DNA from: an uncultured Clostridium sp.
GTDB lineage: Bacteria; Bacillota; Clostridia; TANB77; CAG-508
Length of the DNA stretch: 64,000 nt
Assembly: GCA_947302485.1 (NCBI GenBank)
Contig: CAMYVO010000002.1
Span: 124,001-188,000, forward strand
Reading direction: 5' to 3'
Shown here piece after piece: positions 1-64,000 of the stretch (positions are counted from its first letter, which is position 1; every line of letters begins with the position of its first letter). The notes below the pieces were generated by a model. It saw only the letters and a program-made list of their open reading frames with translations. It had not been told where the DNA came from and searched no databases. Both the position numbers and the translations under genes were made by a program.

Positions 1-1174
1 CTGGATTTAAGAATCTTTCAAATAGTAAATTGTATTTTATTGGGTCAATATCGGTTATTCCAACCGCATATGCAACAATAGATCCTGCTCCAGATCCACG
101 TCCAGGCCCTACTGGAATACCTATAGATTTTGCATAATTAATAAAGTCCCAAACAATTAGGAAATAATCTACATACCCCATTTTTTGAATAACTGATAAT
201 TCATATTCTTTACGCTTTATTATTTCTTCTGACGGATTATCTCCATATCTTTTTTTTATTCCATCGTCACATAATTTTTTAAAATATTCATAATGTGTAT
301 TATATTGTTCAGGAACATCGTAATTTGGCAAAATTGTATGTCCGAACTCAAACTCAACATTACACTTTTCCGCAATTTTTACAGTATTTTCTATCGCCTC
401 AGGTAAATTTGAGAAATACTCTCTCATTTCTTCTGGGCTTTTTACATAAAGCTCATCTGTATCAAAACGCATTCTATCTTCATCGGACATTTTCTTTCCT
501 GTTTGAATACATAGTAAAACTTCATGGTTATATGCATCTTCTTTTTTTAAATAATGAGCATCATTTGTTGCTACTATTGGAATATCTAATTTTCTACCTA
601 TTTGAACCAACTTTTGATTTACTAATACTTGCTCTTTTATTCCATTGTTTTGCAATTCTAGATAATAATCATCTCCAAAAAGATTTTTATGCCATAATGC
701 TATTTCTTCAGCCTTCTCCATGTCATTTTTTAATATTGCTTGATTTACACTTCCGGCCAGACATGCACTTAAACATATAAGCCCATCATGATATTTTTCT
801 AGAAGTTCTAAATCTATTCTTGGTTTATAGTAATAACCATCAATAAAACTATTAGATACCATTTTAATTAGATTTTTATATCCGTCATTATTTTTTGCAA
901 GTAAAATTAAATGATTATATTTATTATCAATACCTGGTTCTTTGTCAAATCTGCTTCTAGGTGCAACATACACTTCACATCCAATTATTGGTTTTATCCC
1001 TTCTTTTTTGCATGCTTTATAAAAGTCAATTACTCCATACATAGCACCATGGTCTGTAATTGCCATTGCATTCATTCCTAATTCTTTTGCTCTTACTGGC
1101 AAATCTTTAATTCTATTTGCACCATCTAGCAAACTATATTCACTATGAATATGTAAGTGCACAAAATCTGACAT
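1..1174 (-). CDS. dnaE: DNA polymerase III subunit alpha (DnaE), 3' part outside window
   Basis: The reverse strand encodes the N-terminal 391 residues of the replicative polymerase; the rest lies left of the window. It opens [18 protein letters not shown], the PHP-domain signature with paired histidines at about residues 7-9, followed by [19 protein letters not shown]. Near the window edge comes the [16 protein letters not shown] motif (about 355-372) that starts the polymerase core in DnaE. The ATG at 1174 follows a GGAGAG ribosome binding site. The frame is open to base 1 with no CGG codon. It lies downstream of tyrS, with a hairpin terminator between them. The assignment to DnaE rather than PolC rests on the immediate N-terminal PHP domain. 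Confidence 0.95.
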
Positions 1175-1197
1175 ATTTCTCTCCTTATCTATAAAAG

Positions 1198-1222
1198 AAA
1201 AACCACATGCTTTGTGATTTTT
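1198..1222 (-). terminator. Intrinsic terminator after tyrS
   Basis: On the minus strand a 10-bp stem (one G-U pair) with a 5-nt loop is followed by C and four U. It starts nine bases after the tyrS stop and ends about 23 bases before dnaE, so it should separate the two transcripts. No dnaE promoter was identified in the short remaining gap. Confidence 0.7.
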
Positions 1223-1230
1223 CATTTGTA

Positions 1231-2439
1231 CTACATTGTTATTTTATAATAATTTCCTTTTCCAATTTGGATTACATCATTATCTTTTAAATCAGTTGTA
1301 TTTCTGAAATCTGTTACTTTTTCATCGTTTATTTTTACAGCACCTTGTTCAAATAATCTTTTAATATTCCCTTTAGAAGAATATTTTCCTGTTGCGATTA
1401 AAGCATTTAATATAGAATTTGGTATATCTTCTTTGTTCTCAATTTTTAATTCTGGAATATCTTTTGGAGCTTGCCCGTTTGTAAATGCTGTTATAAAGTG
1501 CTGTTTTGCATTTTCAGCTTCCTTTGCATCATGGTACAATTTTGTAATTTCAAAAGCAAGTTCTAGTTTAATGTTTCTTGGGTTTTCTCCACCAGCTAAT
1601 CTTTCTTTAACTTTATCAATATCATCTGGATGTATATCTGTACAAAGTTCATAATATTTAATTATTAACTCATCAGGAATCTTCATTGCTTTTTCAAACA
1701 TAACTGTAGCATCTTCATCTATACCTATGTAGTTTCCTAAGCTTTTACTCATTTTGTTTACACCATCTAATCCTTCAAGTAATGGCATAAATAAAGTTAT
1801 TTGTGGAGAAAGTCCATAGTCTTTTTGAATATTTCTTCCCATAAGAATATTAAATGTTTGATCTGTACCACCTAATTCTAAATCAGCTTTTATTGCTACA
1901 GAATCGTATCCTTGCATTAACGGATAGAAGAATTCATGAACAGATATAGGTTGTCCTCCTTCATATCTTTTCTTAAAATCATCTCTTTCTAATATTCTTG
2001 CAACTGTACATTTAGCAGAAAGTTCGATTACATCTCTAAAATTCATTTTACCTAACCATTCGCTATTGAATTTTACAGTTGTTTTATTAGGATCTAGTAT
2101 CTTAAATATTTGCTCTTTATATGTAGCTGCATTTTCCTCTACTTGCTCTTTAGTTAATTGCTTTCTTGTTTTTGATTTACCCGTAGGATCTCCAATCATA
2201 CCAGTAAAATCACCAATAATAATTATAGCTTCATGCCCTAAATCTTGTAATTGTTTAATCTTTCTTAAAACAACAGCATGTCCTATATGTATATCTGGAG
2301 CAGATGGATCTAGCCCTAATTTAATTCTTAGCGGTCTATTTTCCCTTTCTACTTCTCTTAATTTCTCGATAATCTGTTCTTTATCTGTATAAGAATCAGC
2401 TCCTTTAAGCATAATTTTTAAAGTATTTTCTATATCCAT
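1231..2439 (-). CDS. tyrS: Tyrosine--tRNA ligase
   Basis: This cytosolic class I aminoacyl-tRNA synthetase charges tRNA-Tyr. The 402-residue protein has HIGH at 51-54 and KMSKS at 229-233. The substrate-recognition region [18 protein letters not shown] (about 177-194) is typical of TyrRS. The last 55 or so residues form an S4 RNA-binding domain ([19 protein letters not shown]). The length and the HIGH motif beginning near residue 50 resemble the TyrZ-type enzymes of Firmicutes. Only 72 bases separate it from rqcP and no T-box is visible there, so it is probably co-transcribed from upstream. Confidence 0.97.
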
Positions 2440-2511
2440 GATTTGCCTCCTATTTTTTATTTATACTAGGTAAATAATTAATATTTTTTAGCTATTATAC
2501 AATATTTTAAT

Positions 2512-2754
2512 CTAATTTTCAATTAATTTTATAATATCTGTTACATCTTTAGATTCGTGTTTTGGTATACTTAAAACTTCAAACTTTGATACTTTATCGC
2601 CAAATTTTATTTCTACTATATCTCCTATCTTAATTTCATAACTTGGTTTTGCCTGTTTGCCATTTACAGATATTCTTCCATTATCAGCTGCTTCATTGGC
2701 AACACTTCTTCTTTTTATTATTCTTGACATTTTTAAAAACTTGTCTAATCTCAT
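2512..2754 (-). CDS. rqcP: S4-domain ribosome quality-control protein RqcP (YabO/Hsp15 family)
   Basis: This is an 80-residue single S4-domain protein starting MRLDKFLKMSRIIKRRSVANEA, the signature of the YabO/RqcP family. Family knowledge: RqcP binds stalled 50S-peptidyl-tRNA complexes and works with RqcH in C-terminal alanine tailing of stalled chains. The size matches the family. It sits 21 bases after rpe and upstream of tyrS in one minus-strand operon. RqcH is not in this window. The family call is firm; the role is inferred from homologues. Confidence 0.88.
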   Translation of the reverse strand: MRLDKFLKMSRIIKRRSVANEAADNGRISVNGKQAKPSYEIKIGDIVEIKFGDKVSKFEVLSIPKHESKDVTDIIKLIEN

Positions 2755-2775
2755 TTTATCACCATTATCCTTTTG

Positions 2776-3435
2776 CTAATTTTTTAAATTTTCAATGGTT
2801 TGTGAGTAATCATCTGAATCTACAATTGCAGTTCCTGCAACAATAATATTTGCTCCTGCATCTATTAGATTCTCAACATTATTTTCTTTGATTCCTCCAT
2901 CAACTTCAATATCAATTTCGATATTATTTTCATCTATATATTGTTTTAATTTTTTTACCTTATCAATTGTTTCCGGAATTAATTTTTGTCCACCAAGACC
3001 TGGCTCTACTGTCATAACAAGTACCATATGGATATATGGTAAAAAATCATATATTTCAGAAATATCAGTACCTGGTTTGATAGCTAGTCCTACTTTTATA
3101 TTGTTCTCCTTAATTTGGTTTATTAATTCTTTTATTTCACCTTTACTTTTTGCAGCTTCTATCTGAAAGCTAATAATATTAGGTTCTAATTCTAGATAGC
3201 TTAGTATATTTTCTCTAATATCTTCCACCATCAAATGCACGTCTAATGGTATATTTGATATATGTTTTATTGTATTTGCATATTCATGCATATCCTCAAG
3301 TGTATTTTTAGGTACAAACTTTCCATCCATTACATCAATATGAAAATAGTCTGTATGTGCTACTTCTAAGTTATAAAATGTATGTGCCGCCTCTTCTTTT
3401 TTTACTGATAAAATTGAAGTTGATATTTCTACCAT
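2776..3435 (-). CDS. rpe: Ribulose-phosphate 3-epimerase
   Basis: It interconverts ribulose-5-phosphate and xylulose-5-phosphate in the pentose phosphate pathway. The 219-residue TIM barrel shows the metal-binding segments FHIDVMDGKFVP (His32, Asp34), LDVHLMVED (His67) and EVDGGI (Asp179). The phosphate/active-site loop VEPGLGGQ differs from the common NPGFGGQ. The start codon overlaps the end of rsgA by 7 bases, so the two are translationally linked, as in the widespread prkC-rsgA-rpe gene order. The usual FHxE is FQIE here, a minor deviation. Confidence 0.93.
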   Translation of the reverse strand: MVEISTSILSVKKEEAAHTFYNLEVAHTDYFHIDVMDGKFVPKNTLEDMHEYANTIKHISNIPLDVHLMVEDIRENILSYLELEPNIISFQIEAAKSKGEIKELINQIKENNIKVGLAIKPGTDISEIYDFLPYIHMVLVMTVEPGLGGQKLIPETIDKVKKLKQYIDENNIEIDIEVDGGIKENNVENLIDAGANIIVAGTAIVDSDDYSQTIENLKN

Positions 3436-4307
3436 TTATGTTCCTCCTTGTCTTTTAATTCATCATATATTTTTATAAATCTATTATATCTATCTTCTGA
3501 TATTTCTTTGCTTTCTACTGCTTGTTTAATTCCACAGTTTTCCTCTTTTTGGTGAGTGCATCGGGCAAATTCACAATTTTTCAAATATGGTTTAAATTCT
3601 ATAAAATATTTTTCTAATTCATGATATGGTATTTCATATATACTAAAAGTAGAAAATCCAGGTGTATCTGCTATGTATGAATCTTTTTCTATTTCATATA
3701 ATTTTATTGCTGTAGTAGTATTTTTTCCTTTTTTATTTTTTTTACTAATATCTCCTTCTGCAGTAATAATATCTTTGAAAATACTATTAATTAAAGTAGA
3801 TTTTCCTACCCCTGAATTTCCTGAAAAAACACTTATATTATTTTTTAATATTTTCTTTATTTCTTCTACTCCTATATCATTTTTTGCTTCTGCTTTAATA
3901 ACTGTATAGCCTATTTGAGAATAAGTTTTATATATTTTATTTATTTCATCATTTGCTAAATCCATTTTGTTTAAAATAATTACTGGCTTCATACAAAGGA
4001 ATTCTGCAAAAGCTAACTGCTTGTCAAGTAATAATAAGTCTGGTTTTGGATTTTTACATGAAACAACTAAAATAATTTGAGATAAATTACTCATCTTAGG
4101 CCTTTTCAAGTAATTTTCTCTTTCCCTTATTTCTTTGATTATCCCTATATGTCTTTCTTCATCTAATATATCAATTAAAACATTATCTCCTACAACAGGT
4201 GTTATATTATCTTTTTTAAATTTACCTTTAGCATTACATGTAAATTGTTTGTTATCTACTTTAACTATATACGAATTAGATATATTACTTATAATTAACC
4301 CTTTCAT
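3429..4307 (-). CDS. rsgA: Ribosome biogenesis GTPase RsgA
   Basis: This is a circularly permuted GTPase that checks late 30S subunit maturation. An OB-fold leads (about 1-70), then the permuted G motifs: G4 NKMD at 113-116, G1 GNSGVGKST at 163-171 and G3 DTPG at 214-217. A zinc-binding segment follows, with Cys245, Cys250, His252 and Cys258. The length of 292 is normal. The ATG at 4307 follows a GGGAG site. It lies between prkC and rpe, a conserved Firmicutes order that links it to PrkC signalling; YloQ/RsgA-type proteins are reported PrkC substrates. Confidence 0.96.
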   Translation of the reverse strand: MKGLIISNISNSYIVKVDNKQFTCNAKGKFKKDNITPVVGDNVLIDILDEERHIGIIKEIRERENYLKRPKMSNLSQIILVVSCKNPKPDLLLLDKQLAFAEFLCMKPVIILNKMDLANDEINKIYKTYSQIGYTVIKAEAKNDIGVEEIKKILKNNISVFSGNSGVGKSTLINSIFKDIITAEGDISKKNKKGKNTTTAIKLYEIEKDSYIADTPGFSTFSIYEIPYHELEKYFIEFKPYLKNCEFARCTHQKEENCGIKQAVESKEISEDRYNRFIKIYDELKDKEEHKW

Positions 4308-4354
4308 AAATACTCCCTATTATACTAAGAAGGTAGCCTTAAGCTACCCTCTTG

Positions 4355-6343
4355 TTATGGTATACTAATACTTGTCGTTTCATTTAAGTTTATGTTTTTA
4401 GTTGTAGAGTCTGTGTCACCATTCTCATCAGTTATTTTTACAGTAATTGTTACATTTCCCTTACCAGTTATATTTCCTGTAACATTTGTACTATTCTTAT
4501 CTACACCAGATTTTGTAAAACCTGAACCTCCATTAGATACACTAACATCTATCTTAGCTTTAACAGCAGTATCAGTTTCTGAATATCCTCCTGTAATAGA
4601 CTTAACATTTATATTTACTGTAGCATTTTTTGTTTCTTCAATCTTATTAACAGTAATATTAATAGTAGAATTTTTAGGAGTTTCTGTTCCAGCAGAAATA
4701 TCTTGTTTTAACACAGTGCCATTTGTATTACTACTACTTTCTTCGTAAATAACATTAGCACTTAAGTTTGATACTTCTAATATTTTTCTTGCGTCTGCTT
4801 CTGATTTTCCTATAACACTTGGTACTGTTACTTTTTCAATACCATCGCCTATACTTACTGTAATTGTTACTGTCTCTCCTGCTTTTAATACAGTATTTGC
4901 ATCTTGTGATTGTTTTATAACATAATCTTTTTCTACTTTTGTACTTATTTCTTCCTTAACTTCTACATTTAAGTTTAATTTTTCTAATTCTTCTATTGCT
5001 TCATCTTTTTTCATTCCAGTTACTTTAGGAACTTTTACCTCTTCTTGTCCTTTACTAACTACAATCTTTATTGTTGATTTTTCTTTAATTTTATAATTTG
5101 GAATATATCCTGGATCTTGTGAAATTATATATCCTGCAGGTACTTCTAAATCAAATTTTTCATCTGATATCTCATATTTAAGTTTCAAGTCTAGTAATTG
5201 CTTTTCTGCCTCTTCTTTAGATAATCCAACTAGGTTTGGAATTTGAACATCCCCCACTCTTCCAATAGATGTTGCAAGGTATGTTATTCCAACTGTTAAA
5301 GTAAATAAAATTATAATTCCTAGTATCGCTGACAAAAATTTATGTTTTTCTATAAACTGTTTTAGTTTATTTGGTTTCTTTTTATTATTAGTTCTAGAAT
5401 TCATTTGTTCATCTTTTTGTCTTATTTGTTCTTCTATATCCATGTTATTTAGAATTGGAATTCTTTGTGTTGGAAACTCTCCATTTTCAAAACTTTTTAT
5501 AGCAACAAAGTTTCCATCTGGTTTTTTTAGAGCCATGCTAAGATCTCTTAACATTTCTGTTGCATTAGAATATCTTAAATTAATATCTTTTTGCATTGCT
5601 CTTATTATAATATCGTTAACTGCAGTTGGAATAGCAGGGTTTAGTTTAATTGGTTCAGCTGGTACCTCTTGCATATGTTTTAGTGCAACTGAAACTGGTG
5701 TATCTGCATCAAAAGGAACTCTACCTGTTACCATTTCATATAATACAACACCTAAAGAATATAAATCTGATTTTGCATCAGTATATCCTCCTCTAGCATG
5801 CTCTGGAGAAAAATAATGAACAGATCCAATAGTGCTGCCAAAAGCTGTAATTGTTGAATTTGATACTGCTTTTGCTATTCCAAAGTCTGTAACCTTTGCA
5901 ACACCATCTTCTGTAATTATAATATTATGCGGTTTTATATCACGATGTACAATGTTATTTTTATGTGCTGTTTCTAATGCAGAGGCTATTTGTATACCTA
6001 CATTAACACTCCACTTCCATGATAAAGCTCCATCTGACGAAATAATTTCTTTGAGTGTTTTTCCTTGTATAAGTTCCATTACAATATAATAAATATTATC
6101 TTCATTTCCTACATCATAAACAGATACAATATTTGGATGTGTAAGACTCGCAGCAGATTGTGCTTCTGAATTAAACCTTTTTATAAATTCTTCATCAGTT
6201 GTAAATTCATCTCTTAATACTTTTACAGCTACATAGCGGTTTAGAACATGGCACTTAGCTTTATATACTGTGGCCATACCTCCATTTCCTATTTTCTCTA
6301 ATATTTCATATCTATTTCCTAAAAATTTACCTTCTAGATTCAT
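4355..6343 (-). CDS. prkC: Membrane serine/threonine kinase with PASTA repeats (PrkC)
   Basis: This is a receptor-type kinase that senses cell-wall fragments. The cytoplasmic kinase domain (about 11-275) has IGNGGMATVYKA, a VAVK lysine at 41, HRDIKPHN at 133-140, DFG at 153-155 and SPE at 179-181. A Lys/Asn-rich linker leads to one transmembrane helix (about 336-358). Three extracellular PASTA repeats follow (about 371-438, 440-507 and 509-577), each with an IPNLVG- or VPxVxG-type start. The last 80 or so residues form a Ser/Thr/Gly-rich tail with no clear family. The gene begins 14 bases after prpC. Confidence 0.96.
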   Translation of the reverse strand: MNLEGKFLGNRYEILEKIGNGGMATVYKAKCHVLNRYVAVKVLRDEFTTDEEFIKRFNSEAQSAASLTHPNIVSVYDVGNEDNIYYIVMELIQGKTLKEIISSDGALSWKWSVNVGIQIASALETAHKNNIVHRDIKPHNIIITEDGVAKVTDFGIAKAVSNSTITAFGSTIGSVHYFSPEHARGGYTDAKSDLYSLGVVLYEMVTGRVPFDADTPVSVALKHMQEVPAEPIKLNPAIPTAVNDIIIRAMQKDINLRYSNATEMLRDLSMALKKPDGNFVAIKSFENGEFPTQRIPILNNMDIEEQIRQKDEQMNSRTNNKKKPNKLKQFIEKHKFLSAILGIIILFTLTVGITYLATSIGRVGDVQIPNLVGLSKEEAEKQLLDLKLKYEISDEKFDLEVPAGYIISQDPGYIPNYKIKEKSTIKIVVSKGQEEVKVPKVTGMKKDEAIEELEKLNLNVEVKEEISTKVEKDYVIKQSQDANTVLKAGETVTITVSIGDGIEKVTVPSVIGKSEADARKILEVSNLSANVIYEESSSNTNGTVLKQDISAGTETPKNSTINITVNKIEETKNATVNINVKSITGGYSETDTAVKAKIDVSVSNGGSGFTKSGVDKNSTNVTGNITGKGNVTITVKITDENGDTDSTTKNINLNETTSISIP

Positions 6344-6357
6344 AATAAAACTCTCCC

Positions 6358-7092
6358 TTAATAATTTTCTATTATTACTACTGTTATATTGTCATACCCA
6401 CCTTTTTCATTTGCTTTATTTATTAAGTTTATGGCTGCTCTTTCAATGTTACGATTTATTTCGCTATATATTTGTTCATCTGTTACCATATTTGTTAATC
6501 CGTCTGAAGAAATTACTAAAATATCACCCTTTAAAAAACCTTTTACCATAACATCTGGTTCAACTAATGTAGCTCCTCCAATCGCTTTTAAAAGCATATT
6601 CTTTTTAGGATGATTTTGGGCTTCTTCCTTTGTTATCGTTCCATCTTTAACCAGTTTTTGTACATAGCTATGATCTGTCGTAAGTTTTCTCATTATACCT
6701 TTTCTAATTCTGTAAACTCTACTATCTCCAACATGCCCAATATATACTCTATTATTATATATTAAACATATCTCTAAAGTAGTACCCATTCCTTCTAGTT
6801 CCTTTGATGTACTTGCTTTTTCATTAACTACCATATTAGCATATTCAATTGCACTTTTTATTAAACTTTGTATACTTTCCTTATCATGTTCAATACCAGA
6901 AAAATTGCTTGTAATGTAATTTTTTACTGAAGTTGTAGCAAGTTCACTTGCAATTTCGCCACCATTATATCCGCCCATACCATCTGCTAAAATATATATC
7001 TTTAAATCATCTGCATAGTCAGATACATAGTAGTAATCTTGATTCATATTTCTAGCTTTTCCTATGTCAGTATTTGCAAAAACTCTGAGCAT
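6358..7092 (-). CDS. prpC: PP2C-type protein phosphatase PrpC
   Basis: This metal-dependent Ser/Thr phosphatase reverses PrkC phosphorylation. The 244-residue protein contains the PPM motifs in order: DIGKARNMNQD near the N-terminus, ADGMGGYNGGEIAS (about 36-49), GMGTT, GHVGDSRVYR, SSDGLTNMV and GGYDNITVV near the end. No membrane segment is present. It lies between rlmN and prkC with 13- to 14-base gaps, so kinase and phosphatase are made from one message. Confidence 0.96.
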   Translation of the reverse strand: MLRVFANTDIGKARNMNQDYYYVSDYADDLKIYILADGMGGYNGGEIASELATTSVKNYITSNFSGIEHDKESIQSLIKSAIEYANMVVNEKASTSKELEGMGTTLEICLIYNNRVYIGHVGDSRVYRIRKGIMRKLTTDHSYVQKLVKDGTITKEEAQNHPKKNMLLKAIGGATLVEPDVMVKGFLKGDILVISSDGLTNMVTDEQIYSEINRNIERAAINLINKANEKGGYDNITVVIIENY

Positions 7093-7105
7093 CCTTTCAC
7101 CTCAC

Positions 7106-8128
7106 TTAACATATATTTTTCCTTCTCAGTTGTCCACACGCAGCATCAATATCAGATCCTAATTCTCTTCTTATTGTTGCAACAATTCCATGATTATTTA
7201 AATAATCTCTAAAACGAATGATATTTTCATTTGAACTTTTTACATATTTTCCATCTTCTATTTTATTAATTGGTATTAAATTCACATGACAAAGCATTCC
7301 TTTTAATAATTGTGTAAGTTCTTTTGCATCTTGTAAATTATCATTATTTTCATTTGCAAGTGCATATTCAAATGAGATTCTTTTATTTGTTTTTTCTATA
7401 TAGTACTTACATGCGTCCATAAGTTCTTTTATTTTGTATTTATTATTAATTGGCATCATACTACTTCTTTTTTCGTCGTTTGTAGCATGTAATGATATGG
7501 ATAATGTACATTGAAATCCACTATCTGCAAGTTTATATATTTGGGGTACAATTCCACTTGTTGAGATGCTTATATGTCGTGCTCCGATATTTAAACCTTT
7601 CTGTGAATTTAAAATATTTATAGCTTTCATTACATTATCGTAATTATCAAATGGTTCACCAATTCCCATAAAAACAATATTAGATATTTTAACATTCTCA
7701 TCTTTTTGTACGGCTAAAATCTGTTCAACAATTTCACCAGAGCTTAAGTTTCTTTCATAAGGTATTCCAGTTGAAGCACAAAACTTACATCCCATTCTAC
7801 AACCAACTTGTGATGAAACACACAAACTCTTGCCATGATGATAATCCATAAGTACTGTTTCAATTGCATTACCATCTAATATATCAAATAAATATTTTAT
7901 TGTTCCATCTTTTGATACTTGCTTTTTTAATATTTTAAAATTATTAAAACTAAACTCTTTTTTAAGATTTTCTCTTAAGGATATAGAAAGGTTCGTCATT
8001 TCATCAAAACTTTTTACCTCTTCAACATATATCCATCTAAAGATTTGTTCTGCTCTAAATTCTTTTTCATTTAGGGATACAAGTATTTCCTTAAGGTCCT
8101 CAATATTATAATCTTTTATATTTTTCAT
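7106..8128 (-). CDS. rlmN: Dual-specificity rRNA/tRNA adenine-C2 methyltransferase RlmN
   Basis: This radical-SAM enzyme methylates C2 of A2503 in 23S rRNA and of A37 in some tRNAs. The Fe-S ligands are in CRMGCKFC (Cys110, 114, 117). The two further catalytic cysteines are present: Cys103 in CVSSQ, and Cys331 in DAACGQLR, the methyl-carrying residue. GIGEPFDNYDNV is also visible. The 340-residue length is typical. It is the first gene of the rlmN-prpC-prkC-rsgA-rpe operon, with a good promoter upstream. The ribosome binding site is weak (AGAAAG). Confidence 0.96.
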   Translation of the reverse strand: MKNIKDYNIEDLKEILVSLNEKEFRAEQIFRWIYVEEVKSFDEMTNLSISLRENLKKEFSFNNFKILKKQVSKDGTIKYLFDILDGNAIETVLMDYHHGKSLCVSSQVGCRMGCKFCASTGIPYERNLSSGEIVEQILAVQKDENVKISNIVFMGIGEPFDNYDNVMKAINILNSQKGLNIGARHISISTSGIVPQIYKLADSGFQCTLSISLHATNDEKRSSMMPINNKYKIKELMDACKYYIEKTNKRISFEYALANENNDNLQDAKELTQLLKGMLCHVNLIPINKIEDGKYVKSSNENIIRFRDYLNNHGIVATIRRELGSDIDAACGQLRRKNIC

Positions 8129-8182
8129 TTAACTTTTCTTTCTAAACTTTTTAAAGTATAAATTTATATCTACTCTTTGTAT

Positions 8183-8211
8183 GTTATATCATAATATAAT
8201 TTTTTTTTCAA
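8183..8211 (-). promoter_or_regulatory. Probable sigma-A promoter of the rlmN-prpC-prkC operon
   Basis: On the minus strand TTGAAA (8211-8206) is followed by a 17-base spacer and TATAAC (8188-8183). It lies 55 bases before the rlmN start and is the only good match in this gap. Confidence 0.6.
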
Positions 8212-8245
8212 TATTTTTATAAAATTTACGGAAATAAGGAATGGA

Positions 8246-8270
8246 GCAAAAAGGGTCTGACCCTTTTTGC
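8246..8270. repeat. Dispersed palindrome, copy 1
   Basis: A perfect inverted repeat has 12-base arms around a central T. It shares the core AAAAGGGTCTGACCCTTTT with copies at 41153-41187 and 59125-59157. Here the core is closed by an outer GC/GC pair. It lies between the divergent rlmN and tsaE genes, about 65 bases upstream of the tsaE start. No T-run follows, so it is unlikely to be a simple terminator. Confidence 0.85.
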
Positions 8271-8334
8271 CTCTCCCTCTTTACAAATGTATTTTATTAA
8301 TATAAAATGTAGAAAAAGAAAAAAAGGTGGAAGT

Positions 8335-8790
8335 ATGAAAACATTTATCTCACATTCTGAAGAAGAAACCCTTGCTTTTTCAAAAAATTTAGCAAGCTAC
8401 TTACAAAAAGGTGATATTTTAATTCTTTGTGGTGATTTAGGATCTGGCAAAACCACATTTACAAAAGGAATTCTCTCATTTTGGGGATTAGAATCTGAAA
8501 TCTCCAGTCCTACATTTACTATTGTTAATGAATACTCAAAAAATAGTACTAATATTTATCATTTTGATGTTTATCGTCTAGAAGATTCTGATGAATTTTA
8601 CGCAATTGGTGGAGAAGAATATTTTGATAAAGGAATTTGTGTTATTGAATGGGGTGAATTAATTGAAAATATACTTCCAAAAAAATATTTAAAAATTTCA
8701 TTTTCAAGAGATACAAACAATGAAAATATTAGAAAGTTAAACTTTATTCCTTATGGAGAACGTTTTAATAAGTTAATAGAAAACCTTTAA
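8335..8790 (+). CDS. tsaE: tRNA threonylcarbamoyladenosine biosynthesis ATPase TsaE
   Basis: TsaE is the P-loop ATPase of the TsaBDE complex that makes t6A37 in ANN-decoding tRNAs. The 151-residue protein carries GDLGSGKTTF (Walker A, about 36-45), SSPTFTIVNEY, HFDVYRL and IEWGE. I chose the ATG at 8335 because AAGGTGG lies just before it; a longer frame from 8287 adds a Lys-rich stretch without homology and is probably leader. It is followed by tsaB and rimI, the usual bacterial cluster. tsaD is not in the window. Confidence 0.94.
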   Translation: MKTFISHSEEETLAFSKNLASYLQKGDILILCGDLGSGKTTFTKGILSFWGLESEISSPTFTIVNEYSKNSTNIYHFDVYRLEDSDEFYAIGGEEYFDKGICVIEWGELIENILPKKYLKISFSRDTNNENIRKLNFIPYGERFNKLIENL

Positions 8791-8813
8791 TTAAAAACGG
8801 AGGAAAATTAAAA

Positions 8814-9515
8814 TTGAAAATACTTGCAATTGATACATCTTCAGATAGTTGTTCTTGCGCAATACTTGAAGATAGTAAATTAGTTAAACAAATTAATTTA
8901 AAAGATGAGAAAACACATTCACAAAAATTAATGCCAATTATAGATGAATTAGTAACTAAATGTAACTACACAATTAAAGATTTTGATTTATTTGCTTGTA
9001 GTAAAGGCCCTGGTTCTTTCACTGGTATAAGAATAGGAATTGCAACAATCAAAGCATTCTCTGATGCTACAGATAAGCCTTTAGTTGGAATTAGTTCTTT
9101 AAAAGGTCTTGCATATAATATATATCCTCCTGAATGTAATTCATTAATTGTAAGTATAATTGATGCAAAACACGATAATGTTTATTATGGAATTTTTAAA
9201 AATGAAAATAATATATACAAAAAAACAGCAAACTATTCTTTTGATTCTATAAATACTGTTTTAAATAATTTATCCCAATTAAAAAATGAGTTTATTTTTG
9301 TCGGAAATGGTGGAATCATTTATAAAGATGTGATACAATCTAAATTGGCAAATAGATGTAAATTTATAAATAATGATGAATTAAATGACTGTAAAGCCTA
9401 TAGTATAGGACTTGCAGCATATCATAAATATTTATCTGGAAATATTACACCAATAGTTCCACTTTATTTAAAAAAATCAAGTGCTGAATTATTATTGGAG
9501 GATAAAAATAAATGA
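8814..9515 (+). CDS. tsaB: tRNA threonylcarbamoyladenosine biosynthesis protein TsaB
   Basis: TsaB is the inactive ASKHA-fold partner that scaffolds TsaD and TsaE. The protein opens with the typical KILAIDTSSDSCSCAIL and has CSKGPGSFTGIRIGIATIKA (about 62-81), the family's signature. It starts with TTG at 8814 behind a GGAGG site at 8801-8805. The stop overlaps the rimI start as ATGA, indicating coupled translation. The 233-residue length is normal. Confidence 0.94.
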   Translation: MKILAIDTSSDSCSCAILEDSKLVKQINLKDEKTHSQKLMPIIDELVTKCNYTIKDFDLFACSKGPGSFTGIRIGIATIKAFSDATDKPLVGISSLKGLAYNIYPPECNSLIVSIIDAKHDNVYYGIFKNENNIYKKTANYSFDSINTVLNNLSQLKNEFIFVGNGGIIYKDVIQSKLANRCKFINNDELNDCKAYSIGLAAYHKYLSGNITPIVPLYLKKSSAELLLEDKNK

Positions 9516-9952
9516 ATGTAGATATACTAGAAATGACGACACGCGATTTTGAAGAAATAAAAGATTCTTTATCTTCTGACTTTGATAATTTTTGGAATAA
9601 AAACGTCTTAAAAGAAGATCTTTTAAACTCTAATTCATATTTTCTAACAGCAAAAAATGGCAATACTATTTTAGGTTTTGGAGGAATTACAATAGTTTTA
9701 GATGAAGTTACACTAAATAATATCGTTGTAAAAAAAGATTATCGAGGTCTTGGTATTTCAAACAAACTATTAGAAAGCTTAATTGAGATAGCAATTAAAA
9801 AAAACTCAAGTTTTATAACTTTAGAAGTAAATGAAAATAATAACATAGCAATTCATTTATATGAAAAATATGGATTTGAAAAAGTTGGCACACGCTCAAA
9901 ATACTATAATCATATAGATAATGCTATATTAATGACAAAAAAACTTAAATAA
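9512..9952 (+). CDS. rimI: Ribosomal-protein-S18-alanine N-acetyltransferase-like protein RimI
   Basis: This is a GNAT-fold acetyltransferase of 146 residues. The acetyl-CoA binding segment VVKKDYRGLGISNKLLESL (about 71-89) matches the RxxGxG/A pyrophosphate loop, and NNIAIHLYEKYGFEKVGTR is the C-terminal GNAT signature. Family members acetylate the N-terminus of ribosomal protein S18. The genetic link with tsaE-tsaB supports RimI over other GNATs. It overlaps tsaB by 4 bases. Confidence 0.88.
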   Translation: MNVDILEMTTRDFEEIKDSLSSDFDNFWNKNVLKEDLLNSNSYFLTAKNGNTILGFGGITIVLDEVTLNNIVVKKDYRGLGISNKLLESLIEIAIKKNSSFITLEVNENNNIAIHLYEKYGFEKVGTRSKYYNHIDNAILMTKKLK

Positions 9953-10006
9953 TATCAATAATATTATAAATAATAATACATACGAAAAAAGAAAGAAGGT
10001 AAACAT

Positions 10007-12397
10007 ATGAGAAAACCAAATGAGTTAAGTTATAAAGATTTAAAAGATTACTGTAGCACTAAAAATTTTGAGTTTGAAACAACAGAAGAATTATCATCTG
10101 TTGATACTGGAATAGGTCAAGAAAGAGGAATTAAAGCACTAGAATTTGGTTTGAACGTTGATGTTAAAGGCTATAACCTATACTTAGAAGGACCTAGTGG
10201 TGTTGGAAAAACAATGTACACTAAGAACTATTTAAACACTATAGCAAAAAAGAAAAAAGCTCCTGTTGATTGGTGCTATCTATATAACTTTGATAATCCT
10301 AATGAACCTATAGCTGTTTCTCTTCCTTCAGGTCATGGAAAAGACTTTAAAGAAAGTATGGATCAATTTATTAAAGATGTAAAAGCTGATATTAAATCTA
10401 CTTTTAATGATGAGGACTTTGAAAAAGAAAAATCTTTAATAAAACAGGAATTTGAAGAAAAAAGAAATATTCTTTTAAAAAAATTAAATAAAGAATCTCA
10501 GAAACACGGTTTTGAAGTCAAAGCTGCACAAAATGGTATTTATATGATGCCTATTATTGATGGAAAAACAATTCAAGAAGAAGAATTTGAAAAATTAGAT
10601 CCAAAAATTAAAGAAGAATTTGAAAACAAGTCAAGTATTGTTCAAGAACAAATAATGGTAGCAATTGGAGAAATTAAAGAAATTGAAAAACAATCAAATA
10701 ACAAAATTCGTGAATGGCAATCAAATGTTGCTCTTTTAACAGTAAACATTCATATTAACTATATTAAATCTAAATTTAAGAGAAATAAAAAAATAAATAA
10801 TTTTTTAAATAATATAAAAAATGATATTTTAAAAAATCTTCAATATTTTATAGCTGATGAAAAAGATGATTCTAAAAATAACAATCCTAATATGATAAAA
10901 CAAGAATATCCAAAACCATGGCTAAACTACAAAGTTAATTTATTTGTAGATAACAGTAAACTAGATGGTGCTCCAATTGTAATGGACTCTAATATTTCAT
11001 ATCCAAATTTATTCGGTAAACTTGAATATGAAAACTATTACGGAGCTTTAAGAACAGACTATACCATGCTAAAACCTGGTTTACTTCATATTGCAAATGG
11101 TGGATATATTATTTTTCAAGCTAAAGATTTATTAAGTAATGGTATATGTTATGAATCTCTGAAAAAAGCTTTAAGAATTAAGGAATTAAATATAGAAAAT
11201 AATCCTGATTCACACACAAATATGGTAATGGTATCTCTAAAACCTGAACCTATCCCTTTAGATGTTAAAGTAATATTAATAGGAAGTTCAGAAATATACT
11301 ATACATTATTATCAGTTGATCCTGATTTTAGAAAACTATTTAAAATAAAAGCTGAATTTGAAGATGATGCACCCAAAACTTATGAAAACATGTCAAAACT
11401 TGCAAGATTTATTCATGCTTTTTGTGAACAAGAAGAACTTCCTCATTTTGATAAAAAAGCTGTAGCTAAAATGGTTGAATATTCTTCTAAACTTGCAGAT
11501 GATAAGAATAAAATATCAACTAGATTTAATGATTTGTCTGAAATTATCGCAGAAGCTGGCACATGGGCTAGAATGGATAAGAAAAAAATAGTTACAGATG
11601 AATATGTAAAAAAAGCACTAACTGAACGTATTGATAGAGTAAAAAAATATGATAATAGATATACAGAAATGATAAAACAAAATACTCTTCTAATAAGTAC
11701 AAATGGATTTAAAGTTGGGCAAATTAATGGTTTAACTATTATGACTATTGGTGATTATTCCTTTGGAAAACCTTCTAAAATAACTGCCAATACATTTACT
11801 GGAAAAAGTGGAATCATTAATATCGAAAGAGAAGTTGAACTTTCTGGTTCATCACATTCTAAAGGTGTATTTATATTAAATGGATATATAGGAGAAATGT
11901 TTGCACAGGACATACCTCTTTCATTAACAGCAAGTATATGCTTCGAACAATTATATAATGGAGTTGATGGTGATAGCGCATCAAGTACTGAGCTTTATGC
12001 ATTGCTTTCAAGCTTATCTGGTGTACCTATTAACCAAGCTATTGCGGTTACAGGATCTGTTAACCAAAAAGGAGAAATCCAACCAATAGGTGGAGTTAAT
12101 GATAAAATAGAAGGATTTTATCAGATTTGTAAAATGCGTGGACTTAGTGGAGAGCATGGAGTTATAATCCCAATACAAAATGTTAAAAACTTAAGTTTAT
12201 CTGATGAAATTGTTGATGCAGTTAAAGCTGGTAAATTTCATATATATGCTGTTTCTTCAATTGAGGAAGGAATTGAAATTCTAACAGATGTACCTGCCGG
12301 TAAAAAAGATAAGTATGGCCACTTCCCTGCTGGAACTATTAATTATTTAGTTTCTGAAAAATTAAAAAAATATGCAGCTGCTAGTATAAAAAAATAA
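10007..12397 (+). CDS. Lon-family ATP-dependent protease (COG1067, LonC/YcbZ-like)
   Basis: This 796-residue protein has an N-terminal AAA-like P-loop (GPSGVGKTMY, about 60-69), a charged coiled-coil insertion (about 125-245) and a C-terminal Lon protease domain. The catalytic Ser is in GDSASSTE and the Lys in GGVNDKIEGF, giving the Ser-Lys dyad. It lacks the Lon N-domain, so it is not classical LonA. The segment equivalent to Walker B reads GGYIIFQAKDLL, with Gln where an acidic residue is common, so ATP hydrolysis may be weak. It follows rimI by 54 bases and ends at a strong hairpin. Confidence 0.85.
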   Translation: MRKPNELSYKDLKDYCSTKNFEFETTEELSSVDTGIGQERGIKALEFGLNVDVKGYNLYLEGPSGVGKTMYTKNYLNTIAKKKKAPVDWCYLYNFDNPNEPIAVSLPSGHGKDFKESMDQFIKDVKADIKSTFNDEDFEKEKSLIKQEFEEKRNILLKKLNKESQKHGFEVKAAQNGIYMMPIIDGKTIQEEEFEKLDPKIKEEFENKSSIVQEQIMVAIGEIKEIEKQSNNKIREWQSNVALLTVNIHINYIKSKFKRNKKINNFLNNIKNDILKNLQYFIADEKDDSKNNNPNMIKQEYPKPWLNYKVNLFVDNSKLDGAPIVMDSNISYPNLFGKLEYENYYGALRTDYTMLKPGLLHIANGGYIIFQAKDLLSNGICYESLKKALRIKELNIENNPDSHTNMVMVSLKPEPIPLDVKVILIGSSEIYYTLLSVDPDFRKLFKIKAEFEDDAPKTYENMSKLARFIHAFCEQEELPHFDKKAVAKMVEYSSKLADDKNKISTRFNDLSEIIAEAGTWARMDKKKIVTDEYVKKALTERIDRVKKYDNRYTEMIKQNTLLISTNGFKVGQINGLTIMTIGDYSFGKPSKITANTFTGKSGIINIEREVELSGSSHSKGVFILNGYIGEMFAQDIPLSLTASICFEQLYNGVDGDSASSTELYALLSSLSGVPINQAIAVTGSVNQKGEIQPIGGVNDKIEGFYQICKMRGLSGEHGVIIPIQNVKNLSLSDEIVDAVKAGKFHIYAVSSIEEGIEILTDVPAGKKDKYGHFPAGTINYLVSEKLKKYAAASIKK

Positions 12398-12402
12398 CAA
12401 AT

Positions 12403-12433
12403 AAAAAACCACTTCATAATGAAGTGGTTTTTT
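12403..12433. terminator. Bidirectional terminator
   Basis: A hairpin with arms AAAAAACCACTTC and its complement around ATAAT is flanked by A and T runs. It lies between the convergent Lon-like gene and rpsR and can serve both strands. Confidence 0.85.
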
Positions 12434-12442
12434 TTATTTAAA

Positions 12443-12721
12443 CTAATTTTGTGAATAAGGTAATACAGCAATATGTCTTGCTCTTTTTACAGCTATTGTT
12501 ATATCTCTTTGATGTTTTGCACATGCACCTGTTGCTCTTCTTGGTAATATTTTGCCTTTTTCATTAACGAATTTTTTTAATTGCTCTGGATTTTTATAAT
12601 CTAATATAAAGTTTTTATCACTACATAATACACATACTTTTTTTCTTACTTTTCTAAATCTTGGATTATAATCCTCATCATTATTTCTATTATTTCTTTT
12701 ATTATTTTTCTTGTCAGCCAT
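12443..12721 (-). CDS. rpsR: 30S ribosomal protein S18
   Basis: The basic 92-residue protein has the S18 core: [25 protein letters not shown], then [19 protein letters not shown] and [12 protein letters not shown]. The N-terminus carries a Lys/Asn-rich extension. Cys residues at about 30 and 33 (CVLC) suggest the zinc-containing form. It is the last gene of rpsF-ssb-rpsR, a conserved bacterial operon. Confidence 0.97.
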
Positions 12722-12751
12722 TTTTATCTTTCCCCCTTCCTAAACAATTGT

Positions 12752-13174
12752 CTAAAATGGTAAGTCATCTGTAGAAGAAACTTCAAATTCTGAATTATCA
12801 CTTGATGCAACATTTCCGAATGTATTTTCAAAACTATTTGCTGAGTCTACATCTCTTTTACTATCTGCAAAATATGCTTCTTCTGCAACTACTTCTGTTA
12901 TATAATGTTTTTGACCTTGGTCATCATCCCAAGTTCTAGTTTGAATTCTTCCAATAATTCCTACTTGTTGACCTTTTTTAAAATATTTACTACAAAATTC
13001 TCCTAGTTTGCTCCATGCAACTATGTTAATAAAATCTGCTTGTCTTTCTTCTCCTTGTCTTGCAAATCTTCTATTAACAGCTAAACTAAAACTTGCAACT
13101 AGGGTGTTATTTGTTTGAGTATATCTTACTTCTGGATCTCTTGTTAATCTTCCCATTAAAATTACTTTATTCAT
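12752..13174 (-). CDS. ssb: Single-stranded DNA-binding protein
   Basis: This 140-residue SSB has an OB fold opening MNKVILMGRLTRDPEVRYTQTN and continuing VASFSLAVNRRF and DFINIVAWSKLGEFC. The C-terminus is acidic and ends DDLPF, the conserved tail that recruits replication and repair partners. It sits between rpsF and rpsR, the standard arrangement. Confidence 0.97.
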   Translation of the reverse strand: MNKVILMGRLTRDPEVRYTQTNNTLVASFSLAVNRRFARQGEERQADFINIVAWSKLGEFCSKYFKKGQQVGIIGRIQTRTWDDDQGQKHYITEVVAEEAYFADSKRDVDSANSFENTFGNVASSDNSEFEVSSTDDLPF

Positions 13175-13228
13175 ATATTTTTACCTTACCTTTCTATATT
13201 TAAAGGTCCCTCTTTATCTTGAAGATTA

Positions 13229-13516
13229 TTATTCTTCATCTTTTCTAATTACAATAAACTTTATAACTTCATCAGTAATTCTATAATTTCTTTCAAGTTC
13301 TGTTATTAGTTCAGGTTTTGCTTCGAAATTAAATACAATATAATATGCTTCTTTATTCTTTTTAATTTCATAAGCAAGTCTTTTTTTTCCTAATTCTTCA
13401 CAAGACTCTACTTTTCCATCAGTATTAATCAAATCTGTAAATCTTTGAATAAGAGCTTTAACTCCTTCTTCATCAACAGATGGATTAATAATGACAACAC
13501 TTTCGTATTTATTCAT
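13229..13516 (-). CDS. rpsF: 30S ribosomal protein S6
   Basis: The 95-residue protein starts MNKYESVVIINPSVDEEGVKAL and has GKKRLAYEIKKNKEAYYIVFNFEA, the S6 signature. A strong AAGGAGG site precedes the start. It is the first gene of rpsF-ssb-rpsR. The 5' region may contain an S6:S18 autoregulatory leader, but I could not fold a convincing match. Confidence 0.97.
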   Translation of the reverse strand: MNKYESVVIINPSVDEEGVKALIQRFTDLINTDGKVESCEELGKKRLAYEIKKNKEAYYIVFNFEAKPELITELERNYRITDEVIKFIVIRKDEE

Positions 13517-13576
13517 TATCTTTCACCTCCTTATGGATATATAGCCCACATTAAAATGAGCAAGGATTAAAAAAAC

Positions 13577-13608
13577 AAATAGCAATGTTTTTTCAAACAT
13601 TGCTATTT
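13577..13608 (-). terminator. Intrinsic terminator after dxs
   Basis: A 14-bp perfect stem (AAATAGCAATGTTT and its complement) with a TTTC loop is followed on the minus strand by G and a run of seven U. It lies just past the dxs stop and before the rpsF leader. Confidence 0.85.
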
Positions 13609-13619
13609 TAACATATTTT

Positions 13620-15479
13620 TTAAAGTTTGGCAAGTATTTTCTCATAAATAGATTTTACATCCAATCCATATATTTTTTCTACATCTTCTGTTTTACCATG
13701 TTGCACAAATTTATCTGGATATCCGATTGGTATAAATTTAATATCATTTATTTCATTTCTTATAATAATATCTTCAACAGAAGATGCTAATCCTCCTGTT
13801 ATAATATTATCTTCAATAGTAATAACAAATTTAGTTTTATTTATTGATTTTAAAACTGCTTCTTCATCAATAGGTTTTAAAAATCTAATATTAATAACTT
13901 CTGCAGATATATTATTATCATTTAATTTTTTTGCAATTCTCATTGCTCTATTTACCATCTTGCCTATTGCTAAAATAGTAATATCTTTTCCTTCCTCTAA
14001 TAATTCAGCTTTACCTAATTGTAATTTGTCTTTACTTTCATTAGAATATTCTTCACTACCTCTTGGGTAACGAATTACAATTGGTGAATTTAAAGATAAA
14101 GCAAACTCTATCATTTCTTCTAATTCTTTAAATCCTTTTGGTGCCATGATAGTTAAATTAGGAACAATATTAAAAAATGATAAATCTAATAAACCTTGAT
14201 GTGTTTCTCCGTCATTTCCAACAAGTCCCGCTCTGTCAATACACATTACAACAGGTAATTTTTGTATACACACATCATGAATTACTTGATCATAACATCT
14301 TTGATAAAAAGATGAATAAATTGGTACAACTGGCTTCATACCATTTTTTGCAAGTCCTGCAGCAAAACCTATAGCATGTTGTTCTGCAATTCCAACATCA
14401 AAAAATCTGTCTGGAAATTCTTTTGCAAATTCCAATAGTCCTGTTCCCTCTTTCATTGATGCTGTTATTGTAACTATTCTTTTATCTTTTTCAGCCAAAC
14501 TAATTAATTTATCTCCTAATACTTTAGAATAATCTGCTTTTTTTTCATTTAAGCTTTTACCTGTTTTTACATTAAATGCAGATGTACCATGAAATCTAGC
14601 TGGATCAACTTCTGCATGCATATATCCTTTTCCTTTTTTTGTAACTACATGAATTAAAACAGGTCCTTCCAACTCTTTACTTATTTTTAGCATACTTTCT
14701 AATTTTTCAATATCATGACCATCTATTGGTCCTAAATATCTAAATCCAATATCTTCAAAAAACATATTCTGAATTAAAAGATGCTTTAAGCTATATTTCA
14801 TTTTTCTTACACCATTTATAATTTTTCCTCCAATCTTTGGCATTTTACTTACTAGTTTCTTTACATATACATTAGACTGAGTATAGAATTTCTTAATTCT
14901 TAGATTGCTTAGTTTCATTGATATTCCTCCAACACATTTATCTATACTCATTTCATTATCATTTAAAATTACAGTTAAATTTGTTTTTGAACTTCCTGCA
15001 TCATTTAATGCTTCTAATGCCATTCCTCCTGTTAGTGCTCCATCTCCAATTACAGCTATTACATGTGATTTTTCTTTTTTTAAATCTCTTGCTTTTGCCA
15101 TTCCTAATGCTACGGAAATAGATGTACTACTATGACCCGTGTTAAAACAATCATATTCAGACTCTACAGCCTTAGGAAATCCTGCAATTCCTCCTAACTG
15201 TCTAATACTATTAAATTTTTCTTTTCTACCTGTTAAAATTTTATGAACATAAGTTTGATGTCCAACATCCCATATAATTTTGTCCTCTGGAACATTATAT
15301 ATACTATGTAATGCAATAGTTAATTCTACAACGCCTAAATTAGAAGCCAGATGTCCTCCATTTTTAGAAATTGTTTTTAATATCAATTCTCTAAGCTCTT
15401 CAGCAAGCTCTTTTTTTTCTTTTATTGTTATTTTTTTTAAATCTTTTGGTTCATTTATTTTATCTAATACTTTACTCAT
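13620..15479 (-). CDS. dxs: 1-deoxy-D-xylulose-5-phosphate synthase
   Basis: This thiamine-diphosphate enzyme condenses pyruvate and glyceraldehyde-3-phosphate, the first step of the MEP isoprenoid pathway. The 619-residue protein shows GGHLASNLGVVELT, IWDVGHQTYVHKILTGR, the ThDP motif GDGALTGGMALEALNDAG, and DVGIAEQHAIGFAAGLA in the pyrimidine-binding domain. IDRAGLVGNDGETHQG and the C-terminal transketolase domain follow. It is transcribed alone, ending at a strong terminator. Confidence 0.97.
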   Translation of the reverse strand: MSKVLDKINEPKDLKKITIKEKKELAEELRELILKTISKNGGHLASNLGVVELTIALHSIYNVPEDKIIWDVGHQTYVHKILTGRKEKFNSIRQLGGIAGFPKAVESEYDCFNTGHSSTSISVALGMAKARDLKKEKSHVIAVIGDGALTGGMALEALNDAGSSKTNLTVILNDNEMSIDKCVGGISMKLSNLRIKKFYTQSNVYVKKLVSKMPKIGGKIINGVRKMKYSLKHLLIQNMFFEDIGFRYLGPIDGHDIEKLESMLKISKELEGPVLIHVVTKKGKGYMHAEVDPARFHGTSAFNVKTGKSLNEKKADYSKVLGDKLISLAEKDKRIVTITASMKEGTGLLEFAKEFPDRFFDVGIAEQHAIGFAAGLAKNGMKPVVPIYSSFYQRCYDQVIHDVCIQKLPVVMCIDRAGLVGNDGETHQGLLDLSFFNIVPNLTIMAPKGFKELEEMIEFALSLNSPIVIRYPRGSEEYSNESKDKLQLGKAELLEEGKDITILAIGKMVNRAMRIAKKLNDNNISAEVINIRFLKPIDEEAVLKSINKTKFVITIEDNIITGGLASSVEDIIIRNEINDIKFIPIGYPDKFVQHGKTEDVEKIYGLDVKSIYEKILAKL

Positions 15480-15645
15480 TTTTAACTCCTATTTATTGAT
15501 GCATATATAATAACATATATTAGTGAAAATTTCTACTTATCCTAATCATAAAACTCTAAAAAAAAGAGAGAATTGCTTCCCCCTTCTTGTCCGTTTAATT
15601 ATCCAGTTTAATTAGTGGAATTGTGAGACAATATGCACTGTTTTC

Positions 15646-15912
15646 TTATTCTTTAATAACTTCAACAAAGTTTGAGTCCTCAATGTAACGAATTGAGAAA
15701 CTCTTAGGTAAATTACGACCATCTGTGGGACAGTAATAATTAACCTTTATTTCTCCTCCAGCGAAAAACGTATTATAAAGTTCTGTCGGAACTGTTGCTT
15801 TTTTTGACACCGGTTTAAATAATATATCATTAATATAGATATCGTTGTACTCATCTACACTAAAATCTACAATCTTAAACCGTCTTTTTACTGTGTGTTC
15901 AAAATTCATCAT
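15646..15912 (-). CDS. Hypothetical protein, possibly acquired
   Basis: I do not recognise this 88-residue protein. I chose the ATG at 15912 (MMNFEHTV) because AGAGGAG lies 5' of it; a frame from 15975 would start inside the 5' UTR hairpin region. It has no signal or membrane segment. It has one in-frame CGG codon (at 15882), which is very rare in this window, and a slightly richer GC context than its neighbours. It follows a near-perfect promoter and lies directly behind the 3' end of tRNA-Gln, so it could be an acquired or phage-derived gene. Confidence 0.55.
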   Translation of the reverse strand: MMNFEHTVKRRFKIVDFSVDEYNDIYINDILFKPVSKKATVPTELYNTFFAGGEIKVNYYCPTDGRNLPKSFSIRYIEDSNFVEVIKE

Positions 15913-15973
15913 AATAAAAAACTCCTCTATATTAGATTGTGTTCTGATTAAAAATGCATATAACGGACAAAAC

Positions 15974-16001
15974 ATGCATGTAAAACGAATTTTACATGCA
16001 T
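15974..16001. promoter_or_regulatory. Perfect palindrome/hairpin at transcript start
   Basis: Twelve-base perfect arms (ATGCATGTAAAA and its complement) flank CGAA, read as a TTCG loop on the minus strand. It begins one base after the -10 box of the next promoter, so it is either an operator at the start site or a stabilising 5' hairpin. Confidence 0.65.
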
Positions 16002-16002
16002 T

Positions 16003-16031
16003 ATTATATCAAGTTTTATGTTTACTGTCAA
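16003..16031 (-). promoter_or_regulatory. Consensus sigma-A promoter
   Basis: On the minus strand there is TTGACA (16031-16026), a 17-base spacer, then TATAAT (16008-16003), a full consensus match. It drives the 15646-15912 gene. Confidence 0.85.
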
Positions 16032-16063
16032 CTTAAAACAAATTAAATTAAATTATTTGTTTT

Positions 16064-16138
16064 TGGCTGGGGTACTAGGATTCGAACCTAGGAATGTCGG
16101 AGTCAGAGTCCGATGCCTTACCGCTTGGCGATACCCCA
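16064..16138 (-). tRNA. tRNA-Gln (anticodon CTG)
   Basis: The minus strand folds as a complete cloverleaf. The acceptor stem is TGGGGTA with TACCCCA. The D arm contains GCCAAGCGGTAAGGC. The anticodon stem TCGGA/TCCGA encloses the loop CTCTGAC with anticodon CTG, and the T arm is CTAGG-TTCGAAT-CCTAG. CCA is encoded at the 3' end. It decodes CAG. It stands alone, with no other tRNA nearby. Confidence 0.95.
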
Positions 16139-16203
16139 ATATTTAATTCTTATATATAATAACATACTTTTTTACTCATTTCTATACTTTATATTAAAAA
16201 TAT

Positions 16204-16231
16204 TTGCTTTTTATTTTTCTTATGTTATAAT
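16204..16231 (+). promoter_or_regulatory. Promoter of the small 16259 gene
   Basis: TTGCTT (16204-16209), a 16-base spacer and TATAAT (16226-16231) are followed by the small ORF about 28 bases downstream. Confidence 0.5.
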
Positions 16232-16258
16232 CAAATTAAGTATACAAAAGATAAGGAA

Positions 16259-16522
16259 GTGGTTATTATAGATACAAAAGAAATTAATGAATATGATTGT
16301 ATATGTTTAAGCTTTAATTATGCAGACGAATTAATTAATAATCAAGTTGAAAACGTTAGTAATACTACTTCTTATAATTCACAAAATGAATCTTTAGCTT
16401 TAACAGTTATAAAACCAAATACATTAGCAACAATTAAACAAGCTGTTAAATTAACATCACGTATATCATTTAAATCCATTGTTGCTTCAATAATACTAAC
16501 AATAGCTAATTTATTTATTTAG
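16259..16522 (+). CDS. Small protein with C-terminal membrane helix
   Basis: This unrecognised protein of about 87 residues ends in a hydrophobic segment, SIVASIILTIANLFI, which would make it tail-anchored or C-terminally membrane-inserted. The N-terminal 65 residues are polar and Asn-rich. A promoter lies upstream and a strong terminator downstream, supporting a real gene. The start is uncertain: the frame has no ATG, the GTG at 16259 is very close to the AAGG motif, and an ATT a few bases on would fit the spacing better. Confidence 0.5.
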   Translation: MVIIDTKEINEYDCICLSFNYADELINNQVENVSNTTSYNSQNESLALTVIKPNTLATIKQAVKLTSRISFKSIVASIILTIANLFI

Positions 16523-16547
16523 TAAATTTAGTATAAAAATATTAAAT

Positions 16548-16589
16548 AAAAAAGAAATTGAATCAGATATCTGCTTCAATTTCTTTTTT
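16548..16589. terminator. Bidirectional terminator
   Basis: A 15-bp perfect stem (AAAAAAGAAATTGAA and its complement) continues, after one mismatch, into an inner CAGAT/ATCTG stem. A and T runs lie on both ends. It separates the plus-strand small gene from the minus-strand surface protein. Confidence 0.85.
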
Positions 16590-16605
16590 ATAATTATAGT
16601 TTATT

Positions 16606-19044
16606 TTATGAATTATAAGTTGTTGTATTATCAGCATTATCTGTAACAATTATAGAATAACTTTGTCCTGAATTATTAAGCCTATGAGTATATCTACCGT
16701 TACTTAATGTTGAGGTTATATCTTCACCATTTACTATAACACTTTTTATTCCACTCTCACTATCTGTTGCATTAACTCTTAAATTTCTACCTTGTCTACT
16801 GGCACTAACTGTTGGTGCTGTTTTATCAATTTTATTAACAACTACAGTTTGTGTTGTTTTATTTCCAGCATTATCTATAGCTACAAATACATATGTTCCA
16901 TTTACACTTACTGTATATGTTCCTTGACTTGTTATATCCTCTCCGTTAACTGTTAAAGATTTTATTTCACTTAGATTGTCACTTGCTTGTATTGTTAATG
17001 TTACATTTGCATTTTGCCATACTGTTGGATTTCCTGTAACATTTAATATTGGTGCTGTTTTATCAATTTTATCTACAACTATAGTTTGTGTTGTTTCATA
17101 TCCTGCATTATCTGTTACTGTGAATTCATATGTTCCATTTTCACTTACTATATATGTTCCTTGACCTGTTATATCTTCTCCATTAACCATTACACTTTTT
17201 ACTCCACTTAAGTCATCACTTGCTGCAATTGTTAATGTTACATTTGCGTTTTGCCATACTGTTGGATTCCCTGTAACATTTAATACTGGTGCTGTTTTAT
17301 CGTTTGAATCTATAGTTTTATTTCCTGCATTATCTATTACTGTTAGCTCATAATATCCAATTGTTGTTCCTGGTCTTTGGCTTGGCATATAGAAATATTG
17401 TCCATTATATCCTGTTAATGTTCTTTCTTGTCCATTAGCTTTAATTACAACACTTTTTACTCCACTTTCATTATCTCTTGCATTTATCATTAAGAATCCC
17501 ATTTGACTATTTACGCTAACTGTTGGTGCTATTTTATCAATTTTATCTACAACTACAGCTTGTGTTGCTTCATTTCCTGCATTATCTGTTGCTATAAATT
17601 CGTATGTTCCATTTTCAGTTACTGTATATGTTCCTTGCCCTGTTATATCTTCTCCATTAACTGTTACACTTTTTACTCCACTTAGGTCATCACTTGCTGC
17701 AATTGTTAACATTACGTCTAAATTTAGCCATTGTCTTGGATTTCCTGTAACATTTAATACTGGTGCTGTTGTATCATTTGTTTTTATAGTTTTATTTCCT
17801 GCATTATCTGTTACAGTTAACTCATAATATCCAATTGTTGTTCCTGGTCTTTGGCTTGGCATATAGAAATATTGTCCATTATATCCTGTTAATGTTCTTT
17901 CTTGTCCATTAGCTTTAATTACAACACTTTTTACTCCACTTTCATTATCTCTTGCATTTATCATTAAGAATCCCATTTGACTATTTACGCTAACTGTTGG
18001 TGCTATTTTATCAATTTTATCTACAACTACAGCTTGTGTTGCTTCATTTCCTGCATTATCTGTTGCTATAAATTCGTATGTTCCATTTTCAGTTACTGTA
18101 TATGTTCCTTGCCCTGTTATATCTTCTCCATTAACTGTTACACTCTTTACTCCGCTTAAATCATCGCTTGCTTTAATTGTTAATGTTGCATCTAAATTTT
18201 GCCATACTGCCATATTTCCTGTTACTTCTATTGTTGGAGCTGTTATATCTATTTTATCAACAACTACTGTAGTTGTTGCTTCATTTTTTACACCATCTGT
18301 TACTGTGAATTCATATGTTCCATTTTCACTTACTGTATATGTTCCTTGCCCTGTTATATCTTCTCCATTAACTGTTACACTCTTTACTCCACTTAAATCA
18401 TCACTTGCTTTAATTGTTAATGTTGCATCTACATTTTGCCATACTGTTGGATTCCCTATTACTTCTATTCTTGGTACTGTTGTATCTATACCAAATACAA
18501 CTGATGTTTCATTTCCCTCACTATCTGTTACAGTTAAAGTATATTCACCTTCTTTTGTAATTTCTGTTTCACTTGTATAGGCTACAGTATTTCCATCTTT
18601 ATCTGTTAATGTTGCTGTATAATCAGAATCATCTCTTATCGTAACTGAAATACTATTATCATACCATTTGTTATCTTCCACTCCAGATATTTCTGGTGCC
18701 TTTGTATCTTTAGTTTTCTGACTAGCATTTGTTGAGCTATTTTCATTTGAATTTGCATTTGAATTTGCATTTGAGCTTGCATTTTTTATTTTACTTTTAT
18801 TTAAGGCAAATAGTTGTGTCATTGTTTGTACGTTATCATTATTACTATTTTCCTCTACTTTATTTTCTTCATTTGTATTAGCTTCTTGCTCTGATGCTAT
18901 TGAAATTTCCTCTTCTGAAGCTTCAGCTTTACCATCATCTTTTAAAAACATTACTGTACCTATAATTGCTACTATAAATAATAGTAATAATAATAAAAGA
19001 AGTAATAGCCTTTTTTTGTTCTTTTTCTCTTCTTCTTCGTTCAT
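16606..19044 (-). CDS. Membrane-anchored Ig-like repeat surface protein
   Basis: The 812-residue protein has a charged cytoplasmic N-terminus, a transmembrane helix of Leu-rich sequence (about 12-33), a low-complexity Asn/Ser/Glu linker (about 40-110), then tandem bacterial Ig-like modules to the C-terminus. Each module begins near TAPxIxVTGNP and contains DDLSGVKSVTVNGEDITGQG and NGTYEFxxTDNAGNEAT. No LPxTG motif or SLH domain is present, so it is anchored by the N-terminal helix. Two internal segments are almost identical at DNA level, showing recent duplication. It is probably an adhesin or wall-spanning scaffold. It starts behind GGGGGAA. Confidence 0.8.
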   Translation of the reverse strand: MNEEEEKKNKKRLLLLLLLLLLFIVAIIGTVMFLKDDGKAEASEEEISIASEQEANTNEENKVEENSNNDNVQTMTQLFALNKSKIKNASSNANSNANSNENSSTNASQKTKDTKAPEISGVEDNKWYDNSISVTIRDDSDYTATLTDKDGNTVAYTSETEITKEGEYTLTVTDSEGNETSVVFGIDTTVPRIEVIGNPTVWQNVDATLTIKASDDLSGVKSVTVNGEDITGQGTYTVSENGTYEFTVTDGVKNEATTTVVVDKIDITAPTIEVTGNMAVWQNLDATLTIKASDDLSGVKSVTVNGEDITGQGTYTVTENGTYEFIATDNAGNEATQAVVVDKIDKIAPTVSVNSQMGFLMINARDNESGVKSVVIKANGQERTLTGYNGQYFYMPSQRPGTTIGYYELTVTDNAGNKTIKTNDTTAPVLNVTGNPRQWLNLDVMLTIAASDDLSGVKSVTVNGEDITGQGTYTVTENGTYEFIATDNAGNEATQAVVVDKIDKIAPTVSVNSQMGFLMINARDNESGVKSVVIKANGQERTLTGYNGQYFYMPSQRPGTTIGYYELTVIDNAGNKTIDSNDKTAPVLNVTGNPTVWQNANVTLTIAASDDLSGVKSVMVNGEDITGQGTYIVSENGTYEFTVTDNAGYETTQTIVVDKIDKTAPILNVTGNPTVWQNANVTLTIQASDNLSEIKSLTVNGEDITSQGTYTVSVNGTYVFVAIDNAGNKTTQTVVVNKIDKTAPTVSASRQGRNLRVNATDSESGIKSVIVNGEDITSTLSNGRYTHRLNNSGQSYSIIVTDNADNTTTYNS
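17345..17667. repeat. Internal tandem repeat unit A (partner at 17819-18141)
   Basis: This segment recurs 474 bases (158 codons) away with essentially no differences; divergence starts at both borders. It covers one degenerate Ig-like module (SQMGFLMINARDNESGVKS) and the end of the next. The identity exceeds that of the other modules, so the copy is recent or maintained by conversion. Confidence 0.85.
17819..18141. repeat. Internal tandem repeat unit B
   Basis: This is the partner of 17345-17667 at 474-base offset, inside the Ig-like surface protein gene. Recombination between the units would delete or add 158 residues without changing frame. Confidence 0.85.
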
Positions 19045-19363
19045 AACTTCCCCCTTATAACTTCTTAATTTTTTATTCTCTAGTTTTACTGTAACATTAT
19101 ATTACGGAAATAAGGATTTGTAAAGTTTTTATTACAAATTTATTACAGAAATATTTCATTTTCTTTTCTTCTGTATTTCTTTTGACATTTATCTTTAAAA
19201 TATTCTATCCGTAAGTAAATAGCTCATATACATTATATGATTGATAATATTTATAATTACACAAAAATTATAATAGATATAACAAAACAGTATAGGCAAT
19301 TTATTCTATACTGTTATTAAATATTCTACTCGTTTAAATAAAATAATAAAACTAATATTTATA
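19045..19363. other. Intergenic region with surface-protein promoter
   Basis: About 320 bases separate two minus-strand genes. On the minus strand TTTACA (19124-19119), a 17-base spacer and TATAAT (19101-19096) form a good promoter for the Ig-like protein gene. The rest is AT-rich sequence in which I see no gene or structured RNA. Confidence 0.65.
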
Positions 19364-20050
19364 TTAATATTTTAATTCTATCTTTCTACTAATTTCTTTA
19401 TAATTTGGATTATATTTTTCAATTATGTTATAAAAATATTTTGAATGGGTTTTATATTTTAAATGGCAAAATTCATGTAGAAGGACGTATTCTATAGTTT
19501 CTCTATCATATACCATAATATCTGGATTTATAATTATTTTCTTATCCTCTGTACATTTTGCTATATATCCTTCCATTCTTTGTATTTTATAATCCTCTGG
19601 AGCATATCCTAAAGTATGTCTTAATTTTTCCATTACAATCTCAATCTCTTTTTTAGCTATTACATCATATAATTTTTCTATTAAGCATCTTAAAACTTCA
19701 TCTTTATCCATCTTTTTGTATTTATTTGGAATTGATATTTTTATATTTTTTCCTTCAACAATTAATACTGGTTTTTTTAGATTTCTATAATTTACTTTAA
19801 CCCTGCAATCTTCTCCCAATATTTTAATTATTTTACTTTTAATATATGATTTTTGTTTTGATTCTTCATATTCTTTTACTTTTTCTACTATCCATCTTTT
19901 TTTCTCTTTTATTTTTTCTTCTATTTGCTTTCTGCCTAAATACCAGGGAGCTTGTACAACTACTTCTCCATTTTGTACTGTAATATAAAAATCATTTGTT
20001 ATGTTTTTTGAAATTGTATATGTTATAACTTGATTTCTAACTCCTCTCAT
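19364..20050 (-). CDS. YgjP-like (DUF45) zinc metallopeptidase
   Basis: The 228-residue protein ends with the metallopeptidase motif LLHEFCHLKYKTHSKYFYNI (about 190-209), where HExxH-like His-Glu-Phe-Cys-His plus a downstream His would bind zinc. PNYKEISRKI follows, as in the YgjP/DUF45 family. The N-terminal half is a basic beta-rich domain (GRKQIEEKIKEKKRWIVEKV) also typical of the family. In other bacteria relatives accompany restriction or repair genes, but the substrate is unknown. A consensus promoter and a LexA-like box lie upstream. The ATG follows GGGGGAG. Confidence 0.8.
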   Translation of the reverse strand: MRGVRNQVITYTISKNITNDFYITVQNGEVVVQAPWYLGRKQIEEKIKEKKRWIVEKVKEYEESKQKSYIKSKIIKILGEDCRVKVNYRNLKKPVLIVEGKNIKISIPNKYKKMDKDEVLRCLIEKLYDVIAKKEIEIVMEKLRHTLGYAPEDYKIQRMEGYIAKCTEDKKIIINPDIMVYDRETIEYVLLHEFCHLKYKTHSKYFYNIIEKYNPNYKEISRKIELKY

Positions 20051-20089
20051 ATTAACTCCCCCTTTATCTGATTTACGAAAAGTTGTTCT

Positions 20090-20103
20090 CGAACTTTCGT
20101 TTG
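20090..20103 (-). promoter_or_regulatory. LexA/DinR-like operator
   Basis: The minus strand reads CAAACGAAAGTTCG, differing from the Firmicutes LexA box CGAAC-N4-GTTCG at one position. It overlaps the predicted transcription start of the YgjP-like gene, where repressor binding would block initiation. Confidence 0.5.
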
Positions 20104-20107
20104 TTTT

Positions 20108-20136
20108 ATTTTATATGTTTGTTTTAGGATTGTCAA
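20108..20136 (-). promoter_or_regulatory. Sigma-A promoter of the YgjP-like gene
   Basis: On the minus strand TTGACA (20136-20131), a 17-base spacer and TAAAAT (20113-20108) lie about 58 bases before the start codon. Confidence 0.75.
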
Positions 20137-20349
20137 TACTTTTTATAAAATTTACGAACATTTTTTTGCAGGTTTGCAGTAGCATACTAAAAATTGTAAG
20201 ATTTTTTGTACTGATTACTGGTTCCCTGCCCTCCAGAGATTTTTCTTAAAGAATTGTGAATCTCGAGAGATTAATAATTACCTCTATATTTACTCTACAC
20301 ATCTTTATATCATGCTAAGCAAAAAATAGATAACTTATATTTTAGTTAC

Positions 20350-20502
20350 CTATTTCATTATTTTTCTTGAATTATATCTATTTATCATCTCATCAAGTTC
20401 TACACTTGTTTTCTGAGTTGTTTCATCTTGCAATCCATATTTTAATATTTGTCTGCAAAGTTTTTTCTTTTTTAATTCTATCCTTAAATATAAAAACATC
20501 AT
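20350..20502 (-). CDS. Spo0E-like aspartyl-phosphate phosphatase family small protein
   Basis: This 50-residue ORF has a basic helix, KKKKLCRQILKYGLQDETT, then SVELDEMINRY, matching the Spo0E signature SxELDxxIxxY. Spo0E proteins are two-helix phosphatases that dephosphorylate Spo0A-type response regulators and delay sporulation. Its ATG overlaps the TGA of the upstream XRE gene as ATGA, indicating coupled translation. The function is inferred from the motif only; enzymatic activity cannot be seen. Confidence 0.72.
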   Translation of the reverse strand: MMFLYLRIELKKKKLCRQILKYGLQDETTQKTSVELDEMINRYNSRKIMK

Positions 20503-20699
20503 CTAATCTCCCTATATAATTCTTCTAATTGTACGTTTAATGCCTTAGCTATTAAAATCATATAATCAAAACTTGGCTTTTTTTCATTTCTTTCAATCTC
20601 GCTTAAATATCCGCTCGATATTCCTGTTTTTCTAGATAATTCCCTTAATGTTATATTTTTATCATTTCTTATTTGTTTTATATAATATTCTATTCTCAT
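20499..20699 (-). CDS. XRE-family transcriptional regulator
   Basis: This 66-residue protein is a single helix-turn-helix domain: YYIKQIRNDKNITLRELSRKTGISSGYLSEIERNEKKPSFD. The size and SGYLSEIERNEKKPS segment are typical of SinR/Xre-like regulators. It is translationally coupled to a Spo0E-like ORF, suggesting control of the sporulation phosphorelay. Upstream are two ATAGTAT half-sites that may be its own operator. Confidence 0.88.
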   Translation of the reverse strand: MRIEYYIKQIRNDKNITLRELSRKTGISSGYLSEIERNEKKPSFDYMILIAKALNVQLEELYREIR

Positions 20700-20776
20700 A
20701 GTATCACCATTCTATAGTATGTACAATAATATCTATACCATACTTTTTGCTCGCTATGGAGAACATTTAAAAAATA

Positions 20777-20829
20777 AATAATAAAGCAAAGAAATCAACC
20801 TATTCGGTTGATTTCTTTGCTTTATTATT
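20777..20829 (-). terminator. Strong terminator after eno
   Basis: A 24-bp perfect stem with a TATTC loop lies just beyond the eno stop, with A/T-rich ends. It can act on both strands, and the minus strand is the relevant one. Confidence 0.85.
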
Positions 20830-20848
20830 ATACATTTCTATTTATATA

Positions 20849-22174
<1,326 letters not shown>

Positions 22175-22237
22175 TTAATGAATTTTTATACTCTTATATA
22201 AAGTACATATTATTAAAAATATGTACAAATTTAATAA

Positions 22238-22900
22238 CTATTTTAATTTTAGAATTTGACTACGTGCTTCACCTTTATCCTTCATATATAGTTCATCATC
22301 TCGAACAAAATGCTCATGATTTTTATTAAAATCAATTATATTTTTAAATTCTCTATTATACATAGGTTCAGTATATACTTTTGGTGATTTATTGTTTTCT
22401 TTTTTTGAACTATAATATTCTTCAATTATTTTTCTTTCTTTCCTATTAAAACTATCAAGTGAAATTTCTAGATATCTATATCTCCAAATTATATGTCTCT
22501 CATAATTTGAAAATTTAGATTCCATTAAGTTCTCATAACCATATTCTATTTTAATTCTAAAATTTTCTATTGATATTGTAATATTTGACCAAACCTCTTC
22601 TCCTTCTTGTCTCATTATATGCCTTAATTTTTTTATTCTTCCATATAATTCATCGGCAAGTTTTAAATACTGTTCTTCATCTAAATCAAATTTGTTTGGT
22701 ACTTCATATACATTAATGGGATTTTTCTTTAAAACGCTTTTAGGAAAATAGTAAAAAAACATTTCCCCTGTTTCTAATTTATCTGGATGCTCAATTACAG
22801 AAGCATATAAATAAACTTTATCCCATTTTTCTGGTATCATATAGAATAATTTTTGTTGTAATTCTTGATATATTTTTTTTAGTTTAGGCGTGTTTATCAA
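22238..22900 (-). CDS. YezG-like (DUF600) immunity-type protein
   Basis: The N-terminal half, KIYQELQQKLFYMIPEKWDKVYLYASV and GEMFFYYFPKS, matches the YezG/DUF600 family, whose Bacillus members are antitoxins or immunity proteins for polymorphic toxins. The C-terminal half (about 120-220) is charged and less typical. The start is TTG at 22900 behind GGGGAG, overlapping the gpmI stop by 17 bases, so it is translated from the glycolytic message. No toxin gene is adjacent, so its role here is unclear. Confidence 0.65.
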   Translation of the reverse strand: MINTPKLKKIYQELQQKLFYMIPEKWDKVYLYASVIEHPDKLETGEMFFYYFPKSVLKKNPINVYEVPNKFDLDEEQYLKLADELYGRIKKLRHIMRQEGEEVWSNITISIENFRIKIEYGYENLMESKFSNYERHIIWRYRYLEISLDSFNRKERKIIEEYYSSKKENNKSPKVYTEPMYNREFKNIIDFNKNHEHFVRDDELYMKDKGEARSQILKLK

Positions 22901-24419
22901 TTAAACTCTCCCCTGTCATTTCTTCTGGTTTTTCAAGTTCCATAATATCTAACATTGTTGGTGCTAAATCTGCAAGTTTACCTTCTTTTAATTTTACGTT
23001 TTCCATTCCAACTAAAATAAGTGGTACTGGATTTGTTGTATGTGCTGTATGTGGTTCACCTGTTTTGTAATCGATCATTTGCTCTGCATTTCCATGGTCT
23101 GCAGTAATTATTAATGCACCGTTTTTTTTCTCTACTTCTTTCACTACTCTTCCTACACATTTGTCTATTGCCTCTATTGCTTTTATTGCAGCATCTAAAT
23201 TTCCAGTGTGCCCTACCATATCTGGGTTTGCATAGTTTAGAATAATACAGTTGTACTTTTCAGATTTTATTGCATCTACTACTTTATCTGTAACCTCATA
23301 TGCACTCATTTCTGGTTTCATATCATAAGTTTCTACTTTTGGAGATGGTATTAGAATTCTATCCTCTCCTTTGTACTGCCTTTCTTCTCCTCCATTAAAG
23401 AAAAATGTAACATGTGCATATTTTTCGGTTTCTGCAATTCTTAATTGAGTATATCCTAAATTACTTATATATTCACCAAATGTATTTTTTAGGGCTTCTT
23501 TTTTAAAAGAAATTTTTACATTTGGTATAGTCTCATCATATTGACTGAAGCATACAAAGTTTAAGTCTAATTTTTCTGTATCAAATTCATTAAATTCTTT
23601 ATCAACTATTGCTCTTGTTATTTCTCTAGCTCTATCTGGTCTAAAATTAAAGAAAATGACTGAATCATGATTTTCGATTTTAGCAATTGGAGTATCTCCG
23701 TTACAAATAACAGTTGGTTCAACAAATTCATCAAATGTTTCTTGTTGATACATACTTTCAATTGCAGAAATAGCTGTTTGCGCCTTTAGTCCTTCTCCAT
23801 TAACTAAAGCATTATATGCTTTTTGAATCCTTTCCCATCTTTTATCTCGGTCCATTGCATAAAATCTACCAGAAATACTTGCAATTTTTCCAGTTTCTTT
23901 TTCCTTCATTTTTTCTTCTAATTTAATTAAATATCCTTCTGCAGATGCAGGTGGAGTATCTCTTCCATCTAAGAAGCAATGTACATATACATCTTCAAAT
24001 CCTTTTCTTTTAGCAAGTTCAAGTAATGCATATAGATGACGATTATGACTGTGAACTCCTCCATCAGATAGTAATCCCATAATGTGTAATTTTGAATTGT
24101 ATTTTTTACAATTTTCTATTGCTTCTACAAGTTCAGGAATACTAAAGAAATCCCCATCTTCAATTGATTTTGTAATTCTTGTAAGTTCTTGATATACAAT
24201 TCTTCCTGCTCCTATATTTGTATGTCCTACTTCAGAGTTCCCCATTTGTCCTTCTGGAAGTCCTACTTTTAGTCCACTTGTATAAATTTGTGTAACTGGA
24301 TTTTTCTTCATTAGTTCATCTATATTAGGTGTTTTAGCAAGTTTTACAGCATTTCCAGATTCATTTGGATTGTTACCAAAACCATCTAATATCATTAGCA
24401 TTGTTAAATTTTTATTCAT
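22884..24419 (-). CDS. gpmI: 2,3-bisphosphoglycerate-independent phosphoglycerate mutase
   Basis: This Mn-dependent enzyme interconverts 3- and 2-phosphoglycerate. The 511-residue protein has LMILDGFG, GLPEGQMGNSEVGHTNIGAGR with the phosphorylated Ser, SDGGVHSH, HCFLDGRDTPP, YAMDRDKRWER, NFRPDRAREITRA, and ITADHGNAEQM with HTAHTTNPVPLILV at the end. All metal ligands appear present. It sits between tpiA and the YezG-like gene. Confidence 0.97.
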   Translation of the reverse strand: MNKNLTMLMILDGFGNNPNESGNAVKLAKTPNIDELMKKNPVTQIYTSGLKVGLPEGQMGNSEVGHTNIGAGRIVYQELTRITKSIEDGDFFSIPELVEAIENCKKYNSKLHIMGLLSDGGVHSHNRHLYALLELAKRKGFEDVYVHCFLDGRDTPPASAEGYLIKLEEKMKEKETGKIASISGRFYAMDRDKRWERIQKAYNALVNGEGLKAQTAISAIESMYQQETFDEFVEPTVICNGDTPIAKIENHDSVIFFNFRPDRAREITRAIVDKEFNEFDTEKLDLNFVCFSQYDETIPNVKISFKKEALKNTFGEYISNLGYTQLRIAETEKYAHVTFFFNGGEERQYKGEDRILIPSPKVETYDMKPEMSAYEVTDKVVDAIKSEKYNCIILNYANPDMVGHTGNLDAAIKAIEAIDKCVGRVVKEVEKKNGALIITADHGNAEQMIDYKTGEPHTAHTTNPVPLILVGMENVKLKEGKLADLAPTMLDIMELEKPEEMTGESLIDKHA

Positions 24420-24468
24420 AATGTTTAAACCTCTTTTCTATACATTTAGCATTTAATTAAACTTGTAT

Positions 24469-25221
24469 CTATTTGTCGTAATTAACTATTTTAGAGAATT
24501 CTTCAGGTTTTAAGCTTGCTCCACCTACTAAACCTCCATCAATATCAGAAGTTGTAAATAGCTCTTTTGCATTGCTTGATTTAACACTTCCACCATATTG
24601 AATTATAACTTCTGAAGCTACTTCTTCTCCATATATTTTTTTTATTTCATTTCTGATTGCTTTTATACAATTATTTGCATCTTCTGATGTAGCTGTTTTT
24701 CCTGTACCAATTGCCCATATAGGTTCATATGCAATAATAGTTCTTTTAACCTGCTCATTTGATAAACCTTCTAGAGCAAGTCTTGTTTGTAAAGTAATAA
24801 TATCTTGTGTTTTTCCTTCTTCTCTTTGCTCCAATGTTTCCCCTACACATACAATTGGTTTTAAATCATTTTCAAAAGCAGCTTTTATTTTTTTATTTAC
24901 TGTGTCGTCTGTTTCATTAAAATACTGTCTTCTTTCGGAATGTCCTATAATGACATATTCTACACCAATTGATTTTAACATCTTTGCTGAGACTTCTCCA
25001 GTATATGCTCCTTTTTCTTCCCAATGCATATTTTGCGCTCCAATTTTTATATTTGTATCTTGTACATGTAATAGTGCATAAAATAAATCTGTATATGGTA
25101 CGCAAAGTATTACTTCATTTTTTGAATCTTTTACAAGTGGTGCAAATTCTGTAATATAATCGATTGTTTCATTTGGAAGCATATTCATCTTCCAGTTTCC
25201 TGCTATTACCTTTCTTCTCAT
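24469..25221 (-). CDS. tpiA: Triosephosphate isomerase
   Basis: The 250-residue TIM barrel interconverts dihydroxyacetone phosphate and glyceraldehyde-3-phosphate. The catalytic residues are visible: NWKMN (Lys at 12), IIGHSERRQ (His) and AYEPIWAIGTGKTA (Glu), plus QYGGSVKSSNAKEL and VGGASL. It starts behind AAAGGAGG. It is in the glycolytic cluster between the Uma2-like gene and gpmI. Confidence 0.97.
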   Translation of the reverse strand: MRRKVIAGNWKMNMLPNETIDYITEFAPLVKDSKNEVILCVPYTDLFYALLHVQDTNIKIGAQNMHWEEKGAYTGEVSAKMLKSIGVEYVIIGHSERRQYFNETDDTVNKKIKAAFENDLKPIVCVGETLEQREEGKTQDIITLQTRLALEGLSNEQVKRTIIAYEPIWAIGTGKTATSEDANNCIKAIRNEIKKIYGEEVASEVIIQYGGSVKSSNAKELFTTSDIDGGLVGGASLKPEEFSKIVNYDK

Positions 25222-25235
25222 AAAATCCTCCTTTA

Positions 25236-25874
25236 TTATGTATTTGAAATATACGGTTCATTTTCTTCTTCTAATAACAGTTTTTTATTTTTTTCGCATA
25301 CTTCTTTTAAGTTTATTGTTAAACCTTCAAAAAGTCTTGAGCTAATTTCATCTGTTAATTCATATGTTCTAGCTTCATACTCATTTTTATCATTTAGTAA
25401 GTAACAATCTACAATTTTAAATCTAAGAGAAATTATCCAATATTCTTTAACTTTATATTTTTTATATAGGTTAAGTTTTGTTACATGATCATAAGTTTCA
25501 CTACTTGGAGATGTAATTTCTATTATAAAATCTGGTGCCCCTAAAATTCCTCTACTATCTATTTTTTCTTCATCACATACTACAAATGTATCTGGTTGCA
25601 CTACGTTATATTCCTCATTATCGTTTTTGACTCCAGACAACCTCACATCTAATGGTGCAATAAAAGGTTTACATGTTTTATTTTTAAAATATTCTTTTAA
25701 CTGAATATACACTTCTCCTACTACTACTTGGTGAATAACTCTTGGAGAAGCAAGTAGGTATAACTCTCCATCTATTAATTCATATCTTTCTTTATCTTTC
25801 ATATCTAATAAATCTTTATAGCTATAGTTTTCTGGTTCATATGCTAAATTTTCCATATTCTTATTTTCCTCCAT
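25236..25874 (-). CDS. Uma2-family (DUF820) PD-(D/E)XK-like protein
   Basis: The 212-residue protein matches the Uma2 family: YELIDGELYLLASPRVIHQ, then VQPDTFVVCDEEKI, GAPDFIIEITSPSSETYDHVTKLNLYKKYKVKEYWII. The Asp in QPD, the Glu in EITSPSS and the later Lys reproduce the restriction-endonuclease-like core. Uma2 proteins are abundant in cyanobacteria and some Firmicutes, and their function is unknown. It lies 14 bases before tpiA and so shares the glycolytic message. The choice between two nearby ATG codons at the 5' end is uncertain. Confidence 0.8.
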   Translation of the reverse strand: MEENKNMENLAYEPENYSYKDLLDMKDKERYELIDGELYLLASPRVIHQVVVGEVYIQLKEYFKNKTCKPFIAPLDVRLSGVKNDNEEYNVVQPDTFVVCDEEKIDSRGILGAPDFIIEITSPSSETYDHVTKLNLYKKYKVKEYWIISLRFKIVDCYLLNDKNEYEARTYELTDEISSRLFEGLTINLKEVCEKNKKLLLEEENEPYISNT

Positions 25875-25957
25875 TTCAAATTTAGCCCCCTTTACTCCCC
25901 ATTTTTTAGATATTATTCTTTTTTATATATACAAATCAAAAACGAGTATTACTAGGC

Positions 25958-26018
25958 AAAATTTAGTTGTAAACCGGAGGTATACTTTTGTACATCGAGG
26001 ATTTACATTCTAAATTTT
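25958..26018. other. Structured element between pgk and the Uma2-like gene
   Basis: A nested hairpin has an outer 9-bp stem (AAAATTTAG with its complement), a middle TGTAAA/TTTACA stem with a bulge, and an inner stem with one mismatch around AAAA. It is richer in G and C than the flanks. It may be an RNA element or the relic of a small mobile palindrome; no known class was recognised. Confidence 0.45.
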
Positions 26019-26039
26019 AACGACGTAAGAGGAAGTTTT

Positions 26040-27224
26040 TCATTTGTTTAAAAGGCATTCAATACCTGGTAACCTTTTTCCTTCTAAAAACTCAAGTGAA
26101 GCACCTCCACCTGTTGAAATATGTGTTATTTTATCTGCAAGTCCTGCTTTTTCAACTGCTGCAGCCGAATCTCCTCCACCTATAATTGTAATTGCATCAA
26201 GATCTGCAAGAGCTTTTGCTATCGCATTTGTTCCAATTGCAAATTTATCAAATTCAAATAATCCAACTGGACCATTCCATACAACTGTTTTTGCTTTTTG
26301 TAATTCTTCTACATATATTTTTATTGTTTCGTCTCCTATATCAAAGCCTTCCCAATTGTCTGGAATTTCCTTAAAGCTTACCACTTTACTTTCTGTATCC
26401 TTTGAAAATTCTTTACCTATTCTTGTATCAGTTGGCAGCATAAATTTAACACCTTTTTTCTTTGCTTTTTCCATAAGCTCTTGTGCTAAATCTAATTTGT
26501 CAAGTTCACAAATTGAATCTCCAACGTTATATCCCATTGATTTAAAGAAAGTATATGCCATTGCTCCACCAATCATTAAAGTATCTACTTTTTCAAGTAA
26601 AGATTCAATTACTCCAATTTTATCAGAAACTTTTCTTCCTCCTAAAATAGCCATAAATGGTCTTTCTGGATTATTTAAAGCTTCTCCCATAAAATTAATT
26701 TCTTTTTCTATTAAAAAGCCTGCTACTGCTGGCAAATAATTTGCAACACCAGCTGTTGAAGCATGTGCTCTGTGTGCTGTTCCAAATGCATCATTTACAT
26801 ACACCTCTGCAAGTGATGCTAAATTCTTTGCAAATTCAGGATCATTGTCTGTCTCTTCTCTATGAAATCTTACATTTTCAAGTAATACAACTTCTCCTTC
26901 CTTTATGTCTTGTGTTAAGCTTTTAGCACTTTCTCCAATAACATCTGAAGCAAGTTTTACTTCTATATTTAATAATTTAGATAATTCTTTTGCAACAGGA
27001 GCTAAAGAAAACTCTTTTTTTATTTCTCCTTTTGGCCTACCTAAATGTGAGCAAAGAATTACTTTTGCTTTGTTATCAATTAAGTATTTTATTGTATCTA
27101 ATGAAGAAACAATTCTTCTATTATCTGTAATATTTCCATCTTCATCTTGTGGAACATTAAAATCACATCTAACTAATACTTTTTTACCTACAACATCAAT
27201 ATCTTTAACTGTCTTTTTATTCAT
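26040..27224 (-). CDS. pgk: Phosphoglycerate kinase
   Basis: It transfers phosphate from 1,3-bisphosphoglycerate to ADP. The 394-residue protein has [77 protein letters not shown] and [14 protein letters not shown] place the start at 27224 ([10 protein letters not shown]) because the ATG at 27236 almost abuts the AAAGG motif. It lies downstream of gap, with a GC-rich hairpin between them. Confidence 0.96.
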
Positions 27225-27278
27225 GTTTAATCTCATTCCTTTCTTTAGGTTTAAGTTTATTTTTCAAAGCCCTAGATA

Positions 27279-27307
27279 TTGCGGCAAGTTTGTAAAACTT
27301 GCCGCAA
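27279..27307 (-). other. GC-rich hairpin between gap and pgk
   Basis: Perfect 13-base arms (core TGCGGCAAGTTT) flank GTA. No U-run follows on the minus strand, so it is probably not a terminator. In other Firmicutes the gap operon message is processed or stabilised at intercistronic hairpins, and this could act likewise. Confidence 0.55.
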
Positions 27308-27318
27308 ATATTTATTTA

Positions 27319-28344
<1,026 letters not shown>

Positions 28345-28398
28345 TTATTGTATCCGTAAATTTTAAGTCATTTGCGACCACTCATATTGTATAATAAA

Positions 28399-28423
28399 AA
28401 AGAAGACTTTTCAAGTCTTCTTT
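28399..28423 (-). terminator. Intrinsic terminator after mtaB
   Basis: An 11-bp perfect stem (AAAGAAGACTT and its complement) with a TTC loop is followed on the minus strand by UUUUU. It separates mtaB from gap. Confidence 0.8.
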
Positions 28424-28482
28424 AAAATATTTTATTTTCTTTTCTAAATCTAATCTTTTTATTATTTCCCTAGGTAAAAATG

Positions 28483-29785
28483 TTACACTAATCTCCCTAT
28501 TAATCCATTTGAATTCATTCCTATGACTTTAACTTTTCTATTTTGATTTATAACGTCTTGTTTTTCTTTTATCCCTAGCATTATATAGTTTTTTGTATGT
28601 CCTTTTTGAAAGCATTCATCTTGTTCTTCAAATAATACATCAACTATTTTATTTTGATACATAGAGTGATAATATATCATAGATTTATTTGAAAGTTCTA
28701 TTAATTTCTTGCTTCTTTTATCTTTTATACTTCCTTCAATCTGATTTTTCATTGTAGCAGCCTTCGTTCCTTTTCTAGGTGAATACTTAAATACATGAAT
28801 TTTATAAAAATTAATTTTTTCTAAAAAATTGTATGTAGTTTCAAATTCTTTTTCTGTTTCTCCAGGGAATCCAACAATTACATCTGCTGTTAAAATAGTA
28901 TCATCAAAATTATGTCTTAATAAAGATACAGCTTTTATAAATTCTTCTGTTGTATATTTTCTATTCATCCTATCCAATGTTTCATTGCATCCACTTTGTA
29001 ATGACAGATGAAAATGATGGCATACTTTATTACATCTTTTTATTCTATATACAAATTCTTCATCAATTAAAGTAGGTTCTATTGATCCGCAGTCTGATTC
29101 TTTCTATTCCTTCTACTTTCTGTATTGCTTCTAATAAATTAATTAATTGTATTTCTTCTTTAAAATCTTTCCCATATGAACCAATATGGATTCCTGTAAT
29201 TACAACTTCTTTTATACCTTTTATTGCCATATTTTTTATTTCATGGATTATATTCTCTGGCTTTCTACTTCTTACTCTTCCTCTTGCATATGGAATAATA
29301 CAATAAGTACAAAACCTATCGCATCCATCTTGTACTTTTACAACTGCTCTTGTTTTATCTGTATATATAACATCACCAAACTCTACATATTCTTTTTGGT
29401 ATAAAACATCGCTTACTTTTTTTTCTGTTTCTTTTTGTTTTTCATACTCTTTAATATATTTTGCAATATCTTTTTTTTCATTATTCCCTAATATGATATC
29501 AATTTCTTCTATATCTTTTAATTCGTTTTCAGCAACTTGTACATAACATCCTGCAACTACTAAAGTTGCATTTGGATTAATATTTTTTACTCTTCTTAAC
29601 ATCTGTCTTGACTTTCTATCTGACATATTGGTAACTGTACAAGTATTTATTACATAAATATCTGCTATGTCTTCAAAATCTACAATATTATATCCTTCTT
29701 TTAAAAGATTCTGTTTCATAGCATTAGTTTCATATTGATTAACCTTACACCCTAATGTATAAAAAGCTACTTTTTTACTACTCAT
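28483..29785 (-). CDS. mtaB: tRNA t6A37 methylthiotransferase MtaB, +1 frameshift at a CGG codon
   Basis: This radical-SAM enzyme adds methylthio to t6A37 of tRNA. The N-terminal part (29785 down to 29090) has YTLGCKVNQYETN, NTCTVTNMSDRKSRQ and the cluster motif DGCDRFCTYCIIPYARG. After GIERIRL the frame meets CGG (29089-29087) and would stop eight codons later. Skipping the C gives GSIEPTLIDEEF and continues through HFHLSLQSGCNETLDRMNRKY, VIVGFPGETE and a TRAM-like tail to 28483. The joined product, about 433 residues, has normal family length. The C-terminal part is otherwise intact. The frameshift could be programmed, a mutation or an error; see findings. Confidence 0.88.
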
Positions 29786-29810
29786 TTTTCTTCATTCCCT
29801 ATTATTACAA

Positions 29811-29844
29811 AGAAATTCTAAATGATTTATCATTTAGAATTTCT
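29811..29844 (-). terminator. Terminator after mreB
   Basis: A 15-bp perfect stem (AGAAATTCTAAATGA and its complement) with a TTTA loop lies just past the mreB stop. The U-run after it is weak (UUGUAAU). Confidence 0.6.
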
Positions 29845-29850
29845 AATTAT

Positions 29851-30858
29851 TTATCTTCTTTTTTTCTTACCATCTAATACATCTAAGTTTTCTAGTGCTT
29901 TTCCTGTACCTAATGCAACACATGATACTGTATCTTGTGCTATCATAACATTAATTCCTGTTTTTTCTTGTAAAAGCTTATCAAGTCCATCTACAAGACT
30001 TCCTCCACCTGTCATATATATTCCCTTGTCACTTATATCAGCTGCAAGTTCTGGTGGAGTTTTTTCTAGAACTGAATGAACAGCATCTACAATCATCATG
30101 GCTGGTTCTATTAATGCTTCCATCATTTCACTTGAATGTATTGTAATTGTCTTTGGTAGTCCTGTTGTTAGATCACGTCCTCTAATATCCATTTCTACAT
30201 CTTGAATTTTTGGATAAACACATCCTATATTTATCTTTAAGTCTTCAGCTGTTCTTTCTCCAATTATTACATTATGTTTTTTCTTAATATATTTAACTAT
30301 TGCTTCATCAAATTTATCTCCTGCAACTTTAATTGATGAACTTACAACAGATCCACCAAGTGAAATAACAGCTATATCTGTTGTTCCACCGCCTATATCA
30401 ACGATCATATTTCCACATGGTTTTGAAATATCAATCCCTGCTCCTATAGCTGCAGCGATTGGTTCTTCTATTAAATATACTTTTCTTGCACCAGCAAGTG
30501 ATGCCGCATCTATAACCGCTTTCTTTTCAACTTCTGTAACTTGTGATGGTATACATATCATAATTCTTGGTGCAAAAATAAACTTTCCACATACTTTATT
30601 TATAAAATATTTAAGCATTTTCTCTGTACTCGTATAATCAGATATTACTCCATCTTTTAATGGTCTTGTAGCAACAATATTTCCAGGAGTTCTTCCAAGC
30701 ATACGTCTAGCCTCTTGCCCAACAGCTAAAACTTCTCCTGTATTATTATCTACTGCAACTACTGATGGTTCTCTAAGTACTATTCCTTTTCCCTTTACAT
30801 ACGCTATAATTGTGGCTGTTCCCAAATCTATGCCAATATCTTGTCCAAAGGCTAACAT
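29851..30858 (-). CDS. mreB: Rod-shape determining protein MreB (MreB/Mbl family)
   Basis: This actin-like ATPase organises elongasome movement. The sequence has DIGIDLGTATIIAYVKGKGIVL, EPIAAAIGAGIDI, the phosphate-2 motif VDIGGGTTDIAVISLGG, and YMTGGGSLVDGLDKLL. The length of about 335 is normal. mreC and mreD are not next to it, so it may be an Mbl- or MreBH-type paralogue. Two ATG codons lie two codons apart (30864 and 30858); GAGAGG fits the second better. It is transcribed alone from a gap of about 140 bases. Confidence 0.92.
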   Translation of the reverse strand: MLAFGQDIGIDLGTATIIAYVKGKGIVLREPSVVAVDNNTGEVLAVGQEARRMLGRTPGNIVATRPLKDGVISDYTSTEKMLKYFINKVCGKFIFAPRIMICIPSQVTEVEKKAVIDAASLAGARKVYLIEEPIAAAIGAGIDISKPCGNMIVDIGGGTTDIAVISLGGSVVSSSIKVAGDKFDEAIVKYIKKKHNVIIGERTAEDLKINIGCVYPKIQDVEMDIRGRDLTTGLPKTITIHSSEMMEALIEPAMMIVDAVHSVLEKTPPELAADISDKGIYMTGGGSLVDGLDKLLQEKTGINVMIAQDTVSCVALGTGKALENLDVLDGKKKRR

Positions 30859-31002
30859 GTACATCTTCCTCTCTAAAATAAAAATATAATTGTAACTATT
30901 TGTATTTTGTATTATTACAAATTTGTTACAATTATATTACAGATTTATTAAAATAGCAATAACTTTTTTATAAAGTTTTAAAGTTTTCTTTTAAATTTAC
31001 TT

Positions 31003-31476
31003 CTACATAAAGCATAATAGAATTAAACCACCTAAAATCATACTAGTAGTTAAGTCGTCTGATATAAACTCTTCATCTTGTACATTAATTGCCTCATCTA
31101 CATAGCTTATATTAACCCTATATACATCTGTGAACTTGAATCCCATTCTAAAATCCATTGTTTCATTGGGTTTTAAATCACTTATTCTTACATATTTTGT
31201 TCCAAGTTTAACATCTCTTGCAGAATAGCAATCTATTTTTACAAATTTATTATCAATTACTTCTCCTGTATTATTAGTAACCTTACCTTCTGTATAACCA
31301 TTTATGTAAGTAGCTTTTGTTTGTATTATTTCTATTTTAGGACTAGTGCTTTCAATCATTTGTGTTTTAATTTCTTTATATGTTCCTTTTAAAACTATTG
31401 TTATTAAAATGTTTGAAAAAAAATAAAATGCTACTACCATAAGTAAGTATTTGGTTAATGTTTTTAATCTTCCCAT
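31003..31476 (-). CDS. Hypothetical membrane protein
   Basis: The unrecognised 157-residue protein has an N-terminal membrane helix (about 9-30), an extracytoplasmic beta-rich domain (about 45-135, with NGYTEGKVTNNTGEVIDNK resembling FxLYD-type domains) and a short C-terminal hydrophobic stretch, SMILGGLILLCFM. The presumed beta domain lies outside the membrane. It is 68 bases downstream of addA on the same strand. Confidence 0.65.
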   Translation of the reverse strand: MGRLKTLTKYLLMVVAFYFFSNILITIVLKGTYKEIKTQMIESTSPKIEIIQTKATYINGYTEGKVTNNTGEVIDNKFVKIDCYSARDVKLGTKYVRISDLKPNETMDFRMGFKFTDVYRVNISYVDEAINVQDEEFISDDLTTSMILGGLILLCFM

Positions 31477-31544
31477 ATTTTTTTACTCCTATTTTTATTA
31501 TACAATTATTATACAATATTTTCATAAAAAAGTAAAACATTACT

Positions 31545-34500
31545 TTACTCTATATTATTTAAATATATTGGTATTTGTTTTTTTAGAAAAGTAGAGTATA
31601 TATACACTTTATTTACATCTTTATGATAACATTCTTTTAGTGCTCTTTTATATATCTCCAATTGTTTAGAATATCTATCTAATAATATTTTTTCATCTTT
31701 ATTTGGAATATAGTCTGTTTTATAATCTACTAAAACAATTTCTCCATTATCATTTATGTAATAAAGATCAATAACTCCTTGTACTAAAATTTGTTCATCT
31801 ATATCTTCTTCATAAATCTCTTTAGCTGAAATATTAATATAGAATGGTATTTCTTTAAATACATGCTTTGCATTTTTTAGTTCAAACCACAAACTTGATT
31901 TAGTAAAATCAAATATTGTATTAATATCAATACTTGTCGCTTCATCTTCCGTGATTATGTTACTGCTTACTAAGCTTTGTATCAATTCTTTTATTTCTTT
32001 GATTGTATAATCTTTTCTTTCATTTAGCTTTTGCAAGCACAAATGCACTAAACTTCCCTTTTGTGCAGCTGATATATGTTGTTTTTCTAAGAAGTTTGGA
32101 TTTTTCAAAGATATTTTATTTCCTATTAATTCCTCCTTACTACTTTCTTCTTTTAGCTTGCTTACAGATGTCTTTGTAATAATTTTGGTAGAAGGTAACA
32201 ATGGATATTTCCAATTAATTATTTTATTTATATCCCCTATTTTATCTTCATCAATGCTTTTAGTCTTTACATATTCCATCCAATCTCTTTTTTTTGTTTC
32301 TTTTTCATTATTTATTTTTCCTATAAGTTCATTTTTAGAAAATGAATTAATTTTTAGTATTCCATCTAGCTCTTTATTGCTGTTTAAATAAACTAATTCT
32401 AACCAATCTAAATATGATTTATACTTTTTTAAAATACCAGTATTTATCTTATTATCATTATTATACATATCTAATAATTCTATTTTTTTAGTTATATTTT
32501 TATCTAAGTCCTTTGTTACACCAGTCATTATGAGCTTTTCTTTTGCTCGTGTAAATGCTACATAAAGTATTCTCATTTCCTCAGATAACATTTCTAGCTT
32601 GTTTTTTTCCTTTATTGCTTCTCTTGCAATTGTTGTATATTCAAGTTTATTTTCAGTATCTATACATTTAGGTCCAAATCCAAAATCTTGATGTAGTAAA
32701 ATTGGACTATTTAAATCTCTCATATTAAAACCTTTACCCATTCCGGATAAAATTACAATTGGAAACTCTAATCCTTTACTTTTATGAATACTCATAATTC
32801 TAACTACATTTTCGTTTTCCCCAATTAATTTTGCAGCACCTAAATCTCCGCTGCTAACTTGCAATTTTTCAATAAAATTAATAAAGTTAAATAGTCCTTT
32901 AAAGCTAGCATTCTCATATTCCTTTGCTCTTTCAAATAGCATTTTTAAATTTGCTACTCTTATATTTCCGCTTGGCATTAAACTTACATAAAAATAGTAT
33001 CCTGTATCCATATATATCTGCCAAATAAGTTCATTAATTGGAGTATATTCTTCTTTTTCTCTCCAATCATGAAGTTTATTTAAGAAATTATCTATCTTAT
33101 TTAAAAGAACATATTCTTCTTCATTTATTTTATCTTTTTTTCTTGCACAATCTTGATACTCTCTTATTGAATTATAGAAAGACATATTTTTTCTTTCCAT
33201 TCGTATAAGTACTAATTCATTATCAGTAAAGCCAACAATTGGTGATCTTAAAACAGTAACTAAAGGTATATCCTGCATTGGATTATCTATTATTTTAAGT
33301 AGGCTCATTATTGTTTGTATTTCAATTGATTCTAAATAAGATTCAGAAGTATCACTAAACACAGGGATATTGTGTTTTATCAATTCTTTCTCGTATATTG
33401 AAGCCTGCAGATTTGTTGCACGAAGCAATATAACAATATCCTTATATGTAACTTGACGATAACCTTTTCTTTTATCATAAATCATTAGTCCAGAATCAAT
33501 TAGTTTATTTATTTTATCTGCAACAAACTTTGCTTCTAATTCTACATTTTCTATCCTTTCTTCATTTTCTATTTCAATATCATCTACTACATCTTCAACA
33601 TTTTCTTTTAAATTAATTATATTTAACTCTGTTACAAATTTTTCTTTATCATATTCACCTTCTGGATAATCCGCTCCAAAATTTAGATATTCTGAATCGT
33701 TATAGTCTATATCTCCTATGTCATAACTCATTAAATCTTTAAAAACCTGGTTTGTGAACTTCAAAATATGTTCTCTACTTCTAAAGTTTTTAAAAAGCTT
33801 TATTTTTAAATTTTCATTTTCTTTTTTTTCATCTTTTAGTTTATATTCTTGATATTTTTTTATAAATAATTCTGGTCTTGCTTGACGAAATTTATATATA
33901 CTTTGCTTAACGTCTCCTACCATAAAAATATTGTTTCCTCTAGAAATAGTTGTTAATATATATTCTTGTATAAGGTTACTATCCTGGTATTCATCTACTG
34001 CTATTTCTTCAAATTTTTCCTGATATTTTTTTGCTACATCACTAGGTACTTGTTCTGCATTTTCCTCCTTAACCAAAATATCTAATGCAAAATGCTCAAT
34101 ATCATTAAAGTCAATCATATTCTTTTCTTTTTTTGCTTTTGCATAATTATTTGAAAATTCTATAATTAAATCTTTTACACTATTTAATACTATATATACT
34201 CTTTTAAGATCTAAAATGCACTGCTCCGAATCATATAAAAAATAATTATCTTTAATTTTAGATATAGATTTCTTTACGTCATCTCTTCTTTCTTTTGCTA
34301 TCTCTTTTAATTCTGATATTACTTTTTTATCTGTAGGCCATCTGTCAAATTTTATGCTTTTAATCTCGTTATATATTTGATCCCATGAATCCATTCTTTG
34401 TAAATTTTCTATTTTTTCAATGTCTGAGGAAATTACGATATAAAATTTTTGAAGTTCCGTCTCTAAACTTAATTTTTTTTGTATTTGCTTTAGGCTTTTA

Positions 34501-35177
34501 ACTATATTTTCCATATCTTTGTGAAAAATATCAATTAAAAACTTACCCCATATTGTATTTGATATATCAATATCTTTTGAATTTTTTAAATCAAAGTATT
34601 TTACCATTTCTTCTATCCATAAAAAAGGAAATGGACTACTTTGTATATAACTATATAAAGATAAAATTAGTTCTTTTAAAGACTCGTCTCCTCTATAATT
34701 TGTATAAGTTTCTAATAGATTAATAAAGTCTCTATCTTCTTCTTCATATTTTTTTTCGAATAATTCTTCTATTACGTCTTGTTTTAGTAACTCAAGTTCC
34801 GCCTGCTCTCCAATTTTAAAATTTGCTGGAATATCTAATTCATAAAAGTGATTTTTAATAACATCAAGGCAAAATGAATGAATAGTGCAAATATTTGATT
34901 TAGAAAGTAATATTATTTGTTTTTGCAGATGGTCATTTTCAGGATTCTCTTCTATTTTTTTGTAAATTGCCTCTAATACTCTTTCTCTCATCTCGGAAGC
35001 CGCTGCATTTGTAAAAGTAACGACCAAAATTTTATCTATATCTATTTTTTCATCTATAATTTTATGAATAATTCTTTCAACTAAAACTGCCGTTTTACCG
35101 CTTCCCGCTCCAGCTGCAACTAAAATATTACATCCTTTTTCATATATTGCTTGTTCCTGCTCCTTTGTCCAATTCAA
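31545..35177 (-). CDS. addA: ATP-dependent helicase/nuclease subunit A (AddA)
   Basis: AddA is the UvrD-like helicase and RecB-type nuclease subunit of the AddAB double-strand-break repair machine. The protein of about 1210 residues has Walker A AAGAGSGKTAVLVERI near residue 22, TFTNAAASEMRERV, the Walker B region IAVDEYQDSNLIQEYIL, GDVKQSIYKFRQARPELF, IMSIHKSKGLEFPIV and RILYVAFTRAKEKLIMTG. The C-terminal nuclease has GSLVHLCLQKL and VLVDYKTDYI. I chose TTG at 35177 (NWTKEQEQ) because the upstream GTG is part of the SD. addB, usually adjacent, is absent here. Confidence 0.95.
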   Translation of the reverse strand: MNWTKEQEQAIYEKGCNILVAAGAGSGKTAVLVERIIHKIIDEKIDIDKILVVTFTNAAASEMRERVLEAIYKKIEENPENDHLQKQIILLSKSNICTIHSFCLDVIKNHFYELDIPANFKIGEQAELELLKQDVIEELFEKKYEEEDRDFINLLETYTNYRGDESLKELILSLYSYIQSSPFPFLWIEEMVKYFDLKNSKDIDISNTIWGKFLIDIFHKDMENIVKSLKQIQKKLSLETELQKFYIVISSDIEKIENLQRMDSWDQIYNEIKSIKFDRWPTDKKVISELKEIAKERRDDVKKSISKIKDNYFLYDSEQCILDLKRVYIVLNSVKDLIIEFSNNYAKAKKEKNMIDFNDIEHFALDILVKEENAEQVPSDVAKKYQEKFEEIAVDEYQDSNLIQEYILTTISRGNNIFMVGDVKQSIYKFRQARPELFIKKYQEYKLKDEKKENENLKIKLFKNFRSREHILKFTNQVFKDLMSYDIGDIDYNDSEYLNFGADYPEGEYDKEKFVTELNIINLKENVEDVVDDIEIENEERIENVELEAKFVADKINKLIDSGLMIYDKRKGYRQVTYKDIVILLRATNLQASIYEKELIKHNIPVFSDTSESYLESIEIQTIMSLLKIIDNPMQDIPLVTVLRSPIVGFTDNELVLIRMERKNMSFYNSIREYQDCARKKDKINEEEYVLLNKIDNFLNKLHDWREKEEYTPINELIWQIYMDTGYYFYVSLMPSGNIRVANLKMLFERAKEYENASFKGLFNFINFIEKLQVSSGDLGAAKLIGENENVVRIMSIHKSKGLEFPIVILSGMGKGFNMRDLNSPILLHQDFGFGPKCIDTENKLEYTTIAREAIKEKNKLEMLSEEMRILYVAFTRAKEKLIMTGVTKDLDKNITKKIELLDMYNNDNKINTGILKKYKSYLDWLELVYLNSNKELDGILKINSFSKNELIGKINNEKETKKRDWMEYVKTKSIDEDKIGDINKIINWKYPLLPSTKIITKTSVSKLKEESSKEELIGNKISLKNPNFLEKQHISAAQKGSLVHLCLQKLNERKDYTIKEIKELIQSLVSSNIITEDEATSIDINTIFDFTKSSLWFELKNAKHVFKEIPFYINISAKEIYEEDIDEQILVQGVIDLYYINDNGEIVLVDYKTDYIPNKDEKILLDRYSKQLEIYKRALKECYHKDVNKVYIYSTFLKKQIPIYLNNIE

Positions 35178-35319
35178 ACTTCTCACCTCTTTTCAATAAC
35201 AAAATTTATTATTTCTTCTAGTATATCTTTTATTTTATATATTTTCAATCATATTTTTTCTATTTTGGGAAATACTAGTAACTAGTAGTTACAAATCACA
35301 ACTCGTTTTTATAGAATAG

Positions 35320-35505
35320 TATAATAAATGATATATAATAATATATGAAATGACGAATGTGATTGGATCAATGCTTTGTATTCTTAATGGAAATTGGTGA
35401 GGGTGCGATTAATCGGAGAGGCTCACTAATTTACATTTAGAAGACAAAGCACTTGCGTATTGAGCCGAGGAATGTAATATATTATTATATATCATTTTAT
35501 TTTTC
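35320..35505 (+). ncRNA. Candidate structured RNA with 6S-like architecture
   Basis: A perfect 21-bp terminal stem (35326-35346 with 35477-35497) encloses two single-stranded-looking sides of about 26 bases each, then a long near-perfect hairpin (35373-35450) with GCTTTGT/ACAAAGC, several 1x1 loops and an 11-bp AAATTGGTGAG/CTCACTAATTT stem. A closing stem, symmetrical central bubble and long terminal hairpin over about 180 bases is the shape of 6S RNA. TATAAT (35320-35325) precedes the stem and a T-rich stretch follows it on the plus strand. The primary sequence was not matched to a known family. Confidence 0.55.
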
Positions 35506-35578
35506 GATTAAATATAAACAGAGAATTGTAGCTAATAGCGAAACTTAATTTTAAAAGTTAAATATATGGAGGTTTTTT

Positions 35579-36013
35579 ATGGAAAAAGATATTAATCTAA
35601 AAGTTTTAAAAGAATTAGGTAAAGGAGCCAAAATGGGAACAGATGCTATTTCCTTTGTATCTAAGAAAGTTTCTGATGAAGAATTTCAAAATGAACTCTC
35701 TTTTCAGTATAATCAATATGATGATATACTAAATAGAGTAAATGATATTTACAAAAAGTACGATTTAGTGCCAAATCACACAGACATAAAAAAGGAATTT
35801 ATGAATTGGATGGGAATACAAATGAATACTATGGAAGACAAAAGTAATTCAAAAATTTCAGAACTTTTAATCCAAGGAAACACAATGGGAATTGTTGAAG
35901 GTAGAAGGCTGTTAAATAATAATCCTAGTATAGATCCTGAAATAAGACAAACATTAGACGATTTTGTTAAATTACAAGAAAATACTGTTGAAAAATTAAA
36001 GATATATTTATAA
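35579..36013 (+). CDS. Helical (ferritin-like) hypothetical protein
   Basis: The 144-residue protein looks entirely alpha-helical, with segments LKELGKGAKMGTDAISFVSKKV, SFQYNQYDDILNRVNDIYKKY and ISELLIQGNTMGIVEGRRLLNN, resembling a four-helix-bundle family seen in clostridia without known function. It begins behind GGAGG at a spacing of 7. It lies downstream of the structured RNA and ends at a good terminator. No metal-binding ExxH pattern is evident. Confidence 0.7.
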   Translation: MEKDINLKVLKELGKGAKMGTDAISFVSKKVSDEEFQNELSFQYNQYDDILNRVNDIYKKYDLVPNHTDIKKEFMNWMGIQMNTMEDKSNSKISELLIQGNTMGIVEGRRLLNNNPSIDPEIRQTLDDFVKLQENTVEKLKIYL

Positions 36014-36016
36014 AGG

Positions 36017-36051
36017 AAAAGATGGAGTATTATATTACTACTCCATCTTTT
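36017..36051. terminator. Bidirectional terminator
   Basis: A 13-bp perfect stem (AAAAGATGGAGTA and its complement) with a 9-base loop lies between the convergent 35579 gene and the sigma-factor gene. Confidence 0.75.
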
Positions 36052-36064
36052 AGCATTTTAACTT

Positions 36065-37138
36065 TTAGTTTACAACATATTTTCCTCTCGATACTAATGT
36101 TATTAATCCTTTACGTTTTAACCAATTCAGTGCATTACTAATGTCATTTCTTGATAATTCAGGAAAAGCTTTTATCAAATCTTTTACCGAAAATGATTTC
36201 AAACATAAAATATAATTAATCACGGTTCTTCTTTTGTTTATATTTTTACCATCAGAATTATTATCTTCCGATATAACAGATAATTTGTCTAAACCTATGA
36301 GGCTATCATCTTTATCAGTTTCTTCAAATTTATCTATTGCTTGAATAATTATTCCAAAAAAATAAAAAGATTCAGCTTCTCTCGGTGCTTTAATTACTAT
36401 ACGATTTTCAACTAATTCAATTCTAATATCGGGCTCATTAATTAAAACTTTTAAATCATTCAAGAAACTTTCTGATTCATCTTCTCTGTCCCCCATATTT
36501 TTAATATCTTTTAAATTGAATGATATTTGATAATAATTTTCCAATATCAAGAATTTAAAAACTTCATTATAGGGCAAATGATTATCATAAACTCTTTTAA
36601 TGTTTGAAATAGTTCTTTGATTAATTTTTGAGATTCTCTCCCTTGTTATGTTAAAGAATCTTCCAATATCTGATAAATTCATGTTTGCCATTTTAAAAAG
36701 TATTACAATCCGATCTTTTGACTTAAGTTTATTTAAAATAATACTAATTATTTGAGCTAAATATTCTTTATCAGCTATTCTTAAATCAAAATCTGACCAA
36801 GGATTTTCAATTGAATCTTCTAAAGTGATTTCTTTTCCCTCTTTTCCTTCATATATAGGAGTGTTTAGAGAAATATCTTTTTCATATTTTTTTGATTTTT
36901 TATAATTTATACTCAATTCATTTTCTATACATCTACATGCATATGATGAAAAAGCATATCCCTTTGATTCATCAAAAGATCTAATTGCATTTAATAAACC
37001 TATTATTCCTATTTGGAACAAATCATCGTAATCACATGAAGCAGGAGTTACCCCCGTTTTTTTTATCATATGATATACTAATTTTTGGTTTTCTAAAATT
37101 ATTTGTTGTTCTTCTTCTTTATTTAGTAACATAATCAC
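36065..37138 (-). CDS. Sigma-70 family factor with C-terminal winged-helix extension
   Basis: The 357-residue protein starts with sigma region 2 (YDDLFQIGIIGLLNAIRSFDESKGYAFSSYA, about 37-66), then region 4 (about 130-185, LSDIGRFFNITRERISKINQRT). About 170 more residues follow that sigma factors normally lack, ending in a winged-helix-like domain (VKDLIKAFPELSRNDISNALNWLKRKGLI). It resembles sporulation-type sigma factors in region 2 but has no clear orthologue. The start is GTG at 37138 behind AAAGGAG. An in-frame CGG at 36712 is unusual here; a +1 shift there would give TAA two codons later, within region 4. Confidence 0.8.
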   Translation of the reverse strand: MIMLLNKEEEQQIILENQKLVYHMIKKTGVTPASCDYDDLFQIGIIGLLNAIRSFDESKGYAFSSYACRCIENELSINYKKSKKYEKDISLNTPIYEGKEGKEITLEDSIENPWSDFDLRIADKEYLAQIISIILNKLKSKDRIVILFKMANMNLSDIGRFFNITRERISKINQRTISNIKRVYDNHLPYNEVFKFLILENYYQISFNLKDIKNMGDREDESESFLNDLKVLINEPDIRIELVENRIVIKAPREAESFYFFGIIIQAIDKFEETDKDDSLIGLDKLSVISEDNNSDGKNINKRRTVINYILCLKSFSVKDLIKAFPELSRNDISNALNWLKRKGLITLVSRGKYVVN

Positions 37139-37223
37139 AAAGTAACTCCTTTCTGTATTAATCTTGATTTGAAACTAAAAAATAGAATGAAAAGTTAAAA
37201 TGCCTCCTTATAAATTATACTCT

Positions 37224-37274
37224 CAGGCCATAGCCTGTGATGCATATTATATCATAAGTTTACCATAATTGCAA
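37224..37274 (-). promoter_or_regulatory. Promoter and 5' hairpin of the sigma-factor gene
   Basis: On the minus strand TTGCAA (37274-37269), a 17-base spacer and TATAAT (37251-37246) form a strong promoter. The transcript then carries the hairpin CAGGC-TATG-GCCTG (37237-37224) and an unused AAGGAGG within a leader of about 100 bases, so post-initiation control is possible. Confidence 0.65.
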
Positions 37275-37292
37275 TGAATACATTTTGCAAAT

Positions 37293-37321
37293 TTGATATT
37301 TTATGTAAAATAATGTATAAT
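37293..37321 (+). promoter_or_regulatory. Promoter of the YkgJ-type gene
   Basis: TTGATA (37293-37298), a 17-base spacer and TATAAT (37316-37321) lie about 70 bases before the start codon and diverge from the sigma-factor promoter. Confidence 0.65.
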
Positions 37322-37389
37322 ATATTTGATATGTATTAATAAATACGTATTTGAATTGGTATACAAAATAACATCATTGGAGGTACATT

Positions 37390-37758
37390 ATGCCAAATGA
37401 CTTTTCTTGTAAAAATTGTGGCAAGTGTTGTGGGCCTGTTCCTATAACGCCTCACGAAGTCCGAAAAATTGAGAAATATTTAGCAAAGCGGCCTAGTATC
37501 AAAAGAAAAGCTGCAAGCAAAACATTTTCAATAAACTGTGTGTTTCGTGATGAAGTTACAAAGTCATGCATGATCTATCCTTGCAGGCCTAAAATCTGCA
37601 AAATTTTTAGATGCACTGATAGGCTATGGGAAAATCAGATTAATGAGTATGACTTTGCCGGTGTACGACTTATAAATGAGGTGTTTGGAAATCCTCACGA
37701 TAAGGACAAATATAAGCCAATATTACCCAATTTTATAAGAAAATGTAATCCTAAATAA
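37390..37758 (+). CDS. YkgJ-family cysteine-cluster protein, probably acquired
   Basis: The 122-residue protein has the Zn/Fe-chelating cluster of the YkgJ family: CKNCGKCCGPVPI at the start, then INCVFRD, CMIYPCRPKICKIFRC and a final Cys. About ten cysteines would bind metal. Its codons are richer in G and C than neighbouring genes (GGG, CGG, GCC, CGA), which suggests recent transfer. It starts behind TTGGAGG and ends at a terminator. Confidence 0.85.
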   Translation: MPNDFSCKNCGKCCGPVPITPHEVRKIEKYLAKRPSIKRKAASKTFSINCVFRDEVTKSCMIYPCRPKICKIFRCTDRLWENQINEYDFAGVRLINEVFGNPHDKDKYKPILPNFIRKCNPK

Positions 37759-37772
37759 TCTAGGATTACTAC

Positions 37773-37807
37773 AACAAATGCTCCAGAACTATTCTGGAGC
37801 GTTTGTT
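37773..37807 (+). terminator. Terminator after the YkgJ-type gene
   Basis: A 16-bp stem (one G-T pair) with arms AACAAATGCTCCAGAA and near-complement around CTA is followed by ACTTTTA. It lies next to the convergent acyl-CoA synthetase gene. Confidence 0.75.
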
Positions 37808-37816
37808 ACTTTTATA

Positions 37817-39526
37817 TTAAACATTTTCTACATATCTCTTTATTTTCATTGTTGTTGTTTTTTCAAATTCTTTTTCTCTTATTCTAATTTCTTTAACATG
37901 TTTATATACAACTAAAGTTTGATTTATTTTCTTTACTTCTTCCCATACTATGTCTTTTATTTCTTTATCTGTCTTAGGATTATCTTTAAATTTTTCTTCA
38001 ATGTAATCTTTGTCTAATATAATATCTGCTACTATCTTTGTATCATTTTTTTCTTTCTTAGCATACACCATAGACTCTTTTATATATTCATTATCATTTA
38101 GTAATCCTTCAATCTCTTCTGGATATACATTCTTTCCGTTTTTAGTAATTAAAACATTTTTCTTTCTTCCTGTCATATGAATAAATCCATCCTCATCTAG
38201 GTATCCTAAATCTCCTGTATAGAACCATCCATCCTTTATTACTTCTTTTGTAGCTTTTTCGTTTTCGTAGTATCCAATCATTACATGATCACCTTTAGTA
38301 CAAATCTCTCCTATTCCATCTTCATTTGTACCATCAATCTTAACTTCTGTTCCAACTAAAGGAAGACCTACTGCATCATCTTTAAAGAAGATATCACGAT
38401 TTAAACATACAATTGGTGCACATTCAGTTAGTCCATAACCTTGCAATGTTAATATTCCAAAATCTCTTAATCCTTTTGATACCTCTGGATTTACAGATGC
38501 AGCTCCTGCAATAAAAAGTCTTGCTCTTCCGCCAAATTGATCATAAATTTCTTTAAATACTTTATGTTTTACATGTATTCCAATTTTATCAAGCGCATTA
38601 GTAATTTTTATCATTGTTTTAACAAGTTTTGTTTTCCCTTGTTTTTCTATACCTTCCCAAAGTTTTCTGTAAAGTGTTTCAAATACAAGTGGAACTGATA
38701 AGAAAACAGAAATATGTGCTTCTTGCATATTCTTTTGGATATGTCTTAATCCTTCGCAATATGCAACTGATGCTCCTCGGTACATTGGTGTTAAAAAGCC
38801 ACATACGCATTCATAAACATGATGAATTGGTAGCATTGAAAGGAAAGTATCTTCTTTTTTTATATCTATCATTTGACATTGTTGATGAATATTATAGCAA
38901 ATATTTTTGTGAGAAAGCATAACAGCTTTAGATTCTGCAGTTGTTCCAGATGTAAATAATAATTCTGACATTGCTTCTTCATTTATCTCAGCATCTATAA
39001 ATTCTTTATTTCCTTTTTCTATTAACTCTTTTCCCTTCTCTTTTAGTTTAGAATACGAAATGAATTTTCCATTATCTTCTTTGCTGTCCATTCCAATATA
39101 GTATTCTACAAAATTAATCTTCTTTGAAATATTAGTTATCACTTCTTTAACTTTGTCTGAATATATAACTGCTGATACATTTGCTCTTTTAAAGCAACTT
39201 TCAATTTCCTTTTCTGGAAGTTGTCTATCAAGTGGTACTATAACACCTGTTCCACAAATAGTAGCAAGATATCCACATGCCCATTCATATCTATTTTCTC
39301 CAATCACTGCAATTCTTTTATCTTTTAAACCTAAATTAATTAAAGCTGTTCCTAATTCATCAACATCTTCTTTTACTTTAGAAAACTTAATTTCTTTATA
39401 ATTTGGCTCTCCATTTTCTTTTACATAGTATGCTGTTCTATCTTTAAAAATCTCACAACTATCATTTAATAATTGTTTAATATTTTTTACGTCTCTAACC
39501 TCATAATAGTCTGTTTTTTTCATCAT
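37817..39526 (-). CDS. AMP-forming long-chain acyl-CoA synthetase-like protein
   Basis: The 569-residue ANL-superfamily enzyme has LLFTSGTTAESKAVMLSHKN (A3 motif, about 192-211), LPIHHVYE, LQGYGLTECAPIV, DGWFYTGDLGYLDEDGFIHMTGRKKNVLITKNGKNVYPEEIE and KTTTMKIKRYVE, which holds the C-terminal catalytic Lys. This resembles bacterial FadD15/AMP-binding ligases. It is the last gene of an operon with MurE-, ATP-grasp- and alanine racemase-like genes, so its substrate may be a fatty acid or an unusual acid linked to envelope chemistry. Confidence 0.85.
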   Translation of the reverse strand: MMKKTDYYEVRDVKNIKQLLNDSCEIFKDRTAYYVKENGEPNYKEIKFSKVKEDVDELGTALINLGLKDKRIAVIGENRYEWACGYLATICGTGVIVPLDRQLPEKEIESCFKRANVSAVIYSDKVKEVITNISKKINFVEYYIGMDSKEDNGKFISYSKLKEKGKELIEKGNKEFIDAEINEEAMSELLFTSGTTAESKAVMLSHKNICYNIHQQCQMIDIKKEDTFLSMLPIHHVYECVCGFLTPMYRGASVAYCEGLRHIQKNMQEAHISVFLSVPLVFETLYRKLWEGIEKQGKTKLVKTMIKITNALDKIGIHVKHKVFKEIYDQFGGRARLFIAGAASVNPEVSKGLRDFGILTLQGYGLTECAPIVCLNRDIFFKDDAVGLPLVGTEVKIDGTNEDGIGEICTKGDHVMIGYYENEKATKEVIKDGWFYTGDLGYLDEDGFIHMTGRKKNVLITKNGKNVYPEEIEGLLNDNEYIKESMVYAKKEKNDTKIVADIILDKDYIEEKFKDNPKTDKEIKDIVWEEVKKINQTLVVYKHVKEIRIREKEFEKTTTMKIKRYVENV

Positions 39527-39550
39527 AATACCTACCTTTCAAAATATGCT

Positions 39551-41095
39551 TTACTGCCTTTTAGTAATCTTCTTATTATCTTTTTCATATTCTTTTAAGA
39601 ATTCTTTTACATATTGCACATCAGTTGGAACAGTTACATATTTTTTCCCTATTTTTTGTCTTGTCTCATTACCTTTACCTGTAATTAAAATTACACTATT
39701 TGGTTTTGCTTCAAAAATAGCTCTTTTTATTGCTTCTCCTCTATCTTCAACAATTTTATATTTTCCATTTACTTTCTTTATATGCATTGATATCTCTTTG
39801 CAAATTTCTATAGGGTCTTCTTCTCTTGGATCTTCTGTAGTTAAATAGCTTAAATCTGAATATTTACCTGACAGTTCTCCTAAGTCTTTTCTTCTATTTA
39901 CAGCATGTCCACCAGGACATCCAAATACTGTTATAATCTCTCGTTGAGGATATTCTTTTTTTGTAGATTCATATAGTTTTTCAAAACTTAGTTTATTATG
40001 AGCATAGTCAACAATTACTATAACCCTTTTTTCTTTGTCTGCATATACTTCCATTCTTCCACTTGCTCTTGCTTTTTTTAATCCTTCATATATGTACTTA
40101 TATGGAACTTTTAATGCCACAGCTACAGAAATTGCAGCTAAAGCATTCTCTACATTAAATAGACCTGACATTGTAAGTAATATTTCTTCTTCAAAATATG
40201 GTGCTCTAACCATAAACTTTGTATTAAATCCATCTTTTTGTATATCATATCCATATACATTTGCATTTTCAGTAGTTCCAAATGTTATCAAATTTGGAGA
40301 AGCTTTAGATGCTTTTAATACTTTATCAGGATAATCTGTATTTAAATTTACACACGCAGTTTTACTTCTTTCAAATAACTTCAATTTAGAATTAAAATAA
40401 TCCTCAAAGTCTGGATGCTCTATATCACTAATATGATCTTCTGATATATTTAAAAATACTCCAACATCATATTGTATACTATTTACTCTTCCAAGTTTAA
40501 GTGATTGAGATGACACTTCCATAACAATGTTTTCCATATTACTTTTTACAGCATTTGCAAAGTGTCTATGTATATCAAAAGATTCTGGTGTTGTTATATG
40601 TGCTTCATATTTATCTACTCCATCATACATATCAATTGAAGATAAAATAGCTGTATCATTTTTCCCTTTTGCTTTAGTATATTCATCTAAAATATATTTT
40701 ACATAGTATGAAGTAGTAGATTTTCCCTTTGTTCCAGTAATTCCAATTACATTTAAGTTTTCTTGTGGATTATTAAAATATCTTCTTGCAAGTACGCCAA
40801 GCGCTAAAAATCCATCTTTTACTAGAATACATGGCTTATCTACTTTATATTCTATACTGCTTACATAACAAAAAGCTCCTCTGGTAATTGCTTCTTCTAA
40901 ATATTCTTGTTTAAAATTATTTCCAAAGCCTTTACACACAAATAAACAGTCTTGCTTTACTTCTTTTGAGTTGTATGACATATTCTTTACAAGACTATTT
41001 AATATATTTTCACAATTAATTGTATCTATTAATAAATTTTCTTTTTTTAAGTCGTTGATGTAGTCTTTTATTGTATAAATTTCCAAATTTATCAC
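39551..41095 (-). CDS. murE: MurE-like UDP-N-acetylmuramyl-tripeptide synthetase
   Basis: The 514-residue Mur ligase has the P-loop GITGTKGKSTTSYYV (about 118-132), EVSSQSLKLGRV, LNISEDHISD, VIVDYAHNKLSFEKL, VFGCPGGHAVNRRKDLGEL and a C-terminal domain. At the position of the DAP-recognition motif DNPR it reads TTEDPREEDP, keeping the Arg but changing D-N to E-D. It may be the housekeeping MurE or a paralogue specific to this cluster with alanine racemase-like and ATP-grasp genes. A palindromic repeat separates it from the ATP-grasp gene. Confidence 0.85.
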   Translation of the reverse strand: MINLEIYTIKDYINDLKKENLLIDTINCENILNSLVKNMSYNSKEVKQDCLFVCKGFGNNFKQEYLEEAITRGAFCYVSSIEYKVDKPCILVKDGFLALGVLARRYFNNPQENLNVIGITGTKGKSTTSYYVKYILDEYTKAKGKNDTAILSSIDMYDGVDKYEAHITTPESFDIHRHFANAVKSNMENIVMEVSSQSLKLGRVNSIQYDVGVFLNISEDHISDIEHPDFEDYFNSKLKLFERSKTACVNLNTDYPDKVLKASKASPNLITFGTTENANVYGYDIQKDGFNTKFMVRAPYFEEEILLTMSGLFNVENALAAISVAVALKVPYKYIYEGLKKARASGRMEVYADKEKRVIVIVDYAHNKLSFEKLYESTKKEYPQREIITVFGCPGGHAVNRRKDLGELSGKYSDLSYLTTEDPREEDPIEICKEISMHIKKVNGKYKIVEDRGEAIKRAIFEAKPNSVILITGKGNETRQKIGKKYVTVPTDVQYVKEFLKEYEKDNKKITKRQ

Positions 41096-41152
41096 TTTCC
41101 TTTTTTATTTCTTTTTAAAGTATATATCAATACTAAAAAAAAATCAATCATA

Positions 41153-41187
41153 AATGACCCAAAAGGGTCTGACCCTTTTGGGTCATT
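41153..41187. repeat. Dispersed palindrome, copy 2
   Basis: The shared core AAAAGGGTCTGACCCTTTT is extended on both sides by AATGACCC and its complement, giving 17-base perfect arms. It overlaps the TAA stop of the ATP-grasp gene and precedes murE. Confidence 0.9.
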
Positions 41188-42361
41188 ACCAACTTAAGGT
41201 TTTGTATTTCTTTTTATAGTTTAAGTCCTTCATAAATAAATATAGTCTTCTTTTAATAGACTTATCCTTTTTGTATTTTAATGGATTTACTATTTTCTTT
41301 TGTTTAATTAGGTCTAACGCTTCTTTTCTTAAAGGTTCACTTGTTACATATTTTTTTATTACACTTTTAGGTACAAAACTTAGTACCATTTTATCCTTCA
41401 TCAAAGTTGTCTCTATATCTTTGTTATATATTAAATCATCAATTAAATATTTTACTAAATTATGGCCACAAGCAGCTAAATAATAGCTACTTCTTGCTTG
41501 TCTTGGATTGATTTCTAATACTTTATACTTTCCATCTCTTTCGTCATATTTTAAATCAAATTCAGCAAATCCCTGATATCCTATTTCCTCCATAAATTCT
41601 TTTAAATTATATATAATCTCTTCTTTATATCCGTGCTCATCAAATCCATTTACTAGAAAAGTGCAGTTGCCTATTCCTGTTGGATTTCTTTCTTGAAGTC
41701 CAATCTGTGCAAAGGTCATTAGTTTGACTTTTTTATCTTTACCACAATAAAAGATAGAATCAAATAAAGCACAATCATCTCCTGGTATAAACTCCTGTAT
41801 TACTAAATTTTCTTTATATCCTGATGCTTCTATTTTTTTAATTGCCTCTAGTAACTCTTCTTTTGAGAATACTTTATATACTTTATACATTCCCTCAAAA
41901 CGATGATTATGATATTCCACACTGTTACCTGGTTTTAAAATTAATGGATACATAAATTCTTGTATAATTTCTTCTTGAATAACTTGCCTGCTTCCACATT
42001 CATAGACATAAGTTTTTGGCATATCTAAATTACTATCTTTAAATGCTTCATAAAACATATCTTTAACAAGTACCTTATTTAATATATCTAAATTTGGATA
42101 GTTATGAACATATTTCTTATCTAAACTATCTTTGTTTTCTACAATTAAACGTACTAATTCATCACTTGTACCAATTAATAATATCTTTTCTTCTTTTCTT
42201 TCACTTGCATATTCATTTAGTGCTTTAACAAATCCTTCTTTTGTTTCGAAATCTGGTACTTCTTTAAAGTTTATAATCTTACTATCACTAACTACACCTA
42301 TTGCTTTTCTTCCAATTACATTTACTTTTTTACCATATAACTCATGAAAGCATCTTGACAT
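41186..42361 (-). CDS. ATP-grasp carboxylate-amine ligase-like protein, true start possibly upstream
   Basis: The ATP-grasp fold is seen in PLILKPGNSVEYHNHRFEG, ENLVIQEFIPGDDCALFD and GFAEFDLKYDERDGKYKVLEINPRQARSS, with metal-binding Glu and Asn. It resembles carboxylate-amine ligases. The annotated ATG at 42361 gives 391 residues, but the frame stays open upstream to 42415 and encodes FDVLILGNDFNTYYM, the first strand and nucleotide loop expected in this family. No ATG, GTG or TTG occurs in that stretch, only ATT (42415) or ATA (42409) near AGAGG. Start selection is therefore unusual. It lies directly after the alanine racemase-like gene. Confidence 0.8.
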   Translation of the reverse strand: MSRCFHELYGKKVNVIGRKAIGVVSDSKIINFKEVPDFETKEGFVKALNEYASERKEEKILLIGTSDELVRLIVENKDSLDKKYVHNYPNLDILNKVLVKDMFYEAFKDSNLDMPKTYVYECGSRQVIQEEIIQEFMYPLILKPGNSVEYHNHRFEGMYKVYKVFSKEELLEAIKKIEASGYKENLVIQEFIPGDDCALFDSIFYCGKDKKVKLMTFAQIGLQERNPTGIGNCTFLVNGFDEHGYKEEIIYNLKEFMEEIGYQGFAEFDLKYDERDGKYKVLEINPRQARSSYYLAACGHNLVKYLIDDLIYNKDIETTLMKDKMVLSFVPKSVIKKYVTSEPLRKEALDLIKQKKIVNPLKYKKDKSIKRRLYLFMKDLNYKKKYKTLSW

Positions 42362-42410
42362 ATAATATGTATTAAAATCATTCCCTAAAATTAAAACATC
42401 AAATTCTATT

Positions 42411-43619
42411 TTAATCTACCTCTTTTCTTTCATCAATTTCTATAATTTTACCATTTTTAACTAAAACTCTTGGCACCCATTCATTAAATGTACAACTAGC
42501 CTCATATACACTTGTTCTCATGTGTTTTGCAACTTCTCTCATAGAAATTCCTTCACCTATAAGTATTACTTTTTCTCCTGTATGAATAGTTTCATCAACC
42601 TTTGCTATTATCATTCCACTATTTATTTCTCCAATAAGATCATATCTTTTATTATTAATCACAATTTGTCTACTTGTATTTCTTCTATCAAATCCATCTG
42701 CATATCCTATTGGAATAACTGCAACATAAATATCTTCTAGTGCTTCATAAACTCTACCATATCCAACAAAACTTCCTTTTTTTATTTTCTTTACTTGAAT
42801 AACTTTGCTATACAAAGAAAACGCAGTTTTTAAATTAATATCAATGTCTGTAATTGTTGGACTAATATTATGCTTTTTATTATAGTATGCTCTTTTTATT
42901 TTTCTAAGTTTATTAATAAAATCATTTGGTAATGGCCTTGGTGTTGTATTATATCCATAAAGAATAATTCCAAGGCGTACTCCATTTGCAAATGGAATTT
43001 TATTGTGATTTAAAAGTGTTTGGCTTCTTCCTAAATGTACAATTGGAATTTCTTCTAAATTAATTTGTGAAGTTAAATCTATAAATTTTTTATACTGATT
43101 ATCCCAAGATACATCGTAAATTCCATCTGTTGCAAAATGAGTATATATTCCTTCTAAAATATATTTTTCTTTATTTCTTAATGTATCTATTACTTCCTTA
43201 ATTTGGTCTTGATCATCAAACCCAAGTCTTGACATGCCACTATCTACTTTAATATGAATCTTTAATTTTTCATCAAATTCTACTTCTAATAGTTTCTTAA
43301 AATACTCATACTCGTGAAGCGTAATAGTTATATCATATTTAATACACTCTTTTATATATTCTATCGCTATTGGCTCTAGGCAAAGAATCGGAACTTTTAC
43401 TCCATCTTTTCTTATGCTAAGCGCTTCTTCTAAAGATGAAACTGCTAAATAATTAATACCTGCATCTACTAAGTATTTAGCAATCTTATCACTATGTCCA
43501 TAAGCATTCCCTTTTACCACTCCAAAATAATACTTATATTCTGGATATTTATTTAAAACTTCTTTTACATTATGCTCTAAATTATCGATATTTATTTCTA
43601 TAAAAGTATCTCTATACAT
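42411..43619 (-). CDS. Alanine racemase-like PLP enzyme
   Basis: The 402-residue fold-III enzyme has the PLP lysine in FGVVKGNAYGHSDK (Lys35), VDSGMSRLGF, HLGRSQTLLNH, VRLGIILYGY, SFVGYGRVYEA with the likely catalytic Tyr, and IPIGYADGFDRRN. The usual VCMDMxxVD segment is replaced by IGEINSGMIIAKVDE, so it diverges from housekeeping Alr and may racemise another amino acid. It is the first gene of a four-gene operon. The promoter has TATAAT at 43668-43663. Confidence 0.85.
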   Translation of the reverse strand: MYRDTFIEINIDNLEHNVKEVLNKYPEYKYYFGVVKGNAYGHSDKIAKYLVDAGINYLAVSSLEEALSIRKDGVKVPILCLEPIAIEYIKECIKYDITITLHEYEYFKKLLEVEFDEKLKIHIKVDSGMSRLGFDDQDQIKEVIDTLRNKEKYILEGIYTHFATDGIYDVSWDNQYKKFIDLTSQINLEEIPIVHLGRSQTLLNHNKIPFANGVRLGIILYGYNTTPRPLPNDFINKLRKIKRAYYNKKHNISPTITDIDINLKTAFSLYSKVIQVKKIKKGSFVGYGRVYEALEDIYVAVIPIGYADGFDRRNTSRQIVINNKRYDLIGEINSGMIIAKVDETIHTGEKVILIGEGISMREVAKHMRTSVYEASCTFNEWVPRVLVKNGKIIEIDERKEVD

Positions 43620-43737
43620 AACTTTCTCCTATTTTTACTTTAATTTACTTTCTACCTTTTGGATTATATCATAAATTAAATATTTTTTGCATTGTTTTTC
43701 ATTATTTTTTTACATATTTTACCTATAATATTAAATA

Positions 43738-43766
43738 TTGCAGGTTATGTAAAATTATGGTATAAT
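43738..43766 (+). promoter_or_regulatory. Promoter of the Cys-rich protein gene
   Basis: TTGCAG (43738-43743), a 17-base spacer and TATAAT (43761-43766) place transcription start near 43773. This excludes an upstream start for the Cys-rich gene. A TATAAT on the other strand (43668-43663) serves the divergent alanine racemase-like gene. Confidence 0.75.
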
Positions 43767-43814
43767 TATTATGTCAGCAAAGTAAACAAAAAAATACAAC
43801 TAGGAGGTAACATT

Positions 43815-44474
43815 ATGGTCATTTTGTTTACTGTACTCACTGTGATAGCCCTTATAGCTATCGCAAACTTTATTCTCAATTTAATCAATCATAACTCAAT
43901 CAGTTGTTTTGCCTGCTTCGGTAAATACAACCAAAACAGCTTTCTTTGCTGGAAAGTAGACAATTGTAAAAATTGTTTGCTTTGTAAAGAATGCTCGCTG
44001 TGTACAGATTGTATGTTTTGCTCTAACTGCAATTCATGTGAAATATGCATTAGGTGTTTAAACTGCAATCAAAGCAGATTTTGCAAAACATGTGCAGACT
44101 GCTTGTGCTGCAATGCATGTGAAAATTGCAGAAATTGCAATTCCTGCAGAGCTTGTACTATATGCAATAGTTGCATAAGTTGCATTGATTGCAATGGTTG
44201 CAATGGTTGTACCATTTGTACAAACTGTATAGATTGCACAGAATGCAAAAGATGTACTAATTGTGCTACTTGCATTACTTGTACAGAGTGTATTAAGTGT
44301 AAAACTTGTGCAGACTGCAATAAGTGTGAATCTTGCACAGACTGTGGCGATTTTTGCACAAACTGCAAGGAATGCAATAATTGTTCTGAATGTACTTCAT
44401 GTACAAGTTGTTATGAATGTTCTTACTCAAGCAACATGGAGAATCATGCGTTTGATTCTCATTCTGAGGAATAA
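43815..44474 (+). CDS. Membrane-anchored CxxCxxC-repeat protein
   Basis: The 219-residue protein begins with a transmembrane helix (MVILFTVLTVIALIAIANFI). From about residue 36 nearly every third residue is Cys for some 160 residues, 54 Cys in total (for example CNSCISCIDCNGCNGCTIC). The residues between are small or polar (Thr, Asn, Ser, Asp, Lys). The tail is short and acidic. The start follows TAGGAGG and agrees with the promoter. No known family was recognised. The three-residue period could form a metal-loaded or disulphide-stacked solenoid. The divergent operon with MurE-like and ATP-grasp genes hints at an envelope location. Confidence 0.85.
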   Translation: MVILFTVLTVIALIAIANFILNLINHNSISCFACFGKYNQNSFLCWKVDNCKNCLLCKECSLCTDCMFCSNCNSCEICIRCLNCNQSRFCKTCADCLCCNACENCRNCNSCRACTICNSCISCIDCNGCNGCTICTNCIDCTECKRCTNCATCITCTECIKCKTCADCNKCESCTDCGDFCTNCKECNNCSECTSCTSCYECSYSSNMENHAFDSHSEE

Positions 44475-44519
44475 GAATCAAAATATTTGATTAAATTGAT
44501 TGATTAAATTGAGAGAATT

Positions 44520-44548
44520 TAAAGCCAGGAGATTTACTCCTGGCTTTA
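44520..44548. terminator. Bidirectional terminator
   Basis: A 12-bp perfect stem (TAAAGCCAGGAG with its complement) and ATTTA loop lie between the convergent Cys-rich gene and the 44566 gene. Confidence 0.75.
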
Positions 44549-44565
44549 TCCTTATTCTATTTTTA

Positions 44566-45201
44566 TTATTGAAATTGTATGTAATATTCATACATCTTTT
44601 CATTAAAACTAATATCAAATATTACCTTCTCTTTAATTCCTTTACCTACTCTTAAATCTTCTAAATATTTTTTTGAAATTATTGAAAGTTGCGCAATATT
44701 ATTAAATCTATTTCTATTGTTTTTTACACCCATAGTATAACTACTATCTGCATATTCTTTTTTATCTTCATTTACTAAAATTAATATAGGAATTTTAATT
44801 TGCTTAAAAAATATACATATTTTATCTGTAATATATTTAATCGCTTCTTCTTCTGTTTTATTTTCAATATATAAATTAATTTGTGTTAAATAAGATATTT
44901 TATACTTATCTATATTTTGTTTAAATTTACTTGTTTGCAATAGTCCTATTAAATTGTATTTTGTAAATAAAAAATTAACATTATCTTTTTCCATTCTATC
45001 TAAATTATATGGTAGTCTATCTTCTATTAGTTTATACATGCTTTTATCATTTTTTTCTTTTTTTAATATACCATTATTTTCTAATACTTTTGTTTTATTT
45101 ATATAATTAGTTTCTATCTTAAAATCGTTTTTAAATAAATTGATTATTTTTTCATCTACCTCTTTTTGAATTTTACTTTTTTCTTCATTTGTTAATTTCA
45201 T
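44566..45201 (-). CDS. Hypothetical protein
   Basis: I do not recognise this soluble, Lys/Asn-rich protein of about 211 residues. Its mixed alpha/beta sequence includes IKIPILILVNEDKKEY and EKVIFDISFNEKMYEYY. The start is uncertain: ATG codons at 45210 and 45201 lie close behind AAGGAGG, while the ORF opens at 45243. It follows an XRE regulator gene on the same strand and ends at a terminator. It might be a partner of that regulator. Confidence 0.6.
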   Translation of the reverse strand: MKLTNEEKSKIQKEVDEKIINLFKNDFKIETNYINKTKVLENNGILKKEKNDKSMYKLIEDRLPYNLDRMEKDNVNFLFTKYNLIGLLQTSKFKQNIDKYKISYLTQINLYIENKTEEEAIKYITDKICIFFKQIKIPILILVNEDKKEYADSSYTMGVKNNRNRFNNIAQLSIISKKYLEDLRVGKGIKEKVIFDISFNEKMYEYYIQFQ

Positions 45202-45319
45202 ATGTTTCATATCCTCCTTTTTAACTATTACTACAATTTTCATAGATTACTCTATACTATAATTTACTCTCAGTAAACAATAAAAGTAGCATATACTTGC
45301 TACTTATTTAATTTTATAT

Positions 45320-45568
45320 TCAATTTGCTCTTTTATCCCTAGATAAGAGAAAGTTGGGATTAAAGAAAATGTTTGCACATAAATCTTCATCTAAATCAAA
45401 AATTTCTTTGATTTTAATAATTTCACTCACACTAAATTCTCTTTGTCCATTTAATTTTTTTGTTAATGTATTATAGCTAATTCCTAGTTTTTTAGCAATA
45501 TAACTTCTTTTTAATTCTCTTATAGCCATTAAGGCTTTAATTCTATTTCCTATAGTTACTGAATCCAT
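45320..45568 (-). CDS. XRE-family regulator (minus-strand member of divergent pair)
   Basis: The 82-residue protein has a phage-repressor-like helix-turn-helix: TIGNRIKALMAIRELKRSYIAKKLGISYNTLTKKLNGQREFSVSEIIKIKEIFDL. It starts behind GGAGGAG. It diverges from a second XRE gene at 45733, like a small cI/cro-type switch without other phage genes. A perfect palindrome between its promoter and start is a likely operator. Confidence 0.85.
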   Translation of the reverse strand: MDSVTIGNRIKALMAIRELKRSYIAKKLGISYNTLTKKLNGQREFSVSEIIKIKEIFDLDEDLCANIFFNPNFLLSRDKRAN

Positions 45569-45584
45569 ATTTTTCTCCTCCAGT

Positions 45585-45605
45585 ATGTTTCTTATTAAGA
45601 AACAT
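45585..45605. promoter_or_regulatory. Perfect palindromic operator
   Basis: ATGTTTCTTA-T-TAAGAAACAT forms a perfect 10+1+10 palindrome directly after the -10 box of the minus-strand XRE gene, an ideal place for autorepression. Confidence 0.7.
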
Positions 45606-45633
45606 GATATATCATTTTTGGTCTATTTGTCAA
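45606..45633 (-). promoter_or_regulatory. Promoter of the minus-strand XRE gene
   Basis: TTGACA (45633-45628), a 16-base spacer and TATATC (45611-45606) on the minus strand, directly next to the palindromic operator. Confidence 0.65.
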
Positions 45634-45671
45634 TATATTTTTCTCTATTTTCAAGCGATTGCACCGTTTTG

Positions 45672-45700
45672 TTTACATTTTTTAAATAAAATGATATAAT
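45672..45700 (+). promoter_or_regulatory. Promoter of the plus-strand XRE gene
   Basis: TTTACA (45672-45677), a 17-base spacer and TATAAT (45695-45700), about 33 bases before the TTG start at 45733. Confidence 0.7.
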
Positions 45701-45732
45701 CACACCATATATGATAATAAGGGGGCACAAGA

Positions 45733-45966
45733 TTGAAAAATAATTTTCCAAAAAGGTTTAGTATTGTACTAAAAGAGTCAAATTTAACCTATGATGAGGT
45801 TGGTAAAATTTTAGGTAAATCTAAATCTACAATTTGTAAATATGCAAGTGGGGCTATTCAAAACATTGATATATCAACTGTAGTAAAAATTTCAGAACTA
45901 TTTGATGTTTCTCCTATTTGGCTTCTTGGATTTACTAAGGATAGGCATTATAAAATTAAAGAATGA
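45733..45966 (+). CDS. XRE-family regulator (plus-strand member of divergent pair)
   Basis: This 77-residue helix-turn-helix protein (FSIVLKESNLTYDEVGKILGKSKSTICKYASGAIQNIDISTVVKISELFDVSPIWLLG) starts with TTG behind AAGGGGG at 7-base spacing. The SPIWLLGF ending is typical of phage-derived repressors. Its own promoter and a terminator flank it. Confidence 0.85.
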   Translation: MKNNFPKRFSIVLKESNLTYDEVGKILGKSKSTICKYASGAIQNIDISTVVKISELFDVSPIWLLGFTKDRHYKIKE

Positions 45967-45967
45967 T

Positions 45968-46003
45968 AAAAGAATCGAATATTTATAAATATTCGATTCT
46001 TTT
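45968..46003. terminator. Bidirectional terminator (perfect 36-base palindrome)
   Basis: An 18-base arm AAAAGAATCGAATATTTA is followed by its exact complement, with A and T runs at the ends, between the plus XRE gene and the minus DUF951 gene. Confidence 0.8.
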
Positions 46004-46009
46004 ATTATT

Positions 46010-46198
46010 TTATTCATCTTCTTTTTCTAATTTTTTGGTTATCATTTTTAATGCTTTTGGTCTTTCTACCATAATAACATGTCCACATCCTTGGCATTTT
46101 AATTTAAAATCTACTCCTATTCTTGTTATTTGCCATATTTTACTTCCACAAGGATGAGCTTTTTTAGTTCTAACAATGTCTCCTATTTTGTATTCCAT
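46010..46198 (-). CDS. DUF951 family protein
   Basis: The 62-residue protein (YKIGDIVRTKKAHPCGSKIWQITRIGVDFKLKCQGCGHVIMVERPK) matches the small DUF951 family of Firmicutes. Cys17, Cys35 and Cys38 with a nearby His suggest a zinc-ribbon-like metal site. It starts behind GGGAGG, 25 bases after gltX. The family's role is not established; it is often near ribosome or cell-division genes. Confidence 0.88.
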   Translation of the reverse strand: MEYKIGDIVRTKKAHPCGSKIWQITRIGVDFKLKCQGCGHVIMVERPKALKMITKKLEKEDE

Positions 46199-46223
46199 TT
46201 ATTTCCTCCCATTATAAATAAGA

Positions 46224-47879
46224 TTATAATTTATCAATAAATCTATTTAATCTTTCTATAACAGAGTCTTTTCCTAATACCTGCATAATTTCATACATAT
46301 CTGGTGTATTTGTTCTTCCTGTTAATGCAATACGTATAACTGTACTTACATCTCCAACATGTCCTGGATACTTTTCTGGATTTTGTTTAAACTCTTTTAC
46401 TTCTCTAGCATATCCTAACTCTTCTGAAACATCCTTAATCTTATCAAACCATGCTTGCTTATCATCATTAATATCAAAATATTTTTCAATGTATAATTTA
46501 AGAATTTTTTTAATAGATTCTTTATCATTAATTTTTTGAAATTCATCATGTCCTTCTATTTTATAGAATTCATTATCATACATATATATAATATTTTCTC
46601 TTATATCTGACCATTTTGAAATATCTTTTCTTGGTTTTTGATTTCCTCTTTCAATTCTTAAAACCTCTAATGTATAATCTTTATCTTTTTCTAATAATTC
46701 TTTTGTTTTTTGGTCATAACTACCTGCCCATTTAATTGCTTCATCATATACCTTTTCGGCTGTAAATCTTGAGATTACTGTTTTAGAAATATCTAATAAT
46801 TTAACCATATCAAATAAAGCTCCACTAACGCCCATTTTGTTTAATTGCAACTCAAATTCTTCCATTTTAGCTTCTTTATTTGCTTTTCTCCAGTTTTCAA
46901 AGTTAGAATTTGCAATATTTAATAAATATTCTTTAACCGCTTCGTGTGGTATACCTTCTTTTGCATAATATTCTACAGCAGCTTCTGGGTCTTTTCTCTT
47001 ACTAAGCTTTCTTTTTCCTCCATCCTCTTCTTTCATAATAGGTGCAATATGTGCATATTTAGGTGCTTTAAATCCTAATATTTGGAATAGTTGCAAATGT
47101 AGTGGAATAGATGATAGCCATTCATCTCCTCTAATTACATGTGTAACTCTCATTAAATGATCATCAACAGCATGTGCAAAATGATATGTAGGAAGTCCAT
47201 CAGCTTTAATTATAACTATATCTTGGTCATTTTCTGGAAAATCGATATTACCTTTAATTAAATCATGATGCTTTATCTTCCTATCTTCTCTTCCAGGTGA
47301 CTTTAATCTGATAATATATGGATCTCCATTTTCAATTTTTCTTACTACTTCATCTAAAGGTTTTTCTCTCCATGTTGCCCACACTCCATAATATCCTGGC
47401 CTTATCTTAGCCTTTTCTTGTTTTTCTCTCATTTGATTTAATTCTTCTGGAGTACAAAAACATGGATAAGCAAGTCTTTTAGCAATTAAATCTTTAGCAT
47501 AAGCTTGATATATTTCTTTTCTTAGAGATTGCTTATATGGTCCATAATTTCCCTTCTCGCTATTTTCAGAAATCATTCCTTCATCATGAATAATTTCAAA
47601 ATCTCTTAAAGCTTTTAATATACCCTCTACTCCATTTTCTACTTCTCTTTTTTGATCTGTATCTTCAATTCTTGTTATAAAAACTCCATCTGTTTGCTTT
47701 GCAATTTTTTCATCAAGAAGTGCAACAAATAAACTTCCTATATGTACAGATCCAGTTGGGCTCGGTGCGAACCTTGTCACAACTGCTCCATTTCTATTAG
47801 GATATTTTTCTTCATAATATTCTATATCTTTAACATCTGGAAATATTAAATTTGCTAATTCTTCATAATTATTTATCAT
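46224..47879 (-). CDS. gltX: Glutamate--tRNA ligase
   Basis: This class I synthetase of 551 residues charges tRNA-Glu and, in bacteria without GlnRS, tRNA-Gln for later amidation. It has RFAPSPTGSVHIGS (HIGH equivalent, about 36-49), RIEDTDQKREV, YPCFCTPEELN, VDDHLMRVTHVIRGDEW and the KLSKRKDPEA motif. A C-terminal anticodon-binding helical domain follows. It starts behind AAGGAG and is preceded by two tandem hairpins. Confidence 0.95.
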   Translation of the reverse strand: MINNYEELANLIFPDVKDIEYYEEKYPNRNGAVVTRFAPSPTGSVHIGSLFVALLDEKIAKQTDGVFITRIEDTDQKREVENGVEGILKALRDFEIIHDEGMISENSEKGNYGPYKQSLRKEIYQAYAKDLIAKRLAYPCFCTPEELNQMREKQEKAKIRPGYYGVWATWREKPLDEVVRKIENGDPYIIRLKSPGREDRKIKHHDLIKGNIDFPENDQDIVIIKADGLPTYHFAHAVDDHLMRVTHVIRGDEWLSSIPLHLQLFQILGFKAPKYAHIAPIMKEEDGGKRKLSKRKDPEAAVEYYAKEGIPHEAVKEYLLNIANSNFENWRKANKEAKMEEFELQLNKMGVSGALFDMVKLLDISKTVISRFTAEKVYDEAIKWAGSYDQKTKELLEKDKDYTLEVLRIERGNQKPRKDISKWSDIRENIIYMYDNEFYKIEGHDEFQKINDKESIKKILKLYIEKYFDINDDKQAWFDKIKDVSEELGYAREVKEFKQNPEKYPGHVGDVSTVIRIALTGRTNTPDMYEIMQVLGKDSVIERLNRFIDKL

Positions 47880-47894
47880 TTTATTCTCCTTAAT

Positions 47895-47968
47895 CTGGAA
47901 AAATAGTCTCTTCTCTTTTCCAGTTTTTTATTTTCAAATCTGGAAAAGAAAATCCTCCTCTTTTCCAG
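47895..47968 (-). repeat. Two tandem hairpins upstream of gltX
   Basis: Two 29-base hairpins (47895-47923 and 47940-47968) share arms CTGGAAAA and TTTTCCAG and lie 45 bases apart, between the rnj stop and the gltX start. The loops differ. The first on the minus strand could end rnj transcription; the second lies just before the gltX SD and could affect its initiation. Confidence 0.7.
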
Positions 47969-47969
47969 T

Positions 47970-49877
47970 CTAGACCTCCATTATAATAGGTAAGAGCATT
48001 GGATTTCTTTTTGTTCTTTGAAAGATATAATCTTTTAAGCTATCTTTTAGAGTTGATTTTATTGTCGACCACTCTTTTATATTATTTTCCTCACATCTTG
48101 TTAGTTCATCTCTTACAACTTTTTTAACATCTTCCATTAAATTTTCAGATTCACGAACATAAACAAATCCTCTAGATATAACATCTGGTCCTGCTACAAT
48201 TTCACCTGTAGACGAATCCATTGTAATAACTATAATAATTAGTCCATCTTGTGATAAATGTTGTCTATCACGAAGTACTATGTTTCCAACATCTCCAACT
48301 CCGAGTCCATCTACAAGTATTCTTCCTGATGGAACAGTTCCTCCATGTTTTGCATAATCTTCATTTATTTCTAATACTCTACCATTATGAAGCATAAATA
48401 TATTTTCTGCATCTATACCTACATCTTTTGCTGTGCTCGCATGTGCAATTAATTGTCTATATTCTCCATGTACAGGAATAAAATATTTTGGTTTTACTAA
48501 AGAAATCATAAGTTTTTGTTCTTCTTGGCATGCATGCCCTGATACGTGAATTGCCTCTAATGAACTATATATAACTTCAGCACCTATTTTCATTAAATCA
48601 TCAATTACTTTTGAAACCAATTTTTCATTTCCAGGTATTGGTGTTGCTGAAATAATTACTAGATCATTTGGTGTGATTGCTACTTTTTTATGATCACCTG
48701 CTGCCATCCTTGTTAATGCAGACATTGCTTCACCTTGACTTCCTGTAGTAATTATTACAAGCCTATCATCTGGATAACTATTTATCATATCAATATCAAT
48801 AAAAATATTCTCTGGTCCTTGTATATAGCCTAGTTCTCTTGCTGTTGTTATCATATTAACCATACTTCTACCACATATAGCAATTTTTCTTCCATATTTT
48901 ATACATGAATTTACTATTTGTTGAACTCTGTGAACATTCGAAGCAAAAGTTGCTACAACAATTCTTTTAGTACAGTTTAAGAACAGTTTATCAAATACCT
49001 CTCCAACAGTTCTTTCTGACATTGTATACCCTTTTCTTTCAGAGTTAGTACTATCAGACATTAGAGCAAGAACTCCTTTATTTCCAAGTTCTGCAAGTCT
49101 ACCAAAGTCCATTCTTTGTCCATCAATTGGAGTATAGTCAATTTTAAAATCTCCTGTATGAATTATAGTACCGACTGGTGTTTGTATAGCAAGTGCAACA
49201 GAATCTGGTATACTGTGTGAACTTCTTATAAATTCAACTTTAAATTTTCCAAGTTTTATTGTACTTCCTTGATTAACTATATGAAGTTTCGTGCTTCTTA
49301 AAAGTTTATGTTCATCTAATTTATTACTAATTAATCCTGCTGTTAATCTTGTAGCATATATTGGCACATTGATTTGTTTTAATAAATATGGAATTGATCC
49401 AATATGATCTTCATGTCCATGAGTAATAACAAGTCCTCTAATCTTGTTTTTGTTTCTTTCTAGATAAGTAATATCTGGAATTACTAAATCAACTCCCAAC
49501 ATGTCATCTTCTGGAAAAGCTAAGCCACAATCTACAATTACAATATCATTTTCGTATTCAAATACTGTAATATTTTTTCCTACTTCAAGCAAACCTCCTA
49601 ATGGTATGATTTTTAATGGACTCTTTTTAAATTTAAAATCATTATCATTATTGTTTTTAGATACATTTTTCTTTGTTTTATCATTTATTACAGATAAGCT
49701 TTTTTCTATGTTTTCAATTTTAGCTAGTTTATTGTCATCTATTTTAATAATCGATTTTGAAGTAATATTTTTCCTTTCATATGATTTTCTGTTATTAGTT
49801 TTTCTTTGAGTATTTGTACGATTTTGTTTTTTAGAATCTTTTTTTTGATTCTCATTTGTGCTTAAATCTTTTGTCAT
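47970..49877 (-). CDS. rnj: Ribonuclease J
   Basis: This metallo-beta-lactamase-fold exo/endoribonuclease matures and decays RNA in Firmicutes. After a basic, Asn/Lys-rich N-terminal extension of about 85 residues lacking in typical RNase J comes the core: PLGGLLEVGKNITVFEY, VITHGHEDHIGSIPYLLK (zinc motif), IHTGDFKIDYTP, LMSDSTNSERKGYT, ITTGSQGEAMSALTRMA and HVSGHACQEEQKLMISL with PKYFIPVHGEYRQL. The C-terminal domain follows. One paralogue is visible here; J1 or J2 cannot be told. Confidence 0.95.
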   Translation of the reverse strand: MTKDLSTNENQKKDSKKQNRTNTQRKTNNRKSYERKNITSKSIIKIDDNKLAKIENIEKSLSVINDKTKKNVSKNNNDNDFKFKKSPLKIIPLGGLLEVGKNITVFEYENDIVIVDCGLAFPEDDMLGVDLVIPDITYLERNKNKIRGLVITHGHEDHIGSIPYLLKQINVPIYATRLTAGLISNKLDEHKLLRSTKLHIVNQGSTIKLGKFKVEFIRSSHSIPDSVALAIQTPVGTIIHTGDFKIDYTPIDGQRMDFGRLAELGNKGVLALMSDSTNSERKGYTMSERTVGEVFDKLFLNCTKRIVVATFASNVHRVQQIVNSCIKYGRKIAICGRSMVNMITTARELGYIQGPENIFIDIDMINSYPDDRLVIITTGSQGEAMSALTRMAAGDHKKVAITPNDLVIISATPIPGNEKLVSKVIDDLMKIGAEVIYSSLEAIHVSGHACQEEQKLMISLVKPKYFIPVHGEYRQLIAHASTAKDVGIDAENIFMLHNGRVLEINEDYAKHGGTVPSGRILVDGLGVGDVGNIVLRDRQHLSQDGLIIIVITMDSSTGEIVAGPDVISRGFVYVRESENLMEDVKKVVRDELTRCEENNIKEWSTIKSTLKDSLKDYIFQRTKRNPMLLPIIMEV

Positions 49878-50329
49878 TTTATCTCTCCTTCTTAAATTTA
49901 TTTAGGTTTTAAGAAGCATAAATAGCATATTACACACAAAAAGTATACTTTTTGTGTAATATTTGTTTTTAAAACATCACATATTATATTATTTAAAAAC
50001 ACTTTACAATATTAAAACATGTTTTTATATTTATTACTCTATTGATTATATATCATATATTAAATACAAATATATATTGGTACCTACTTAAATATGTACA
50101 AAAATCCGCACAATACATATTAGCTTATACCATTAAGATTTCTCATTTTTTATTTTAATTATCTAACATATTTTAAATATTTTTTTATGCTTTATAAAAT
50201 CTATCTCTTCTTTACCCTAAGGTAACAACTGATTAATATTATACTATATGTTACCAAATAAGTCAAATATTATACATAAAAAAACCTCCTGCCTATGCAA
50301 ACAGAAGGAAAAATACTATGTTTATTAAT
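49878..50329. other. Intergenic region with 24-base palindrome
   Basis: About 450 bases lie between rnj and ddh. A perfect 24-base palindrome at 49934-49957 (arm ACACAAAAAGTA) lies 57 bases ahead of rnj and may be an operator or an RNA hairpin. A terminator lies at the far end. I see no ORF or tRNA in the rest. Confidence 0.6.
50278..50308 (-). terminator. Terminator after ddh
   Basis: On the minus strand CCTTCTG pairs with CAGGAGG (one G-U) over a 10-base loop and is followed by seven U. Confidence 0.85.
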
Positions 50330-51316
50330 TTATAAAATCTGTGTAATAATATCCTCATAATTCATATTTGAAATATACTTAGGCGCAACATCAGAAAAGT
50401 TCTTTGCACCCCTTATTCCATCTTTCCACATTCTATGTGTTGCTCTTGCATATGAAATCAAAATCGAAGATGTAAATTCAGGATTTGAATCAAGTTTTAA
50501 TGAAAACTGTAATACTTGTTTAACTCCATCTGATGTATTTCCAACTCCAATTACCATACCTCCATGAGGTAACTTAGAATGGTTTAGTTTAAGTTCTTTG
50601 CTTGAAACAAAATTTACTGTCGTGTCATATTCATCAAAATAATTAGACATACTTTTTATTTTTTCTTCAATTTTTTTCTTATTTGCCCATTCTTCTACTA
50701 CAACATAACATTCTCTATTATGCATTTGTTTCTTGGTAAAATCTGGGGTTTCTCCAGCAAGTACTCTGTCAATTGCCTCTTTTACAGGAACTGTATATTG
50801 TCTTGCATCTTTTACACCATCAATTCTTCTAATTGCATCTGAGTGTCCTTGACTTATACCATATCCCCAAAAAGTATATATCTTTGAATTTGGAAGAATA
50901 GATCTAATTAGTAACCTCATTTGAGAAAATAATCCTGGATCCCATCCAATTGACGTCATAGCAATTGTATCCCCCTGTTTAGCTGCATCATCCATTTTTC
51001 TTGTATATTCAAGTGCCTTTGCATGAGTATCAAAACTACACACAGTATTAAAAAATAAAGCAAATGCAGGGCCTTGTATAGGAAGGTCAGTTGCTGAACC
51101 TCCGCAAAGAATAACAACATCAATTTTTCCTACCCATTGGCTCATATTATCATATTTTATAACTGGTACAGATGAGTTTGTTTGAATAGTTTCTGGATTT
51201 CGTCTTGTAAAAATACATACAAGTTCCATATCAGTATTTTTTACAATTTGACTTTCTACTCCTTTTCCAAGGTTTCCATATCCAGCTATTGCAACTTTAA
51301 TCTTATGATTATTCAT
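50330..51316 (-). CDS. ddh: meso-Diaminopimelate dehydrogenase
   Basis: The 328-residue NADPH enzyme makes meso-DAP in one step from tetrahydrodipicolinate. It has KVAIAGYGNLGKGVESQI (nucleotide loop), CIFTRRNPETI, VVILCGGSATDLP, SIGWDPGLFSQMR, WGYGISQGHSDAIRRIDGVKDARQYT and HGGMVIG. These match the Ddh family well. It supports a DAP-type peptidoglycan in this organism. Confidence 0.96.
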   Translation of the reverse strand: MNNHKIKVAIAGYGNLGKGVESQIVKNTDMELVCIFTRRNPETIQTNSSVPVIKYDNMSQWVGKIDVVILCGGSATDLPIQGPAFALFFNTVCSFDTHAKALEYTRKMDDAAKQGDTIAMTSIGWDPGLFSQMRLLIRSILPNSKIYTFWGYGISQGHSDAIRRIDGVKDARQYTVPVKEAIDRVLAGETPDFTKKQMHNRECYVVVEEWANKKKIEEKIKSMSNYFDEYDTTVNFVSSKELKLNHSKLPHGGMVIGVGNTSDGVKQVLQFSLKLDSNPEFTSSILISYARATHRMWKDGIRGAKNFSDVAPKYISNMNYEDIITQIL

Positions 51317-51361
51317 ATTTCATCTCTTCTTTCTATACTGTAATACTTATTTCCTTTATAT

Positions 51362-52063
51362 TTATAATATGACCATTTCTTTATTTTTATTTCTAATTAT
51401 TAAATAAGCTACACCAGAAATTAAAAATGTTATTCCATAAGATATAAATATAACTCCCCAATTACCATTAGTAATGCTACTACCTGCAATACAAGAAGAT
51501 ATAATAGAAGGAAATCTTGCAAAAGAACTAATACATAAAAACTTGAGTGGCTTAACAGGAAGAAGTCCCCCAATATATACTATTAGATCCTTTGGTGTAC
51601 CTGGTATAAAAAAAAGTATAAATAAAGTTAAGTATAAACTCTTTTGATTAGAAAATACTTTGCTATTCTCTATTTTTTTTACTCTTTCCTTTGAAGCAAA
51701 ACTATATATAAAATCTCTTCCTAGCTTTCTTACAGCAAAGAAAACTACAAAACTGCTAATAAAAGCTCCTAATGTAATTATTAGTGTACCCCATATAGGT
51801 CCATAACACATTCCTGCAAGTAATTCAATTGGTTCTCCTGGTAATATTGCAAATAGAACTTGTGCGAACATTAAACCGATTATCTCTAAAACTCCTTTTA
51901 TACCCATAGATTGAATATTTTCTTTAAATCTTAATCTTCCCTCCATTGTAGATAAATCTTTAAAAATTGGGATTAATTCAATTGTTATATAAATAAATAA
52001 TGCAATAAATGCTATAAATAAAATTATTTTTAAAAACTTCATATTTTTTTCTTTATTTTTCAT
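51362..52063 (-). CDS. TVP38/TMEM64 (VTT-domain) membrane protein
   Basis: The 233-residue protein has several membrane helices and the VTT core: PGEPIELLAGMCYGPIWGTLIITLGAFISSFVVFFAVRKLGRDF, then FIPGTPKDLIVYIGGLLPV. Homologues (DedA/VTT) act in lipid scrambling or undecaprenyl/phosphatidyl lipid transport, but the substrate here is unknown. The first helix is near residues 8-30. The gene starts 4 bases after the thioesterase stop. Confidence 0.9.
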   Translation of the reverse strand: MKNKEKNMKFLKIILFIAFIALFIYITIELIPIFKDLSTMEGRLRFKENIQSMGIKGVLEIIGLMFAQVLFAILPGEPIELLAGMCYGPIWGTLIITLGAFISSFVVFFAVRKLGRDFIYSFASKERVKKIENSKVFSNQKSLYLTLFILFFIPGTPKDLIVYIGGLLPVKPLKFLCISSFARFPSIISSCIAGSSITNGNWGVIFISYGITFLISGVAYLIIRNKNKEMVIL

Positions 52064-52067
52064 TTTC

Positions 52068-52496
52068 TTATTCTTTCTCTTTTATTTCTATTTTCTCTAA
52101 TTTTTCATATAAATCAGGATATTTCTTTTTCATATTTAATGGTTTTAAATCTTTACTTACCCACGCATGAACAGTATATCCTTTATTTATTATTTTTTCA
52201 TCTTGTTCTTTTTTTACTTCATATTCAAATTCAATCCTAGCAGGTGTGAGTTTTCTAATAAATACTTTTATTAACAATTCATCTTCATAATCTGCAGGTG
52301 ATATATATTTACTATTTAGTTCTACAATCGGTGTCATAATTCCCATTTTTTCAAATTCAGAATATGAAATTCCAATAACTTTTTTTATAAAATCAGTACG
52401 AGCTACTTCATACCAAATTGGATATACAGAGTGATGTACAATACCCATCTTATCTGTTTCTGCATATCTTACTACTATTTTACTTTCGGTATACAT
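52068..52496 (-). CDS. Acyl-CoA thioesterase, YbgC/4HBT hot-dog family
   Basis: The 142-residue hot-dog protein has VVRYAETDKMGIVHHSVYPIWYEVARTDF, matching the 4HBT motif with catalytic Asp in the ETD segment. Its substrate is not predictable. It is transcribed with the VTT-domain gene, suggesting lipid turnover. It lies back to back with the dodecin-spoVA operon. Confidence 0.88.
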   Translation of the reverse strand: MYTESKIVVRYAETDKMGIVHHSVYPIWYEVARTDFIKKVIGISYSEFEKMGIMTPIVELNSKYISPADYEDELLIKVFIRKLTPARIEFEYEVKKEQDEKIINKGYTVHAWVSKDLKPLNMKKKYPDLYEKLEKIEIKEKE

Positions 52497-52671
52497 ATTT
52501 TCACATCCTTTTAATGCAATTATTAATATTATATAACAAATAAACTAAAATGACTACTTTATTCGTATAAAAATATTTAATTTGTATAATTTTTAAAAAT
52601 TTGGAAAATATATATTTGAAAATAATTAAAATAATAAATTTTTAAGAGCATTTGCTCTAGATGGAGGTTTT

Positions 52672-52891
52672 ATGGCTACAGAAAAACATATTTTAGTAAC
52701 AGGTTCGTCTACTATTTCGTGGAAAGATGCTATAATTCGGAACTATAAATGAGGCATCAAAAACAATTGATTACTTAACAGGAGTTAAAGTATTAAATCA
52801 AACAGCTAAAATAAACGGTAAAAAAATATCTGAATACTATGTCGATTTAGACATAAGCTTTACAATAAATAGAGATACGGATTCAGAATAA
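52672..52891 (+). CDS. Dodecin-like protein, +1 frameshift at a CGG codon
   Basis: Dodecins are small flavin-binding proteins that form hollow dodecamers. ATG at 52672 (behind GGAGG) gives MATEKHILVTGSSTISWKDAII, then CGG (52738-52740) and a stop four codons later. Skipping the C yields GTINEASKTIDYLTGVKVLNQTAKINGKKISEYYVDLDISFTIN, completing a 72-residue dodecin. Both halves match the family (W-x-DA, EASKT, V-x-x-GKxxxY). Neither half is in the long-ORF set because each is short. It is followed by spoVAC after 11 bases. Programmed shift, mutation or artefact remain open. Confidence 0.82.
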
Positions 52892-52902
52892 GGAGGCAAA
52901 AT

Positions 52903-53373
52903 ATGAAAAATAATCCTTTAGAAAGCTCAAAAGAATATCAAAATTACGTTAATAAAAAGTCACCAAATTCACCTATATTAAAAAATTGTTTTAATGCATT
53001 TTGGGTTGGTGGGCTAATTTGTTCTATTGGTCAAATTATACTAAATATTTGCAAATCAAGAGGTTTGGATACCCAAATCTCTGGAACTATTGTATCAATT
53101 ATTTTAATAGGAATTAGTGCATTTTTAACAGGCCTTAATCTTTTTAATAAAATAGGAAAATTTGCTGGTGCAGGTTCTTTAGTTCCAATTACAGGTTTTG
53201 CAAACTCTATCGTTTCCCCTGCAATGGAATTTAAATCAGAAGGCTATGTTATGGGTGTTGGAGGAAAAATGTTTACTATTGCAGGTCCTGTTTTAGTATT
53301 TGGTATTTCCGCTTCTATAATTGTAGGTATTATTTATTTAATATTTAATACTCAATCAATTACATTAGTTTAG
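52903..53373 (+). CDS. spoVAC: Stage V sporulation protein AC
   Basis: The 156-residue membrane protein has about four helices. It carries FNAFWVGGLICSIGQIILN and FAGAGSLVPITGFANSIVSPAMEFKSEGYVMGVGGKMFTIAGPVLVFG, the SpoVAC signature. Family knowledge: SpoVA proteins carry Ca-dipicolinate into the forespore and out at germination; SpoVAC is a mechanosensitive-like channel. It starts behind AAGGAGG, 11 bases after the dodecin-like gene. Confidence 0.96.
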   Translation: MKNNPLESSKEYQNYVNKKSPNSPILKNCFNAFWVGGLICSIGQIILNICKSRGLDTQISGTIVSIILIGISAFLTGLNLFNKIGKFAGAGSLVPITGFANSIVSPAMEFKSEGYVMGVGGKMFTIAGPVLVFGISASIIVGIIYLIFNTQSITLV

Positions 53374-53422
53374 AAAAAATCTGGAATCATTTATTACTTC
53401 TTAGAAAGGAATGATTGTAACA

Positions 53423-54427
53423 ATGAAAAAAATAGGAAATCAAACTATTAAATTTGATAATCCACCAAGTATTTTAGATGCTGCATGTATTGTTGGGCCA
53501 AAAGAAGCGGATGGTCCTCTTGCAAAATATTTTGATAAATGCTTAGATGATGAATTTTGGGGAGAAAAAACTTGGGAAAAAGCAGAAAGCAAGATAATAA
53601 GAGAAACTGTCAATATATTATTTTCAAAATCTGGCATATCCAATAAAGATATCGACTACTGTTTTGCAGGTGATTTATTAAACCAGTGTATATCTTCTAG
53701 CTTTGGCCTTCGTGATTCAAACATTCCATATTTTGGAATATTTGGTGCTTGCTCAACTTTTGTTGAAGCTATATCTCTTGCATCGGTATTTATAGAATCT
53801 GGTGCAGGAACAAATGCATTATGTGCCGCTTCTAGTCACTTTTGCAGTGCAGAAAAGCAATTCCGTTTTCCATTAGAGCTTGGAAATCAAAGACCACCTT
53901 CTGCGCAATGGACTGTTACAGGTTCTGGAGCAACCATTATATCTAAGGAAGGAAAAGGTCCATATATTACTCATGCTACACCTGGAAAAATTGTTGATAT
54001 GGGAATAAAAGATGCAAACTCTATGGGTGCTGCCATGGCACCTGCAGCACTAGATACATTGCTTGCACATTTTAATGATACAGGTAGAAATCCAAGTTAT
54101 TATGATGCTATTATCACTGGAGATTTAGGACATATTGGTAAAGAAATTTTAATAGATCTTGCAATAACAAAAGGATATAACATTAAATCAAACTATAATG
54201 ATTGCGGTGTTTTAATATTTGATAAAGAAACCCAAGATGTTCATTCTGGCGGAAGCGGATGTGCCTGTTGTGCTAGTGTGTTTTCAGGATATTTATTAGA
54301 TTGTTTAAGAAAAAAGAAATATAAGAAAATACTACTCATGGCAACTGGAGCTTTAATGAACTCTACAACTTCACAACAGGGTGAAAGTATTCCTGGAATT
54401 GCACATGCGATTTCTATTGAAATATGA
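53423..54427 (+). CDS. spoVAD: Stage V sporulation protein AD
   Basis: The 334-residue soluble SpoVAD subunit has a thiolase-like fold that binds dipicolinic acid. It has YFDKCLDDEFWGEKTWEKAESKI, FAGDLLNQCISSSFGLR, GIFGACSTFVEAISLAS and GDLGHIGKEILIDL, plus a Cys-rich GGSGCACCASVFSGYLL. I place the start at 53423 (MKKIGNQTIKF); the ATG at 53411 nearly touches the AAAGG motif. It lies between spoVAC and spoVAE. Confidence 0.96.
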   Translation: MKKIGNQTIKFDNPPSILDAACIVGPKEADGPLAKYFDKCLDDEFWGEKTWEKAESKIIRETVNILFSKSGISNKDIDYCFAGDLLNQCISSSFGLRDSNIPYFGIFGACSTFVEAISLASVFIESGAGTNALCAASSHFCSAEKQFRFPLELGNQRPPSAQWTVTGSGATIISKEGKGPYITHATPGKIVDMGIKDANSMGAAMAPAALDTLLAHFNDTGRNPSYYDAIITGDLGHIGKEILIDLAITKGYNIKSNYNDCGVLIFDKETQDVHSGGSGCACCASVFSGYLLDCLRKKKYKKILLMATGALMNSTTSQQGESIPGIAHAISIEI

Positions 54428-54444
54428 AAGGAACGTGATTTAAA

Positions 54445-54831
54445 ATGGATATATTTCAGAATATGGACTGGATGCAATTATTATATTGTTTTGTAACTGG
54501 TGGAATAATTTGCGTAATTGGTCAAATTTTAATTGATAAAACAAAACTTACTCCTGCTAGAATTTTAGTAATATTTGTAACTGCTGGTGCTATTTTAGGA
54601 GGACTTGGAATCTATCAGTATTTAGTTGATTTTGCAGGTGCTGGTGCTACTGTTCCTTTAACAGGATTTGGATACAATCTTGCAAAAGGTGCTATAGAAG
54701 GTGTACAGCAATATGGTTTAGTTGGAGCATTTATTGGTGGTGTTAAAGCTTCAGCTGGTGGAATTGCAGCAGCAGTATTTTTCGGATATATCGCATCTTT
54801 AATTGCAAAACCTAAGATGAAAAAACAGTAA
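54445..54831 (+). CDS. spoVAE: Stage V sporulation protein AE
   Basis: The 128-residue membrane protein has FVTGGIICVIGQILIDKTKLTPARILV, DFAGAGATVPLTGFGYNLAKGAIEG and ASAGGIAAAVFFGYIASLIAKP, the SpoVAE (SpoVAEb) pattern of about four helices. It completes the dipicolinate channel with spoVAC and spoVAD. It starts behind AAAGGAA and ends at a bidirectional terminator. Confidence 0.95.
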   Translation: MDIFQNMDWMQLLYCFVTGGIICVIGQILIDKTKLTPARILVIFVTAGAILGGLGIYQYLVDFAGAGATVPLTGFGYNLAKGAIEGVQQYGLVGAFIGGVKASAGGIAAAVFFGYIASLIAKPKMKKQ

Positions 54832-54860
54832 AAGAGTAGAAATCTAAATTTCTACTCTTT
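54831..54860. terminator. Bidirectional terminator
   Basis: A 13-bp perfect stem (AAAGAGTAGAAAT and its complement) with CTAA loop lies between spoVAE (plus) and murI (minus), touching the stop of both. Confidence 0.8.
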
Positions 54861-55641
54861 GTATATCTTTGATACTTTCTTCTTCATCAAGTAATTTATT
54901 TGCTACTTCAATAAAGTTTGTTTCTGTGTCTGTTAAGTATATTTCATATTTTCCTTTTTCTGTTTTTTTTGATAATCCATTTTCTTCTAAATATTTTTTC
55001 AAATACTTTCCTAATTTTTCACCTGTGTTTATTACATCTACATTGTTTCCTAATTCTTGCAAGATCAAATTTTTAAATAGTGGATAATGTGTACAACCTA
55101 AAACTAAATAATCTATATTATTAAATGTCTTCATATATTCTTTAATTGTATATTTTGCCACTTCATTTGAAATCCATCCTTCTTCAGCTAATAAAGCTAA
55201 AAGTGGACATTCAACACTCTTTATATAACTATTTTGTATTTCTTCTTTTATTTGTTTTTCCCATTGCTTACTTTTTATAGTTCCTTTAGTTCCAATAATT
55301 CCTATTTTCTGCCCTATTGTCACTTTAGTTTTTAAATACTCTACAGTAGGTTTAATAATTCCTATTATTGGAATATCGTATTCCTTTTGAAGGGTTTCAA
55401 GTGCTTGACTTGTCGCTGTCCCACATGCTATTACAATAAGCTTTACTTGTCTCTTTATTAAAAACTCTACACATTTTCGTGAAAGTTCAATAATTGTTTG
55501 TTCTGATTTATTACCATATGGAAAACTTTTTGTATCCCCCAAATAAATTATATCTTCATTTGGTAAAAATTTTTTTACCTCAGAAAGTACAGTTAGCCCT
55601 CCTACACCTGAATCAAACATTCCAATTGGCTGATTATTCAT
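54844..55641 (-). CDS. murI: Glutamate racemase
   Basis: The 265-residue enzyme makes D-glutamate for peptidoglycan. It has IGMFDSGVGGLTVL, IIYLGDTKSFPYGNKS, IVIACGTATSQAL with catalytic Cys, and VLGCTHYPLFKNLI with the second catalytic Cys and His. The usual ACNTA reads ACGTA, an Asn-to-Gly change beside the first cysteine. It is the last gene of the T-box pheS-pheT-murI unit. Confidence 0.94.
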   Translation of the reverse strand: MNNQPIGMFDSGVGGLTVLSEVKKFLPNEDIIYLGDTKSFPYGNKSEQTIIELSRKCVEFLIKRQVKLIVIACGTATSQALETLQKEYDIPIIGIIKPTVEYLKTKVTIGQKIGIIGTKGTIKSKQWEKQIKEEIQNSYIKSVECPLLALLAEEGWISNEVAKYTIKEYMKTFNNIDYLVLGCTHYPLFKNLILQELGNNVDVINTGEKLGKYLKKYLEENGLSKKTEKGKYEIYLTDTETNFIEVANKLLDEEESIKDIQRVEI

Positions 55642-55665
55642 TAAAATACCTCTTTCTTATTTATT

Positions 55666-58063
55666 TTAACTTCTAAGCTCTGCATTAAAGCTTTTTTCCA
55701 ATTCTTTTATAACTTTTTCCATTACAGGATTAATCTCTTCGTCAGTTAATGTTTTATTTACATCACGGAAAGTTAAAGCATATGCAACACTCTTTTTATT
55801 TTCGCCTAGTTTATGATCATGGTATACATCAAATAAAACTATATTTTCTAGTATTTTTTTTGCTTGTTTTGCAATAACTGCTTCTATTTGTCCTACTAAA
55901 ACATCTTCATCTACTATAATAGCAATATCTCTCTCTACTGCAGGGAATTTAGGTATAGGTGTATATTTTTTGTTATTCTTTGCATATTTTACAATTTTTG
56001 AAATATTAACTTCTGCTAAATATTTTTCTCCTGTCATTCCATAATTTTCTACTACTTTTGGATGAATCTGTCCAAAAGTTACAATAATATCATTTCCAAT
56101 ATAAATATTAGCTGTCCTTCCTGGATGATAACTTTGATTTTCTTCTTCAGCATTTATTTGATATCTAACAATACCTGCTGTTTCCAATATATTCTCAATT
56201 ATTCCCTTTAATACATAGAAATTTACTTTCTCACCATACATACCTATAGTTAGAATTGTATCCTCCTGTGCTACCTCTCCTTTTTGAATTCTTCCATCTA
56301 CGTTTTTATATGTCCTAGAAATATCAAATAATCCTACATTTTTATTTTTCTTTGCATAGTTATTTGCAATCATTGTAAGCATTGATGGAATTGTAGTTGG
56401 TCTCATAATAGTATAATCTTCACTTAGTGGATTTTTGATTTTAATTATTTCCTCTGAATATGGAACACATGACTTTTCTAAATCTTTTTCATTCATAAAT
56501 CCATAAGTATAAATTTCTGATAATCCGCTGTTTACAAGAACATATTTTAACTCATCCTCTATTTTCTGTTTTTTTGTTCGAATTCCTACTGTTGTATCTG
56601 TTTTTGTTAAAGTACTTTGTAATTTATCATAGCCATAAAATCTTAGTATTTCTTCTGCAATATCTGCTTCTTGCTGTAAGTCCATACGAAAATATGGTGA
56701 AACGGCAATATCATTTTCTTCTTTTATTTCTAATTTTTCTAAAATATCTATCATTTCTCCTTTAGATACTTCTACACCTATTAGGCTATTAATTTTTTCT
56801 ACATTTAATGGAATTCTATATTCTTTTTGCTTTTTCGGATATACATCTATTTTTCCTGGAACGATATCTCCAATTTTTAAAATTTGCACTAATTCTATAG
56901 CACGATTAACAGCTTTTAGCGCATTTTCTGGTGATAATCCTTTTTCGAATCTAGATGATGCTTCTGTTCTTAATCCTACTTTTTTAGCTGTTTTTCTTAC
57001 ACTTCCACCATAGAAAACAGCAGATTCAAATACAATAGCCTCAGTATCTTTTTCTATTTCTGAATTTAATCCTCCCATAACGCCAGCAATAGCAACTGGT
57101 TTTTTCTCATCCGCAATTACAAGCATATTGCTATCCAAAACTCTTTCTTCTTCATCTAATGTTGTTATTCTCTCTCCATCTTCAGCTCTTCTAACAATAA
57201 TATGTTTTCCTTCTATTGAATTAATATCAAATGCATGCATTGGTTGCCCCATCTCAAGCATAACGTAATTTGTAATATCTACAATATTATTAATACTTCT
57301 TATACCACATGCATTTAATCTTCTTACCATCCATTTAGGTGATGGACCAATTTTAATATTTTTTACCATTCTAGCTATATACCTATAGCATAAATCAGGA
57401 TCTTTTATTTCTACTTTTAAACCTTCTATTTCATCTTTATCTTCTACATCTTGCTCTAATAAACCTTTATGAGGATTTTTAAATTTTTGATTTAGTGTAA
57501 CTGCTGTTTCTCTTCCTAATCCTTCTATTGATAAACAATCTGGTCTATTAGGTGTAATTTCAAAGTCTATAATCTCATCTTTTAATTCTAAAACATCTAC
57601 AATATCTTCACCTAATCTTTTTTCCAATTCTTTATCTAATATCATTATTCCATGTTCTATCTGTCCTGGATAATTTACTAAATCAAGTCCAAGTTCTTGG
57701 ACTGCACACATCATTCCACAAGAATCTACTCCGGCGTAGTTTACCTTTCTTTATTTTTACTCCTCCTGGAAGGCTAGATCCGTCCTTAGCAATTGGAACA
57801 ATATCTCCTACCTTTACATTATCTGCTCCTGTAACAATTTGAAGTACTTCTCCTCCAACATCTACTTTTGTTACTATTAACTTATCTGCATCTGGATGTT
57901 TTTCTATCTCCAATATCTTCCCTACTACAACATTTTTTATATCTTCTCCTCTTGATTCTATAGTTTCTACTTTAGAACCTGTCATAGTTAATCTATCTGC
58001 TAAAGTTTTTACATCAACAGGAATATCTGAATACTCTTTTAACCATTCAACACTTGCTTTCAT
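55666..58063 (-). CDS. pheT: Phenylalanine--tRNA ligase beta subunit, +1 frameshift at a CGG codon
   Basis: This is the large subunit of PheRS. Residues 1-110 (58063 down to 57734) have [17 protein letters not shown] and a tRNA-binding OB domain, [18 protein letters not shown]. The frame then reads CTA CGC CGG (57733-57731) and would stop after some 15 further codons. Skipping the C gives the family motif [19 protein letters not shown] and stays open to 55666, through [30 protein letters not shown] and the C-terminal anticodon-binding domain. The joined product of about 798 residues has normal length. No second pheT is in view, and the enzyme is essential. Confidence 0.93.
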
Positions 58064-58081
58064 CTTTACCTCCTTATTTAA

Positions 58082-59101
58082 TTAAAATTGTTTTAAAAAT
58101 CTTACATCATTTTCATATAATAATCTCATATCATCAATACCATATTTTGCCATTGCTATTCTTTCTACTCCAAATCCAAATGCAAATCCAGAATATTCAT
58201 TTGGATCAATTCCACAATTTCTTAATACATTTGGATGAACCATTCCACAGCCTAATAGCTCAATCCAACCTTCTTTTTTACATACTCTGCATCCTTTTCC
58301 TCCACATACGAAACATGAAACATCAGCTTCTGCAGAAGGTTCTGTAAATGGGAAATGATGTGGTCTAAATCTAATCTTTGTATTTTCTCCCAAACATTTT
58401 TTAGCAAACATCTCTAAAGTTCCTTTTAAATCTCCCATAGATATATTTTTATCTATAACTAATCCTTCTATTTGATGAAATACTGGTGAATGTGTTGCAT
58501 CAACAGAATCAGAACGATATACTTTTCCAGGACAAATAATTTTAATTGGTGGTTTTTGTTTTTCCATTACTCTTACTTGTACTGGTGATGTTTGAGATCT
58601 AAGGATTATATCATCTGTTATATAGAAAGTATCTTGCAAGTCTCTTGATGGATGATCTGGTGGTGAGTTTAATTGATCAAAATTATTAAATGTTGTTTCT
58701 ATTTCTGGTCCATCAGCAATTTCATATCCCATTCCCAAAAATATTTCTTTTACTTCATCAATAACTTTTGTAATTGGATGTATAGATCCAAGTTCAATCT
58801 TTTTACTTGGCATCGTAACATCAATTTTTTCTGTTTTTAGTTTTTCTTTTAATTCTTCAGATTTTAATTCTACTTCTTTTTGTTTTATTAATTTTTCTAA
58901 TTCGTCTCTTACCTCGTTTACTAAGCTACCAATAATTGGTCTTTCTTCTGAAGATAATCCACCCATCCCTCTTAAGATAGTAGTTAATTCTCCTTTTTTA
59001 CCAAGATATTTTACACGAGTTTCATTTAGAGCATTTACATCCTTGGCATTTGTAATTTCTTCTTTTGCTTTTTTACTAATTTGTAAAATCTCTTCTTTCA
59101 T
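58082..59101 (-). CDS. pheS: Phenylalanine--tRNA ligase alpha subunit
   Basis: The 339-residue catalytic subunit has the coiled-coil N-terminus (about 1-90), motif 2 region [66 protein letters not shown], a zinc-type insertion [17 protein letters not shown], and [22 protein letters not shown] (motif 3). It pairs with pheT downstream and is controlled by the upstream T-box. Its frame is intact and I saw no CGG codon in it. Confidence 0.97.
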
Positions 59102-59124
59102 CTTACTCTCCTTTCCATTAAAGT

Positions 59125-59157
59125 GGGACCAAAAAGGGTCTGACCCTTTTTGGTCCC
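59125..59157. repeat. Dispersed palindrome, copy 3
   Basis: The core AAAAGGGTCTGACCCTTTT is extended by A/T and by GGGACC with its complement, giving 16-base perfect arms. It lies between the T-box terminator and the pheS start, so it is inside the pheST message. Confidence 0.9.
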
Positions 59158-59164
59158 CCTGTTA

Positions 59165-59411
59165 AACAAAAAAATCACTTCATCCCATAGGACGAAATGA
59201 CTCGTGGTACCACCTAATTTTATTAATTAAAATAATTAACCTCATTATATGTTATAACGGAACAACCGCTTCTCCCTACTGCAGTTTTCAAAAGAAGACC
59301 TAAAAAGTGAAATTTCTTTAAATAGAATATAACAGGATCTCAGCATCCCTGTCTCTCTGTGATATTTTGTCTATTTACTTACTTTGCTTTTTATTTGGTT
59401 TTATATTATTG
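59165..59411 (-). promoter_or_regulatory. T-box riboswitch controlling pheS-pheT-murI
   Basis: The minus-strand leader holds the T-box core AGGTGGTACCACGAG (59215-59201), then an 11-bp terminator stem (59200-59175) with a U-run. Upstream lie a stem I region with AGAGAGACAGGG and GAAATTTCAC, where TTC is a plausible Phe specifier, and AGTAGGGAGAAG of the middle region. Uncharged tRNA-Phe would stabilise the antiterminator and allow transcription of the synthetase genes. The specifier was judged by eye from the neighbouring genes. Confidence 0.9.
59168..59200 (-). terminator. T-box terminator hairpin
   Basis: The stem UCAUUUCGUCC/GGAUGAAGUGA (two G-U pairs) with a UAUG loop is followed by a run of U. 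It is mutually exclusive with the T-box antiterminator. Confidence 0.85.
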
Positions 59412-59417
59412 CAATAT

Positions 59418-59446
59418 ATTTTAACATATTGTTTTATTGGTTTCAA
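59418..59446 (-). promoter_or_regulatory. Promoter of the T-box leader
   Basis: On the minus strand TTGAAA (59446-59441), a 17-base spacer and TAAAAT (59423-59418) would start transcription near 59411. Confidence 0.75.
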
Positions 59447-59474
59447 TACTTTTACTTTAAAATTTCCTAAAAAC

Positions 59475-59503
59475 TTGCTTATTAACATAATTTATCGTAT
59501 AAT
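59475..59503 (+). promoter_or_regulatory. Promoter of the 59590 gene
   Basis: TTGCTT (59475-59480), a 17-base spacer and TATAAT (59498-59503) lie about 85 bases before the coding start. Confidence 0.6.
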
Positions 59504-59589
59504 GTTTATGCATATTTTGTGCACGATCCTTTACACGAATTGCACGACGAATATGACAACTGCTTTATGCAGAAAGGAGACAAGGGAAA

Positions 59590-59835
59590 GTGAATGTTGA
59601 TCTTAGTGGATTAATGATTGATTTAGGTTCACCTAAAAAATTGATACCTATAAACGGTATCTTATTGATTGAACCCGTTAGTAACTATTATTCAAATGTT
59701 TACCTTAAGAAAGATTATATTAATCTTTGTGGTAATCAAACATTTATTACAATTAATATGTCTATTAACGAAATTAAATCAAAAATAAATACCGCAATCA
59801 TCAAAGCAAATAAGCAAATTCTGGAGGAGGCATAA
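59590..59835 (+). CDS. Hypothetical protein
   Basis: I do not recognise this 81-residue protein (VDLSGLMIDLGSPKKLIPINGILLIEPVSNYYSNVYLKK). It begins with GTG at 59590, nine bases behind AAAGGAG. It has no membrane helix or motif. A good promoter precedes it and a GAGGAGGC hairpin overlapping the stop ends it, so expression is likely. It is convergent with yunB. Confidence 0.6.
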   Translation: MNVDLSGLMIDLGSPKKLIPINGILLIEPVSNYYSNVYLKKDYINLCGNQTFITINMSINEIKSKINTAIIKANKQILEEA

Positions 59836-59843
59836 GCCTCCTC
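59824..59843. terminator. Terminator overlapping the 59590 gene stop
   Basis: GAGGAGGC and GCCTCCTC flank ATAA, with the TAA stop in the loop; TTTCCCTTT follows on the plus strand. Confidence 0.6.
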
Positions 59844-59850
59844 TTTCCCT

Positions 59851-60570
59851 TTATTCTAATATATCAACTGCATTATCTTGTTTCATTCCCTCTAGGTTAT
59901 AGTAAGTTGAAGGAACTATTCCTACAATTATATTTTCCGCTATTATAACTTGATTTACGATTTGCTGTTCTACTGCATGAAAAGGCATTAAAATATTTAC
60001 ATTAAATTTTACTTCTAAATAAATTCTATGTAATGTCTGGTTTATTCCTGCAGATATAAATTCACTTTTAAAATCAGTTTCAACATTTCCTGCTGTTGAC
60101 ACTTTTATTGGTATTTTAGGTCCTCTTCCAGATAATATTTTGCTACCTGTTATGCTTCCCAAATAAATCCATACATCGTCACTATGATTATTATTTATTT
60201 CTTTTTGAATATAATTTGCTACATCCGATATTATTTTATTTATTGATACTATATTTGCTTTTATCATCGTTACATTATCATTTTTATCTTTGTAAATAGT
60301 AACAATATCCTCATATTGATATTTTGCCATTACCTCTGTCGCCTTCTCATTAGAAATAATTGTAGCTATACTTTTTGTTTTATCAATACATAATGTATCT
60401 ATAATTGGAGTTATAGAATGAAATATGATTATCGATACTATTAATGTAATTAAAATAATAAAAATAAATTTTAAAATTTTCTTTTTTATCCTATATTTTG
60501 AATCATCTGAATTATACCCATAAATAATTTTGGGAATTCTTATTCTCTTTCTTGAGTAAATTTTATCCAT
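59851..60570 (-). CDS. yunB: Sporulation protein YunB
   Basis: The 239-residue protein has an N-terminal membrane helix (about 30-52, ILKFIFIILITLIVSIIIF). It continues with a domain ending GNVETDFKSEFISAGINQTLHRIYLEVKFNV and VIIAENIIVGIVPSTYYNLEG, characteristic of YunB. YunB is a mother-cell sporulation protein of unclear function. I chose the ATG at 60570 behind AGGTG; the ORF's GTG three codons upstream is part of that SD. Confidence 0.9.
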   Translation of the reverse strand: MDKIYSRKRIRIPKIIYGYNSDDSKYRIKKKILKFIFIILITLIVSIIIFHSITPIIDTLCIDKTKSIATIISNEKATEVMAKYQYEDIVTIYKDKNDNVTMIKANIVSINKIISDVANYIQKEINNNHSDDVWIYLGSITGSKILSGRGPKIPIKVSTAGNVETDFKSEFISAGINQTLHRIYLEVKFNVNILMPFHAVEQQIVNQVIIAENIIVGIVPSTYYNLEGMKQDNAVDILE

Positions 60571-60589
60571 TATTATCACCTATATAATT

Positions 60590-60618
60590 AAATGACACAG
60601 CAATTTACTGTGTCATTT
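60590..60618 (-). terminator. Possible weak terminator after the SPOCS-LysM gene
   Basis: An 11-bp perfect stem (AAATGACACAG and complement) lies between the SPOCS-LysM and yunB genes. The U-run on the minus strand is poor, so read-through into yunB is likely. Confidence 0.45.
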
Positions 60619-60623
60619 TTATT

Positions 60624-62177
60624 TTATGCTGTTGCTACATTTTTTGTTAATCTATGTTTTGGAATAAACAGCTGTTGTCCAGGATAAATTTTATTTTCAT
60701 CTTCTATATTGTTTACCCTAACAATTTCATCTATTGTACTTTTGTGTTTTTTCGCAATATTCCATAATGTATCACTTTTTTTTACAAAATATATTGTCAT
60801 ACTATATAAATTATCTTGTTTTAAATCATCCATAGTTATATTGTCAATAACTTTTATATTTTTTTGTTTAGATGCATTAATATTAAATAGTAAATCAATT
60901 TTTATATCAATAATACCATCTGATAAAACAACAAAATCTTGCATGCCTAGTTCAATTTCTGTTGAAATTGAACTATTTAGATTTACTCCATTTAAAGCAG
61001 CGGTAAAACTAAATGGAAGCTTATATTGTACAGTATCTAATCCAGCTAAATCATTTGACTGGAATACAAAATTTATTTCTACATCTCCATCATATATTAT
61101 ATTATCTTGTATTACATCTTCTTTATTAATATTAACTTTAACTATTGTATCATATATTTTATTTTCTCCAATTTCTTGTATTACAGCTCTTTCTCTAATA
61201 TTACACGTCTGTCTTGAAGTTGTTTTATCTGTTAAAACCACAACATTTCTTTGATCAAAATTAACTTCTTTACATGTACTATATAAATCTTCTATTATTT
61301 GTATTTGTTTTGTTTCATATACTTTGCACATAATTTCAAATTCTGCTTCTATATATATTGAATGTTCATCCTCCGGATTTGGATTTATTATTATATTTTT
61401 TAATTTATATTTAATTTCAGGAAGATTATCTTCTGTTACATTAGGCATGTCAATAAATCCCATAATTGGTATCATAGTCTCCTGCGTACATATTCTTCCA
61501 TCTTCAGTTAAATACATAATCTTTACACACGCTTCCGCTTTAGCAAGTATTTTATTATAGCTTATTTTTGCATCTTTGTTTACAATGTTTAAACTCATAC
61601 TAAGGATTTCCGCTATAGTATCAGCATTATCAATTATAACAGTATCTTTAGCAATTGTTTTTGTATTTCCCTCGCCAATTATAGAATTAACCTCTAAAGG
61701 AGATTTCAAACATTGAATATCTTGATCTAAATCTAAATTACTAATAAATTCTAAATTTTCATTTGTATATACATTAGCATCTATACTTAGTGAAACTTTA
61801 ACATTTACTTTTCGACCATTTAATATTTTACATTCTATTGATTTTATAGATATATCTTCATCTAAAATCATGCTACTATTACATCCATCTATATCTAAAA
61901 TTTCAGTAAAATCTATACTCGAATTTAAACCTCTTATATTTTGATTCTCTGTATCTGCTAAATACATTATATATACATTCACATTACCATCAATTCGTAC
62001 TTTTCCATCTAATATTTCTTTTTTATATACACAAACATTTCCTGATACATTGATTGCATTTAATATATCTGGCTTTACATCTGGTACAATAATGTCTCCT
62101 TCTACAAATATAACATCAGATTTTTGTCCAATAATTTTACTAACACATAAAGTTTCATTTGTTGTATTTACATCCAT
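60624..62177 (-). CDS. SPOCS (DUF3794) and LysM domain protein
   Basis: The 517-residue protein contains repeated DUF3794/SPOCS modules (about 1-120, 130-270 and 300-440), seen in IIVPDVKPDILNAINVSGNVCVYKKEILDGKVRIDG and its later copies. A C-terminal LysM domain follows (about 455-508, VKKSDTLWNIAKKHKSTIDEIVRVNNIEDENKIYPGQQLFIP). Such proteins are spore-coat or morphogenesis components in clostridia. The start follows AAAGGAGG. It is near yunB and spoIIID. Confidence 0.9.
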   Translation of the reverse strand: MDVNTTNETLCVSKIIGQKSDVIFVEGDIIVPDVKPDILNAINVSGNVCVYKKEILDGKVRIDGNVNVYIMYLADTENQNIRGLNSSIDFTEILDIDGCNSSMILDEDISIKSIECKILNGRKVNVKVSLSIDANVYTNENLEFISNLDLDQDIQCLKSPLEVNSIIGEGNTKTIAKDTVIIDNADTIAEILSMSLNIVNKDAKISYNKILAKAEACVKIMYLTEDGRICTQETMIPIMGFIDMPNVTEDNLPEIKYKLKNIIINPNPEDEHSIYIEAEFEIMCKVYETKQIQIIEDLYSTCKEVNFDQRNVVVLTDKTTSRQTCNIRERAVIQEIGENKIYDTIVKVNINKEDVIQDNIIYDGDVEINFVFQSNDLAGLDTVQYKLPFSFTAALNGVNLNSSISTEIELGMQDFVVLSDGIIDIKIDLLFNINASKQKNIKVIDNITMDDLKQDNLYSMTIYFVKKSDTLWNIAKKHKSTIDEIVRVNNIEDENKIYPGQQLFIPKHRLTKNVATA

Positions 62178-62238
62178 TATAAATACCTCCTTTTTAGTAT
62201 TTCGTTTTTCTATGTATTAAATATATTTCAATGCATAA

Positions 62239-62268
62239 AAAAAAATTCCTACTTCAAGGAATTTTTTT
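62239..62268 (-). terminator. Terminator after veg
   Basis: A 12-bp perfect A/T-ended stem (AAAAAAATTCCT and complement) with a 6-base loop lies between veg and the SPOCS-LysM gene. Confidence 0.65.
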
Positions 62269-62313
62269 ATCATTTTTTAAATTCATATTATATTAAAATC
62301 TTTTCTTAATATA

Positions 62314-62607
62314 TTATACCATTTTAACTTTTTTAGTAGTTTCTACAGGTGGAATTAAAGGAGTATATGTATCTCCATTTAGTACTTGGACTTCCACTGT
62401 TCTTGTTAAAACATCTGTATAACTATATGTTACATTTCTTTCGTTTTCTTCATATTTAACTATAAATAAATTTGGATATGCTTTTTGTATTGTAGCCTCT
62501 TTCTCAAATGATTTGCTTCTTCCTAATGTTCCTTTTACAATTATCTTTTGTCCAATTTTTTCTGATATGTCTGTCTTTAAGTTTGTAATATCATCTTTGT
62601 AAATCAT
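62314..62607 (-). CDS. veg: Veg family protein
   Basis: The 97-residue protein (IYKDDITNLKTDISEKIGQKIIVKGTLGRSK, then YPNLFIVKYEENERNVTYSYTDVLTRTVEV) belongs to the Veg family. In Bacillus Veg is highly expressed and promotes biofilm formation. I chose the ATG at 62607, since the GTG nine bases upstream is part of the SD AGGTGA. A Lys/Thr/Pro-rich tail is unconserved. Confidence 0.9.
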   Translation of the reverse strand: MIYKDDITNLKTDISEKIGQKIIVKGTLGRSKSFEKEATIQKAYPNLFIVKYEENERNVTYSYTDVLTRTVEVQVLNGDTYTPLIPPVETTKKVKMV

Positions 62608-62847
62608 TTTGATCACCTACTTCATTAATATGTGCAAATTATACCATTTTCTACATAATCTGTCAAAAGCATATAAGTTATGTATAGCCTATTTTTTATT
62701 GATATTTCAGTACTTATATAGTTTTATTACATTTGTATTACAATATGGTTACAAAAACATTACATAGTTTTGACTTGCTAGGTTCTATTAGATTCTAAAA
62801 ATGAATACAATTGTAAAAACAACGTATTATATGAGGAGGATTTTCAT

Positions 62848-63162
62848 TTGAAAGGAGCAGTTTCAAACCACTTACCTATAACAAATAGAACAGTAAAAGG
62901 TAAGAAAGCAATAGAAGAACGTGCTTGTGAACTTGCACAATATATAATAGATTCAAAAGATACTGTAAGAGGAGCAGCAAAAAAGTTTGGCATAAGTAAA
63001 AGTACAGTACACAAGGATGTTAGCGAAAGACTACTTAAGATAAATCCCATTCTCGCTATAGAAGTTAGAAAAATACTTGATGAAAATAAAGCAGAAAGAC
63101 ATATACGTGGTGGTATGGCAACAAAATTAAAATATAGTCATAAACAAGATAATGTAAGCTAA
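62848..63162 (+). CDS. spoIIID: Stage III sporulation transcriptional regulator SpoIIID
   Basis: This DNA-binding protein of the mother cell controls sigma-E and sigma-K genes. The 104-residue protein has EERACELAQYIIDSKDTVRGAAKKFGISKSTVHKDVSERLLKINP and KILDENKAERHIRGGMATKLKY, nearly diagnostic for SpoIIID. It starts with TTG at 62848 behind GAGGAGG and has about 19 extra residues at the N-terminus. It ends at a perfect hairpin. Confidence 0.96.
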   Translation: MKGAVSNHLPITNRTVKGKKAIEERACELAQYIIDSKDTVRGAAKKFGISKSTVHKDVSERLLKINPILAIEVRKILDENKAERHIRGGMATKLKYSHKQDNVS

Positions 63163-63176
63163 TAGTTAGAAAGATT

Positions 63177-63218
63177 AAAAATACCAAAAGAAGTCTAAAG
63201 ACTTCTTTTGGTATTTTT
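63177..63218. terminator. Bidirectional terminator
   Basis: A 20-bp perfect stem (core ATACCAAAAGAAGTCT and complement) with a 2-base centre lies between spoIIID and the convergent helicase-like gene, with A and T runs on both sides. Confidence 0.85.
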
Positions 63219-64000
63219 TAATCTTTTAAGCTATTTTGTTTTAATCTTAAATATCCAAGTTCTTCCCAGCTGTTATAAGCTAAATTTAACTTAAATACAA
63301 GTCTTGGTTTTGCTCCAGCCCTATTTTTATCAACCACGCACGCATAATATCTTACGTCTGGATCATCATATTTTTTTAATGGATAAAATTTTGTATCTAC
63401 CTCTTCTAGAGAATATTCATATTCTCCTAAATTATCTCTGTTAATTTGTTTAAATAAGCATAGAGTATCTAGCACTTCTTTTACTGTTCTACTTACTGCC
63501 AAATCATTAATATTTAAATTAATTGGCGCTGTTGTAGTCTCTGCAAGTTGAATAGTAGATCCAATATATATATTGAAGTTTTGCGCTATATTAGAAAGAA
63601 TAGTTGCTGTTCTTTTAATCTCCTCACTATTACCTATGTTTTCTGTATCAGTTTTTAATGTATCATAAAATACATATTCGATTTTTTCTTTGTAATAGTA
63701 ATTCATAATTACTTTTTGCAATTCATCATTAGTATGATCTGTAATATTTATAAAATGAATTCTATCTCCAATTTCTCCTTCTAACCATTTTATAGCCGAA
63801 ACAGTCTCATTAAATTGTGTAGATATCTTTGATAATCTTTCTATAAAGTCATTTTGACTTTCATGTTCTTTTTTTAAAACATACCCATTTTTGTCTACTT
63901 CTACATTTTTTCTATTATCTGGTTTAAATTTGAATTCTAACAATTCTCCTTCTGATACTTTAAGTGTTTTTTCATGCATTTTCTGTATTTCTGGATTATT
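63218..64000 (-). CDS. DnaB-like replicative helicase domain protein, 5' part outside window
   Basis: The frame is open to the right edge, so the N-terminus is missing. About 260 residues show a RecA-like fold of DnaB type: EYVFYDTLKTDTENIG (Walker B position), NIAQNFNIYIGSTIQLAETT, LAVSRTVKEVLDTLCLFKQI and YACVVDKNRAGAKPRLVFKLNLAYNSWEELG. It resembles the C-terminal helicase domain of a divergent or phage/plasmid-type DnaB. The Walker A motif would lie beyond the window. Confidence 0.65.
   Translation of the reverse strand, partial: NNPEIQKMHEKTLKVSEGELLEFKFKPDNRKNVEVDKNGYVLKKEHESQNDFIERLSKISTQFNETVSAIKWLEGEIGDRIHFINITDHTNDELQKVIMNYYYKEKIEYVFYDTLKTDTENIGNSEEIKRTATILSNIAQNFNIYIGSTIQLAETTTAPINLNINDLAVSRTVKEVLDTLCLFKQINRDNLGEYEYSLEEVDTKFYPLKKYDDPDVRYYACVVDKNRAGAKPRLVFKLNLAYNSWEELGYLRLKQNSLKD

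Follow-up and report, generated by a model that had tools for sequence, protein, structure and literature searches.

What kind of protein results when cysteine recurs at almost every third residue behind a single membrane helix? The question is raised by a gene at positions 43815-44474 of the window, by which we mean the whole 64,000-nucleotide stretch of DNA analysed (contig CAMYVO010000002.1 of an uncultured Clostridium sp.). A first-pass annotation had described its product as a transmembrane protein with about 50 CxxCxxC repeats, and had suggested a triangular solenoid lined with Cys that would bind metal clusters or stack disulphides, possibly as an electron-conducting or metal-storing device. 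The locus contains the following features:

43738-43766, forward strand: candidate promoter, TTGCAG, 17 bp, then TATAAT following TGn (extended -10), read by eye
43802-43807, forward strand: Shine-Dalgarno sequence AGGAGG, 7 nt 5' of the ATG, read from the sequence
43815-44474, forward strand: coding sequence P0001 for a membrane-anchored [C/S]xx repeat protein of 219 aa, ATG start and TAA stop
43818-43895, forward strand: single N-terminal membrane helix (res. 2-27), from hydropathy and AF2, predicted N-out/C-in from flank charges
43905-43967, forward strand: start of the Cys domain (res. 31-51), CFACFGK...C, from the alignment
43965-44420, forward strand: Cxx triplet array (res. 51-202)
44520-44548, forward strand: intrinsic-terminator-like hairpin of 12 bp, from a folding computation

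The frame at 43815-44474 is a real gene, with recognizable gene signals, mixed Cys codons (27 TGT and 27 TGC) and homologues elsewhere, and it codes for one N-terminal membrane helix followed by 54 Cys. The extended -10 element, TGnTATAAT, occupies 43758-43766. The -35 hexamer TTGCAG is weak and matches the consensus at three of six positions, which is why a promoter scanner did not return this candidate; we infer that the two elements form the promoter of the Cys gene. Downstream, the region of the terminator hairpin (44505-44565) folds with an energy of -21.7 kcal/mol (z -4.8). The gene is single-copy in its own 1.285 Mb genome and stands alone, with alr (alanine racemase) divergent and a gene for a 225-aa protein convergent (44566-45243, reverse strand; no Pfam match). 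The flanking genes scanned gave no metal, redox or export pointer. Two other frames, a longer ORF with a TTG start (43692) and a reverse-strand ORF of 102 aa that mirrors the Cys repeat, are unnecessary alongside the ATG frame. Most public matches to (Cxx)11C resemble tandemly repeated DNA translated in one frame or another. For the window copy, a frame artefact is ruled out by its gene signals, its homologues and its diversified triplets; 72% of the dipeptides are distinct within the array's longest run.

The periodicity that had attracted attention is genuine: 47 of the 53 Cys-Cys gaps measure three residues, and the remainder comprise two gaps of 6 and one each of 11, 4, 2 and 1. A single phase accommodates 43 of the 54 Cys, and the longest unbroken in-phase run counts 30; when the residues were shuffled 20,000 times, the maxima were 32 and 10, respectively. 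The array is interrupted by CNQSRFC (res. 84-90), which places a Ser in phase, by CLCC (res. 96-99) and by CGDFC (res. 177-181), which shifts the phase. A hidden 12-mer repeat was looked for in the x residues of the window protein, and no 12-residue periodicity was found.

The protein belongs to a family not described before, whose members differ greatly in length. When 195 relatives were searched with phmmer, one clear homologue emerged, in G116 (259 aa, 75 Cys); profile searches, with two rows against 390 genomes from the source genome's bacterial family and with nine rows over the order, added homologues in G269, G313, G218, G381, G314, G468, G472 and G473. Nine or more further genomes of this bacterial family carry homologues, so the ORF is not absent from its relatives; no member was detected beyond this family among 391 genomes of the class (E 1e-6). 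Of the three homologues in G269 (67, 21 and 11 Cys), two form a closely spaced tandem pair. The array ranges from 11 to 75 Cys; short relatives have 11-15, and some relatives measure 83–90 aa. Apart from small deviations, every member retains one N-terminal helix of ~20-25 residues, a flank rich in Asn and the core C-x2-C-[WFI]-G-[S/C]-x2-C. Asn22, Asn27, Cys31 and Cys34 (window numbering) are invariant in the alignment. In the window copy, CFACFGK...C is the equivalent of the core: CFACFG is kept, and a Lys and a longer gap, of 11 residues to the next Cys, stand where others have S-x2-C. Across the family, 287 of 322 Cys gaps measure three residues.

The genomic neighbourhoods of the homologues differ between genera. 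Three genomes of genus g32 share a locus flanked by what we take to be pyrG and groES, and three genomes of genus g8 share one flanked, presumably, by rseP and aspS (all four names recognized from the sequences, not by family search). In G116 (L273) and G269 (L268), the homologue lies 3' of a recognizably homologous ABC substrate-binding gene and contains 75 and 11 Cys, respectively; array length thus varies widely at apparently the same locus. The G116 array is visibly repetitive at the DNA level. The ABC substrate-binding gene is split into two frames in G116 (L273:697-1708) and open in a single frame in G269 (L268:685-1695, reverse strand).

No Pfam or NCBIfam model, metallothionein models included, matched the window protein up to E 10, which rules out a known curated domain; the earlier view that the protein is unlike metallothionein and zinc-ribbon families is borne out, and no known family of a different fold was matched. 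We found no description of such Cxx arrays in the literature. Weak matches of 230–250 aa (L256–L266) were rejected as homologues. They form a separate Cys-rich family of ~232 aa (...FCSHISN[KR]KYCIANM.FEKEEY...; e.g. L258:148-846, reverse strand), found in many of this bacterial family's genomes and without a Pfam match over the cut-off. The Patescibacteria protein L126 carries a C-terminal motif, DCFGCVGLRHKRYHIFNKEYSKE, that resembles theirs.

The single membrane helix is evident from a mean KD hydropathy of 2.77 over residues 2-20, and AF2 models a helix at residues 2-27 (block pLDDT 85, 78 and 62). In 11 family members, the N-terminal tails are 0-9 residues long with a net charge of 0, and the stretch of 15 residues that follows the helix sums to +9; the window member has no charged residue in the immediate helix flanks and is neutral on both sides. 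By this flank charge bias alone, the Cys domain is predicted to be cytoplasmic (N-out/C-in). The genome has no match to VKOR or Thioredoxin_4 (DsbA-type), models whose control searches match elsewhere. Given the predicted C-in topology and an oxidase search that covered VKOR and Thioredoxin_4, reduced thiols are the likelier state, and the proposed stacking of disulphides is unsupported on both counts.

A pointer to the role of the Cys comes from the sites where one is missing. Of the family's 20 C-x5-C gaps, in which one in-phase Cys is skipped, 15 have Ser in the middle, against a Ser background of 4.4% at other x positions (P about 5e-17 if the sites were independent). Seven of the 15 are one shared core site, hence dependent, and without it 8 of 13 are still Ser; G313, G468 and G472 have Cys at this core site, where other members have Ser. 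The six C-x5-C gaps of phage Cxx proteins have four Ser and two Leu in the middle. A viral pattern scan with one Cys replaced found AGY in at least 120 contigs versus AAY in 12, an excess partly due to mutational accessibility and spurious repeats. Because Ser takes the place of Cys in phase, packing of buried small residues is a simpler account than metal or disulphide chemistry, and the [C/S] positions would fit a buried small-residue core better than metal ligands or disulphides. Of the original description, the triplet period stands, and the repeat is better named [C/S]xx than CxxCxxC.

We predicted the structure in two AF2 jobs, one with two sequences and the other with 23, phage arrays included. 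The first gave a best mean pLDDT of 70 (pTM 0.50), with the other four models at 34-44; the second gave a best mean of 68 (pTM 0.43), with all five models at 54–68. AF2 model 1 places strands at residues 62-70, 74-82 and 86-94, then at 98 and 110, with a spacing of 12 residues. Model 2, from the second job, has bridges at every third residue over 61-91, and its blocks within residues 41-80 reach pLDDT 81-86. Foldseek searches with the predicted models returned best E-values of 2.8 and 0.34 in the PDB and 0.28 among viral models, none significant; these insignificant matches were mostly parallel β-solenoid or β-helix, pentapeptide and LRR proteins, and 1ezg was matched by the pLDDT 70 model at prob 0.15, E 4.0 and TMt 0.45. 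When 76 Cxx segments were pooled, bulky residues were depleted opposite one another at distances of two and three triplets (z -4.2 and -3.3), and at four triplets, identity scores z 1.9 and opposite charge is mildly favoured (z 2.4); drawn from 60 comparisons, these pair signals are suggestive at best. With low-to-moderate AF2 confidence, no significant Foldseek match and no 12-residue periodicity, a β-solenoid is a hypothesis, if a supported one. The solenoid part of the earlier proposal survives as the best hypothesis for the fold, backed by solenoid-like strands in models of low to moderate confidence (best pLDDT 70). Its triangular cross-section needs adjusting, since in the closest structural precedent a turn consists of four triplets (12 residues) and the strands of AF2 model 1 lie 12 apart.

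We consider it an even call whether the protein is a membrane-tethered, cytoplasmic β-solenoid rod with a Cys/Ser core and reduced thiols that serves as a scaffold or binding surface. The N-terminal helix would tether a [C/S]-x-x array of variable length on the cytoplasmic side, and the triplets would coil into a narrow β-solenoid, each turn taking up about four of them (12 residues). The first residue of every triplet, Cys or now and then Ser, would point inward and pack the core, since a 12-residue coil is proposed to admit small residues only, and the two x residues would form a polar, variable surface that is the working part. The reducing cytoplasm would keep the thiols reduced. Such a rod would have about 13 turns in the window protein and about 19 in the longest relative. 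At the membrane, it would most likely serve as a rod-shaped scaffold or a surface for binding, and a secondary thiol-redox or soft-metal buffering capacity is plausible.

The main rival to this structural rod is a thiolate metal store or buffer, a membrane-bound counterpart of metallothionein in which adjacent CxxC motifs bind Zn, Cu(I) or Fe-S clusters. CxxC is a common spacing at metal sites, the domain predicted to face the cytoplasm offers 54 Cys within about 170 residues, and capacity would scale with the variable array length. However, metallothionein, ferredoxin and zinc-ribbon models do not match, no metal-related gene lies among the flanking genes scanned, and the spacing is uniform: CxC and CC are almost absent, and there are no loop-separated Cys clusters. 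In addition, in-phase Cys gives way to Ser, which binds soft metals poorly. We judge a metal store unlikely overall, and the frequent in-phase Ser and the range of 11-75 Cys leave the earlier idea of metal-cluster binding unsupported.

Less probable is an exported protein at the cell surface (N-in/C-out), a disulphide-stapled β-solenoid like the beetle antifreeze protein. The closest precedent in sequence and fold is indeed a secreted disulphide protein, and a single N-terminal helix could serve as a signal anchor. The charges flanking the helix in the 11 members are nevertheless the reverse of those of a signal anchor, the oxidase search (limited to VKOR and Thioredoxin_4) found no match in the genome, and in the loci read, phage Cxx proteins show no obvious export signal. 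It is also quite improbable that an unbroken core of ~50 reduced thiols lines up soft metal ions, or redox-active thiols, in one dimension, which would let the rod, at the cytoplasmic membrane, store metal or conduct charge to an extent set by its length. Electron conduction, raised by the first-pass annotation, finds no support beyond the presence of thiols; Ser substitutions and the variable array length speak against it.

Neutral growth of a low-complexity sequence, in which only the helix and a few initial CxxC motifs would count and the array would be non-functional, would agree with the short relatives, with the extremes of array length at apparently the same locus in G269 and G116, and with the DNA-level repetition in G116. 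We find it highly improbable for the window protein, in which the triplets are diversified, TGT and TGC are equally used and the phase is held over 160 residues, a regularity that neutral drift would destroy. The chance that the protein is a modified-peptide precursor of the heterocycloanthracin/sonorensin type (Cys to thiazole), whose precursors carry Cxx runs and are presumably resembled by L053 and L084, is close to negligible and excluded as far as tested, as the genome has no YcaO cyclodehydratase (PF02624; the control search matches in 5 genomes) and the 219-aa product has a membrane helix instead of a leader and no adjoining modification genes.

If the rod reading is true, the triplet Cys array would be about the simplest repeat able to make a β-solenoid, and it would do so inside a bacterial cell and without disulphides, unlike the beetle protein. 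The conserved anchor and core, combined with 11 to 75 Cys at apparently the same locus, make the choice between a structural rod and a scalable thiol or metal device testable. Phages commonly carry similar arrays, often in several copies, so that a single answer might account for a large number of unannotated proteins.

Among known sequences, the window protein matches the profile of PHROG 15341, the phage Cxx proteins, at E 1.6e-15 (best stretch res. 117-210). This match is driven by the Cxx array and is thus weak evidence of common descent; in a search of 398 genomes of the phylum, the window's genome and one other matched strongly. PHROG 15341 and several IMG/VR families (L140, L178, L183, L196, L237, L298, L333) share the [C/S]xx array and the Ser-for-Cys exchange with the window family but have no membrane helix and have other N-terminal segments (e.g. 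RWYDENNNSW...YSPTLT or DENGNxNC); the likeness may be convergent. Searches (tblastn) with Cxx proteins or short N-termini against phages and plasmids returned nothing, the full-length queries having probably hit the low-complexity filter. Several phage contigs carry paralogous Cxx-array genes (four copies in L140, at least three in L178, three in L224, at least five in L333, and L298), which share the N-terminal segment and differ in their arrays, suggesting diversification. Two adjoining Cxx-array genes of a Bathymodiolus gill symbiont (L095:1255-1437 and 373-654, both reverse strand) both start with MKDR.PD..GNINC. In mycobacterial and other actinobacterial proteins (L045, L054, L088, L091, L116), GSIATVGSAxVA 12-mers run into a Cxx array of ~12 Cys that ends in GLRxxxGxRxxH. 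There, a small residue at every third position gives way to a Cys at every third position, as in the window array, but these proteins lack an N-terminal helix of the window type and their sequence homology with the window protein is not established. A leucine-rich repeat study of 2008 reportedly described Cys stacked in a solenoid as one ladder, versus a Cys in every triplet here.

The nearest structural comparison is with the Tenebrio/Dorcus antifreeze β-solenoids. The top PDB sequence match of the window protein is 1ezg, at a composition-driven E of 0.0042. The beetle coil has 12 residues with C2, S5, C8 and A11 facing inward, that is, every third residue, and recombinant proteins reach the active fold on disulphide formation (PMC8038014). 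This dependence on disulphides, which are not expected in the cytoplasm, counts against the solenoid reading here. The two also differ in that nearly all inner positions would be Cys in the window protein, which has a membrane helix and is predicted to be cytoplasmic and reduced, and in that the TCTxSxNCxxAx repeat, the TxT ice-binding face and the TCT array are absent from it. Although homology is not detectable beyond composition and period, by its sequence pattern the window protein would share with the beetle proteins a small inward residue (Cys, Ser or Ala) at every third position and a narrow, Cys-rich coil. It may work like the TmAFP family without belonging to it.
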